NCBI GenBank assembly: GCA_024721275.1
Contig: JAMPIX010000001.1
Span: forward strand, 248,001 to 312,000
Source of the DNA: Mycoplasma sp.
GTDB taxonomy: Bacteria; Bacillota_I; Bacilli_A; Mycoplasmatales; Metamycoplasmataceae
Length of the DNA: 64,000 nucleotides
Reading direction: 5' to 3'
The number at the start of each line of letters is the position of its first letter. Within the stretch, counting starts at the first letter, position 1. The notes beneath the pieces are model-generated. The model searched no databases, was not told the DNA's origin, and saw only the letters and a list, made by a program, of their open reading frames with translations. A program made the translations under genes and the position numbers. Below are positions 1-64,000 of the stretch, piece by piece.

Positions 1-29
1 TTGATAAAGAAGCTGCATCACTTTTATAA
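1..29 (+). CDS. possible 3' end of an upstream gene (partial)
   Basis: One plus-strand frame reads DKEAASLL and then a TAA at 27-29. The composition looks like a protein C-terminus, but only eight codons lie in the window. Another frame stops at 34-36. No function can be given. Confidence 0.3.
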
Positions 30-68
30 AAAATAATTTTTGACTTTTTATTTTATAGGGTTAATTGA

Positions 69-74
69 TATAAT
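69..74 (+). promoter_or_regulatory. -10 box (TATAAT) for the M42 peptidase gene
   Basis: A perfect TATAAT lies 32 nt before the ATG. A TTGACT at 40-45 could be a -35 element, but the 23-nt spacer is too long to be convincing. The ribosome-binding site AGAGGT at 95-100 follows. Confidence 0.55.
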
Positions 75-106
75 TTAATCAATAATTTTAGAATAGAGGT
101 GCCAAA

Positions 107-1198
107 ATGGCTGTTAACAAAAAAGAAACAAATAAACAAATTTTTAAATTTATGGAGCCGTTTTTGGATTCTGATGGAATTTCAGGATTTGAGCATGAAA
201 TAGCAGATGTTTATATAAAACATGCAAAAAAAGCAAAAGCAAAATTAGAGAGAGATGGATTTGGTTCTGTTATAGCAAAAATGGGTACAAAAGGACCTAA
301 AGTTATGTTTGCTGCTCACATGGATGAAGTAGGATTTGTAGTTAGAAGTATTGAAAAAGAAGGTCAATTAAGAGTTTCACCTGTAGGCGGACATTGAACT
401 CATACAATTCTTGCTATGCCAGTTAAGGTAATTACATCAAAAGGAAAAGTTTTTAAAGGTGTGTTTGGTTCTACAGCGCCACACGTATTGACACAATCTC
501 AAAGAACAAAAGTTATGGAAATGAGAGATGTTTACGTTGATGTTGGTGTAAAAGATAAAGAAGAAGCAGAAAAATTAGGAATTGCTCCTGGTGATCAAAT
601 AATAAGAGAATCAAAATCATTCCAAATGGCAAATGACGAATTCTTCTGTGCAAAAGCAATAGATAATAGAATGTCTGTTGCAATTCTTGCAAAGATTATG
701 GAAAAATTAGCTGGTAAGACATTAAAATGTCAAGCATATTTTGTAGCTACTGCTCAAGAAGAAGTTGGATTACGTGGTGGTAAAGCTTCAACACAACAAA
801 TTCAACCAGATGTAGCTATTGCTATTGATACAACAACATCTCATGATACTCCAGGAATTATTCCAGGTGATAATAAAATTGGACTTGGTATGTCAATCAC
901 AATGAAAGATAATAGTGCGATTGCAAATCCGGCTTTAGCTAATCATATATTTGATTTAGCAAAAAGTAAAAAAATACCAGTATACAAATATGTATCTCAA
1001 GGTGGAGGAAACGATTCTGGTGTTACACAATATTCACAAGGTGGAATTCCTGTTGTAACAATTTCAATACCAACAAGATATTTACATACACCACATGAAG
1101 TTGCTTCAATAAAAGACTTTAATGCGGTTGTTGATGGAATTGTTGAATTTGTTTCTAAATTTGATGATAAAACATATAAAACATTTTTATATAAATAA
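107..1198 (+). CDS. M42-family metalloaminopeptidase (glutamyl aminopeptidase/deblocking type)
   Basis: The 363-residue protein has the normal length for M42 peptidases, cytosolic dinuclear-metal aminopeptidases that trim short peptides. Metal and catalytic signatures are visible: AAHMDEVG with His71 and Asp73, AIDNRM with bridging Asp186, AQEEVGLRGG with Glu218/Glu219, Asp241 in IAIDTT, and His327 in the LHTPHE region. One internal TGA (395-397) reads as Trp. The ATG at 107 is preceded by AGAGGT. With the Opp importer nearby it could process imported peptides, which is inference. Exact substrate preference cannot be read from the sequence. Confidence 0.93.
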
Positions 1199-1207
1199 AG
1201 TCTAAAT

Positions 1208-1894
1208 ATGGAAGATAAATTATTATATGTAATTCAAGGTAAACCTGTATATGTTTCCATTGTTAGAAAAAATATTAAAAATCTAAATTTTAAAATAAAT
1301 AAAAATAATGAACTAGAAGCTAGTGCGCCTTTTGGTGTACCTAAAGCGGATATAAAAAAATTTGTTGATAAACATATTAAAAAGTTTTATGAAATACTAA
1401 AAAAATCACCTAAAAAAATTCATTTATCTACAAAAGATGATTTTTTTTATTTGTTTGGAAATAAATATAAATTTCAAAGACTATCAGGCTTTGATGAATC
1501 TTCAATAAAAATAATCAAAAATAACTTTTATATAGAAACAAAACATAGTAGTGATGATGAAGTAGAAAAAACAATTTTTTCTTTCTTAATTAAAAAATTG
1601 TTTGACTTCTTAGAAAAAGAAATGATAAAGTGATCTAAAAAAATTGGAATTAATTTTTTAAAATTTGATATCAATTTAAAAGAAACTGCTTGAGCAACAA
1701 ATTATATTTCAAAGAAGAAGATTATCTTTTCTTCTAATTTGATTTATTACAAACAAGAAGGAATAACTTATGTTGTTGTTCATGAACTTTGTCATTACAT
1801 ACACCCTAATCATTCAAAGAATTTTTGAGCAGAAGTTGAAAAATATCTTCCTGATTATAAGGAATACAAAAAGATATTTAAAAACTATTACTAA
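1208..1894 (+). CDS. YgjP-type (DUF45) zinc metallopeptidase
   Basis: The 228-residue protein carries HELCHY (His192-His196) followed by HPNHSKNFW, the HExxH plus downstream His pattern of the YgjP/SprT-like gluzincin group. The N-terminal half holds the YgjP-like KPVYVSIVRKNIKNLNFKI strand region. Four TGA codons (first at 1631-1633) read as Trp. It starts 9 nt after the M42 gene and is probably co-transcribed with it. No signal peptide is seen, so it is predicted to be cytosolic. The physiological substrate of the family is not settled. Confidence 0.85.
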
Positions 1895-1895
1895 A

Positions 1896-1906
1896 TATAA
1901 TATAAT
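1896..1906 (+). promoter_or_regulatory. two overlapping TATAAT boxes; leaderless-type promoter
   Basis: TATAAT occurs at 1896-1901 and again at 1901-1906, right after the previous stop. The ABC-transporter ATG is only 10 nt further and has no Shine-Dalgarno sequence, so the mRNA probably begins at or near the start codon. Confidence 0.55.
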
Positions 1907-1916
1907 TCAATCAATT

Positions 1917-3674
1917 ATGTCTCTAAAAAAGAAAAAAATAAAAAAATGACAAACTTTACCAATAATAAGATTTGCAAAATTTTATAAAGTCGCACCATGA
2001 CTTTTCTTTTTTGACACTATGTTTGCATTGCTTTTAACTGGAACATCTGTATCATTACCTTTTATTACAAGAGCATTAATAAATGCTGCAGATGTTAATA
2101 GAAATTTAACCTTATTAATAGTAATTATTTCTTCATTAATATTGATTGGTGCTTCAAGACTTGTTGCTACATTTTTTACAGAATATTGAGGCCATCTTAT
2201 GGGAATGCATATTGAAGCCAAAATGCGTAAAATGGCAGTTAGTAAAATGTATAAATTACCACAAACATATTATGATAATAATGCAAGTGGTAAATTAGTT
2301 TCTAGAATTGTTTATGACATCAAAGAAATAGCAGAATTTTCTCATCATGCTCCGGAAGATGCAATTATTGCAATAGCAATAGCAATTGGTGGTTTTAGTT
2401 ATGCATTTTTATATTCATGAACTGTAGGAGTAGTTTTAATCGGGATTTTCATGATAGGAATAACTCTTTCATTATATAGATCAAAAAAATTAATGATGTT
2501 TAGAACAAAAAATAGAAAAACAATGTCAAGAATGGCATCTGTAATCACAAATCAAGCATCAGCAATTTCTGAAATAAAAGCATACAATGCTTCAGAATTT
2601 GAAAAAGAAAGATTTAATGTAAAACAGAAAATTTATAATGAAGATATGAGAAAAATCTTTTTCTATAGTGGGCAATTTAGTGTAATTAATTTATTAATAA
2701 TAATAGTTATTTCATTTGGGATTTTAATAACGGGTTCTATTGAAATATATTTAGGAAATATGACTGTTGCAACATTTGCAGGTCTATTATCGCTTAGTGG
2801 AATACTTTCGCAACCTCTTGTTAAATTTTCTGCTGTATATTCAATGTTTACAGCCGGTCAAGCATCTGTAAAGAGATTCTTTGAATTCATGGATCTTGAA
2901 CATGAAAATATAAGTCAAAAAGATTTTAAAATAGATGAAGCAAAAATCGAATTTAAAAATGTTTCATTTAAATATTTTGTTGATGGAAAAGAACAAAATG
3001 TATTAAATAATTTTAATTTAGTAGTTAATCCAAAAGAAAAAGTTGCTTTAGTTGGAGAAACCGGAATTGGGAAATCAACTATATTAAAATTACTTATGAG
3101 ATATTATGAAATCCAAGGTGGTTCTATATTAATAGGGGATAAAACAATTTCTGATAAAAGTATTTTTAAATTAAGAGAAAATATTACATATATTCAACAA
3201 CAAGGAACATTATTTTTCGATTCAATATTAGCTAATATAAAATATGCAAAACCAAGTGCTACATTTGAAGAAATAGAACAAACAACAAAAGAAGCTTTTA
3301 TTCATGACTTTATTGTTAATAGTGAATCTGGATTTGAAACCATTGTTGGACCAAATGGAGCAAAATTATCTGGTGGACAAAAACAGAAAATCTCTATGGC
3401 AAGAGCTTTTCTAAAAAAATCGAAAATAATTCTACTTGATGAAGCTACTTCTTCTCTTGATAATATTACTGAAGCAATGATTAAAAAATCTATTGATAAA
3501 GCTACAAAAAACAAAACAGCCATTATTGTTGCACATAGACTTTCAACAATAAAAGATGTTGATAGAATAATTGTTTTAGGAAGAGGTGGGACAATTCTTG
3601 AAGATGGTTCACATGAACAATTGATCAAAAATAAAGGCCCTTATTTCAATCTTTTAAATGATACAAATATTTAA
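1917..3674 (+). CDS. ABC transporter, fused membrane and ATPase domains (MsbA/MdlB-like half-exporter)
   Basis: The 585-residue protein is a half-size exporter. Residues 20 to about 320 are a multi-helix transmembrane domain, and about 340-585 are the ATPase. Walker A is GETGIGKS (Lys386), the signature is LSGGQ (484-488), Walker B is IILLDEAT (Asp508/Glu509), and the H-loop is AHRLS (His540). It would act as a dimer at the membrane, exporting lipid, drug or peptide; the substrate cannot be deduced. Several TGA codons read as Trp. The ATG at 1917 is the first in frame, and a -10 box immediately upstream suggests its own leaderless transcript. Confidence 0.9.
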
Positions 3675-3733
3675 CTAAACTCATGTTTTTTACACTAAAA
3701 TAAGCACATTTACATTTTCTTTTATATGTATAG

Positions 3734-3739
3734 TATAAT
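3734..3739 (+). promoter_or_regulatory. promoter ahead of the small ORF and oppA
   Basis: TATAAT at 3734-3739 is preceded by TTTACA at 3709-3714 with a 19-nt spacer. This is the best promoter candidate for the 41-codon ORF and the OppA lipoprotein gene. Confidence 0.6.
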
Positions 3740-3799
3740 TTTATAGATATATAAAAATATTTCATAAATTTGAAAAATGTATAAAAAAAGGCAAAAATT

Positions 3800-3925
3800 A
3801 TGAAAAATAAAAAAGATAAAAGAAGAAAATTATTCCCAGAAACAGCTAAAGTCGCAGATGTTGTTAAAACACCACAAATTGGTATAGTTGATAGACTGGA
3901 ACAATGACAAGTAACAGAAGAATAG
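3800..3925 (+). CDS. small charged protein, 41 aa, leading the oppA gene
   Basis: This short ORF starts MKNKKDKRRKLFPETAK and ends EQWQVTEE, with one TGA read as Trp. It has an AAAAGG motif 8 nt before the ATG, its own upstream promoter, and ends 19 nt before the oppA start. The N-terminus is strongly basic and the rest mixed; there is no signal peptide or membrane helix. I do not recognise a family. It could be a genuine small protein or a leader peptide affecting oppA translation. Confidence 0.55.
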
Positions 3926-3944
3926 AATATTAAGGATGGCACAA

Positions 3945-6836
3945 ATGAAAAAAAATAAGAAGAAAATAATAGGTTTTTCAACTTTAGGTGTTGTTGGTAC
4001 TGCAGCAGCTGCAATGACAATTACAGCTTGTTCACCATCAAGTTCTACAGGAATACCAACCGAAAGTTGAATTGGTTCACATAATGATTTAAATCAAACT
4101 ATTAATTCACAAAATCAATATAATGTTAAGTGATTTTCTACTGTAGCTGCAAAAGCAAATATGACCTCAGCTAGTTTTTCAGGAATTATGGATGCGAATG
4201 GAAAGCTTTTTACATATGCTTATACTGATAAAGTGCATGTAAATGCTGCTGATATTAATCCAGCAACAGGTGAACTTAATGCACCATTAGTAAAACCGAC
4301 CAAATATATAAAAATGGAATTAGCAAAAGCTGTAATTCTAGTTGTACCTGGTCAAAATGGTCAAGATCAAGAAATTACTTTTGATGATGATGATCCAAGT
4401 AATATGGATGATGACAATAATATTAACTCAGATAATTTTAAAACTCAATTAAAAGCTGCAAAATCAATTAAAATAAAATTAAGAGATGCAAAATGAATTG
4501 ATAGTTCTGGAAATGAAACAAAATATAAAATAACATCAAAAGATTTTGTAACTGGTTCTCAATTTGAACAAATTAATTTAATGCATTCAATTAGAGTAGG
4601 AATGACAAAAAAAGCTAATCGTGAAAAAGTAGATTCTATAGAAGCTGCAATGAATACAGATCATAAAGCTGCCTTCAATACTTTTGATATTGATAATACT
4701 TATTTATATGATATTGGAAATGTTGATGTTAAAAATGTAAACGGTATAAATTCTGATGATTTAGATAATGTATTTATTGATCAAAATATTGTTAATAGTA
4801 TAGCTCCAGATGATGAAACTTTAAATTATAAATTTAATACTCTTGGTTCTGGTGAAATTGAAAATCATAACTTCTTCTTTCAAAATCAATTTTTAAATGG
4901 TTCGTATTTAAGAAGTCCAGTTCCTACACAATGAATCAAAGATAACATGAGTAGTGTTGTTCCTTTAGATTCATATACACTTTCACAAGATGAATTATTA
5001 ACACAACTTGGTTTTTATAGATATGGTAGAGATTATTCAAATAGATTATATTCAGGTTCATATTATATTTCTAAGGTTTCTAAAACAAAAAATAAAGTAA
5101 TAAAAAATATGCATTACGCTAGAAAAGATTTTGTAAATGATCCAAAAACTGTTAATTCATTCACAACTAATTTTGTTATTTCAAGTCCAGATATTTGACC
5201 AAGAATATTATGAGAAAAATATAAACAAGGAACAGAATTTGAACTTCCATCTAAATTATTAAATAAACTTCCATCTACAGATGTAGAAGATTTATATGCA
5301 AAATATAATGAAAATGGAAAATTTGATGCCTTTCAATTTGATGTATCTTATCCAAATTCAAATGGACCACAAATTTTATGACAACATTCATTAGTTCAGC
5401 CAGCCATTAAAAATATTTTAGAAGGAAAAAGCACTATATATGATATGAATAGTGATTTAAGTAAAATTTTATTTGGATTATCTTTTGATGAAATTAAAGC
5501 ACAAAAAGATACTGCATCACCTTTAGATTCATTGTTTGGTTCAGGACTAGTATTTAGAAATCTTTTACAAGCATCAATTAATTGATATACAGTCATACAA
5601 AAAGTGTATCCAGGATATGCGGAATGATTCTTAAATGTTCCTCCAGGCGCTGGTACAGGTTCACAAACTAATAATCAAATTTTAGTAAATCTTGGTGAAG
5701 TTTTACATGATGTTAAAGTTTATGATTATGATCCTAATACTAAATTGGCTACATTGCCTTCACAACCTTTAGTTTCAACAATTAAAGAAAATAAACAAGC
5801 ATATTTAGATAATGTAGGAAATCAAGAAAAACAATTAGAATCATCAATTTTTGATGAAGTTAAGAAAAAAATGGCTACATTTTTAGATCAAATGTTTCCA
5901 GATGGCAAACAACATACATTGAATTTAATGTTGCCGCTAAGAAGTGGATTTAATGGTGATAAGAATTTATTTTCTACTTATCATGAAGTTGAAAAGATTA
6001 TAGAAAGCTTATCAACTGACAGAATAAAATTAACAGTATCTAATGATTGATTCGGAGATAATATAAACGTGCCGTTTAATGGTGGTATTTCTTGAGTTGC
6101 ATCAGAACAACATAAAGTTAGTCAATTTTCATACTTTGGTTGAAGTTCTGATACAGATAACTACCCTACATATTTATACGGTTTATTAGTACAAAGTTAT
6201 AGTGGTTCTAATGCTTCACCATTAATGACAGCCTTTTCAGCTCTTGCTGATCCAGATGCAAAATTTAATACATTAAGAACAATGTTGCCTGAATCAACAA
6301 AAATTGCAGAAAATTTAAAAACAAATATTAATAGTTGAATACAAGCACTTTCAAGTCAAGTAACTGCTAATCCAAGTGATTTTGTACAGGCTCATGATAA
6401 TGTATCAGCAGATCAAGCAAAAACAAATCTTTTAAACAAATTGAATGCATTAACTTTTGAAGGGTTACACAACATAGTGTTTGATAAAGCAGGTTACGGA
6501 TGAAGTCAAATTGGTGATCTTGCTAAAAAATTAGATATAGATATTGATTCATTAACAATAAAAGGTAAAAAAGAACTTGTCGGAATTTTTTCAACAAAAA
6601 TAGAATCATTATTAATGCTTTCTTCACAAAGTGTATTTAATAATGACAATGATCAAATAAAGAATTTTATTAAAGAATATAATGACATTCTTGGTAGACC
6701 AATGACAATTGATTCACCAGCAGAAGTAACTGTTCCTAGACCAAATTTACCTAATGCTAATTTAATAAAAAATTGATTGATTATACCCCCTGAAGTTTCA
6801 GGTAGTGTATATCTAGAACAATGAAAAGTCGAATAA
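3945..6836 (+). CDS. oppA: OppA-like substrate-binding lipoprotein (P100 type)
   Basis: The 963-residue lipoprotein has a basic N-terminus, a hydrophobic segment and a lipobox ending ITAC with Cys29 as the predicted lipidation site. It directly precedes oppBCDF, so it is the likely peptide-binding component; mycoplasma OppA proteins of this very large size are known, for example M. hominis P100. A low-complexity acidic stretch (Asp-rich, around residues 145-165) lies in the N-terminal third. Many TGA codons are in frame. I found no clear Walker A, unlike reports for M. hominis OppA. The start at 3945 has TAAGGA 8 nt upstream; an in-frame ATG at 3936 is less likely. Confidence 0.8.
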
Positions 6837-6872
6837 CAAGAAAATATTATTATCTATTTGTGTATTGTAGTG

Positions 6873-6878
6873 TATACT
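6873..6878 (+). promoter_or_regulatory. possible -10 box (TATACT) for oppB
   Basis: TATACT lies in the 84-nt gap between oppA and oppB. A second TATAAT at 6904-6909 sits almost on the AAGGAG ribosome-binding site (6911-6916) and would leave nearly no leader. The permease genes may have their own promoter besides read-through from oppA. Confidence 0.35.
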
Positions 6879-6920
6879 TATAGCATAAATGGTTGAAACA
6901 ACTTATAATAAAGGAGAAAA

Positions 6921-7961
6921 ATGTTTAGTTATATAATAAAGAGATTACTATTAACAATTGTTTCGTTAATCGCTCTAATAATCATAACTTATTTTTTGAT
7001 GGGCTTATTAAAAGGGAATCCGTTAGACCCTTCAAAATATAAAACTACAGCAGAATATGATAAGGCGGTGCATGACTTCGGTTTAGATAAATCTGTTGCT
7101 GCACAATTCGCTTCTTGATTTGCCGGATTATTCCGTGGAGATTTAGGACCTATTTATAATCCTGCTGCAGCTGGTGTTAATAAAATTCAAGATTTATTTT
7201 TTGGACCACTTAAATATACATTGTTAATAACATCATCAGCATTCATTTTATCAACTATTATTGGTGTTACATTAGGAATAATAGCTGGATACAACAATGG
7301 AAAATCATGAGATATTATTATTAATATATTTGTTATATTCTTTTTAGCAATACCAACATTTATATTAGCTGCTTTCTTATTAGTTATTGGTCCATATATG
7401 GGATTACCAGCAGGATTTTTAGATTGAGCCGCATATGGTTGAGGATTATCAATAAGATCTATGGTTCTACCAGTAATTGCTTTAACAGTTACACAAATAG
7501 CTGTTTTAACATACTACGTTCGTAATGAAGTTATCACTGTATTAGCTAGTGAATATATTGTAAATGCGCAATCAAAAGGTTTATCAACAATGCAAGTATT
7601 TAGAAAATATGTTTGAAGAAACTTATTAGTTCCTATAGTTACAATAGTAATACCTTCATTTGTTGCTTTATTAGCTGGATCATTGATAGTTGAACAATTC
7701 TTTGCAATTCCAGGTTCTTCAACAGTTATTACAAATGCAGTTAGAAATAAAGAAACAAATATAGTTATGTTCAATGTTATTTTCTTTGGTGCATTAGCAA
7801 TGCTTTCACAATTAATAGTTGATGTTTCTTATGTATTCATTGATCCAAGAATTAAATACTCTTCTGCTTCCGAAGTTAAGAGTATTGGAATTAAAGCTTG
7901 ATACAAACGTAAAAGAAACAAAAACGTAAATGCAAATATGAAGGGAGTTGAAAATGCCTAA
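6921..7961 (+). CDS. oppB: oligopeptide ABC transporter permease OppB
   Basis: The 346-residue protein is an integral membrane permease. It has the family N-terminus (MFSYIIKRLLLTIVSLIALI), then about five further helices and the cytoplasmic EAA-like loop around EYIVNAQSKGLSTMQVFRKY, which docks on the ATPases. It pairs with OppC to form the peptide channel. A strong AAGGAG precedes the ATG. Five or more TGA codons read as Trp. Its last 8 nt overlap the oppC start. The C-terminus has a short basic tail rich in Lys, Arg and Asn. Confidence 0.95.
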
Positions 7962-9108
7962 TAAATTATCTCAAGATGAATTTAATAGTAAATATGGAAT
8001 TAGTCAAAATGATGAAAAACTAATTATCATAAATGATAATGAAGTTAAAGATCAAGTTCAACTTTCTGGTAAACCTGTAACAAACTGAAAAAGTTTTCTT
8101 ACTAGATTTTTTAGAAACAAGATGACTGTAATTTCTTTGATAGTATTTATAGGAATAATAATTACTGGTGTTGTTGTAACAGGTATTTCAGCATATGGCC
8201 CTAATGATAAAGTTTCAGCTGCATCAAATTTCATAATAAGTGATTTACCTCCTTCTAGCACAAATGGTGGTTGAGTACACAAAGTTATTACAACTACTCA
8301 ATTGAATGCTTTGTATCAATTGTTCGGTGAATCAGCATCAAACCATCCCCATATTAGAGATATAAAAGTTCTTGGACCTGGATGACTTTCAATTGAAATG
8401 AATCCATATGATTATTTCAACGCAACTGGAACATCACATAAATTTATAATTGGTACAAATGCTATTGGACAAGATATTTGAGTAAGAGTTTGACATGGAA
8501 CATTAAATTCATTAAAACTTGCATTATTAGTTGCAACAGTTGAATCAATAGTTGGTATAGCAATAGGTGCATGAATTGGTTTCTATGCTGGAAGTAGAAT
8601 GGACACATATGTAATGCGTGCTGTTGATACATTAAATGGTATTCCACAATTAATTTGATTTATTCTATTAACATTTATGCTTCCTCAAGGTTTCTGATCA
8701 CTATTTATTGCATTGGTATCTATCGGTTGAATTACTCCTTTATATCAAGCAAGAATGTTTATGATAAAAGTTAAAGATCAAGATTATATAGCAGCAGCTA
8801 GAACATCTGGCAATAATGAAGCACAATTAATATTTAAACATGCTTTACCAAATACATTAGGTAAATTATTATCAAGATATGTAAGTAGAATTCCATCAGT
8901 AATTATTATTCAGGCTTCATTAGCTTTCCTTGGATTAACAAGTACAGTTGATGCAAGTTTAGGTGTTGTTGTTAACGACGCAAAATCACATTTAGAAAAT
9001 ATATGATATCTATTGACTCCTACATTAATTTTATTTGCGATAACTCTTTCATTACAGTTTGTTGCAAATGGAATAAATGATGCATTAGATCCAAAGGTTG
9101 GTAAGTAA
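7954..9108 (+). CDS. oppC: oligopeptide ABC transporter permease OppC
   Basis: The 384-residue protein has a cytosolic N-terminal region of about 55 residues, a first helix near residues 62-85, a long extracytoplasmic segment, then the permease domain. The EAA-type loop is seen in DYIAAARTSGNNEAQLIFKH, and the conserved NGINDALDPK closes the protein. It forms the channel together with OppB. The start overlaps oppB by 8 nt and is preceded by AAGGGAG (7941-7947), typical of translational coupling. Confidence 0.95.
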
Positions 9109-9109
9109 A

Positions 9110-10534
9110 ATGGCAGAAACTAAAAAAAGAACATCTTCTACTACAAAGAAAACTACAACTGTTAAAAAACCAGTTGCTAAAAAATCTACAACAACATATG
9201 CAACAATTAAAAAAACTTCAACAGTTAAAAAACCAATTACTAAAACAGCTACAGTCAGAAAAACTGCACCTGTTAAAAAACCAGCTGCTGAAAGTAAAAA
9301 TATAGATGAAACAAAAAAAGTTAATTCTAATAATAAAAAAGATGCTCATACAATAGAATCATTAATAGCATTGAAGCAAACCGAATCTATTTTTCTTAAA
9401 GAAAAAAATAATAAAGATGAAGAAAAAGGTGATGAAAGCAAAGTCATTGAAACACCTGTTGTTTCAATTTCAAAAGAAAATCTAGCAATAAAACCTGATG
9501 AAAATAAAAAAATATTATCTATTAGAGATTTAAATATTTCATTCAAAAATGGTAAACAATTAGTTGATATTATTAGAGGCATTGATTTAGATGTCTTTGA
9601 ATCTCAAATAATTGGTTTAGTTGGTGAATCTGGTTCAGGTAAATCCGTTTCAACAAAATCTTTATTAAATTTAAATAAAAATTCAATAACAAATTCAAAA
9701 AGAATGCTTGTTGATGGTGTAAATTTAATGAAAATGAATAGAAAAAAATGATTAGATATAAGAGGTAAGAAAATCGCTTATATTCCTCAAGATCCTATGA
9801 CTTCATTAAACCCTACAAGAACAATTAAAAAACAACTGCTTGATACATTAATAAAAAATAGACCAGATTTAAAAACAACAAGAGAAAGAGAAATGCTTAT
9901 TGTTGAAACGTTAGAAAAATTTGGAATTAGAGAAGTTGTAAATAAATTAGATTCTTTCCCTCATACTTTTTCAGGAGGAATGAAACAAAGAATAGTTATT
10001 GCTTCTGCAGTTATGTGTAAACCTAAATTAATAATAGCTGATGAACCTACAACAGCACTTGATACAGTTGTTCAAGCATCTGTTTTAAATCTATTTTTAA
10101 AAGTTAGAGATGAATTCAATGTTTCAATTATTTTCATTTCTCATGATATTGGTGTTATTGCAAAACTTTGTGATTACATTTATGTAATGTATGCTGGTAA
10201 AGTAGTAGAAAAAGGAAAAAAGAAAGAAATTTTTACAGATCCAAGACATCCATATACATGAGCGTTGTTATCAGCGATACCTGATTCAGATCAAGAAGAA
10301 CTTTATACAATTCCTGGTTCTCCACCAAATATGAAATATTTACCAATGGGAGACCCGTTTGCACCTAGAAATAAATACGCAACTAAATTGGACTTCTTAA
10401 AAGAACCACCATTAATTGATATTTCTAATTCTCATGCCGCTGCAACATGATTGCTTCATCCAAATGCTCCAAAAGTTAAGATGAGTAAAGTTGTTAAAGA
10501 AAAAATCAAAAAATTCAAGGAAGTATTTAAATAA
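9110..10534 (+). CDS. oppD: oligopeptide ABC transporter ATPase OppD with basic N-terminal extension
   Basis: The 474-residue protein begins its ABC domain near residue 135. Walker A is GESGSGKS (172-179), the signature is FSGGMKQR (from 287), Walker B IIADEPTTALD, and the C-terminal oligopeptide-family region has DPRHPYTW. The first 60 or so residues are unusual: a Lys/Thr/Ala/Pro tail with VKKP at 18-21, 39-42 and 55-58, resembling histone H1 tails, followed by about 70 mixed-charge residues. Start ATG 9110 is chosen because AAAGGT lies upstream; an in-frame TTG at 9098 would overlap oppC. It energises OppBC together with OppF. Confidence 0.93.
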
Positions 10535-10546
10535 AAAGGGATTACT

Positions 10547-13105
10547 ATGTCAAAACAAAAAAATAAAAATATACAAAATAAAAAACCATCTTCAATAAAT
10601 TTAGACAAAACAATTTTCATTTTAAGAAGTACAAATTCTGATGAATGAATAGTTAGAAAAAAAAGAGATGAAAAATCTCAAATAAAGCATTTCAATACAA
10701 AAGATGAAGCTTTACATTTTGCTACTTCTATAGATGGAGTTGAGAAAATAGCTATTCAAAAAGATGACGGAAAATATAGAATGTTATCAAAATTTGATGC
10801 TATAGCAGAAAAAACATCAATGATTAGCATTTTGCCTACTAAGGAATTTAAGAATTTAGGAAATTCTTCAATAAATTTTGTTAAAAAAAATCAAAAAGCA
10901 AAAGAATTTGATGAAAATTTATCTGCTAAGTTTATTAATCTTGAAAAATATTTTATTAATAAAAACGAAGTTGTAAGAGCGATTGACAATGTTTCATTTG
11001 ATATTAAAAAAGGTGAAATAGTTGGATTAATAGGTGAATCTGGTTCAGGTAAATCTACAACAGCTAAAGCATTTGTTAGATTAATTAGAGATTATTTTGG
11101 ACATATAATTGTTAATGATAAATTAATATCTGGAATTAAAATCAAAAAGAAAACTAAAAAATTTCTTACATCAAAAGTTCAAATGATATTCCAGGATCCT
11201 TATGCATCATTGAATGAAAAAATGAATGTTTATTCAATAATCCAAGAGTCATTTAAAAATTCTGGTGAATTTAAAATAGAATATAAAAAACTATTAGATA
11301 ATTTAACAAATATAAAAACTATGTATAAATATGAAGTTAATGAATTATTTAATAAACATGTTTATGAAAATGAAATTAAAAAATATACAATCTTAAACGA
11401 TTTTCACAAAGAGTTAGCTAAAGAATTAGATCAATTCAAATTTTCAACAACATTTGATCCAAGAAGAAAAGGTAGAAATAATGCAAGAGATGAATTAAAT
11501 TTCTTTAATTCAATAACTTATAAAAAACGTTTTAAAGCTAATGAAGAAGTTATAAATTTTATTTCTGAATCTGTAACAAGTCAGGTTTTAACTTTTGATA
11601 GATTGGTTGAAAAATTTGAACAAAATATACTTAACGAACCTGAACAAAGATTATTTGATAAAAAAACTAAATATGAAAATATAATAAATGTTAATAAAAT
11701 TTTCAATAACAAAAGAAAAGAAGTATTATCTCAAATCAAAGAACTTGAAAGTAATTTAGATGAAATTGCTGAGGAAAAAATAAGAATTGTTAAAAACGAA
11801 AGAAGAAAATATAAAACAAGAATTAAGAAAATTTCTTTTGATATAAATAAAACTTATGATAATCCAACATATGAAAAATTAGTTGAAAATAGAAAATTAA
11901 ATAAAGAAATGTTGAATTTTTTAAATTTAATTAAAAAGCACTTTAAACATTTAGATAAATACAGTTTAATAGATTTAATTTCTGATGTTGAAATAAAAAT
12001 ATTTGAAAAAGTAGATAATATTAATTATCTAGAATTGATTAATGGTGTTAAATATTATAATAAAAAAGAAAAAGCAATCATTAAAGAAATAGAAAATAAG
12101 AAAGCAGAACTTAATTCTATTGTAAAACCAACATATTCTCAGGAAGAAACTAAAAAAGCAGAAAGAGAATATAATGAAGAAAAAGTAATTTATGAAAAAA
12201 GTCTTAATGAATTTCTTCAAGAAAAAAACTTTGAAAAGCTTGAAGAAAAAAGAAATGCTGAAATACAAGAATTACAAAATGAATTTAAAATTATTTCAAA
12301 AGCAAATAATATTTTCTTTGATAAAATTACAAAAAATATTAGAATGACATTGAAAAAAATGTATAAAAGAGTCGAAGACAAACAAAGAAAGATTCAATGA
12401 AAATTGATTTATCAAAATTTTGTTACAATGTTAAATAAAAATAATGAAACAACAGATGCATTTACAATTGAATATAAATTACTAAATAGAGATTTAAAAT
12501 ATTCAAAAGAATTATTTATCGCTAAGAAAAAACCATTTATAACAAAATCAAGAATTAAAAAATTAGTTTCTAAACATCATATTCATCAATTACTTTTAAA
12601 TATCGGTTTAAAAAGTGAGCACTTATATAGATATCCTCATGAATTTTCTGGTGGTCAAAGACAAAGAATTGCTATAGCTAGAGCTTTAATTGCTAAGCCT
12701 GATGTAATTCTTGCGGATGAACCAATAGCTGCATTAGATATTTCTATTCAAGCGCAAGTTGTAAATATGCTAAAAGATCTTGCTAAATTAAATGGAACAT
12801 CAATGATTTTTATTGCTCATGATTTATCAATGGTTGAATACATTGCTGATTCATTACAAATATTACATTTAGGTAAAGTTGTTGAAAGAGGAGAAACAAA
12901 AGAAATATTTAAAAATCCTATTCATCCTTATACACAAGAATTAATAGATGCTATTCCTAAAATAGAAACTGCAAACAAGAAATTTAAAGCTAGATCATTT
13001 GATAACTCTTACTTAAAAGATCTTGACGAAACAGCTAAATATCATTCAGTATCTAAAGAACATGATGTCTATGCTACTGATAAACAAATAGAAGAATGAA
13101 CATAA
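10547..13105 (+). CDS. oppF: oligopeptide ABC transporter ATPase OppF with large coiled-coil insert
   Basis: The 852-residue protein is about two and a half times the usual OppF length. Walker A is GESGSGKST (from 163), the Q-loop is FQDPYASLNE (Gln216), but the signature FSGGQRQR only appears at about residue 700. About 440 residues between Q-loop and signature are Lys/Glu/Asn-rich and predicted helical or coiled coil. The first 120 residues are also extra, with a possible small domain around WIVRKKRDEKSQ. Very long OppF proteins are known in other mycoplasmas. The C-terminus keeps NPIHPYTQELI. It partners OppD at the membrane. Confidence 0.92.
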
Positions 13106-13108
13106 AAA

Positions 13109-13582
13109 ATGAGTAAAGAAAAACCTTTAAATGATTTAAACAAGGATTCTAAAATTTCATTAAAACAAAAACAAGAAAACGATTATAAGAATTCTAAATA
13201 TAAAAGCATTGCAATAGCAATGATTTTATTATTAATCCCAATAGTTATTTTAATAATTGGTATTTTTGTTTCAAAATTATCTATACCTGATGCATATTTA
13301 ACAGGAAGTATAATTTATGTCTGTGTAATAATCCTTTGAGTATCTATTAGATACGGAGCTTTTAAAACATACACAGTATTAATAAAAAAAATATTTACTC
13401 CATTTAGAAAAAAACAAATGGGCATTGAAGAAGAAGTAAATATTTCAAAAAGAGAAGATAAAACTATAAGAGGAAATAAAACAAAAACAGAAGTTAAAGA
13501 ATCTTTTTTTGGAATTTATATATCTTCAATAATAGGTTTTTGTCTTTTAATATCTTCAATTTTTATAGATGTATATTTATAA
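13109..13582 (+). CDS. small membrane protein, unknown function
   Basis: The 157-residue protein has a charged N-terminus of about 32 residues and three hydrophobic helices (near 33-53, 61-80 and 136-156), with a basic loop between helices two and three. It starts 3 nt after oppF and ends at the coaD promoter, so it is the last gene of the opp operon. It may be an accessory to the transporter, but no family is recognised. Confidence 0.8.
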
Positions 13583-13589
13583 TAATATA

Positions 13590-13595
13590 TATAAT
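13590..13595 (+). promoter_or_regulatory. -10 box of a leaderless-type coaD promoter
   Basis: TATAAT ends 6 nt before the coaD ATG and no ribosome-binding sequence lies between, so transcription probably starts at the initiation codon. Confidence 0.55.
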
Positions 13596-13601
13596 TAGAT
13601 T

Positions 13602-14021
13602 ATGAAAAAAGCAATATTTCCTGGTTCGTTTGATCCAATACATAAAGGTCACATTGAAATTATAAAAAAAGCAACTAAATTATTTGATTTAGTTTATGTT
13701 GTTGTTACTTTTAATAATGAAAAAGAACATTTATCCAACATAGATGGAAGATTGGAAAATGTAAAAAATGAAATTGGTCATATTAAAGGAATTGAAATTA
13801 TTAAAAATTCAAATTTAATGACTGCTGAATTAGCAAAAAAATTAGATACAAAATTTTTGATAAGATCTGCAAGAAATGATATTGATTTTAAATATGAATT
13901 AGAATTAGCGGCTGGTAATAATCACTTAAATAAAGAATTAGAAACAATTTTAATAATTCCAGATTATTCATTAATTGATTATTCTTCAAGATTACTAAAA
14001 CAACAAGGTGAAAAGAAATAA
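13602..14021 (+). CDS. coaD: phosphopantetheine adenylyltransferase
   Basis: The 139-residue protein joins ATP and 4'-phosphopantetheine to give dephospho-CoA, the penultimate CoA step. The nucleotidyltransferase signature FPGSFDPIHKGH (His14, His17) and the C-terminal LIDYSSRLLK correspond to the PPAT fold, although the usual ISST is altered to YSS. It is slightly shorter than bacterial homologues (about 160). The stop overlaps the coaE start by one base (TAATG), linking the last two CoA-synthesis enzymes. Confidence 0.93.
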   Translation: MKKAIFPGSFDPIHKGHIEIIKKATKLFDLVYVVVTFNNEKEHLSNIDGRLENVKNEIGHIKGIEIIKNSNLMTAELAKKLDTKFLIRSARNDIDFKYELELAAGNNHLNKELETILIIPDYSLIDYSSRLLKQQGEKK

Positions 14022-14572
14022 TGTTGATTGTTGTTACTGGAAAAACCAATTCTGGAAAAACGACAATTTTAAAAAAAGTAAATTTTAAAAATACAATTTA
14101 CTTAGATGATTATGTCAAAAATAATTTTTATATTAAAGGACATGATCTATATGAAAAAATTATTAAACATTTTGGTTCTGATGTAACTGATGGAAAAAAA
14201 ATCATAACAAAAGAATTGGGTAAAATCGTTTTTAAAGATCGAATTAAATTTGAAACTCTTAATGAAATAGTTACACCTTTTATCAATGAATTGTTATTAA
14301 ATTTAAAAGATCAAAACGAAAATATAATTGTAGAAATGGCAGTTTATATTAATGCAGAATCAAAATATAAAGATTTTTTTGATAAAGTTATTTTAATCAA
14401 AAGAACTAAAAATGATTTAAAAGGTAAATTTAATTATTTAAATAAAGATGAAAAATATAATCCAATTTCAAATAAAGAAATAAAATCAAATTATATAATA
14501 TTAAATGATCAAAATATTGATTTTTCGGTAAAAAAATTTAATAAAATTTTAGAAAAAGAAAAAATTTGTTAA
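14021..14572 (+). CDS. coaE: dephospho-CoA kinase
   Basis: The 183-residue P-loop kinase has Walker A GKTNSGKT near the N-terminus, LDDYV, and a FETLNEIVTPFINELL stretch matching the CoaE lid region. It phosphorylates dephospho-CoA and would complete CoA synthesis from the CoaD product. The sequence is divergent, and the assignment rests partly on the one-base overlap with coaD. Another small P-loop kinase is possible but less likely. Confidence 0.82.
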   Translation: MLIVVTGKTNSGKTTILKKVNFKNTIYLDDYVKNNFYIKGHDLYEKIIKHFGSDVTDGKKIITKELGKIVFKDRIKFETLNEIVTPFINELLLNLKDQNENIIVEMAVYINAESKYKDFFDKVILIKRTKNDLKGKFNYLNKDEKYNPISNKEIKSNYIILNDQNIDFSVKKFNKILEKEKIC

Positions 14573-14592
14573 TTTATCTATTAAAATTTGTT

Positions 14593-14598
14593 TATAAT
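14593..14598 (+). promoter_or_regulatory. -10 box of a leaderless-type glpO promoter
   Basis: TATAAT ends 6 nt before the glpO ATG with no Shine-Dalgarno sequence in between. Confidence 0.55.
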
Positions 14599-14604
14599 TT
14601 TAGT

Positions 14605-15780
14605 ATGATTGAAAATATTAAAAATGAATATGACATAGTGATAATTGGTGCAGGAATAATCGGCACATGTATTGCTTATTATTTATCGAAATACAATTTA
14701 TCAATACTACAATTAGAAAAAAATCCATATATAGCAGATGAAACAACAGCAGGTAATTCTGGTGTTATTCATGGTGGTTTCGATGCTTTAGAAACAAAAA
14801 TAGAAGCTAAATTAAATATTGAAGGAAATAAAATTTGAAGAAATTTTATATTTAAACATTTAGATTTTCCTAGAAAAAAAATAGATTCATTAGTTATAGC
14901 ATTTAACAAGGAAGAAATGAAGCATGTTGACATCTTATATAAAAGAGGTTTAACTAATGGTGTTTTAAAAGAAGATATGGAAATCATTGATGCTAAAAAA
15001 CTAGTAGAGCTTGAACCAAATGTTAATCCTGAAGCAATTGGTGCTTTATTATGTACAAGTTCATGAGCTATAGATCCTATAATGGCATCAAGAGCATTTG
15101 TTGGTGCAGCAAAATTAAACGGATTAGAATTAAGAAAAAATTCTGAAGTCACAAATATTGCAAAAAACGAGAATAATTCTTTTGAAATAGAAATTAATAA
15201 TAAAGAAACAATTAATGCTAAAACAATTATTAATGTAGCTGGACACTATGCTGATAATATAAATGATATAGCTGGACATAAAAGTGAATTTAAACTTACA
15301 ACAAGAAGAGGTGAATATAGAATCCTTTCAAAATCAGAAATTAATAAAGTAAGAAATATTTGTTTTAAAGTACCAACAATTCACGGTAAAGGTGTAATTG
15401 TTTCTCCGATGTTAGATGGAAGAGTTCTAGTTGGTCCTACTGCTGAAAATGATATTCCTAAAGATGAAACAAGATTAATTACAAGAAAAATGTATTCTGA
15501 AATAAAAAAAATTGGTAATGAAATTATTCCTACAATAGATTTATCGAAGACAGAAAAATCTATTTCTGGATCTAGACCAATAGATGTTAAGTCTGATGAT
15601 TTTATAATTGCTACCTCAAAATATGATAAGAACTTTATAAATATTGCTGGTATGCAATCACCGGCAATTTCTTCAGCACCAGCTATTGCAGAAATGGTTG
15701 AAAAAATACTTGAAGAAGAAACAAAACAAAAATTAAAACTAAAAGAAAATTATGAATTAGATTATTCAATAATTTGATAA
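14605..15780 (+). CDS. glpO: glycerol-3-phosphate oxidase, FAD-dependent, H2O2-forming
   Basis: The 391-residue protein has the FAD-binding DIVIIGAGIIGTCIAYYLS at residues 10-28, the substrate-side GNSGVIHGGF, and a C-terminal INIAGMQSPAISSAPAIA motif. Its length matches mycoplasma GlpO rather than the longer membrane GlpD. It oxidises glycerol 3-phosphate to DHAP using O2 and releases H2O2, a known virulence trait in M. pneumoniae and M. mycoides. glpK follows 14 nt downstream. The ATG at 14605 fits the FAD motif position. No membrane segment is seen. Confidence 0.92.
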
Positions 15781-15794
15781 AGAAGAGGTGAAAA

Positions 15795-17318
15795 ATGGAA
15801 AAATATATTTTAACAATCGATGAAGGAACAACTTCTACAAGAACGTTAGTAGTTGATAAAAAAGGAAAAATAATAAGTTCATCACAAAGAGAATTTACTC
15901 AGTTTTTTCCAAAATCAGGTTGAGTTGAACATGATGCACAAGAAATTTGAGGTACTCAATTATCAACAATAAGAGAAGCTCTAAAAGATGCTCATATTTC
16001 TGAAAATGATATTGCTTCAATAGGAATAACAAATCAACGTGAAACAGTAGTTTTATGAAATAAAAAAACTGGTCTTCCAGTATATAAAGCAATAGTATGA
16101 CAAGATGCAAGAACAAGTAAATATTGTGAAGAATTAGTTAAAAAAGATAAAAACATAAATAAAAAAATTAATGAAAAAACAGGACTGCTTATAAACCCTT
16201 ATTTTTCTGCAACAAAAATAAAATGAATATTAGAAAATGTTGATGATGCAAAAGAAGCATTAGCAGAAGGTAATTTACTTGCTGGAACAATTGATTCATG
16301 ATTAATATGAAAAATTACAGACGGAAAAGTTCATGCTACAGATGTATCTAATGCATCAAGAACTTTACTATACAATATTCGTACAAATGAATGAGATCAA
16401 GAATTATTAGATTTATTTAATATACCAAGAGAAATACTACCTGTAGTAAATCCATCTTCATCTACAAAATATGGTTTTGCTAGTTCAAAAATATTTTCTG
16501 ATTCTTCAGTTGCAGAAATTCCAATAAGTGGTGTAATCGGAGATCAACAAAGTGCGTTGTTTGGACAACTTGCAATTAATGAAGGTGATGTTAAAAATAC
16601 ATATGGAACAGGAAACTTTGTTTTAGTTAATACAGGTGAAAAAGCCGTACCTTCTAAAAATAATTTACTAACTACAATTGCTTGACAAATAGGTGAAGGA
16701 AAAACAGTGTATGCATTAGAGGGTTCTGTGTTTATAGCTGGTTCAGCTTTACAATTTTTAAGAGATGGATTAAGATTAATTCTTGATGCTAAATTAGCTG
16801 ATGTTATAGTTAGTCTTGTATCTGAAAATGATGATCAGGAAGTCTTCTTTGTTCCTGCATTAGCAGGACTTGGTGCTCCATATTGAGATTCAACAGCAAG
16901 AGGAATGATTATAGGTCTTGAAAGAGGAACAAGAAGAGAACATATAGTAAAAGCTACTCTTGAAGCAATTGCATATCAATCAAATGATTTGATTTCTATG
17001 ATGTCAAAAGATATGAATAAAGAAATAACTAAAATGAGAGTGGATGGTGGTGCATCTAATTCAAATTATTTAATGCAATTTCAATCATCTATTTCTAACA
17101 CTCGTGTTGAAAGACCAAAAAATATAGAAACAACAGCAATGGGTGCTGCATATATGGCTGGATTAGCTGTTGGATTTTGAAGTTCTATAAAAGAATTAGA
17201 AGAAATTTTTGAATCAGATAGAATATTCAAACCTGAAATGAAAGAAGACAAAAGAAAATATTTAATTGAAAAATGAGATGATGCAATTGATCGTTCAAGA
17301 AATTGAAAAAAATCTTAA
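15795..17318 (+). CDS. glpK: glycerol kinase
   Basis: The 507-residue protein is full length for GlpK. Visible FGGY-kinase motifs are [12 protein letters not shown] at the N-terminus, [27 protein letters not shown] and YGTGNFV, and the C-terminal [15 protein letters not shown]. It phosphorylates glycerol for GlpO. Many conserved tryptophans are TGA. AGAGG lies 7 nt before the ATG. No glycerol facilitator gene is in the window. Confidence 0.97.
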
Positions 17319-17386
17319 TTTTAATCAAAAATATTAATATAAAAACACATCAGTAAAAAATCATATTGAATAATCAAAAATAAGAG

Positions 17387-17392
17387 TATAAT
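17387..17392 (+). promoter_or_regulatory. -10 box of a leaderless-type pta promoter
   Basis: TATAAT ends 9 nt before the pta ATG. A TTGAAT at 17366-17371 with a 15-nt spacer may be a -35 element. No Shine-Dalgarno sequence is present. Confidence 0.55.
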
Positions 17393-17401
17393 TTTTTATA
17401 T

Positions 17402-18379
<978 letters not shown>

Positions 18380-18380
18380 A

Positions 18381-19571
18381 ATGAGTAAATTATTAGTAGT
18401 TAACGCAGGATCTTCTTCAATGAAGTTCAAGGTTTTTGAAAGAGATGGACTAAAACCAATAGCCGAAGGATTGGCAGAAAGAATTTTTATAGATGGTAAA
18501 TTTATAATAGAAACAGAAGGAAATAAAAAAGAATTAGATGTTAAATTAAATTCTCATGCAGATGCAGTTAAGATTTTAATTGAAGAATTAATAAGTAATA
18601 ATGTCGTTTCTTCATTAGATGAAATAATTGGAATTGGACATAGAGTTGTTCAAGGTGGTGAAACTTTTAAAACATCATCAGTAATTACAAAAGATACTGT
18701 TTCAGTAATAAGAGAATTATCAAAACTGGCACCATTACATAATCCACCAGCTGCATCAGTTATGGAAGCGTTTTTTGAATCTGTTCCAAATGCTAAAAAT
18801 GTTGCAGTTTTTGATACTTCATATCATCAAACAATGCCAATGAAAAACTTCATTTATGGAGTTCCTATGGATTGATATAAAAATTATTCTGTAAGAAGAT
18901 ATGGAATGCATGGTACTTCTCATAAATATATGGCACAAGTTACTGAAGAGATTTTTTCTAAAAAATCTGTGAACGTTATTTCTTGTCACTTAGGAAACGG
19001 AGCTTCAATTACAGCAATAAAAGATAGCAAATCAATTAATACTTCAATGGGATTAACACCATTAGCAGGAATAATAATGGGTACAAGATCTGGAGATATT
19101 GATCCAGCTATAGTTGAATATATGGTTAATGAAACCGGTAAAACAGTTGGAGAAATTACTACAGCTCTAAACAAAGAATCAGGTGTTTTAGGAATTTCAG
19201 GAATTTCATCAGACTTTAGAGATATTGAAGCTGAAATTGCAAAAGGAAATAAAGATGCAATATTTGCAATGGAAATATACGCAAAAAGAATTGCAGAATT
19301 TATAGTTAAATATCATAATGATCTTGAAGGAAAAACAGATGCAATAGTATTTACAGCAGGAATTGGTGAAAACTCATCAATGGTTAGAGCTAAAGTGATT
19401 GAGGCTGTTAAAACAATGGGATTAGAACTTAACGAAGAAAAAAATAATACTAGAACAAAAGATAAATATATAAAAATTTCATCAGAAAATTCAAAAGTTG
19501 ATATTTATGTAATAAAAACAGATGAAGAATTGATGATTGTAAAAGATTTAGTAGAAATTGCTAAAATATAA
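18381..19571 (+). CDS. ackA: acetate kinase
   Basis: The 396-residue protein is full length. LLVVNAGSSSMKFKVF at the start, GIGHRVVQGGE, VFDTSYHQTMP, RRYGMHGTSHKY, CHLGNGASI, TRSGDIDPA and FTAGIGENS are the acetate kinase signatures. It transfers phosphate from acetyl phosphate to ADP, a main ATP source in sugar-fermenting mycoplasmas. GGGAAGGA lies 5 nt before the ATG at 18381. It is coupled to pta. Confidence 0.97.
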
Positions 19572-19594
19572 AATAAATTAAAACAAAGGGAATT

Positions 19595-20728
19595 ATGATA
19601 GTAAAAAAATTATTTACCTCAGAATCTGTTGGCGCAGGTCATCCAGATAAAATTTGTGATCAAATTTCAGATGTGATACTTGATGCATGTTTAGAAAAAG
19701 ATAAAGAATCTAGAGTTGCATGTGAAGTAATGGCTTCTAACAGATTAATAATAATAGGTGGGGAAATCACAACTTCAACTTATGTTGATGTTGTAAAAAA
19801 AGCATGAGATATTTTATTTGAATTAGGATTTGATGAAAACGACTTCACAATCATTTCTAATATAAATAAACAATCTCCTGATATAAATCAGGCAGTTGAT
19901 CAAACTGGAGAAAAAATAATAGGAGCTGGTGATCAAGGTATTATCTTTGGTTATGCAACTAAAGAGACAAAAGAATTGATGCCATTGCCGATTTCAATAG
20001 CTCATGAATTAGTTAAAGAAGCAGAAAAACAAAGAAAAAACAAAGAATTTAAATTTGCAAAATCAGATATGAAATCTCAAGTTACAATTGATTATTCTAA
20101 TCCTAATGATTTAAAAGTAAAAACAATTCTAATGTCTATTCAACATGAAAAAGATTTTGATTTAGAGCAATTTAGAAGTTATGTTAGAAAAAATATAATT
20201 GCTAAAGTTCTTAAAACATTTGATTTAGAAACCAGTGAAGATAATATGATAGTAAATCCTTCTGGAATTTTTACAATCGGTGGACCAATAGGTGATGCTG
20301 GATTGACAGGAAGAAAAATAATTGTTGATACATATGGCGGAATGGGAAGACATGGTGGTGGAGCTTTTTCAGGAAAAGATTACACAAAACCTGATAGATC
20401 TGCAGCTTACGCTGCAAGATGAGTAGCTAAAAATTGTGTTGCTGCTGATCTTGCTGATAAAATGGAAATACAATTAGCTTATGTAATTGGAAGAGCAAAA
20501 CCAATTTCTATAAATGTAAATGCTTTTGGTACAGAAAAATATGATATTGAAAAAATAGAAGAGTCTATAATGAAGACGTTTGATCTTTCTATGAATGGAA
20601 TAATAAATTCTCTTGATTTAAAAAATGTTAAATATTTCGGTACATCAACTTTTGGACATTTTGGTAGAAAAGATTTTCCTTGAGAAAAAACTAATAAAGC
20701 AAACGAATTATTAGAAAACCTAAAATAA
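19595..20728 (+). CDS. metK: S-adenosylmethionine synthetase
   Basis: The 377-residue enzyme makes AdoMet from methionine and ATP. Signatures: [75 protein letters not shown] precedes the ATG. No SAM riboswitch is seen upstream. It supplies cofactor for the methyltransferases in this window (27 kb gene, RsmH). Confidence 0.97.
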
Positions 20729-20755
20729 CTAATTATTTTTTTTAATTTGATAATA

Positions 20756-20761
20756 TATAAT
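20756..20761 (+). promoter_or_regulatory. -10 box for the phosphohexomutase-galU operon
   Basis: TATAAT is located so that transcription would start at about 20768, immediately before the perfect palindrome at 20771-20791. Confidence 0.6.
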
Positions 20762-20770
20762 TTAAATATA

Positions 20771-20791
20771 CACTTTATTTAAAATAAAGTG
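20771..20791. promoter_or_regulatory. perfect 21-nt palindrome in the leader of the phosphohexomutase gene
   Basis: Two perfectly complementary 10-nt arms, CACTTTATTT and AAATAAAGTG, flank one A. The element begins just after the predicted transcription start and ends 10 nt before AGAGG. It could be a repressor operator or a 5' mRNA hairpin; no T-tract follows, so it is not a terminator. Confidence 0.55.
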
Positions 20792-20814
20792 ATATTTTAT
20801 AAAGAGGTAAACAA

Positions 20815-22440
20815 ATGGATATAAAAAAAAGAGTACAAATGTGAATTGATTCACCACAAGTAAGTGATGAAAATAAGAAAATTTTGAACAAAATGTCAAC
20901 AGAGGAAATAGAATCAGCATTTAAAACAAAATTATCATTCGGAACAGCAGGGATAAGAGGTATTCTTGGTGTTGGAGATGGAAGATTAAATAAATTTTTA
21001 ATTAGAAAAGCTACAATTGGTGTTGCTAAATTAATTATTGAAAAATTTGGTAAAAATGCTGATATGAGTGTTGTTATAGGTCATGATAATAGACACTTTT
21101 CTGATGAATTTACAATAGAATCAGCAAGAGTGCTTTCAACTTTTGGTATAAAAGCTCTTATTTTTAATTCAAATAAATTAAGTCCTACACCACTTGTTTC
21201 ATATGTAATACCAAAACTTGGTGCAAAAGCAGGAATAATTATTACTGCTTCTCATAATCCTAAAAATTACAATGGATATAAAGTTTATGATGAATTCGGT
21301 TGTCAATTATTACCTAAAGATACAAATTTTATAAGTAAAAAAATGGATGAAATTGATGATATATTAAATTGAGAAGTCAAATATGATGATTCATTAACAT
21401 CAGAAATTCCATTATCATTGGAAGAAGATTATATAAAAGATGTTTTAGAAGTACAAATACATCCAGAATTAGACAAAAAAATTGATATTGTTTACACTGC
21501 ATTACACGGAACTGGTACAGTGATAACTCCAAGACTTTATAAAAAAGCTGGATTTAATTTTGAGCAAGTGGAAGAACAAGCAATACATGACCCTGATTTT
21601 TCATCAACATTAACATCTAACCCAGAAGATCCAAGAGCTTTTGAAAAAGCGATTAAATTAGCTGATTTTAAAAATAAAACATTTATTCTTGCAGCTGATC
21701 CAGATGCTGATAGAATAGCTGTTGCACAAAAAATAGATAATGAATGAATCTTTTTCAAAGGTAATGAAATGGGTGCTTTATATTTAAATTATATGGTTAA
21801 AGAAAAGAAAATGCCTAATAATCCATTTGTAGTTTCAACATTTGTATCAACAAATATAATAGATAAAATAGCAGAATCAAAAAATATTCCAGTTTTAAGA
21901 ACTCCTACAGGATTTAAATGAGTTGGTAATGCTATTGCGGAAAATCCAGATAAAAACTTTATTTTAGGTTTTGAAGAAGCGGTTGGAGCAACATTAATGC
22001 CTATAACTAGAGATAAAGATTCTCATCAAGCTGGATTATTAGCAGCTGATATGGCAAACTTTTATGCAAATAAAGGTATGACTCTTGTTGATGCAATCGA
22101 TGAATTATGTAATGAATATGGAAATTGATATGGAGAAACAATAGCAATTGTATTTGAAGGTGTTGATAATTGAAAAGAAATAGCTTCTGAAAAAATGGCA
22201 TTACTTGAAAAACCTGAATTTAATGAATTGTTTGGTTATAAATTAATGGAAGTTACAAAAAATCCAGCAGCAGGAACATTAGAATGACATTTTGATAACG
22301 ATACATGAGTTAAATTCAGGATGTCAGGTACAGAACCTAAATTTAAATTGTATTTCGAAATATTAGATAAAGAATCAAGAAATAATGCAATTCAAACAAA
22401 AGTGAAAATGCATGAATTTATAAAAGGATTGATAAAGTAA
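20815..22440 (+). CDS. phosphohexomutase (phosphoglucomutase/phosphomannomutase)
   Basis: The 541-residue alpha-D-phosphohexomutase shows LSFGTAGIRGILG near the N-terminus, the active-site TASHNPKNYNGYK with the phosphorylated Ser, the metal loop DPDADR, sugar-binding GFEEAVG, and the C-terminal RMSGTEPKFKLY phosphate-binding loop. It interconverts hexose 1- and 6-phosphates. galU begins at the next base, which points to glucose 1-phosphate formation for UDP-glucose, although mannose or deoxyribose substrates cannot be excluded. AGAGG precedes the ATG. Confidence 0.93.
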
Positions 22441-23322
22441 ATGGAAGTTAAAAAATTAATAATACCAGTTGCAGGTCTTGGAACAAGATTCTTTCCTTTT
22501 ACAAAAGTTGTAGCAAAAGAACTATTGCCAATTTTAAATAAACCTGCTATTCATTATTTAGTTGATGAAGCAACAAAATCAGGAATAGAAGAAGTAATTT
22601 TTATAGTTTCTTATAAAAAAACAGGTATTTTAAAATATTTTGAAGATGATCCTAATATTAGAAAAATATTTGAAGAAAAAAATAAAATAAAATTCATCAA
22701 ATACTTAGATGAAATTAATTCTTTTTGTTCAATCGTATTTGCAATTCAAAATCAACAGTTGGGATTAGGAAATGCAATAGCTGTTGCTAGTGAATTAGTT
22801 GAAGATGAACCTTTCGCAATTATTCTTGGTGATGACTTAGTTGATTCAAAAGTGCCTGCCATAAAACAATTAATTGATACATTTAATGAAAAAAAATCTT
22901 CTGTTGTAGGTGTTCAAAAAGTTTTAGATCGTGACATTTCTAAATATGGAATTGTAAAACCTAAGTATGATAATTATCACAAAGAAGAAAGATCATTTGA
23001 AATAACCGGAGCTATAGAAAAACCTGAAATAAAAGATGCTCCATCTAAGTTTGCAATACTTGGTAGATATGTCTTTACTCCAAAGACAATGAAAATATTA
23101 AGAAAATTAAAAATTAGTGATGTGCCTTCTGATGAAATTAATTTAGTAGATGCATTTCCAGAACTGTTGGAAACAGAAAAAATATATGCATCAATATTTG
23201 AAGGAAATAGATATGATCTCGGTTCAATTGAAGGATTTGTTAAAGCGACAATAGATTATTCGCTCAAAAATAAAGAAATTAGTTCTAAAATATCAGAATT
23301 TTTAAAAGAAAAAGAGCTTTAA
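22441..23322 (+). CDS. galU: UTP-glucose-1-phosphate uridylyltransferase
   Basis: The 293-residue enzyme has the nucleotidyltransferase motif PVAGLGTRFFPFTK, then KELLPILNKPAIHYLVDEA, LGLGNAIAVA, FAIILGDDLVD and GAIEKPE. It makes UDP-glucose, which mycoplasmas use for glycolipids or capsule. It starts directly after the phosphohexomutase stop, with the upstream gene end acting as leader. Its stop lies inside a bidirectional terminator. Confidence 0.96.
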   Translation: MEVKKLIIPVAGLGTRFFPFTKVVAKELLPILNKPAIHYLVDEATKSGIEEVIFIVSYKKTGILKYFEDDPNIRKIFEEKNKIKFIKYLDEINSFCSIVFAIQNQQLGLGNAIAVASELVEDEPFAIILGDDLVDSKVPAIKQLIDTFNEKKSSVVGVQKVLDRDISKYGIVKPKYDNYHKEERSFEITGAIEKPEIKDAPSKFAILGRYVFTPKTMKILRKLKISDVPSDEINLVDAFPELLETEKIYASIFEGNRYDLGSIEGFVKATIDYSLKNKEISSKISEFLKEKEL

Positions 23323-23335
23323 AAGCTCTTTTTTT
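23307..23335. terminator. bidirectional intrinsic terminator between galU and crr
   Basis: The inverted repeat AAAAGAGCTTT/AAAGCTCTTTT around 23321 has a T-tract on the right (plus strand) and an A-tract on the left (T-tract for the minus strand). It serves the convergent galU and EIIA genes and overlaps the galU stop. Confidence 0.85.
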
Positions 23336-23352
23336 GTTTATTATAAATACTA

Positions 23353-23802
23353 TTAATTTGTTTCAGCAATTAATTGTTGATTTTCAACATCAACTTTAGT
23401 AAAATCTATTTCACCAAGTTTTTTTTCTGAATCAGGTAAAACTAAAACAATAACCTTTATTGATTTCACTTTATCTTTAATACTTTCAAAATCAACTTCA
23501 ACTAATGGTTTTCCAGCTTTAATTTTTTTACCTTGCTTAACAAAGACATTAAAACCTTTTCCTCCTAGTTGTACTGTATCAATACCTACATGTATTAATA
23601 TTTTTGTTCCATCTTTTCCAACGATTCCAAAAGCGTGTCCTGTATTAAAAACTGTTTCTAATTTACCCTTTATCGGTGCATAAACAATGTTATCTTCTGG
23701 TTCAATTGTAAAACCATCCCCCATCATTCCTTCAGAAAATACGCCATCTTTTAATTCTTTAAGTGGCGCAATTTTACCTTTTATTGGTGCTAATATTTCC
23801 AT
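23353..23802 (-). CDS. crr: PTS glucose-family EIIA component
   Basis: The 149-residue protein matches EIIA-Glc: SEGMMGDGFTIEP, then GHAFGIV (His56) and ILIHVGIDTVQLGGKGF with His71 as the phosphorylated residue. It accepts phosphate from HPr and passes it to an EIIB domain such as that of the EIICB encoded just upstream in the opposite direction. It is a free-standing cytosolic protein. GGGG lies upstream of the ATG. Confidence 0.93.
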   Translation of the reverse strand: MEILAPIKGKIAPLKELKDGVFSEGMMGDGFTIEPEDNIVYAPIKGKLETVFNTGHAFGIVGKDGTKILIHVGIDTVQLGGKGFNVFVKQGKKIKAGKPLVEVDFESIKDKVKSIKVIVLVLPDSEKKLGEIDFTKVDVENQQLIAETN

Positions 23803-23828
23803 TTCAATCCCCTTTTTTACTTTAATTT

Positions 23829-23859
23829 ATTATACTACTCACATATTAAAATTTGACAA
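23829..23859 (-). promoter_or_regulatory. promoter of the EIIA gene
   Basis: On the minus strand, TATAAT (23829-23834) is preceded by TTGTCA (23854-23859) with a 19-nt spacer. Confidence 0.5.
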
Positions 23860-23916
23860 TTTTATGTTTTGAATGTAAGAATTAACAAAATTTTCAAATT
23901 ATTTGCATATTATGTT

Positions 23917-23922
23917 TATAAT
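23917..23922 (+). promoter_or_regulatory. -10 box for the EIICB operon
   Basis: TATAAT gives a predicted leader of about 47 nt before the small membrane-protein gene. No convincing -35 is seen. EIIA and EIICB are thus divergently transcribed from one intergenic region. Confidence 0.5.
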
Positions 23923-23975
23923 TTTTGTGTAAGTGATATTCAAAATATTCTTATGCAAAACGAAAGGAAAATAAA

Positions 23976-24224
23976 ATGTTAAATAAATTAAAAGCAAAAA
24001 TGAATGACATGAATTCAAGAGATTGAACAATATTTCTATTATGAATTTCAACCTTCATTTCTTTAATTGTATTTGTAGTATTAGCCGCTACATTAACAAA
24101 AGACACAACATCTTATGCTAATACACTAGCAGCATTAGGTGTCATTACAATATTATTGTTATTCTCTGCATTGATTGTAACTGTATTAATCGCCTATAAC
24201 AAGAAAAAGGAGGAGGATAAATAA
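23976..24224 (+). CDS. small two-helix membrane protein preceding PTS EIICB
   Basis: The 82-residue protein has an N-terminal amphipathic charged part (about 20 residues), hydrophobic helices near residues 24-43 and 52-73, and a tail KKKEEDK. Two TGA codons read as Trp. It has GAAAGGA before the ATG and its stop overlaps the EIICB start by one base. The coupling suggests a role with the permease, but I know of no named family. Confidence 0.75.
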
Positions 24225-25945
24225 TGGCTGTAGCAAATAGTGTTAAGAAAACAACAAATGTTGTAGAAAAAAAACCAAAAAAAGTTCAAGCAAATAAACC
24301 AAACACTGCTTGAAAAAGATTTTTTGCTTTACTGCAAAGAATGGGAAAATCATTACTTTTCCCAATAGCTATGTTGCCATTTGCTGCAATCCTTCTACGT
24401 TTAGGTGCTGCAATCCCAACAACAACTGGATTTTCAGAATTTGTAAATAATTTATTTACTGCAATAGCTAATGGTGTGTTCGGTCCGGCGCTACCATTTT
24501 TATTTGCGATTGGTATTTCATTTGGAATGTCAAAAGATCAAAGAGGAGAAGCAGCCATTGTAGGATTTTCATTAATGGTAATCATTACAATTATGCTTTC
24601 AGATAGCAATGGAATATTTGGAGGATATGACTTTGTAAATAGAATATATGGAGGAATGACATTAAATGGTGGTTCAGGTTTCCATGGTTTATTCGGAACA
24701 GGGTATAACAATATTCTTGCAACAAATGTCTTTACCGGTATATTTGTCGGATCTATTGTTTCATTTTTATACAATAGATTTAATGGTATTGAATTACCAT
24801 CAATATTAGGATTCTTCTCAGGAAGAAGATTAGTTCCAGTATTAGCATTTATATCATCATTAATATTAGGATTATTATATGCTTTAATTTTTCCATGATT
24901 TGGAGCTGGTCTTTACTACATTGGTAAAGGTTTAGGTGAAGCTCAAGGAAATCGTTGAGAAAATGCAGGTGTAATGCTTGCATACGGAATAATAAATAGA
25001 ATGTTAATTCCATTCGGATTACATCACGTATTAAACATTCCATTATGATTTACATCTATAGGTGGAACTCATGGTGGTGTTTCAGGTGATATAAATATAT
25101 TCCTTAATGCACCAGCATTAGGAAATCAAGCGGGTACTTTCCAAACTGGATTCTTTCCAATAATGATGTTTGGATTACCAGCATTAGTTGCTTCCATTTG
25201 GTTTAATGCACAAGGAGAAAAACAAAAAGCACAAGTTGCATCATTATTCCTTGGTTCAGCACTTGTATCATTCTTTACAGGTATTACAGAACCAATAGAA
25301 TTCTCATTTATGTTCCTAGCGCCAGCATTATATGGAATGCATATAATATTAACTGGTATAGTAGGATTCATAGTAGGAGTATTCGGAATTCAACTTGGAT
25401 TTGGATTTTCTGCAGGATTAATTGATTACGCATTATCAATTCCAAAATCATTAGATATAATTGTTGCAAATAAAACTGGATTTGATGCAGTTTTAGCAAA
25501 TCCATTATGAATATGACCAATTGGATTTGGTACAGCAGCAATGTACTTCTTTACAGGAAACTTCTTAATTAAGAAATTTAATTTAAATACACCGGGTAGA
25601 GGAACAAATAAACTTTCATTTGACATTGGTGATTCAAATACTTCAAAAAGTAAAACAGGTAAAACATCTGCAAAAGCACAAAAAGTTGTTGCTGCTCTTG
25701 GTGGTTATGAAAATATAACAATGTATTCACATTGTGCAACAAGACTGAGATATGATGTAGAAGACCCAACTAAAATAGATGACAAAGCATTAGTTAACGC
25801 TGGAGCTTTTGGAGTTGCTCACCCTTCTAAAAAACATGTTCACGTTGTAATAGGTCCAACAGTTGAAATTCTTCATGAAAAGATATTAGCTGGAAAACCT
25901 GAAACAATTAAGGCAAAAGTTGTAGCGGGAACAGTTCCTTCTTAA
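24224..25945 (+). CDS. PTS EIICB, glucose/N-acetylglucosamine family
   Basis: The 573-residue protein has a basic N-terminal tail, then EIIC with about ten helices (residues 40-450). EIIC motifs include FPIAMLPFAAILLRLGAA, LPFLFAIGISFGMSKDQRG, LIPFGLHHVLN and GITEPIEFSFMFLAP. EIIB lies at about 485-573 with the phosphorylated Cys504 in SHCATRLRYD. It imports and phosphorylates a hexose, most likely glucose. EIIA is separate (23353-23802), while EI and HPr are not in the window. Residue 325 or so uses a rare TGG Trp codon. Sugar specificity is inferred only from family. Confidence 0.9.
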
Positions 25946-25965
25946 TAACGAGTTTAATTATTAAT

Positions 25966-25994
25966 AAAACAAGCATTAATTTGCTTGTTTTTTT
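25966..25994 (+). terminator. intrinsic terminator after EIICB
   Basis: Stem AAAACAAGCA/TGCTTGTTTT with loop TTAATT is followed by a T-run. It ends the PTS operon 20 nt after the stop. Confidence 0.88.
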
Positions 25995-26048
25995 ATTTTA
26001 ATTTTTTAAGTAATTATTAAAAGTTAATTCAATAAATGCATTATGTAA

Positions 26049-26054
26049 TATAAT
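26049..26054 (+). promoter_or_regulatory. -10 box of a leaderless-type promoter for the AsnA-like gene
   Basis: TATAAT ends 12 nt before the ATG at 26067 and no Shine-Dalgarno sequence intervenes. Confidence 0.5.
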
Positions 26055-26066
26055 ATTTTAAATAGT

Positions 26067-27047
26067 ATGAAATTTAATAAATTGTATAGTTCAAAAATAG
26101 AAAAATTTGATGTTATTAATAATATTGATATTATTGATAAAATAATTTTTTCTTTTTTATCAGAAAAATTTAATTTAATAAAAGTAGATCCACCGCTAAT
26201 TGATGAAGAAGGATCTGAGTTATTTTTGAACCTTAATCATAAATATAGAAAAATAAATTTTGATTTTTCTTCTGAATTTAGAAGCGGTATTATAATGGAT
26301 AATTTATCAATATGAAGATATAAAGCATTATTAGATTACGGGATTGAACCAGGAAAAGGAATTTTTACTTTTGAAAATACTATTGAAAGAGATTCTGAAA
26401 TGGATGCTTCAAATGATATACAAAAGAAATATTTTTCTTTTGACCTGAATATTTATGGATACGATAAAGAAATTATTTTAAAGAAGGTTACTCATGATGT
26501 TTATGACATAATCAATAAAGCGATTTATGAAATTTCAGGAAATATATATCCAAAAACTGCTCTAGAAATTTCATCAAATGATTTAGAAATTGAATATCCA
26601 GATATTGCTTCAAAAAATAAAGAATGATTTATTAATAAGGAAGTTGGACCATTTATATTAAAAAATCCTGGTAAGGAAACTTTTTCTGGAAGAATACATA
26701 GCGAACAATTAGCTGAAATATATCAACTTGATTACGATAATGAAATAATATTCCCTGCTCCGAATGAACTTCCTGAATCTCTTCATGTTGCTAAAGTTGC
26801 AATAAAAGCAGCAGGTCAAGTTTTAAAAGATCAATTAGAATTATTTGGTATTAGTGATTTATTAAATAGACCATTTTTTTCAGAAATAGCTTCTCTAGAT
26901 GATGCTATTTCATTAGAAGTAAAAATAAATATGCATTTAGTTTATCTTATTGCAATGCAACTTGGACATATTGCAGAAATTGTTCCAAATGTAAAATCAA
27001 GAGAAGCTGAAAGATTAAATGCTTTCAAAAAGATAAAAGGATTATAA
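26067..27047 (+). CDS. asparagine synthetase A (AsnA)-like protein lacking catalytic motifs
   Basis: The 326-residue protein matches the AsnA length and overall pattern: LIKVDPPLI, IWRYKALLDYGIEPGKGIFT, DLEIEYPDIASKNKEWFINKEVG, and LGHIAEI in place of the usual PHIGQV. Key sites are gone. Family VDQWDWE reads FDLNIYGY, the acidic DYDDW segment is replaced, GIRVD reads IKAAG, and the motif-3 GGGIGQSR is replaced by EVKINMHL (284-291), losing the ATP-binding Arg. It is therefore probably not an asparagine synthetase, and may be a binding or structural protein. It is the first gene of a unit with the methyltransferase and metG (adjacent start). Confidence 0.72.
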
Positions 27048-28412
27048 ATGTCTATTAAAAAAAATTCATTAGGTTATGACTCTGATTTATGAGTTTATCA
27101 AGATAAAGAAATGTTTAATTATTCCGTTGATACTATAATGCTTGGTAATTTTGTTTCTTTAACCTCTTCTACAAAAAGAATATTAGAAGTAGGAACAAAC
27201 AATGGTGCACTTTCAATTTTCCTTGCTGCAAGAGATAAAAAATTAAAAATTGATGCAATAGAAATTCAAGAAAAAGCTCTTAAATTAGCACAAAAAAATG
27301 TTGTTTTAAATAAAATGGATAATATAAATCTTATTCATGCTGATTTTAATGATTATTATAAAGAAATTAATAGAATGCCTGGAAATAGATATGATACTGT
27401 AGTTTGTAATCCTCCATTTTATAAAGTTGATGCCAGTTTGCCTCAACCAAATAAAGAATTATCAATTGCAACACATGAACATATGTTAAAACTTGAAGAT
27501 TTGATATTTGGAGCATCAAAAATTTTAAAACAAGGTGGTCGTTTCACTTTAGTTCATCAAACGTCAAGAATGATAGATATAATAGAATTGTTAAGAAAAA
27601 ATAATTTCGAGCCAAAAAGAATACAAATGATACATCCAAGATCAAAAGATCCTTCCAATCTTGTTTTAATAGAATCAAGATTTCAAGTTGGTTGAGGAAC
27701 AGAATTTTTAAAGCCTTTATTTTTGCATGATGATTCATTATCACATGAATATAGACCAGAAATTAAGGAGTTATATAAGCCAATGAAAAAAGAAAACAAA
27801 GAAAAAGATTTTTGAGATAAAAAAGCAGAAAAGTTTTATGAAAGTAAAGGTCATGGCGATTCATCTACAAATGAATTTAATATACTAGAAAAATATGAAA
27901 TTAATGATAAAAAGATTATAGAAATAGGAATTGGGAATGGTAAAGATTTAAAAAAATTCTCTAAATTTACAAAAAAATTAAATGGAATTGATATTTCAAA
28001 AAATATGATTGGAAACTTTAAAAAAGAAAATCCGGACTTAAAAGTTAAACTAACTGTAAGTGATGTGAGAGATTTTTTTAAGAATGCAAAAAATAAATAT
28101 GATATTATCTATTCAAAATGATCACTAATGCACTTACAATATAATGAATTTAAAGATTTGCTAAATAATGTAAAAGATAAAATGAAAGAAGATGGAATCT
28201 TTTTAATTTCAATGAGATATGGAAATATTTTAAATAAAATACATGAAACAACAAAATTGCAATCTCTTCAATTAAATGAAGATACAATCACTGCTGCCAT
28301 TGAGAATATTGAGAAATTGACTTTAGATTCATTAAAAATATTTGATGTCATTAATGGACAAGGAAAACAAGATAAACAAATAACTTTTGTTTTAAAAAAA
28401 GGAAGTAAATAA
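27048..28412 (+). CDS. fused double methyltransferase: TrmN6-type domain plus second SAM methyltransferase
   Basis: A single 454-residue reading frame holds two Rossmann methyltransferases. Domain 1 (about 1-240) has ILEVGTNNG (Glu47) and NPPF (121-124), as in TrmN6/YfiC, which methylates N6 of A37 in tRNA-Val. Domain 2 (about 246-454) has IIEIGIGNG (292-298) and an acidic loop, typical of small-molecule or TehB/UbiE-like class I enzymes; its target is unknown. The junction has AAGGAG (27765-27770) 12 nt before Met246, so the second protein may also be made separately. It starts at the base after the AsnA-like stop and overlaps metG by one base. Confidence 0.82.
27765..27770 (+). promoter_or_regulatory. 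internal ribosome-binding site at the methyltransferase junction
   Basis: AAGGAG lies 12 nt before the in-frame ATG at 27783, exactly where the first domain should end. It may drive independent translation of the second domain. Confidence 0.5.
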
Positions 28413-29938
28413 TGAAAAAATTTTATATAACAACACCAATTTATTATCCATCAGGGAATTTACATATAGGCCACGCTTATACTACTTCACTTGCAGAAAT
28501 CTTAGTTAATTATAAAAAATTAATGGGATTTCAAACTTATTTCGTTACAGGTTCTGATGAACATGGACAAAAAATAGAAAAAAAAGCCAAAGAATTAAAC
28601 ATGGAACCTAAGCTTTATGTTGATAAAGCTATTGAAAATTTCTATGAATTATGAGAAAAATTAGAAATTAATTATGATCATTTTGTTAGAACAACTGATG
28701 ATTATCATATTGAAACTGTTCAAAATGCATTTGACATTTTAAAGGAAAATGGACTTATTTATAAAGGTAATTATGAAGGTTTATATTCTGTTTCAGATGA
28801 GGAATTTTTTACTACAACACAAGCAGAAAAAGATGAAGAAGGTAATTATTACTCACCGGTATCAGGACATAAATTAGAAGTTGTGAATGAAGAAACTTAT
28901 TTTTTAAAAACTTCTTCACTTGCTGATTGATTAAAAGACTATGCAAATAAAAATAAAAATTTCATTCTTCCAGAAAAGGTTTTGAAAGAATTAAATGCTA
29001 ATTTCTTAAATGATTTAGAGGATTTATCAGTTACAAGAACTACATTTACTTGAGGTGTTCCAGTTAGAGGAGATGAAAAACATGTAATATATGTTTGATT
29101 TGATGCATTGTTAAATTACATATCATCTTTAGGTATCTTAAACGATAAAGACGATCTTCCTTTTTGAGATGAAAATACTGAAATAGTTCATTTAGTTGGT
29201 AAAGAAATTACTCGTTTTCATTGTATTTATTGACCTATGATTTTAAAAGGATTGGGTGTAAGACAGCCAAATACTATTTTTGGTCATGGTTGAATAGTTA
29301 CTAATACTGGGAAAATGTCTAAATCAAAAGGAAATGTTATTAATCCAATTGAATTATTAAAAGAATATCCAGCAGAGGTTATTAAATATTTTTTAACAAC
29401 TCAAATAAGAATCGGTCATGATGGAACATTCTCAAAAGAATTATTAGAAACAACATATAATGCAGAACTTGTAAATACATATGGAAATCTTGTATCAAGA
29501 ACTATTTCTATGATTCTTCAAAATTTTGAAAAAATGCCTGAATATAAAAATTCTAATTTAGAAATAGATAATGAACTTGAAAAAAAACTTATATCTAAAT
29601 GGGAATCGTTTATTACTTATATGGATAACTACAAAGTTGATAAAGGAATTAAAATTGCAATATCTCTTGCAAAAGAATTAAATAATTATATTGATCTAAC
29701 TAAACCATGAACTTTAAAAGAAAATAAAGATAGACTAGCACAAGTATTACATATCTTATTAAATGGTATTTATATTTGTTCTTCTATTCTTTCTGTTGTT
29801 ATGCCTAAAAAAATGAATAATTTCTTAAAAATTATTAATTATGAATCTTTTGATATAACTGTGATAAATAATTTTAAAAAATTTGAAAATTTAACTCCAA
29901 ACGATAAAAACAAAATATTGTTTGAAAGATGAAAATAA
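28412..29938 (+). CDS. metG: methionyl-tRNA synthetase
   Basis: The 508-residue class I synthetase has the HIGH motif in [10 protein letters not shown] and KMSKS in GKMSKSKGN, plus the Met-pocket region TTPIYYPSG and [12 protein letters not shown]. The zinc knuckle Cys residues are absent from the connective domain, consistent with the zinc-free MetG type. There is no C-terminal EMAP-like domain. It starts within the stop of the methyltransferase gene (TAATG). A TGG codon occurs at KWES, otherwise Trp is TGA. Confidence 0.97.
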
Positions 29939-29951
29939 ATTTAATTTTTGT

Positions 29952-29957
29952 TATAAT
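29952..29957 (+). promoter_or_regulatory. -10 box for tRNA-Leu
   Basis: TATAAT lies 14 nt before the mature tRNA start, allowing a short 5' leader for RNase P. Confidence 0.6.
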
Positions 29958-29971
29958 TATTTTGCACTTAT

Positions 29972-30058
29972 GCCCGAGTGGCGAAATTGGTAGACGCAAG
30001 GGACTTAAAATCCCTCGGTGGCAACACTGTGCTGGTTCAAGTCCAGTCTCGGGCACCA
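29972..30058 (+). tRNA. tRNA-Leu (anticodon UAA)
   Basis: Acceptor arms GCCCGAG and CTCGGGC pair perfectly, followed by encoded ACCA. The anticodon stem AGGGA/TCCCT encloses CTTAAAA with anticodon TAA at 30006-30008. A long variable arm and the T-loop GGTTCAAGTCC are present, as expected for a class II tRNA. It reads UUA, a very common codon here. Confidence 0.97.
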
Positions 30059-30077
30059 ATGATATTAAAATATCATC

Positions 30078-30110
30078 AAATTCTTACATTATTGTAAGAA
30101 TTTTTTTTAT
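30078..30110 (+). terminator. terminator after tRNA-Leu
   Basis: Stem AAATTCTTAC/GTAAGAATTT with loop ATTATT is followed by a run of T. A second small hairpin (GATATT/AATATC, 30061-30074) precedes it. Confidence 0.85.
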
Positions 30111-30117
30111 TTATATC

Positions 30118-30123
30118 TATAAT
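30118..30123 (+). promoter_or_regulatory. -10 box of a leaderless-type promoter
   Basis: TATAAT ends 9 nt before the ATG at 30133. It sits directly after the tRNA terminator, so the membrane-protein gene has its own start. Confidence 0.5.
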
Positions 30124-30132
30124 TAAAAAAGA

Positions 30133-30558
30133 ATGAAAAATGAAATAAATAATATTAATGATAATTTTAATAGAAGAACTAGTGGTTGAATGCAAACATT
30201 AATAACACTTGTTTTTATTGTTGTTCCTGCAATAATGTTTTGAATATTTTTTACTGGTGATTGACAAAACGATCTTCCATTAAACATAGGAGAATTATTT
30301 GGTGTTGCATTTGGATTTGTTGCTTATTCTTTTTTAATTACATGATTTTTTATACTTTTAGACATTGCCTGATATGACATGTTTAATTTTACTGTACCAA
30401 TAGCAATTGTGCTTATGGGAATAATGTTAAGTTATCCATGACCACTTTGAGCAAGAGCTTTATTAACAATAGGTTTAGTACTTTTTGCTTGACCTATAAA
30501 TATGTTTTCAACATGATACACAGAAAAAAAACTTAGTAAATTAGCAAAGAGAGAATAA
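30133..30558 (+). CDS. Trp-rich membrane protein, unknown function
   Basis: The 141-residue protein reads through ten TGA codons as Trp. It has a short charged N-terminus, about four hydrophobic helices (near residues 17-40, 52-80, 86-105 and 110-128), and a basic tail. All its helices are rich in Trp, Ile, Leu and Phe. It lies between tRNA-Leu and lon. I recognise no family. The reading frame becomes visible only when TGA is read as Trp. Confidence 0.75.
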
Positions 30559-30576
30559 TATTGCTAATTTTTAATA

Positions 30577-30582
30577 TATAAT
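30577..30582 (+). promoter_or_regulatory. candidate -10 box for lon
   Basis: TATAAT at 30577-30582 would give a leader of about 45 nt. A second TATAAT at 30608-30613 lies close to the AAGGAG site (30621-30626). Either could be used. No CIRCE or CtsR repeat was seen. Confidence 0.45.
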
Positions 30583-30633
30583 TTAGTAAGTTATGTTTTG
30601 AAAAGAATATAATTAAATATAAGGAGACATATT

Positions 30634-32937
30634 ATGAGTAAAAATTTACCACTTTTAGTAACAAGAGGAATAATTACATTCCCAAAGTTTAAAACACAAA
30701 TAGATGTTGGAAGAGAATATAGTATTAATGCTATTAATGAATCAATTTCACATTATGAAAGTAAAATTATTTTAGTATCACAAAAGGATTCTGTACTTGA
30801 TGATATGACTGGGCCAAAAGATATTTTTAAATTCGGGACAATTGTTAATGTAAAAATTGAAAATCGTTTTTCTGGAACATCATTCCGTATTATTGCAGAA
30901 GGTGAAAAAAGAGTTAAGCTTTCAAATATAAAATATAAAGATGGAATGTGAACTAGTGATTACACAATAGCTAAATCAGTTAATAATGAGCCGAGAAAAG
31001 AACAAGCATTAGTAAGAATATTAGTTAATAAATTAGAACAATCAAACACAGATATTCCTAAACATATTTTTGAAAATTTTACAAATGGTACAGAACCGGG
31101 TGAATTTGCTGATAATTTAGCACAAGTATTCCCTATGCAAATTTCAAAAAGACAAAGCATCTTAGAGGAATTGAACGTAGCAAATAGATTATCTATGATT
31201 TCAGCATTTATTTCTGAGGAAAAAGAAATAAACAAAATCGAACAAGAGTTAGATAAAGGTGTTAAAGAAACATTAGATGGACAACAAAAAGAATTTTTAT
31301 TAAGAGAAAGATTAAAAGTAATAAAACAAGAACTTGGTGAAATGTCATCTAAAAATGAAGAAATTGATAATTACGCAAAGAGATTAGAAGAAAATAAATA
31401 TCCAAAATATGTTGCAGATACAATAAGAAAAGAAATAAAAAAATATGAAGCTATGCCTCCTATTTCAGCTGAAGCTCATGTTTCAAAAGCTTATATAGAA
31501 ACATTGTTAGATGTGCCTTGAATCGAAAAAACTGAAGATAATGATGATTTAGAAGCTGCTACAAAAATATTGGACAAACATCATTATGGACTTGAAAAAA
31601 TAAAAGAAAGAATTATAGAATTTTTAGCAGTTAAGAAAAAAACGAATAATGGTAGTTTATCAACAGTTATAACATTATTGGGTCCTCCGGGAACTGGTAA
31701 AACTTCTTTAGCAAAATCAATTGGAGAAACATTAGGTAGAAAAGTTGTTAAAGTTTCTTTAGGCGGAGTGCGTGATGAAGCTGAGATTCGTGGACACAGA
31801 AGAACATATGTTGGAGCAATGCCAGGAAAAATAATAAATGCAATTAAAAAATCTGGAGTTTCTAATCCATTAATATTACTTGATGAAATTGATAAGATGT
31901 CTTCTGATTTTAAAGGTGATCCTTCATCTGCTATGTTAGAGGTTCTTGATCCAGAACAAAATAAATTTTTCCAAGATCATTATTTAGAACTTGAATATGA
32001 TTTATCAAAAGTTTTATTTATTGCCACAGCTAATTATTATCAAAATATTCCAGCACCATTATTAGATAGAGTAGAAATAATTGAATTATCATCTTATACT
32101 CAAACAGAAAAAATACAAATTGCTAAAAAACATTTAATTCCAAACGTTTTAAAAGAAAATGGATTAACAAAATCTGATTTTAAAATTCCAAACAAAGTAT
32201 TGTTATTTTTAATTAAAAGATATACATTAGAACCAGGTGTTCGTTCATTGAAAAGAGAATTGGATAAAATAGCAAGAAAAATTGTTACAAAACAATTTAT
32301 GGATAAAGAATATGTTTCAAAAAAACCTATAACTGAAGAAACAATCTATGATATGCTAGGTCCTTCAAAATTTGATCCAGATAGAAAAGATAAAGCTCCA
32401 CAAATTGGTGCTGTAAATGGTTTGGCATATACAGCTTACGGCGGAACTACACTACAAATTGAAACAAATTTATTCCCAGGAAAAGGAAATCTAAAATTAA
32501 CAGGTCAATTAAAAGATGTTATGAAAGAATCTGCATCAATTGCATTAGGATACATTAAAGCAAATGCAAAGAAATTTAAAATTGATACAAAAATATTTGA
32601 TAAAACAGATATTCATATTCACGTTCCATCAGGGGCTGTACCTAAAGACGGACCTTCAGCTGGTGTAACCTTTACAACATCTTTAATATCTGCATTAAAA
32701 GCAAAACCAGTTTCACAACATATTGGAATGACTGGAGAAATTACATTGCGTGGAAATGTATTACCTATAGGTGGATTGAAAGAAAAATCAATTGCTGCTC
32801 ATTTAGTTGGATTAAAAACAATTTTTATTCCAAAAGATAATGAAAAAAACATTGTTGAAATTCCGAAAGAAGTTTCAGACAAACTTAAAATAATTCCTAT
32901 TGAAAAATATGAAGATATTTACAAAAATGTATTTTAA
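30634..32937 (+). CDS. lon: ATP-dependent protease Lon (LonA)
   Basis: The 767-residue protein has the LonA order: N-terminal substrate domain (about 1-300), AAA+ module with GPPGTGKT (Lys356) and LLDEIDKMSSDFKGDP, and a C-terminal protease domain with catalytic Ser675 in PKDGPSAG and Lys718 in GGLKEK. It degrades misfolded proteins in the cytosol and is the main soluble protease in mycoplasmas along with FtsH. AAGGAG precedes the ATG at 30634. Confidence 0.98.
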
Positions 32938-32966
32938 AAAAAGAAAAAAGAAAGATTGGTGATTGC

Positions 32967-34379
32967 ATGAAAACATATATAAATGGAGAATTTATAGACA
33001 AAGAGGATAGAATAGAGATTTTTGATATCGATGATAATAAGTTGATTGATACAATACCAGCATTAAATAAAAATGATATTAATGAAATCTTTAATCATGC
33101 AAAATCAGCATTTAAATCTTGAAAATTTTCTGAAATAGAAAATAGAATAAATTTATTAACTAACTTTGCAAATTTATTAAAAGACAATGCAAAAAGAATT
33201 GCAGAGTTAATGATTAGAGAAATAGGAAAAAATTATGATGATTCCTATACCGAAATTATTAGAACATATGATTATGTGTTAAAAACAATTGAAGTATTCA
33301 ATAAAGAAATTAATAATGTAGAAATTATTGATGAAAAAATACATGGAGTAAAAGGAAAAGAAGCCTTTTTAAACAAAGTGCCATATGGTGTTGTTTTAGC
33401 TATTTCGCCTTTTAATTATCCAGTAAATTTAGCTGTTGCAAAATTTGCACCAGCTTTATTAATGGGTAATACAGTTGTATTTAAACCCGCCACACAAGGA
33501 TCGTTAGTGGGTTGTGTTTTAGCAGAATTAATTCATGAGGCAGGTTTTCCAGCTGGTACTTTTAATCTTATAACAGGTAGAGGAAGAGATATTGGTGATA
33601 TTGCTGTACAAAATCCTAATATTTCTTTAATTACATTTACAGGAAGTACAAAAATAGGAAATAGAATTGCATCATTTTCAGGAAAAATTCCTTTAGTTTT
33701 AGAACTAGGAGGAAAAGATGCTGCTCTTGTTTTAGATGATGCTGATTTAGAAAAAACTTCTACTGAAATAGCAAATGGTGCATTTAATTTTTCAGGTCAA
33801 AGATGTACAGCAATTAAAAGAGTTTTTGTTACAAAATCCAACGCTGATGAATTAATTAAAAAAATTATAGAAAAAGTTACACAATTTTCAACTGGATATG
33901 CAAAAGAAAATTCTTTCATAACTCCGGTTATAGATGAATGAACTGCTAAAAATGCAATTTCATTAAAAGAAGATGCAGTTTTAAATGGTGCAAAAATAGT
34001 TCTTGATAGCCAAAGAAATAAAAATTTTATTGGACCAATGATTTTAGATAATGTTTCTTTAAAATCTAAATTAGCATGAGAAGAACCATTTGCACCTATT
34101 CTTCCTATAATTAGAATTGAAACAGATGAAAAAATGATAAAAGAACATAATAATTCAGAATTTGGATTACAAGCTTCAATTTTTACTGAAAATATGGATC
34201 GTGCAAAAAAAATTGCTATGCAATTAGAAGCGGGAACTATTAACATAAATAAATCTTCATCAAGGGGTCCAGATGTTTTACCATTTACGGGTGTTAAAAA
34301 TTCCGGAATAGGAATGCAAGGTATAAAATATTCATTATTATCGATGTCAAGATTAAAACCGATAATTTTTAATAAATAG
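32967..34379 (+). CDS. gapN: non-phosphorylating NADP-dependent glyceraldehyde-3-phosphate dehydrogenase
   Basis: The 470-residue aldehyde dehydrogenase has ISPFNYPVN, FTGSTKIG, LELGGKDA with general base Glu246, and FSGQRCTAIKRV with nucleophile Cys280. The C-terminal end SGIGMQGIKYSLLSM and the SRGPDVLPF segment match GapN rather than generic ALDHs. It would oxidise glyceraldehyde 3-phosphate directly to 3-phosphoglycerate with NADPH formation, bypassing GAPDH and Pgk. The start ATG 32967 has a weak upstream AAAGATTGGTG. Glycolytic genes surround it. Confidence 0.88.
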
Positions 34380-34395
34380 TAATATCTATTTAATA

Positions 34396-34401
34396 TATAA
34401 T
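34396..34401 (+). promoter_or_regulatory. -10 box for the pfkA-pyk operon
   Basis: TATAAT lies 25 nt before the pfkA ATG; the strong AGGAGGG (34416-34422) follows. Expression is therefore probably high. Confidence 0.6.
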
Positions 34402-34426
34402 TTAATAAATATAGTAGGAGGGAAAA

Positions 34427-35398
34427 ATGAAAAAAATTGCAATTTTAACTTCAGGTGGAGATGCTCCAGGTATGAATGCAGCAACAAGGGCTATTGCCAA
34501 AACTGCACTTATTTATGGAATGCAGCCCTATGTTGTTTTCGACGGATTTAAAGGATTAGTGGAAAATAAAATAGAAAAAGCTGATATTAGACTTTTAGAT
34601 AGATCGTTACACACAGGTGGAACTATTATTTATTCTGCAAGACTACCTGAATTTTCAAAAAAAGAAGTAAGAGAAATAGCTGTTAAAAATTTAAAAGATA
34701 ATGGAATAGATGCATTAGTAGTTATAGGTGGTGATGGATCATATAAAGGAGCACAAGAATTATCTAAGATGGGTATTTTAACAGTTGGATTGCCTGGTAC
34801 TATAGACAATGATATTTCTTCAACAGATTACACAATAGGATTTTTTACAGCATTAGAAACAATAATAGATGAATTGGAAAAAATAAGATCAACTGCAAAA
34901 TCACATAAACGTGCAATGATAGTTGAAGTAATGGGTAGATATGCAGGAGATTTAGCATTATATTCTGGTATTTCAACAAGACCAGCTGCTATTTCTTCAA
35001 CTGAAAATAAGCTTTCAGAAGATGAAATAGCATCTGCTGTTAAATTTGCTTTTGAAACAGGTAGAGATTCAGCAATAATAATAGTAACAGAGAAACTTTA
35101 TGATGTGCATTTATTAGCGAAATTTGTTGAACAAGAAACAGGAATATCAACAAGAGGTGTTGTTTTAGGACATGTGCAAAGAGGTGGAAAACCATCAGCA
35201 GTTGATAGAATTCTTGGAACAAAAATGGGTATAAAAGCCGTTCAATTAATAAATGATGAACAAACAGGAGTTTGTGTAATTTATAAGAATGGTAAAATAG
35301 ACCATATACCAATATTGGATGCTTTAGCAATGCCGAAAATAAATTTAAAAGAAGAAGTAGAATTCATTAATGAATTAAACAAAAACAAAAGGAAGTAA
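34427..35398 (+). CDS. pfkA: ATP-dependent 6-phosphofructokinase
   Basis: The 323-residue enzyme has LTSGGDAPGMNAATRA, VIGGDGSYKGA, the active-site GTIDNDISSTDYTIGF with the catalytic Asp, EVMGRYAGDLAL, and VLGHVQRGGKPSA. It is the normal length for bacterial PfkA. It commits fructose 6-phosphate to glycolysis. It has one of the strongest ribosome-binding sites in the window (AGGAGGG). pyk starts 3 nt after its stop. Confidence 0.98.
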   Translation: MKKIAILTSGGDAPGMNAATRAIAKTALIYGMQPYVVFDGFKGLVENKIEKADIRLLDRSLHTGGTIIYSARLPEFSKKEVREIAVKNLKDNGIDALVVIGGDGSYKGAQELSKMGILTVGLPGTIDNDISSTDYTIGFFTALETIIDELEKIRSTAKSHKRAMIVEVMGRYAGDLALYSGISTRPAAISSTENKLSEDEIASAVKFAFETGRDSAIIIVTEKLYDVHLLAKFVEQETGISTRGVVLGHVQRGGKPSAVDRILGTKMGIKAVQLINDEQTGVCVIYKNGKIDHIPILDALAMPKINLKEEVEFINELNKNKRK

Positions 35399-35401
35399 AA
35401 A

Positions 35402-36829
35402 ATGATTAATTTAGTATCAAAAAGAACAAAAATAATAACAACAATAGGACCAGCATCTGAGTCATTAGAAATAATGAGAAAATTATTTGAAGAAGGAATG
35501 ACAACAATAAGATTAAACTTTTCTCACGGAACAAGAGAAGGTCAAGCAAAAAAAATAGTAACAGCTAGAAAATTACAAGAAGAAGTAGGAGTGCCAATAT
35601 CAGTAATGCTTGATACAAAAGGTCCTGAAATACGTATTGGTAAATTTAAAGAAGGAAGTGTGTTAGTTACACCAGGTCAAGAAATTAAAATTTACACTAG
35701 TCCATATGCTTTTGAAAATAGACTTTGTGAACAACAAGAAATGACAACTTCATATGATATGTCACAAGATCTTACAAAAGGAAAACCTATTTTAATCGAT
35801 GATGGTAAGCTAGAATTAACAGTTAGGCATGTTGAACAAGGAATGATAACAGCAATAGCTAAAAATAAGCATTTAGTTAAGTCAAACAAAAGAATAAATT
35901 TACCTGGAACAAAATTTTCAATGCCATTTTTATCTGAAACAGATAAAGGAGATATTGAATTTGGAATTTCAAAAGGTATAGATTTTATAGCAGCATCTTT
36001 TGTAAATACAGCAGAAGATATAAAAGAAATCAAAAAGATATTGAAAGCTAAAAATGCAGAACATATTCAAATTTTTTCAAAAATAGAATCACAATATGCT
36101 GTTGATCATTTTGATAAAATTCTAGAAGAGACTGACGGAGTAATGGTTGCTAGAGGTGATCTTGGATTAGAGATTCCTTATTACAATGTACCAATTGTCC
36201 AAAAAGATATAATAAGAAGATGTAGAGAAAATGGTAAACCAGTTATTGTTGCTACACAAATGCTTGATTCTATGGAAAATAATCCTCACCCTACAAGAGC
36301 AGAAGTAACAGATGTATATTTATCTGTTGAATTAGGTGCAGATGCTACTATGCTTTCTGGAGAAACAGCATCAGGTAATTATCCTGTCGAAGCTGTAGAA
36401 ACAATGTCTGCTATAGATAAAAGAGCTGAAAAAGAATTTTACAATAAACTTTACTACCCTGTTCAATTGAATAAAGTTGCAAGAATTTCTTTAGGTGCAA
36501 GAGCAAGATTAGCAGAAAAAGTTGCAAGAAAAGCAATTGATGGACAATATAGATTTGCAATTGTAATGTCTAGAACTGGCGATTTATTAAGAGAAGTTTC
36601 TAAATTTAGACCTAATACTGCAATAATAGGTGTTACAAATACAAAAAATCAAATAACACAATTTGGTATTACTTCTTCTGTATTTATGTATTTAAGAGAG
36701 AATGGTTTTGAAGAAATAAAAAATGATGTTGAAAAAAATGCTAAAAAAATAGTTGCTAAGTATGGAGCTTTACCAGGTGATAAATTTTTAGTATTAGATT
36801 CTAACAAAATATTAGAATTTACATTTTAA
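35402..36829 (+). CDS. pyk: pyruvate kinase
   Basis: The 475-residue enzyme shows RTKIITTIGPASES, IRLNFSHGTREG, MLDTKGPEIRIG, SKIESQYAVDHFDKIL, MVARGDLGLEIP and VATQMLDSMENNPHPTRAEVTDV. It lacks the extra C-terminal PEP-like domain found in Bacillus. It produces ATP and pyruvate, acting together with PfkA from the same mRNA. Confidence 0.98.
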   Translation: MINLVSKRTKIITTIGPASESLEIMRKLFEEGMTTIRLNFSHGTREGQAKKIVTARKLQEEVGVPISVMLDTKGPEIRIGKFKEGSVLVTPGQEIKIYTSPYAFENRLCEQQEMTTSYDMSQDLTKGKPILIDDGKLELTVRHVEQGMITAIAKNKHLVKSNKRINLPGTKFSMPFLSETDKGDIEFGISKGIDFIAASFVNTAEDIKEIKKILKAKNAEHIQIFSKIESQYAVDHFDKILEETDGVMVARGDLGLEIPYYNVPIVQKDIIRRCRENGKPVIVATQMLDSMENNPHPTRAEVTDVYLSVELGADATMLSGETASGNYPVEAVETMSAIDKRAEKEFYNKLYYPVQLNKVARISLGARARLAEKVARKAIDGQYRFAIVMSRTGDLLREVSKFRPNTAIIGVTNTKNQITQFGITSSVFMYLRENGFEEIKNDVEKNAKKIVAKYGALPGDKFLVLDSNKILEFTF

Positions 36830-36862
36830 TTTAATAAATAAAAGTGTAAAATAGAGGTATAA

Positions 36863-37378
36863 ATGGATTTAGCAAATATTTTACTATGAACTTTCGATAT
36901 GATTGCCAACACTGCATCTGTTTTTCTAAGTCTTGCAGCTGCTGTTTCATCATCTAAAGCAAATGCTAAGTTAACAAATCTAATTGAAACATCATGGGTT
37001 GAAGATGAAATTCATTCAATATATATGAAAATAAAAAATTCATCTGTTTCTAACAAAAAAATGATTACAACTTTAAATAAAGATGAAGTTAAAACATATG
37101 CACAATATGCAAATCACGCTTCACAAACAAGAATTCCTTTTATTTCTTCAAGAGCAAAGGAACTTCTTGCAAAATCAATATACTTTGAATGAATAAGTGA
37201 TTTAATAATAATAAAAAAAGCTGCTGAAAAGAAATTTTTAACATTTTTTGATATTAAAAAAATTGACTCACCAGAAAAAATACCCCCTGAAATAAAAGAA
37301 AAAATAAAAGAATACCATAAAAATTTAGGTATTATTTACAAACAAATACAAAGTAATTTTGTATATGCTGCAACATAA
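36863..37378 (+). CDS. hypothetical protein with N-terminal hydrophobic helix
   Basis: The 171-residue protein starts with a hydrophobic segment at about residues 4-31 (ILLWTFDMIANTASVF), then a Lys-rich soluble region. The first helix may anchor it to the membrane, or act as an uncleaved signal. AGAGG precedes the ATG, and a TAAAAT-like -10 lies at 36848-36853. Three TGA codons and one rare TGG read as Trp. It sits between pyk and the GH13 homologue, 14 nt before the latter. No family recognised. Confidence 0.75.
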
Positions 37379-37392
37379 AAAAAGGAGAAGAA

Positions 37393-39081
37393 ATGACAAA
37401 AAAATTAATAATATATGAAGTAAATCCTATGTTTTACTTTGATAAAGATAATAAAGGTGTAGGTAGTATAAAAGGTTTAATTGATAAAATTAGTTATTTT
37501 AAATATTTAAATATTGATACTCTTGTTTTACCTAATATATTAAATGTTTACGACGATAAGAAAAAATTCAATTATTTAAATATACATCCAGGAATCGGAA
37601 CACTTGAAGATTTTATTGAATTAAATAAGGAGGCAAAGAAAAATTCGCTAAAAATATTTATCGATATTAATATAGCTACAATTAATGAAAATCATGATTG
37701 ATTTCAAAAAATTGTCTCAAAAAATGAAGTTGAAAAAAAAGTAACAAATCAAGATAATTTAAGATTCAATAATAAAACAAAATCTTTTTACTTAGTTAAT
37801 GATAAAACAACTGAAATGAAAATCGATTGAAATAGAAATAAAGAGGCTCAAAATAAATTTTTAGAAGTCATTAGATTTTGATCAAAAAATGGAATAGCAG
37901 GATTTAGATTTACTAATTTTGAAGAACTTATTTCCGAAACGGGTGAATTAACTAGTGAAATTCAACATGAATTAAGAGATTTATATACATCTATTAAAAA
38001 AATAAATTCAGATTTATTAATAATCGGATCAACAGCAAAAGAAATAAAGAATTTTGGTTCATATGCAAATAAAAATACTAGACTATTTGACTATACACAA
38101 AGTAAACATATTTCTATTATTGATTTAAATGAAAAATACAATACAGATGTGATTGGTAAATTTAGTGTTTCTAAACTTTACAAAAATATTAAAAAAATAT
38201 CAAATTCTTTCCAAGACATAATTTCATTTTCATCAAATCTTTCAGGAAGAATTGTATCTCGTTGAGGAGATAGCGAAACCTTCAATAGAGAATCAGCAAC
38301 TGCATTCGCAACATTATTGATGTTAACAAGAGGATCAACATTAATATATTATGGTGAAGAAATAGGAAGTACAAATATAGGTCTTACAAGATTAGATGAT
38401 TTTTCTGATCCGACATTACAAGAAAGACAAAAAAAATTACAATTAAATGAAAAAATAAAAAAGGAAGATTTTATGGATGCTCAAATATTGCAAAATCCAA
38501 TAAATTCTCATTCATTAATGTCATGAAGTGAAAAGAAAAATGGTGGTTTTTCTAATAGAGAAACAACTATTATTCCTGTTTCAACAAACTACAAAGAAAT
38601 AAATGTAATGAATCAATATAATGATAATTTTTCAACTCTTAATTTATATAAAAAATTAATTAATTTAACAAAAGATGAAAAATTATTAGATCTATTCACT
38701 AATGGTACATTTAAAATAAAATTACTAGGTAATATTTTGTTAAAAAGAGAAATTATTCAAATTCAATGAACTAATGTTGATCATAGAATTACAGCTATCA
38801 TTAATTTATCTAAAAAACAAAAGAAATTCTCTTTTGAAAAATATAATGGCGAATTAATTTTTGGAAATTACAAAAATTATGATGTTAAAAATAAAACTTT
38901 ATTAAATGAATATGAAGCTGTAATTTTGCATGAAAAATTTGACAGTATAAGTTATACTAACAAAATTGGCGAATTAACAGCTACTGTTGAATTAAGAAAT
39001 GAAATAAGAGATAATAATTTAGAAAATGTTGAAAAAGATACTTCTTACACATTGCCGAATGATCATATAAAGAAAGTTTAA
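37393..39081 (+). CDS. GH13 (oligo-1,6-glucosidase-like) protein lacking the catalytic triad
   Basis: The 562-residue protein aligns over its whole length with oligo-1,6-glucosidase-type GH13 enzymes. Diagnostic parts are IYEVNPMFYF, VSRWGDSE, RGSTLIYYGEEIGSTN, LMSWSEKKNGGFS and YKEINVMNQYNDNFSTLNLYKKLI. The three catalytic carboxylates are missing: GFRFT has Thr174 for the nucleophile Asp, IIGSTA has Ser213 for the acid Glu, and SSNLSGR has Leu283 for the Asp of NHDQPR. Region I NH is also lost. It is therefore likely a non-hydrolytic protein, perhaps carbohydrate-binding. No signal peptide. GGAG precedes the ATG; the MBL gene follows after 2 nt. Confidence 0.85.
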
Positions 39082-39083
39082 TT

Positions 39084-39707
39084 ATGGAAAAAAATATTTA
39101 TCAAATAAGAGGGGGATTTATTCATCAAAATACTTTTTTAATTTCATTAAATAATAATTCTATTATTATTGATCCTGGCTTGAATTCAAAAGAAGTTATT
39201 GAATATTTTGAAAATAGTAAATTAAAACCAATTGCAATATTATTAACTCATTATCATTTTGATCATAGTCACGAAATAAACATTTTAGAAAAAAAATATA
39301 ATATTAAAACATATATTTCGAATAAAGATTTTAGTTTTTTATTAAAAGATACTTTATCAGGTGTTTTTAAATTAGAAAAAACAATAATTGATGAAAAAAA
39401 TATTTTATTTTTTGAAGAAAAAATGAAAATTGATGATTTTGATTTAGAAATATTAGAAACACCAGGACATTCAGAAGGTTCTGTGTGTATAAAATGAGAT
39501 GACAATATTTTTACTGGAGATACGATTTTTTATAATACAATAGGAAGAACTGATATTCCTGGAAGTGATAAATTAAAAATGAAAAAAACTTTAGAATTAA
39601 TATTTAATAATTTTAAAGAAAATTACCATATTTATCCTGGTCACGGAAATAGTGATAAATGGGGAAATATCTCAAAAAGAATAAAGAATTTCTTAGAAGA
39701 TATATAA
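39084..39707 (+). CDS. MBL-fold metallo-hydrolase (glyoxalase II-like)
   Basis: The 207-residue protein has the metallo-beta-lactamase signature LLTHYHFDHSHE (HxHxDH), TPGHSEGSV, FTGDTIF, GRTD and YPGHGN. The length and pattern match the short hydrolases often annotated as hydroxyacylglutathione hydrolase. Since mycoplasmas generally lack glutathione, the thioester substrate is uncertain. It follows the GH13 homologue by 2 nt with no clear Shine-Dalgarno sequence, suggesting coupling. Confidence 0.85.
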
Positions 39708-39742
39708 ACTAACAAATAAATATTATTTTTTTTATTTTAATA

Positions 39743-39748
39743 TATAAT
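39743..39748 (+). promoter_or_regulatory. -10 box for the L10 leader and rplJL
   Basis: TATAAT places the transcription start at about 39755, at the base of the L10 leader stem. Confidence 0.65.
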
Positions 39749-39751
39749 TGA

Positions 39752-39850
39752 TATGCATACATAAAGAAAGCAACTGGTGTAAGCCTTAATTGTGTTGCCG
39801 AGTGTATTTATTTTTTACTCTTATTTGAGTAATTGTACTAGTATGCAATT
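39752..39850 (+). ncRNA. ribosomal protein L10 leader
   Basis: The outer stem TGCATAC (39753-39759) pairs with GTATGCA (39841-39847). Inside is the typical L10-leader core, GCAACTGGTGTAAGCC... TTGTGTTGCC, which mimics the L10(L12) binding site on 23S rRNA. It lies between the rplJ promoter and rplJ, and would allow L10 autoregulation of rplJ-rplL as known in Firmicutes. Confidence 0.88.
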
Positions 39851-39877
39851 TATCAAAAAAAATGAAAGGAGTGACAT

Positions 39878-40435
39878 ATGAATAAACAAAAACAAGCTAA
39901 AGTTGATACAATAAAAAACATAGTTCAAAAGATAGACAAATCAAAAGCTATGGTTGTTGCTGAATATCGTGGGTTATCTGTTAAGAAACTTCAAGAATTA
40001 AGATCAGAACTTAGAAAAAAAGATGTAGAATTCATTATATTTAAAAATAGACTTATGAAACTTGCTCTTAAAGAATCTGGAATTACTGGTTTAGATGAAA
40101 ATTTAGTAGGACCAAATGGATTTGCATTTGGATATACTGATGATATATCACCAGCAAAAATTTTATTTAATTTTTCAAAAGATAATGAAGAATTAAAAAT
40201 TAAAGCCGGAATATATGAAGGTAATACAATTACTGAAGAACAAGTAAAAGAGATAGCGGTTTTACCAACTTATGATGAAGCACTAACAATCTTAGCGATG
40301 TCAATGATGTCACCGTTAAAAAATATGTCCGTTTCACTGAAAATGTTAATTGATGAAAATCATATCAAAGCAGATACAGTAGAAGCTAAGACAGAAACAA
40401 ATCAAAAAGAAGAAGAGAAAGAAGGAGAAAAATAA
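39878..40435 (+). CDS. rplJ: 50S ribosomal protein L10
   Basis: The 185-residue protein has [23 protein letters not shown] and [15 protein letters not shown], the rRNA-binding core, with an acidic/Lys-rich C-terminal tail (EEEKEGEK). It anchors L7/L12 dimers to the stalk. AAAGGAG lies 6 nt before the ATG. The stop overlaps rplL (TAATG). Expression is likely controlled by the L10 leader upstream. Confidence 0.98.
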
Positions 40436-40803
40436 TGGCTAAAATAACAAAAGAATCATTTATAGAATCACTAAAGGAAATGTCAATTAAGGAAGTAATG
40501 GAATTAGTTGATGCAATGAAAGAGGAGTTTGGAATAGACCCTTCTGCAGTTGCAGTTGCAGCAGCAGGCCCAGCAGAAGCAAATGCTGCACCTTCTGAAG
40601 TAACAGTTACTTTAGAAGCAGTTGGAGGAAATAAAGTTGCTGTAATTAAAGCGGTTAAAGAAATAACTGGAGCAGGACTTATGGATGCTAAGAAAATGGT
40701 AGATTCTGCACCTACACCAATTAAAGAAGCTATAAAACCTGAAGAAGCAGAAGAAATTAAAACTAAATTAGAAGCTGCTGGAGCAACTGTTAAGGTTGCT
40801 TAG
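40435..40803 (+). CDS. rplL: 50S ribosomal protein L7/L12
   Basis: The 122-residue protein has an N-terminal dimerisation domain, an Ala-rich hinge around residues 38-52 ([15 protein letters not shown]) and the C-terminal factor-binding domain with [23 protein letters not shown]. It forms the flexible ribosomal stalk for elongation factors. It overlaps rplJ by one base. Confidence 0.98.
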
Positions 40804-40828
40804 TTTTAAAAACTAAAAATTGAATAAA

Positions 40829-40866
40829 ATAAAATTAAGTATTTTTACTTGATTTTATATTTTTTA
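40829..40866 (+). terminator. terminator or attenuator after rplL
   Basis: ATAAAATTAAGTA and TACTTGATTTTAT form a 13-bp stem (one G-U pair) with loop TTTT, followed by ATATTTTTT. It could partially terminate before rpoB, adjusting the L7/L12 to RNA polymerase ratio. Confidence 0.65.
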
Positions 40867-40957
40867 TTATTATTTTAATAATAATATGATAAAATTTAGA
40901 AATTAAATTAGAATAAACTTCTAAAAATATAACATCAACATTTTAAAGGGAGTGATC

Positions 40958-43900
40958 ATGAAAAAAATGACAAGTATAACTGAAAGAAAATTTGGTGCTG
41001 GAACAACTAGACAGGTTTTTGGTAAGACACATAAATCACTTGAACCAACAGATTTATTAAAAATACAAAGAGATGCATTTAAAAAATTCTTAAAAGAAGG
41101 AATAGACAATGCATTTAAAGATGTATTTCCTATAATTTCCCCAAAAGGAAATATAAGAGTTGAATTTATTTCAAAAAGAATTGAAAAACCAAAAAATGAA
41201 TATCAATCAATTGTTGAAGCAAAACAAAAAGGTAAAAATTATTTAGCTAAATTATTTGCTAAAGTAAGAATTATTAATGATGAAACCGGTATTGTTAAAA
41301 AAGATGAAATTCTTTTTTGTGAAATGCCTTTAATGACAAATGGGTGTTCATTCATTATTAATGGATCTGAAAAAGTAATAATTTCACAATTAGAACGTTC
41401 ACCTTCAGTTTACTTTGAATTAAATACTCCAAAAGGAGATGATCTATTTCACCAAGCTACAATAATTCCAAACCTTGGACCAAGAATTCAATTAAAATCT
41501 AAAGTAAGAAAATTCAATACAACAGCAAATGGTAAAGAAAGAATTGACTCTATTAAAATTTATCTTGATACAGTTTCATCAAGAGGTAAAAGAGCAAAAT
41601 CATTTTTACTTACAACTTTTTTACGTTCACTAGGATTAAAAGAAGAAACAATAATTGAATTATTTGGTGGCAATACCTTAGAATTGATGGAAACTTTAAA
41701 AAGAGAAAAAACAGAAATAAAAACAGAAGATGGATCATTAAAACATATTTATAGATCTATTAGATCTGGTGATCGTGCAACAAGTCAATTTGTTGCTGAT
41801 TTTTATGGAAACTTATTCTTTAATAAGAAAAGATATAAATTAACAAAAACTGGTAGAGCAATGCTTAATAGAAAATTAAATCTTGTAGAGAGATTAGTTG
41901 ATACATATTTAGCAGAAGATTTGAAAACAGCTGAGGCTGGTGTTGTTAGATTTAAGAAAGATACATATATTACATTTGAATTAGCTAAAGAAATTCAAGC
42001 TGCTTATGAAAATAAAGAGTTATCATTATCAAAAATTTCTGATATAAAACCAGAAGTGTATGGAAAACAATTAGAAGAAACAAAAAAATTAAAGCACTTT
42101 AGAAGTGCAATAATAGTAAAAGTTTATAAAAATCCATCAGAAAAAGATGTTGTACATACTATCATCGCAAATGATCCAACTACAAAATTTGAATTCCTTA
42201 CAGTTCCTGATTTAATAGCAACTATTTCATATTATATAAATATTTTAAATGGAATAGGATTAGAAGATGATACTGATTCATTAAAAAACAAAAGAATAAA
42301 ATTAGTTGGTGAATTACTAGAAAATCAACTAAGAATTGGTCTTGCAAAAATGGAAAGTTCTGTAAAAGAAAAGATGGCAACAAAAGAAGTTGATAAAATA
42401 ACTCCTAAGTTTATTATTAACAATAAACATGTTGCTAATTCAATTAACTCATTCTTTAATACTTCACAATTATCTCAGTTTATGGATCAAATAAATCCAT
42501 TAGCAGAAATGTCAAATAAACGTAGAGTTACTTCTCTTGGACCTGCAGGATTAAAACGTGAAACTGCTCCATTTGAAACTCGTGATGTTCATCAAACTCA
42601 TTATGGAAGAATATGTCCAATTGAAACACCTGAAGGACAAAATATTGGTTTAATATTGAACTTTGCATTATTTTCTAGAATTAATGAACTAGGATTTATT
42701 GAAACACCATATTTTAAAGTTGAAAACGGAGTAGTTGATTATTCAGAACCTGTTTATTTATCTGCTATTGATGAAGAAAATAAATTAATTGCACAATCTT
42801 CAACTGAAATTGAAAACGGTAAAATAACTGCTAAAGTTATAGTTGCAAGAAAAAATGGTGATTTTTTATTAGTTTCACCAAATGAAATTCAATATCTTGA
42901 TGTTGCATCAAATCAATTAGCATCTGTTGCTTCATCATTAATACCTTTCTTAGAAAATGATGATGCTAACCGTACACTTATGGGAGCTAACATGCAACGT
43001 CAAGCAGTTCCTTTAATAAAAGCTGAAGCTCCTGTTGTTGCTACAGGTATGGAAGAAATAATTGGAAAATATGCTCCTACAAATATAAGATCTGAAAGAG
43101 ATGGAGTTGTTTCATCTGTTGATTCAACACAAATAATAATAAAAGATGATAGCGGACGTTCTAAAACATATAGATTACGTACATTTGAAAGATCAAATCA
43201 AGCTTCTTTAATTACACAAAAACCAATAGTTAATATTGGAGATGAAATAAAAGAAGGTCAATTATTGACCGATTCTTCATCATTTGATAATGGTGAATTA
43301 GCTATTGGTAAGAATGTATTAGTTGCTTTCTCAACTTGAAATGGTTACAATTATGAGGATGCTATTATTGTTTCTGAAAGATTGGTGAAAGATGATGTTT
43401 ATACTTCGATTCATATTGAAGAATATAAAATAGAATTTAGAAGAAACAAAGTAGGAAACGATGAATTAACAACTGAAATTCCTAATGTATCTAATTATTC
43501 AAAAAGATTTTTAGATGCAAATGGAATAGTTAGAATTGGTTCAGAAGTTTCAGCTGGTGATATATTAGTTGGTCGTACAACGCCAAAAGGTGAAGAGAAT
43601 TTAACTCCTGAAGAAAAATTATTATCTGCAATATTTTCTGAAAAATCAAAAGCAAACAAAGATACTTCTTTAAAAGTTAAACATGGACAAGCTGGAACGG
43701 TAATTGATGCTGAAATTCTTTCAAGAGAAAACGGCGATAAATTAGATGATGGAATTGAACAAATTGTAAAAATTTATATTGCTCAAAAAAGAAAGATAAA
43801 AGTTGGAGATAAGATGGCTGGTCGTCACGGAAATAAAGGTGTTATTTCTAGAGTACTTCCTATTGAAGATATGCCGCACTTAGAAGATGGTACACCAGTA

Positions 43901-44498
43901 GATATTATGTTAAATCCATTAGGAGTTCCATCTCGTATGAATATTGGTCAAGTTTTAGAATTACACTTAGGAATGGCTGCTAGAGGTTTAAATACAAAAT
44001 TTGTTACACCTATTCTTGATGGTGCAAAAGTTGATGAAATTAATGAAAAAATGAAAGAAGCTGGACTTCCAGAATCTGGAAAATTAAAATTATACAATCC
44101 AATATCAGGCGATGTATTTGATAACGATGTTGCAATTGGTGTTATGTATATGCTTAAATTATCACACATGGTTGATGATAAAGTTCATGCTCGTTCAGTT
44201 GGACCATATTCAATAATTACACAACAACCACTTGGAGGAAAATCTCAAAATGGTGGACAAAGATTCGGAGAAATGGAAGTTTGAGCAATTGAGGCTTATG
44301 GAGCAGCAAATGTTTTAAGAGAAATGCTTACATATAAATCAGATGATATTTCTGGAAGAAATAATTTATATAATGCAATAACAACAAATAAAAAAATTCC
44401 AGTACCTGGAATACCAGAATCGTTTAATGTTTTAGCTAATGAACTTAGAGGTTTATCATTAAAACCAGAGTTATTACAAGATGAAGAGGAGTTTGAAA

Positions 44499-44506
<8 letters not shown>
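40958..44506 (+). CDS. rpoB: RNA polymerase subunit beta
   Basis: The 1182-residue subunit keeps the family landmarks: [38 protein letters not shown] (rifampicin region), [30 protein letters not shown] and the C-terminal [18 protein letters not shown]. In the rifampicin region, Asn follows DQ...SNKRR where His is usual, a change reported in naturally rifampicin-resistant mollicutes. The first ATG after AAAGGGAG (40945-40952) is chosen. It overlaps rpoC by 8 nt. Confidence 0.98.
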
Positions 44507-48668
<4,162 letters not shown>

Positions 48669-48687
48669 TATAAAATATTAAATTATA

Positions 48688-48718
48688 AAAAAACGAGCAT
48701 TTTAAAGCTCGTTTTTTT
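48688..48718. terminator. bidirectional terminator between rpoC and the minus-strand membrane gene
   Basis: AAAAAACGAGC and GCTCGTTTTTT form the stem. T-runs on both strands suit the convergent genes. Confidence 0.88.
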
Positions 48719-48722
48719 AATA

Positions 48723-49490
48723 TTATTTTTTATTTCTTTTTAATATATCTTTAAAATTAAGTTTTATTTTTGGTTTTTTAATATCATCTTCTGAAACTTC
48801 ATCAGTTTCGATTTTCATTATATCTTCATCTGTTTTAATTCTATCGCTTAAAATTCCGATTTCAATAGTATTTACAGCAGTACCAGCATCATTTACATTA
48901 TCTATATTATGTTCTAATGTTTTTATTTCGTTTTTATCTTCCAGATTAAAATCTCTATTTTTTATTTCTTCTAATAATTTTTCATTTTTCATTTTTAATT
49001 CATCATATTTAAATTTAAGTTCATCATATTTACTAATTACATCTTGATTTTGATCTAGTATTTCTTGATGTTTTTGTTTTAATACATGTTTTTTTAAAAA
49101 TGAAGCTTTTAAAATTCATCAAATTAACATTTTTAATACAAAGATAATAGAAGTAACAGCAAGAACAAAAACAATTTCAGCCAATCAAGCTCCAACTTTA
49201 TCTTCGATTGTAGAATGTAAACCTGTTGAATTATAAAGAATATATGTAAAGAACATTGATGCTATCAAGGAAATTACTATATAAAATAAATGCATTTCTG
49301 TGGCGCTACTTTTGATTATTTTAAAATGAAAGAATATTTGTATAATCAAACTTACAGTTATAATAATAAATCAATCATAGATAAGTCTATCAGTATAATC
49401 CTTGAAAATTCATCTACTAACTAATGTAAAAATCGGAATTGTTACTCAGCTTCATCATCATTTTGATAATATGTTATCTTTTAATTTCAT
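48723..49490 (-). CDS. four-helix membrane protein with C-terminal coiled coil
   Basis: The 255-residue frame, readable only with TGA as Trp, starts MKLKDNILSKWWWSWV. Hydrophobic helices lie near residues 11-25, 40-58, 68-90 and 106-128. They are followed by a charged coiled-coil region (about 135-180) with a duplicated KYDELK, and a Glu/Asp-rich C-terminus ending LKRNKK. The fold resembles an ion-channel-like or sensor membrane protein, but no family is recognised. The -10 box TATAAT (49498-49503, minus strand) is 7 nt before the ATG, so leaderless. Confidence 0.78.
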
Positions 49491-49564
49491 ATTACTAATT
49501 ATAAATAATTATTTAGTTATATATAAATAAAGCAAAAATATTTTATTTCTTTGAATATTTAAAA

Positions 49565-49570
49565 TATAAT
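49565..49570 (+). promoter_or_regulatory. -10 box for pgk
   Basis: TATAAT is followed 22 nt later by AAAGGA, then the pgk ATG. Confidence 0.55.
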
Positions 49571-49604
49571 ATTAATATTAAATAAATATAAAAAGGATGT
49601 AAAA

Positions 49605-50798
49605 ATGAATAAAAAAACAATAGATGATCTACAGTTGAAAGGTAAAAAAGTACTTATTAGAGTAGATTTTAATGTTCCTTTAAAAGACGGAAAAATAACT
49701 TCAAACAAAAGAATTGTTGCAGCTATTCCTACAATTAAAAAAGTTGTAGATGAAGGTGGAAGAGTTATTTTATTATCACACTTAGGAAGAATTAAATCAG
49801 AAGCGGATCTTAACAACAAATCTTTATTCCCAATAGCAGAGGAATTAAGTTGTGAAATAAATATTCCATTAAAATTTGTTGATGGAACACATGGACCAAA
49901 ATTAACTGAAGCAGTTAATACATTAAAAGATGGAGAAATACTACTTTGTGAAAATACTCGTTTTGAAGATTTAAATAATAATAGTGAATCAAAAAATAAT
50001 AAAGAACTTGCTCAATATTGAGCAAGCTTAGCAGATATATTTATAAATGATGCATTTGGTACTGCTCATAGAGCTCATGCTTCTAATGTTGGTATTGCAA
50101 CATATGTTAAAGAATCAGCAGTTGGATATTTAGTTGAAAAAGAAATTAAAATGCTTTCACAAGGGCTTGATAATCCTGAAAAACCATTTATAGCTATAAT
50201 CGGTGGAGCAAAAGTTTCAGATAAAATATCTGTAATTGAAAATCTTTTAACAAAAGCAGATAAGATTTTGATCGGTGGAGGAATGTCATATACATTTTTA
50301 AAAGCGCAAGGTCATACAATAGGAACTTCTTTAGTTGAAGAAGATAAAATTGAATTAGCTAAATCATTTTTAGAAAAAGGAAAAGACAAAATTGTTTTAC
50401 CTTTAGATTTTGCAATAGCAAGTAGTTTTAAAGATGAACCTAGAAAAGAAACAGAAGGTGTTGATATTCCTGAAAATATGATGGGTCTTGATATTGGTGC
50501 TAAAACTATTGCTAAATATAAAGAATTATTAAAAGGGGCAAAAACTGTTGTTTGGAATGGACCTATGGGAGTTGCAGAATTTAATAACTTCAAACTTGGT
50601 ACAGAATCAGTTGCAAAAGCTATTGCTGAACAACCAGGTGTATTTTCAATAATCGGTGGAGGAGATTCTGCTGCAGCAGCAATCGACCTTGGATTTGAAG
50701 ATAAATTTACACATATATCAACAGGCGGAGGAGCTTCTCTTACATTTATGGAGGGGAAACCATTACCTGGAATAGAAGCTATTCAAAATAAACAATAA
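49605..50798 (+). CDS. pgk: phosphoglycerate kinase
   Basis: The 397-residue enzyme has [26 protein letters not shown], the [12 protein letters not shown] nucleotide loop, [16 protein letters not shown], and [12 protein letters not shown]. It makes ATP from 1,3-bisphosphoglycerate. It is monocistronic, between a promoter and a terminator. The Trp of VVWNGPMG uses TGG, one of few TGG codons in the window. If GapN carries all flux, this ATP step is bypassed, so a phosphorylating GAPDH elsewhere is likely. Confidence 0.98.
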
Positions 50799-50814
50799 TT
50801 TAAAAGAAAAAAAT

Positions 50815-50842
50815 AAAAATACCGAATTCGGTATTTTTTTTA
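50815..50842. terminator. bidirectional terminator after pgk
   Basis: AAAAATACCGAA/TTCGGTATTTTT is a perfect palindrome, with T-runs at both ends; it serves pgk and the convergent membrane gene. Confidence 0.88.
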
Positions 50843-50858
50843 TATTCATTTTTTAATT

Positions 50859-51185
50859 TTATTTAACTTCTTTTTTTTCACTAAAATATTGGAAATAAAG
50901 AATTGTTAATAATATTGCACCAACTATAGGAAATAAAATCATCACTATTCCACTTATAAGGTATAACAATCATCATTCTGGAACATCTTTCTTTTCTTTC
51001 ATTTTTAAAGCGTGCATAATAATAAATATTCCAATTATTACACCAAGAATTCAAGCTATACTAGTAAAAATTCAAAATACAACATTAATTGCGCCTGATG
51101 TAGCTCAAGGAATAATGAATAAAACTACATAAACATATCCAACTATCATTCCGTATAAAGATAATTTTTTACGATCTTCGATCAT
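50859..51185 (-). CDS. small Trp-containing membrane protein
   Basis: The 108-residue frame needs TGA as Trp in five places. Three hydrophobic helices are seen (about 13-31, 36-57 and 75-97), with short charged ends (MIEDRKKLS, SEKKEVK) and a KMKEKKDVPEWW loop. GAGG occurs 7 nt before the ATG. It diverges from tpiA. Function unknown. Confidence 0.75.
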
Positions 51186-51253
51186 TTAAGCCTCAATTTC
51201 TAATTAATCATTTAATTTGTCTCATTTTTGCTATTAAAGACATAAATATTATA

Positions 51254-51259
51254 TATAAT
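51254..51259 (+). promoter_or_regulatory. -10 box for the tpiA-gpmI-hslO operon
   Basis: TATAAT is located 37 nt before the tpiA ATG. The three genes follow without gaps larger than 1 nt. Confidence 0.55.
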
Positions 51260-51296
51260 TATTTTATTAGAAATAAAGAAAATAAAGTAGGTAAAA

Positions 51297-52040
<744 letters not shown>

Positions 52041-52041
52041 T

Positions 52042-53559
52042 ATGAAAAAATTACTTGTTCTAGGAATATTGGATGGTTTTGGGCTTTCCGATAATGTTGA
52101 TGGAAACGCCGTAAAGGCTGCAAATACTCCATTTTTAGATAGTTTGTTTAAAGAGTATCCAAATACAATATTAAAAGCCTCAGGTGAATTTGTTGGTCTT
52201 CCAGCAGGTCAAATGGGAAATTCAGAGGTTGGTCATTTAAATATAGGTGCTGGTAGAGTTGTATATACTGGATTGTCTCTAATAAATAACTCAATCGAAA
52301 ATAATACATTTAATTCAAATCCAGCTTTTTTAGAATCTATTAATCATGCAAATAAAAATGATTCAACAATTCATGTAATGGGACTTTTATCTCCTGGTGG
52401 TGTTCATTCTCTTGAAGAGCATTTATGACATTTGCTTGATTTACTTAAAGAAAAAAATGTTAAAAATGTAACAGTTCATCCTTTTGGAGATGGTAGAGAT
52501 GTTAAACCAAGAAGTATTTTACCTTCTCTAAAAAAATTAATTTCAATCTGTGATAAGTATAATTTTAAAATTGGAACTATATCTGGAAGATTATATTCAA
52601 TGGATAGAGATTCAAGATTTGACAAAACCGAAGAATCATTTGAAATGTTGAAAGGTAAAGCTAATAATACATTCTCCGATCCTGTTCAATATATAAATGA
52701 TCAATATGCTGAAAATTTAACTGATGAATTTTTAAAACCTGCAATAAACTCAGATCCTAATGTTAAATTTTTAAAAGACAATGATTCAGTTATATTTTTT
52801 AACTTTAGACCAGATAGAGCAAGACAACTTTCTCATTTAATGGTTGGATCAAAGATTTATCAATATCAACCTAATAATCCAGTAAAAAATATAAAACTAG
52901 TTTCAATGATGAAATATAGTGGAATAACAAATGCTAGTGTCGCTTTTGATTCTATGAAAGTTGAAAATTCAATTGGTGAAATTATTTCTAAAAATAATTT
53001 AAATCAACTTAGAATTGCAGAAACACAAAAATATGCACATGTAACATTCTTTATGGATGGTGGTGTTGACGTTCAATTAAAAGGTCAAGATCGTATTCTA
53101 ATTGATTCAATAAAAGTTGATAATTTTGCTAATGCTCCTCAGATGTCTGCTGAAGGTATAACAAATAAAATAATTGATGCATTAGATGAAAAAGATTATC
53201 AATTAGTAATAATGAATTACGCAAATCCAGATATGGTTGGTCACACAGGTGATTTTAATGCTGCTATTGAATCTATTGAATTTTTAGATACACAATTAAA
53301 AAGATTGAAAGAGAAAATTGATGAAAAAAATGGTGTTTTAATAATTACGTCTGATCACGGAAATGCAGAAATAATGAAAGATGAGATTGGAAATCCAGCA
53401 ACTAAACATACAAATAGTGATGTTCCATTTATATTCACAGATAAAAACATTAAATTAAAAGAAGGAAAACTTGCAAATATTTCTCCTACAATTTTAGATT
53501 ATTTGGATATTGAAATTCCAAAAGAGATGGATGAGGAATCATTAATAATAAATGGATAA
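52042..53559 (+). CDS. gpmI: 2,3-bisphosphoglycerate-independent phosphoglycerate mutase
   Basis: The 505-residue metalloenzyme has the phosphatase-like GILDGFGLSD, the catalytic Ser61 in AGQMGNSEVGHLNIGAGR, HPFGDGRDV, NFRPDRARQ, and the metal-binding TSDHGNAE and KHTNSDVPF. It converts 3- to 2-phosphoglycerate and uses two Mn ions. It sits in the tpiA-gpmI-hslO unit and overlaps the hslO start by 8 nt. Confidence 0.97.
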
Positions 53560-54376
53560 ATTTTTAATTTTTACAAAAAACAATGTCAGAATTATTGCAA
53601 CAAATGTTTTAGAAACAGCAAAATTTATAAATAAAACTCATGAAACAACACCAATGTCAAAAAAAGCACTAACAACTGCTATGACAGCTTTTATACCTTT
53701 GGGATTATTAAATAAATATGGTAAAACTACAGCAGTTATAAATGGTTCTGGATTAGCAGGAACTATAATTGTTGATACAAAAACTAACGGAGCTACAAGG
53801 GCGACAATCACAAATCCTAAAATTTATACAGATGCAAAACATCCGAATAATAATATTGTTAAATTTGGAATTGGTGAAACAGGAAACATTAAAGTTATTA
53901 GAGAACTAAGAAATGGAAATAATTTTTCTAGTAGTGTAAAAATTGTTGATGGAAACCTGTCAAAAGATTTAGCATATTATTTTGATCAGTCTGATCAAAT
54001 ATATTCTTCAGTAAAATTAGTAGTTGAATTAGATAAAGAAGGAGAAATAATAAAAGCTCATTCTTTAATAATGCAATTAATGCCTGACTTTATCGAAGAT
54101 GATAGAGAATATATTATAGATTTTCATAAAAAAATAATAAGTGAATTAACATTTAAAGAATTAGTAAATAAAATAAATTTACCTATTAAAAGAGAAGAAG
54201 AAATATTCTTTAAATGTACTTGCTCGAGAGCAAAAATGAAAAGCTCAATTAGATTATTAAAAAAAGAAGAAATAGAAGATGAGTTGAATAAAAATAAAAA
54301 AATAAACATTCATTGTAATTTTTGTAATCAACAATATGATTTTACAAAAGAAGATTTAGAAGATATATTAAGATAA
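53552..54376 (+). CDS. hslO: redox-regulated chaperone Hsp33
   Basis: The 274-residue protein ends with the zinc/redox switch: Cys222 and Cys224 (CTC), then 30 residues, then Cys255 and Cys258 (CNFC). The N-terminal part has GSGLAGTIIVDT and the typical Hsp33 repeat around KTNGATRATITNPKIY. Oxidation releases zinc and activates holdase activity, relevant if GlpO makes H2O2. It overlaps gpmI by 8 nt, so it should be co-expressed with glycolysis. Confidence 0.95.
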   Translation: MDKFLIFTKNNVRIIATNVLETAKFINKTHETTPMSKKALTTAMTAFIPLGLLNKYGKTTAVINGSGLAGTIIVDTKTNGATRATITNPKIYTDAKHPNNNIVKFGIGETGNIKVIRELRNGNNFSSSVKIVDGNLSKDLAYYFDQSDQIYSSVKLVVELDKEGEIIKAHSLIMQLMPDFIEDDREYIIDFHKKIISELTFKELVNKINLPIKREEEIFFKCTCSRAKMKSSIRLLKKEEIEDELNKNKKINIHCNFCNQQYDFTKEDLEDILR

Positions 54377-54380
54377 TTAT

Positions 54381-55337
54381 TTAAATTTTTTCAAGTTCTT
54401 GTTCAAGTTCTTTAAGTGTATTAATTTTACTTAAATTACTTGTAATAGAATTTGAATTTTTTATATTTTTTAAATATTTAGAAACAAAGAAACGCATTTC
54501 TCTAATTGCAATTTCTTCACCTTTTAAATCAATTAATTTTTTTGCTTGATAAATAAGCAAATCTTTTTTATCTTGTTTTGTTGGAATACTATACTCACCT
54601 GTTTCTAGATAATCATTTATTTGTTTAAAAATTCATGGATTACCATGTGTTCCCCTTGCTATCATAACTGCATCGCAATTAGTTGTTTCTAACATTTTCT
54701 TTGCATCTTCTGGAGTTTTTATATCACCATTACCAATTACTGGTATTGAAACTGCTTCTTTTATTTCTTTTATGTAATTTCAATTAGCTTTTCCTGTGTA
54801 CATTTGACTTTTTGTTCTTGCATGAACTGCAATAGCTGAAGCACCAGCTCTTTCAGCCATTTTAGCAACTTCTAAATAATTTAAATTTTGATCATCTCAA
54901 CCAACTCTAATTTTGATTGTTAGTGGTTTTGAAATAGCATTAACAATTGAATTTATTATTTTTTCTAATTCATCAATGTCTTTTAATAGTGCGCTTCCAG
55001 CTTTTGATTTAATTGCAACTTTTGTTACTGGACAACCAACATTAATATCAATAATATCTGCTTCAGTGTTCTTATCAATATATTTTGCTGCATTAACAAA
55101 CGATTCAACATTATTACCAAATATTTGTAAAGAAACAGGATGTTCATTTTTAGAAACTTTCATCATCTCTAATGTTTTTTTACTATTGTATTTAAAACCT
55201 TCTATTGAAATCATTTCTGAATAGACAAGACCAGCTCCCATTTCTTTCATTAACTCTCTTCAAGCGATATTTGCAATTCCTGCTTGAGGAGCTGAAATTA
55301 CCTTATTTTTTACTTCTACATTTCCTATTTTGAACAT
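54381..55337 (-). CDS. dus: tRNA-dihydrouridine synthase (DusB-like)
   Basis: The 318-residue flavoenzyme has [40 protein letters not shown] with catalytic Cys102, [20 protein letters not shown] and VIGNGDI. It reduces uridines in tRNA. It converges with hslO with only four bases between stops, and there is no evident terminator. The minus-strand -10 box is 9 nt before the ATG (55347-55352), so the transcript may be leaderless. Confidence 0.94.
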
Positions 55338-55346
55338 ATTACAATA

Positions 55347-55352
55347 ATTATA
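55347..55352 (-). promoter_or_regulatory. -10 box of a leaderless-type dus promoter
   Basis: TATAAT on the minus strand, 9 nt before the dus ATG, without a Shine-Dalgarno sequence. Confidence 0.5.
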
Positions 55353-55423
55353 TAGAAATTATTTTTCAAAATTAAAAAGAGGTGCTAAATGATAATTACT
55401 TTAATATAAAAAGTATCTTGTTA

Positions 55424-55429
55424 TATAAT
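55424..55429 (+). promoter_or_regulatory. -10 box of a leaderless-type pheS promoter
   Basis: TATAAT ends 11 nt before the pheS ATG. No T-box or Shine-Dalgarno sequence is visible. Confidence 0.5.
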
Positions 55430-55440
55430 TAAAAAGAATT

Positions 55441-56400
55441 ATGAATATAGAAAAACTAATAAAAGATATAAAATCTTTTGAAGATTTAAAAAATGCAAAA
55501 GCAAAATTTTTCGGAAAAAATGGAATTATTTCTGAAATGCAACAAAAATTAAGAACATTACCAAATGAAGAAAAGTCAAATTTCGGTAAAGAGATTAATA
55601 AGATTAAAACAGAAGCTAATGATGCTTTTCAACAAAAAAAAGAAGACTTAGAAAAAGAAAGATTAGATAATAGAATAAAAAATGAATGATTAGATGTTAC
55701 TGAACCAATATCTTCAGATATATCTATTCATCCATTAACACAAATCATTAATAGAGTTAGAGCGTGATTTTTATCAAATGGTTATTTTGAATTTAAAGTT
55801 AATGAAATAGAAAGTGATAAATATAATTTTGAACATCTTAATATTTCAAAAGATCACCCTGCTAGAGATATGCAAGATTCTTTATATATAAATGAATCTT
55901 TACTTTTAAGAACTCATAACACTGGTGCTTCAGCAAGAATGATGGAAGCTTCAGCTCCAAATGATGTTGCTACTTTTACTATTGGAAAAGTATATAGAAA
56001 TGATGATGATGATTCAACACATTCGCATCAATTTATGCAATGTGATTTTGTTAATGTTGGTGATGTAAATTTCCCTAGCTTAATAAGCACACTAAAATCA
56101 ATGTTGTCATTTGTTTTTGAAGAAGATTTAGAAATAAGATTAAGACCTTCATATTTCCCTTTTACTGAACCTTCAATGGAAGTAGACATTTTTTATAAAG
56201 GGAAATGATTGGAAGTTCTTGGATCTGGAATGATACATCCTAATGTATTAGAAAAAGCAGGATATGAAAAAAATAAAATCGCTTTTGCTGCTGGAGTTGG
56301 AATAGAAAGATTAGCAATGATAAAATATGGAATAAAAGATATCAGAGATTTTTATACTAATGATAAGAGATTTTTAAATCAATTTAAGGAGATCCGTTAA
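55441..56400 (+). CDS. pheS: phenylalanyl-tRNA synthetase alpha subunit
   Basis: The 319-residue class II subunit has the coiled-coil N-terminus, [29 protein letters not shown] (motif 2 region), [29 protein letters not shown], and [12 protein letters not shown]. The C-terminal [14 protein letters not shown] contains the motif 3 Arg. With PheT it charges tRNA-Phe as an alpha2beta2 tetramer. Its stop is one base before pheT, and AAGGAG near its end serves pheT. Confidence 0.97.
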
Positions 56401-56401
56401 T

Positions 56402-58561
56402 ATGAAATATTCTTTAAATGCAATAAGAAAATTTGTAAATATTCCAAAACAAACAACCGATGAAGAAATAATGGATGCATTAAATTCTATTGGTTTTGAA
56501 ATAGAAGGTTTTGAAAATAAAAATTTCAATAAAAAAACTGCTTATGGGAAAATTGTTAAGTGTGTTAAACATCCAAATGCTGATAAATTATTACTTCTTG
56601 AAATAGATTTTAAAAATCATAAAGTAGAAATTGTTACAAGTGCAAAAGTTGAATTAAATCAAATAGTTGGTGTATTTTTAACTGGATCATTTTTTGATGG
56701 AATGGTTTTATCTAAAAGAGATTTTAGAGGAATTATGTCTGATGGAATGTTAATGGGATTTTCAGAGGTTATAAAAAAAGATTTTGTTGCTGATTATCTT
56801 CCACAAATTGTTACAACAACAGATGAATCATTAATAGGTAAAGATGTTTTAGAACATCTAAATTTAAAAGATACAATTATTGAAATTGATATTTTATCAA
56901 ACAGATCTGATATTATTTCTTATCATTCAATCTCTCATGAATTAGCTGCGTTTTTTAACGTTGATATAAATACTGAATTTTTTATGCCTAAAGTATCAAA
57001 AGAAAGTTTTGAAACAAAAATTGAATTTAATGATTTTAATGAAAATAAAATCTCTGGTTTTGAATCTAAAGTTGAAGTAAAAGAATCCTCATGAGATGAT
57101 CAACTTCTTTTAATATCAGCAGAAATAAAACCAATAAACAATGTTGTTGATCTTACACAATTGAGTATTATTATGTTTGGTCAACCAACTCATGCATATG
57201 ATAAAGAAAAAATTGGTAATGATATAACAATCTCTAGAGCAAAAGGAAAATTAAACGGCGTAGACAATAAAGAATATGATTACGATGATTGTTTGGTAAT
57301 AAAATCAGATCAAAAAGTTGTTGCATTAGCAGGAGCAATGGGAAGTGCTGAAACATCAATAACAAATGAAACAACAAATGTTGTTTTTGAAATAGCTAAT
57401 TTTAATACAAAAGAAATTAGAAAAACAATAACAGGAAGTAAAGCATTTTCATTATCATCTAATACTTTTTCAAAGAAAATAAATACTAATGTAATTGAAT
57501 TTGTACATAATTATTTCAAATCAAAATTAGAAAGTTTTTCTAATTCAGTAAACATTCCAAAGCAAAACATTGTTAAGATAGAAAATAATAATGAATTAAT
57601 TAATAAATATGCTGGATTCGATTTCGTTAATAGTGATAAATTTGAAGGAATAAAAAATAAGTTAAGAAAACTTGGATTTAATTTTGAAGGAAATTCAATA
57701 ATTACACCATTTTATCGTCATGACATTGAATTGATGTCTGACATAATTGAAGAATACTTTAGATTTTATGGTTATAACAATTTTAATATGACTAGTTCAA
57801 TTGTTAAGTCGCAAAAATTAAATAATCTATCTATATCAAAAAACTCAATATCTTATTTAGGTTATCAAGAAATAATTACTTATTCTTTAAGAAGTGAAGA
57901 ATATAATAAATTTAATCCTTTCAATTTTGACAATGAATTTAAATTATCTACTTTCATTTCAAATGACAAAATTGTTTATAGAAAATCAATATCTCCATCT
58001 TTAATTGAAATAGCTAATTACCACATAAAAAGAAAATTCAATGATTTTTCATTTTTCGAAGTAGCTTATGTAAATGGAACAGATGAAGAACATGTTGGAT
58101 TTGTAACAACTAAATCTTTTACAAAATTAAAAGAAGATATTTTAAAAATTTTAAATGGAAATAAACTTGTGTTTAAAAGAACAGAAAATAAAATGTTGCA
58201 TGAAGGTGTGTCTGCCGATATTTATTTAGATAATGAATATATAGGTTTTATAGGAAAAACTAATCCTTACTATAAAGATATAAATGTTTTTATAGCTGAA
58301 ATTAATTTAACTGCATTGAAGGAAAATAAAAATCTATTTAAATCATATTCATTAGAACCTATAAAAGTAAAAGATTTTAATGTTCTTTTAGACCTAAAAG
58401 AAGATATTGGGCCTATTGTAGAAAAAATTAAATTAATAGATGATGTTATTGAAATTAAAATAAAAGATATTTTTATTGATCAAGATAAAAGAAAAATTAC
58501 TTTAACAATTTTATATAATCAAAACAATACTTTTGATTTGATAAATGAAATTATTTCTTAA
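56402..58561 (+). CDS. pheT: phenylalanyl-tRNA synthetase beta subunit, altered editing site
   Basis: The 719-residue subunit keeps the N-terminal tRNA-binding OB fold (GKIVKCVKHPNADKLLLLEI) and the B3/B4 region (PINNVVDLT, GQPTHAYD), then the catalytic-like domain. Where editing-competent PheT has HTDASHRYERG, this protein reads SLSSNTFSKKI (350-360), so the editing Thr/Ala pair is absent. The protein is also shorter than E. coli PheT (795). Reported loss of PheRS editing in some mycoplasmas fits. The final 11 nt overlap tmcAL on the other strand. Confidence 0.95.
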
Positions 58562-59447
58562 TTTTTAACAAAACATAAAGCATTGTTCTTTTTATTCTTG
58601 AGGAAGTGTATCTTTTGGATGTGCATTTTTCAACAAAATTTTCATATGTTTCTTCTAATATATGTTTTTTAAATAAATTTTCCATTCCTTCGGAAATCAT
58701 CTTAATATTTTTTAAATCTTCTCTACTTGTATCAATTACAATATCCTGAAATTCTGAATAATAATCTTGAATACGTTTTGGAATTTCAATAAATTTCATA
58801 GGAGTGTATTTTGAAACATCTTCATTATTGAAAATCATTTCTCTAATTTTGGAAGCAGATGCAAAAATATTTTTTGTTGTCTCGCTATTATAATCTATTG
58901 TTCTTTTTAAAGAGAATGGTGTTATATCATAATTATTATTTACTATTGCTTTTACATATTCAAGACCAAGAATATCATTTGGTCAAGTAATGCTTTCACC
59001 TATTATTTCATTTAAAGAACTACTAGCTGCTTTAGGAAAAGATAAACCAGTCTTTAAGTATAATTTTAAATTTTTATTATACTCATCGATATTATCTTTT
59101 ATTGTTTTTGCAATTAATACCAATCTTTCAACATCGTTTGATTCTGAACCAAATAAAATTTTTTTAATTCCTAGATTGTTAATTAAATTAATAGCACCTT
59201 CAGCAAAAATATGAGCTGCTTGTGTTGCGTATTCGAAAGGTAGTTCAACAACTTTTGATGCACCATGATTTATAGCTTGTTTCTTTCTTTCTTCAAAACT
59301 TGCAACTGCAATCTCACCTCTTTGCACATATTTGCCTGACATGATTATAATTATTTCATCATTAGGGAAATTTTTCTTTGCATATTCCAATTGATATATA
59401 TGACCATTGTGAAATGGATTATATTCTGCTATTATTGCTATTGACAT
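58551..59447 (-). CDS. tmcAL: tRNA(Met) cytidine acetate ligase (TmcAL/YlbM)
   Basis: The 298-residue nucleotidyltransferase starts [23 protein letters not shown] (HxGH) and continues [12 protein letters not shown], which are TmcAL/DUF795 hallmarks. In Bacillus it makes N4-acetylcytidine in elongator tRNA-Met from acetate and ATP. It is about 100 residues shorter than Bacillus TmcAL. One TGA (Trp at the ESITWPND site) splits the frame under the standard code. The minus-strand -10 box (59455-59460) is 7 nt before the ATG, leaderless. Confidence 0.9.
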
Positions 59448-59538
59448 TGTTTTTATTATATAATAAGTATTGAAAATTTCTATAGTTATTTAGTTTATTA
59501 AGTGACATAGCAATTTTTAATATAAAAATTTTTTTGTG

Positions 59539-59544
59539 TATAAT
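59539..59544 (+). promoter_or_regulatory. -10 box for rpmF
   Basis: TATAAT, followed by ATGGAG (59565-59570) and the rpmF ATG at 59576. Confidence 0.55.
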
Positions 59545-59575
59545 ATACATACATATTTAATGAAATGGAGTAACT

Positions 59576-59761
59576 ATGGCAATTGTACCTAAAAGAAAAA
59601 CATCAAAACAAAGAAAAAGAAAGAGAAGATCTCACCATGCACTAAAAATCAACATGACAACTAGATGTAATAATTGTAGTGAATCTATCTTGCCTCATAG
59701 AGCATGTAAATATTGTGGTTTTTACAAAGGTCAAAAAATTATTCCTGGTAAAAATGACTAA
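59576..59761 (+). CDS. rpmF: 50S ribosomal protein L32
   Basis: The 61-residue protein begins MAIVPKRKTSKQRKRKRRSH and has a zinc ribbon CNNC (31-34) and CKYC (44-47), so it is the zinc-containing L32 type. It has its own promoter and a terminator. Confidence 0.97.
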   Translation: MAIVPKRKTSKQRKRKRRSHHALKINMTTRCNNCSESILPHRACKYCGFYKGQKIIPGKND

Positions 59762-59782
59762 TTTTATTTAGTTTATTTAATT

Positions 59783-59816
59783 AAAAAAAGATCCATCGAT
59801 TTCGGTGGATTTTTTT
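59783..59816 (+). terminator. terminator after rpmF
   Basis: ATCCATCGA pairs with TCGGTGGAT (one G-U), extended by A/T flanks and followed by T's. It separates rpmF from the division cluster. Confidence 0.85.
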
Positions 59817-59837
59817 ATATTACATATATATTTAGTA

Positions 59838-59868
59838 TATAATTGTGGTTGAAAGTGGGTAAATGTGG
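59838..59868 (+). promoter_or_regulatory. mraZ promoter and three MraZ-box-like GTGG repeats
   Basis: TATAAT at 59838-59843 runs directly into three GTGG repeats at 59845, 59855 and 59865, spaced exactly 10 bp apart (contexts AATTGTGG, AAAGTGG, AAATGTGG). The middle one matches the AAAGTG-type MraZ box described in mollicutes. The third covers the first ATG. MraZ probably autoregulates the division operon. Confidence 0.8.
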
Positions 59869-60306
59869 ATGTTTGGAAATTATCAAAGAAACATAGACAA
59901 TAAGGGTAGATTACTTCTACCTGCAGAGTTAAGAAACTCCCTTGGTAAAAGGGTTTTTGTCTCATTTGGTAATAATACTTTAGATGTTTTCACAGTTGAA
60001 GCTTTCGAGTCATTAAAAAAAAGATTGTTGAGTGCAAGCGCATTGAATAAAAACTTGCGTGATTATAAAAGAATTTTCTTTGGCAATACTTTTGAAATAG
60101 AAGTAGATAAATCAGGGAGAATAAACATACAAGATGCATCATTAAAATTTGCTGGAATTAAAAAAGAAGTTGTAATCTTAGGTTTAGGTGACAAAATCGA
60201 ATTATGAGCAAAAGAAAGATATGATGAATTTGCTAAGAAATATGAAGGAAATGAGTCAATTGAAGCACTTCAAGATAAATTGTTTGATGAAGGTATAGAA
60301 ATATAG
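59869..60306 (+). CDS. mraZ: transcriptional regulator MraZ
   Basis: The protein (145 residues) starts MFGNYQRNIDNKGRLLLP, the MraZ signature, and has a second SpoVT/AbrB-like half around FEIEVDKSGRINI. It binds GTGG repeats upstream of its own operon. An in-frame ATG at 59863 would add Met-Trp, but that Trp is TGG, a codon rarely used here, and this stretch lies in the third box; thus the start at 59869 is preferred. A TGA Trp at ELW lies near residue 115. The stop overlaps the GTG start of rsmH by one base. Confidence 0.95.
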
Positions 60307-61208
60307 TGGATAGCAATAAACACGTATCTATATTATTAAATGAAGTAATTGACGTTCTTAATATAAAAGCTGATGGAATTTATGTAGATGGAACATTAGG
60401 AATGGCTGGTCATTCATCAGAAATTTTGAAAAAAATTGATAATGGAATTTTAATTGGTTTTGATAAAGATAAATATGCAATAGATCAAAGTTATCAAAAG
60501 TTAAGTAAGATTTCAAAAAATTTTAAACTAGTTCATTCTGACTTCTCTAAATTAAAAGAGAAATTAGAAAAATTAGAAATTTCAAAAATTGATGGTTTGT
60601 TGCTAGATTTAGGAGTTTCATCTCCACAACTTGATAACGCAGATAGAGGTTTTAGTTATTCTAAAGACAATAAACTAGATATGCGTATGAATCAAGATCA
60701 AGAACTAAGTGCATGAAATGTTGTAAATGAATATAATGTTGAAGATTTATCTGAAATATTTAAAAAATATGGTGAAAGTAAATTTTCTTGAAAAATTGCA
60801 AATAACATTATTCAAAATAGACCTATAAATACAACGCTTGAATTAGTTGAAGTAATAAAATCTTCATTGCCTTCAAAAGTATTAAGACAAAAAAATCCAT
60901 CAAAAGCAATATTCCAAGCAATAAGAATTGAAGTAAACAATGAATTAAATTCAATAAAAGAAGTTCTTAGTGATGCAATTGATTTGTTAAAAGTTAATGG
61001 TGTAATTGCTGTAATAACTTTTCATTCAATAGAAGACAAAATTGTAAAGTCAATATTTAAGGAATTAATTTCAGACAATACTGGTAAATTACCAATCATA
61101 AAAGAAATTGAGTGAGTTGCAAAGCAAAAATATCCCACTGAAGATGAACAAAAAAATAATAAAAGAGCAAGAAGTGCTAAATTAAGATGAATAGTAAGGA
61201 GAAAGTAA
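60306..61208 (+). CDS. rsmH: 16S rRNA (cytosine1402-N4)-methyltransferase
   Basis: The 300-residue SAM enzyme starts with GTG in TAGTG. Motifs: HVSILLNEVIDVL, YVDGTLGMAGHSSEIL, LLDLGVSSPQLD, RGFSYSKDNKLDMRM, and the C-terminal VITFHSIEDKIVK and RARSAKLRW. It methylates C1402 of 16S rRNA and is the usual second gene of the dcw cluster. It is co-transcribed with mraZ and the FtsA-like gene. Confidence 0.97.
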
Positions 61209-61209
61209 T

Positions 61210-62484
61210 ATGAAAAGAAATATAAGTGTAATAATTAAATTTAATAAAGAAAACTTAGAAATTTTTGCAATTGAAAAATTAAATAGTTCATTACAAAGAA
61301 TTTTTTATGAAAATATTGAAAATAAATCACAGATTTCAAATGATGAATTAATAAAAAAAATAAAATCTTCCATTGCAAAAATAAATTCAATAATTGGCGG
61401 ACAAGTTGCTAACATCGATGCATTAATTGGAAATAATAATTGTTCAAATGTTGATGTTATAATGAGCGATTATAGAACAAGAGTAATCAATAAAGTTACC
61501 AAAAATGATATTTCTGAAATAATCTCTGAAGAAACTAAAAAAATGGAAAAATTAACAAGCTATTCAAAAAAAATAATTTCTGTCAACCCACTATTTTATA
61601 AACTAAGAACTGACTACGAAGAAAAGAAATATCTTGTGGCTCCAATTGAAAGAGAAGGAAGTGAAATTTATTCTGTATCTGCAATAACAATGATACCTTT
61701 CGAATTGTATAATTTTGTAAAAGGAATTATTGTAAATTGTGGTTATAAAATGAAAAATATTTCTATTGAACCTCAAACACTATCAAATGCAGTTATAAAT
61801 TCATATACTGACTCAGCTGTGATGATAAATTTTGGAAAAACAACAACAACAGTAACAATAGGATCTAATAATTCAATAGCATATGCAAAAAATTTCGATT
61901 ATTCATATGATAAATTAATTAAAAGAATAAAAGACTTATTAGATATAAAAACTATTGATGCTGAAAACATATTAAAAGTTTATGGAAAATTAAATGTCTC
62001 AAAGGAATTTGCAAATGATGTAGTTCATGAAAAAATTCATCCACTAAATGATAAGAAAAAAACATATACATCAAATGACATATCAACAATATTAAAAAAT
62101 TATATTAAAAAAATGTTTATTGAAATTAATTCATTTTTAATGAAAAAAACTAATTATAATAATGTAGAAATTTATATATCAGGAGAAATAATTTTTCTAG
62201 ATGATTTAAAAATATTCTCAGAACAAATAATTGACACTAAAAATTTATTAGTATTTAAGCCGTTAGATTATTTAGAAATGGAAAAACAAAATCTACCATT
62301 TATTGGATTTGTAAAATACATGGATAAAATAGGCTCAATAACTGGAAAAAAATTAGATTCAAACATAAAAACAAATACAAAAACTATAAATTTACCAATA
62401 AAAAGAAAAAACAGATTAAAAAGTTTTATAATTGAAGTAAAAAATAAAGCAAGAAAGATAAGAGGAAATACAAATGGAAAATAA
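61210..62484 (+). CDS. divergent FtsA-like (actin-fold) division protein
   Basis: The 424-residue protein lies exactly between rsmH and ftsZ. Its layout matches FtsA: a long 1-2 domain with SHS2-like region, then VMINFGKTTTTVTIGSNNS (phosphate-2-like loop), ISGEIIFLDDL (adenosine loop), and an amphipathic basic C-terminus LKSFIIEVKNKARKIRG that could bind membrane. The usual DxGxGTTD is changed to NFGKTTTT, losing the Asp, so ATP hydrolysis is doubtful. Function as FtsZ anchor is inference. It starts 1 nt after rsmH and overlaps ftsZ by 11 nt. Confidence 0.7.
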   Translation: MKRNISVIIKFNKENLEIFAIEKLNSSLQRIFYENIENKSQISNDELIKKIKSSIAKINSIIGGQVANIDALIGNNNCSNVDVIMSDYRTRVINKVTKNDISEIISEETKKMEKLTSYSKKIISVNPLFYKLRTDYEEKKYLVAPIEREGSEIYSVSAITMIPFELYNFVKGIIVNCGYKMKNISIEPQTLSNAVINSYTDSAVMINFGKTTTTVTIGSNNSIAYAKNFDYSYDKLIKRIKDLLDIKTIDAENILKVYGKLNVSKEFANDVVHEKIHPLNDKKKTYTSNDISTILKNYIKKMFIEINSFLMKKTNYNNVEIYISGEIIFLDDLKIFSEQIIDTKNLLVFKPLDYLEMEKQNLPFIGFVKYMDKIGSITGKKLDSNIKTNTKTINLPIKRKNRLKSFIIEVKNKARKIRGNTNGK

Positions 62485-63682
62485 CAATTCAAATGAAACA
62501 AATTCATACATCGGAAGTAACATTGATCAAATAGCAAAAATAAAGGTTATTGGAGTTGGTGGTGGAGGAAACAACACTATTCATTCAATGATAGCTGAAG
62601 GAATTAAAGGAGTTGAATTCATAGTTGCAAACACTGATGAACAAGTTTTAAACAAATCATCAGCAAATGTAATATTACCACTTGGTAAAAATAATGCAAA
62701 AGGTTTAGGAGCTGGTGCAAATCCTGAAATAGGAAAGCAAGCAGCAATTGAATCTGTAGAAGATATTAAAGAAGCACTTAAAGGCGCAGATATGATAATA
62801 ATTGCAGCAGGAATGGGTGGAGGAACCGGAACTGGTGCAGCACCTGTGATTGCTAAAATAGCAAAAGATCAAGGAGCACTTACAATCGGAGTTGTTACAA
62901 CACCATTTACATTCGAAGGTACACAACGTTCAAATAATTCAAAAGCTGGATTAGAAGAAATGAAAAATTCAACCGATTCTTTAATTGTTGTTTCAAATAA
63001 TAAGTTATTAGAACAATTTGGAAGTATTTCTTTAAAAGATTCATTCTTATATGCTGATAAAATAATGAAACAAACTGTTAGAACAATCACAGATTTAATA
63101 GCAGTTCCTGCTTTAATTAACTTAGATTTTGCTGATGTTTCTTCAGTAATGAAAGAAAAAGGTATGGCATTAATTGGAATTGGTCGTGCAACAGGTAATG
63201 AAGATAAAGCTATAAAAGCTGCTGTACATGCTATTTCTTCTCCAATCTTGGAAGCTTCAATAAAAGGTGCAACAGATGCAATAATCAATGTTTCAGGTGG
63301 TAATATAACTCTTGACGATGCTAATAAAGCAGTTGATACAATTAAAAAGGCTGCTGGGTCAGACGTAAATATAATTTTTGGTGTTTCTATTAATGAAAAT
63401 CTAGGAAGTGATATTTATGTTTCTGTAATAGCGACAGGATTAGAAGAATCTAAAAAAACAAATATTGAACTAACTCCTCAAACAAAAAAAGAAGAGATAA
63501 CAAAATCATTATCAACAATGGAAATAGAATTTGAATCATTAAAAACAAGAGAATTATTAATGGAAGATCCTTTTCCAGAAGAAGATAAATTAGAAATTAC
63601 TGATGAATATGAAAACACAAATATTTCACCTGTTGATGATCCAGAAGAAGAAGAGGACGATTTACCAGTTTTTCTTAGATAG
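62474..63682 (+). CDS. ftsZ: cell division GTPase FtsZ
   Basis: The 402-residue tubulin homologue has IGVGGGGNN near residue 27, the GTP-binding GGGTGTG (115-121), INLDFADV (T7 loop), and a flexible acidic linker after about 320. The C-terminal peptide EDDLPVFLR matches the conserved FtsA/SepF-binding motif (DIPxFLR). Polymerises into the Z-ring. Its start overlaps the FtsA-like gene by 11 nt. Confidence 0.98.
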
Positions 63683-63700
63683 AAAATAAAGTAAGAAGTA

Positions 63701-63943
63701 ATGTTAAAAAAATTTCTTAATAATAATGATAAAAAAGAAAAAGAATTTTCACCAAAAAAATTCGATCAAGTTCAAAATATTGCAAATCACATTATTTTAG
63801 GTGGAAAAGCAATAGCTAATTTAACAAATCTACCTAGAGAAGAAGCGATAAGAACAAGTGATTTTCTATCAGGTGTAATTTACGCAATAAATGGAAGTGT
63901 TAAAAAACTTGGAACACAAAAATATTTATTTTTACCTAAATAA
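63701..63943 (+). CDS. sepF: cell division protein SepF
   Basis: The 80-residue protein matches the SepF core: KKFDQVQNIANHIILGGKAIANLTNL, then REEAIRTSDFLSGVIYAINGSVKKLG and YLFLP. In Firmicutes SepF binds the FtsZ C-terminal peptide and membrane. The short N-terminus MLKKFLNN may be a membrane-binding helix, though the long linker seen in larger homologues is missing. It is 18 nt after ftsZ. Confidence 0.9.
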   Translation: MLKKFLNNNDKKEKEFSPKKFDQVQNIANHIILGGKAIANLTNLPREEAIRTSDFLSGVIYAINGSVKKLGTQKYLFLPK

Positions 63944-63951
63944 ATTATTTA

Positions 63952-64000
63952 TTACTTGACAATTGTTTTAATCATCTTATTTCTTTTGAGTTTAAGGGTC
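63952..64000 (-). CDS. possible 3' end of a minus-strand gene (partial)
   Basis: A minus-strand frame reads TLKLKRNKMIKTIVK and then stops at 63952-63954. The basic C-terminal composition is plausible for a coding end, but only 15 codons are available. On the plus strand the same place has TTGACA (63956-63961), a -35-like motif, so the stretch might instead be intergenic. Confidence 0.3.
   Translation of the reverse strand, partial: TLKLKRNKMIKTIVK

Follow-up and report, generated by a model that had tools for sequence, protein, structure and literature searches.

The window, a 64,000-nucleotide stretch of a Mycoplasma sp. genome, contains a gene for a homologue of GH13 enzymes, here called pGH13, which lies where a pfkA-pyk-u171 block meets a block running from pGH13 through a metallo-beta-lactamase-fold hydrolase gene to rplJ, rplL, rpoB, and rpoC (Table 1). 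Translation with table 4 reads six TGA codons of pGH13 as Trp and meets zero internal stops. The protein matched the Pfam profile PF00128 over residues 14-432 (E 1.7e-43), and its closest PDB sequences were TreA, sucrose isomerase, and oligo-1,6-glucosidase. The top NCBIfam model was TreC (TIGR02403), with a score of 204.8 bits against a curated cut-off of 799; mycoplasma enzymes tested against this model scored 451-492, likewise under the cut-off. Elsewhere in the window, a 454-residue open reading frame (27048-28412) appears, by reading, to combine two methyltransferase domains in a single chain, one TrmN6-like and a second SAM-dependent one.

Table 1. Coordinates of pGH13, its former catalytic motifs, and its neighbors in the window
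Feature	Position	Strand	Basis or remark
pGH13, predicted GH13-derived pseudoenzyme, 562 aa, table 4	37393..39081	+	reading, PF00128, alignment, tree
Site of former motif I, FIDINIATI (89-97); Ala-Thr in place of Asn-His	37657..37683	+	alignment with 22 active GH13
Site of former motif II, GFRFTNFE (170-177); Thr174 in place of the nucleophile Asp	37900..37923	+	alignment
Site of former motif III, LLIIGST (208-214); Ser213 in place of the acid/base Glu	38014..38034	+	alignment
Site of former motif IV, ISFSSNLSGRIVSRW (277-291); Asn282-Leu283 in place of His-Asp	38221..38265	+	alignment
YYGEEIG, residues 319-325, structural motif retained	38347..38367	+	alignment
C-terminal tail of 47 residues, 516-562; TLPNDHI at 553-559	38938..39078	+	
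u171, small protein, one hydrophobic N-terminal stretch	36863..37378	+	ends 14 bp ahead of pGH13
Metallo-beta-lactamase-fold hydrolase, between pGH13 and rplJ	39084..39707	+	assigned by reading
rplJ and rplL, conserved downstream of pGH13 (g8, g14, one g6 genome)	39878..40803	+	
rpoB and rpoC, ancestral block continued	40952..48668	+	

Catalytic columns, conservation, and selection

We aligned pGH13 with 22 GH13 proteins that have intact motifs. The nucleophile, acid/base, and stabilizer columns, which are Asp, Glu, and Asp in all 22, are occupied by Thr174, Ser213, and Leu283 in the window copy. These three replacements within a full-length reading frame of 562 residues, as well as the retention of YYGEEIG and YKEINV, had been described in a first-pass annotation of the window and were all borne out. 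The loss of the triad thus stands, and its extent is wider than that annotation had claimed, as the motif I Asn-His (now Ala95-Thr96) and the His preceding the stabilizer (now Asn282) are also gone. Arg172 is the sole catalytic-motif position still kept. Within motif II, this Arg is peculiar to the window orthologue and an N-F-E sequence is newly conserved, while Arg286 and Trp291 are conserved within motif IV.

Searches covered 135 genomes of the family, whose genera are labeled g1 to g14, and a profile search covered 320 genomes of the order, followed by extraction of open reading frames. Full-length orthologues were recovered from 53 of 58 genomes in 11 genera of the family (g1, 1/1; g2, 1/2; g3, 1/1; g5, 5/5; g6, 23/24; g7, 3/3; g8, 3/3; g10, 1/2; g12, 4/4; g13, 1/1; g14, 10/12). 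Carriers include M. zalophi (G046), M. marinum (G051), and M. hominis PG21 (G034). Two additional copies were incomplete, one a contig-end fragment (G131) and the other broken (G044). pGH13 was not detected in the 77 genomes of g4, g9, and g11, which have active-type GH13 copies or none, and the 20 order-level matches inspected outside the family were all motif-intact, with no pGH13 among them. A single-protein pGH13 query against the genome contigs matched zero relatives, and among the orthologues, a scan of contigs with a 10-row alignment named just M. zalophi and M. marinum. In G002, a short, TGA-poor contig turned out to encode a different GH13 protein.

Other mycoplasmas share the catalytic loss, as each of the 53 orthologues lacks at least two of the triad carboxylates. 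The stabilizer Asp is absent from every copy; the nucleophile Asp is present in nine, all from g6, and the acid/base Glu in six, from g12, g7, and one g5 genome. The motif I Asn-His occurs in 0/53, the His preceding the stabilizer in 1/53, and the Arg two residues ahead of the nucleophile in the window copy only (1/53). We rejected the nucleophile Asp of the nine g6 copies as a sign of activity, since the acid/base, stabilizer, Arg, and Asn-His are all absent from those copies.

In a ranking of columns by how well the pGH13 clade conserves them, the catalytic ones fell at ranks 243-441 of 502. Near the top are structural positions common to the enzymes (Trp378, Tyr8, Gly321, Glu323, and Arg286, with Glu323 invariant in 53/53 and column 286 Arg or Lys in 52/53). 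Other positions, among them Asp233, Tyr198, Lys202, Asn175-Phe176, Glu300, Glu508, and Gly285, are better conserved in pGH13 than in the enzymes. Column 213 is Lys or Arg in 36 of the 53 orthologues; the window copy has Ser there, and g5, g7, and g12 vary. One could propose that other residues now run another chemistry in the same barrel; invariant Glu323, near-invariant Asp322, Glu/Asp177, and Arg286 could in principle form a site. We consider this improbable, since Glu323 and Arg286 are equally invariant in active enzymes and are therefore not new, the barrel mouth has no novel set of polar residues that all genera conserve, and column 213 is unconserved. The orthologues have a median of 5 Trp compared to 16 in the actives, and a median domain B of 52 residues compared to 74, both of which count against the support of carbohydrate binding that the first-pass annotation had put forward.

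Close pairs of pGH13 genes gave dN/dS values of 0.061, 0.073, 0.081, and 0.030 (Nei-Gojobori); the whole range was 0.03-0.18 with more distant pairs, for which dS is near saturation. For the first three of these genome pairs, holA gave 0.117, 0.082, and 0.097, with pGH13 lower in 3/3. A useless gene would show otherwise, so that simple decay of pGH13 is scarcely credible, even with the broken G044 copy and the lack of detection in g4, g9, and g11 on its side: the check for purifying selection went against it and the gene is intact in 53 genomes. Moreover, in the single-contig genome G044, pGH13 and the adjacent holA are both frameshifted (L114), and two neighboring genes equally broken suggest assembly errors. 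Within a 16-row table, the part of the M. hominis transposon literature that was covered, no insertion falls in the pGH13 gene.

As judged from these alignments, pGH13 is very probably a conserved pseudoenzyme that lacks GH13 hydrolase activity: the triad is absent, as are the motif I, Arg, and His features across the orthologues, while the fold and selection are retained. The loss shared by 53 orthologues, the purifying selection, and a fold predicted to be intact put the pattern well outside what chance would give. A non-enzymatic role for an intact, conserved gene, as first suggested from the window alone, is well supported.

Inheritance, gene order, and candidate partners

A tree of 67 sequences was built by quick search in IQ-TREE under LG+C20 and has long branches. 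The 53 pGH13 proteins form one side of a branch with an SH-aLRT of 100. TreC-like active enzymes of g2 and g11 adjoin this clade (99), and most genera with multiple genomes cluster within it. While the long branches could make the tree misleading on its own, gene order nonetheless agrees. The genera g5 and g12 and some g6 genomes share the order comEC-holA-pGH13; the remaining g6 genomes, g7, and most of g14 have holA-pGH13; and pGH13 is followed by rplJ-rplL in g8, g14, and a single g6 genome. Counted by hand, holA immediately precedes pGH13 in 41/53 genomes; in the window genome it is on another contig. In g4, comEC is beside rplJ-rplL-rpoB without pGH13. The position of pGH13 between holA and rplJ-rplL-rpoBC in several genera points to vertical inheritance, which is largely genus by genus, and the catalytic loss predates the split of the mycoplasma genera.

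This placement also points weakly to a partner in the comEC-holA or rplJL-rpoBC block; the context may be a hint of such a partner or may reflect plain inheritance. The holA gene encodes the clamp-loader delta subunit, and rplJ-rplL the ribosomal stalk. A bolder proposal, that the GH13 fold left carbohydrate biology entirely and became a lineage-wide housekeeping factor of minimal cells, linked to an operon with holA, rplJ-rplL, and the RNA polymerase genes, is tentative and somewhat doubtful.

The gene immediately upstream, u171, had been suggested as a linked partner in the first-pass annotation, a suggestion we rejected. Homologues of u171 (24-33% identical) occur in g2, g3, g8, g10, and g14, and in all four relatives examined (G051, G053, G001, and G055) the homologue comes after pfkA-pyk and not beside pGH13. 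Since u171 is downstream of pfkA-pyk in these genomes, it is part of that block; next to pGH13 in the window, it appears to mark the place where two blocks join. Given this context, u171 may be connected with glycolysis. The pyk gene of G053 (L249:1254-2503), a draft genome, is split into two overlapping frames, likely by a frameshift or assembly error. The metallo-beta-lactamase-fold gene between pGH13 and rplJ is not conserved at that position in relatives.

Another recurrent neighbor of pGH13, in several arrangements, is TM163-pgsA. TM163 is a one-span membrane protein of 163-193 aa (for example L035:3886-4377, and 69327-69836 of contig C1 in the window genome, G000) with weak, sub-threshold ZapG-like similarity. 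Its gene often adjoins pgsA and at some loci also follows a DivIVA/GpsB-like gene. TM163 is present in 131 of the 135 family genomes, with or without pGH13; being near-universal, it gives no co-occurrence signal and is not singled out as a partner. Assignment of u171 to the TM163 family was also rejected (hhalign probability 0.3, with TM163 elsewhere in the genome).

We also considered active GH13 paralogues as partners. In plants, the noncatalytic isoamylase ISA2 is a GH13 pseudoenzyme (PMC12510319). Like pGH13, it is an ancient GH13 paralogue without catalytic residues that was kept lineage-wide (PMC12510319); unlike pGH13, it acts in complex with its active paralogue ISA1 on glucan. A regulatory subunit of this kind would fit g5, g8, g12, and some g14, where pGH13 genomes also encode active GH13 enzymes. 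However, pGH13 is kept under purifying selection with no other strong GH13 match in almost every g6 genome and the majority of g14 genomes, M. hominis PG21 included; their best PF00128 match is weak, at pGH13's own level. Because many genomes contain no other strong match, pGH13 is not the partner of an active GH13 there, and the subunit reading, refuted as a general role, is very unlikely. Besides pGH13, the window genome encodes a single GH13 protein, which resembles sucrose phosphorylase, with a TIGR03852 score below cut-off (L002:1252-2865; 360460-361338 of contig C2); this likewise speaks against the subunit reading. By reading, this protein keeps the Asp, Glu, and His-Asp motifs.

Phosphofructokinase is absent in all but two g6 genomes, which agrees with the report that M. 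hominis is non-glycolytic (PMC2751442). The lack of both this enzyme and any other GH13 in most g6 genomes is a further point against carbohydrate-binding support.

Predicted structure and possible functions

AlphaFold2 models of the window copy (pLDDT 80.9, pTM 0.81; low confidence at residues 110-145, in domain B, and in the C-terminal tail) and of a g6 copy (pLDDT 87.6, pTM 0.90) both contain a complete barrel and C-terminal domain. Both also place a helix directly after strand 3, where the enzymes hold the Asn-His motif. The top Foldseek matches were GH13 alpha-glucosidases and sucrose isomerases only. Together with the PF00128 match, the predicted barrel and C-terminal beta domain place pGH13 in the GH13 fold family. 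The nearest proteins in sequence, structure, and tree are those of GH13_29 and GH13_31 (the trehalose-6-phosphate hydrolases TreC/TreA, the oligo-1,6-glucosidase MalL, and dextran glucosidase). pGH13 resembles them in fold, in the length of the barrel and C-terminal domain, and in the YYGEEIG and YKEIN landmarks, but differs in that all catalytic motifs are replaced, domain B is shorter, and Trp residues are lost.

A hydropathy scan found no membrane or other hydrophobic segment in any of the 53 orthologues, and no transporter gene was conserved beside pGH13 in the gene neighborhoods compared. These results tell against the first-pass proposal of transporter support, which had cited rBAT and 4F2hc as catalytically dead GH13 precedents. 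This holds for the 4F2hc ectodomain, which lacks the triad, but not for that of rBAT, which conserves the three catalytic residues (PMC8537225). 4F2hc, grouped with rBAT among the GH13_34/GH13_35 ectodomains, does resemble pGH13 in using a GH13 fold in a non-hydrolytic role, and a transporter heavy-chain helper would draw on the shared oligo-1,6-glucosidase-type fold and the missing catalytic residues of 4F2hc (PMC8537225). Nevertheless, 4F2hc and rBAT are membrane-anchored ectodomains bound to SLC7 transporters, and pGH13 has neither the signal or membrane segment of such type II membrane proteins nor a conserved transporter neighbor; the one adjacent membrane-anchored small protein, u171, goes with pfkA-pyk. 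The absence of membrane segments from all 53 orthologues makes a heavy chain of this type highly unlikely.

Conserved residues (N175-F176-E177, G285-R286, S289, W291, and Y319-E323) fall in the barrel-mouth loops that follow strands 4, 7, and 8 at their C-terminal ends, and further conserved positions would cluster on the opposite face of the barrel, as predicted from its topology. TreC enzymes bind trehalose 6-phosphate, and the barrel mouth of pGH13 could, in an unlikely scenario, still bind a small molecule such as a sugar phosphate or other anionic metabolite and so tune a partner. The loop residues and the basic residues that predominate at columns 213 and 286 are as expected for such a ligand-binding sensor. 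Against it are the Ser at position 213 of the window copy, the variability of this column in g5, g7, and g12, the reduction of Trp to a third, the shrunken domain B, and the loss of the motif I Asn-His from all copies.

The explanation that we favor overall, by a modest preference, is that pGH13 is a soluble, cytosolic GH13 pseudoenzyme of TreC-like ancestry and would act by protein contacts; for the contact mechanism taken by itself, we regard the evidence as evenly poised. The ancestor of these mycoplasma genera would have had a copy of a TreC-like intracellular alpha-glucosidase that lost its catalytic machinery, yet was kept. Contacts could be made through the barrel mouth (the N-F-E loop, Gly-Arg-x-x-Ser-Arg-Trp, YYGDELG, and Glu300/Lys303) and through the opposite face (Tyr198, Lys202, and Asp233). 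In some genera, further contacts may come from a C-terminal tail with a short conserved motif at its end.

The window copy and the orthologues of g2, g3, g8, and g10, five genera in all, have charged C-terminal tails (L037:5244-7763, L033, L035, L036, L066, and the window locus), with lengths of 47 to 318 residues and, in one g8 genome, 21. Near its end the window tail reads TLPNDHI, which is similar to what orthologues of other genera have at the same place, a pattern spotted after the fact. The pattern T[LIVR]x[NED][DSE][HDE]I occurs near the end of 5/7 tailed copies, with a frequency of 0.003-0.01 in each when shuffled; as it was drawn from the same sequences in which it was tested, it serves as a lead only.

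No bacterial GH13 pseudoenzyme family, in mycoplasmas or otherwise, was reported in the open-access full texts searched. Pseudoenzymes of this family are on record for plants (ISA2) and animals (4F2hc). What appears new in pGH13 is a GH13 pseudoenzyme that is bacterial, lineage-wide, apparently soluble, and, in many genomes, lacking an active partner. It spans 11 or more genera of mycoplasmas, which rank with the bacteria of smallest known genome. Among its carriers is M. hominis, a human opportunist with 665,445 bases in its PG21 chromosome and 537 coding sequences in its genome (PMC2751442). That about 1.5 kb is kept for a dead sugar enzyme after the loss of other strong GH13 proteins argues for another need in the cell. 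pGH13 thus offers fold repurposing in a form that is clean and open to test, and it adds a candidate unknown to a minimal-genome gene set. Under homology-based naming, it would probably be misannotated as an alpha-amylase or oligo-1,6-glucosidase.
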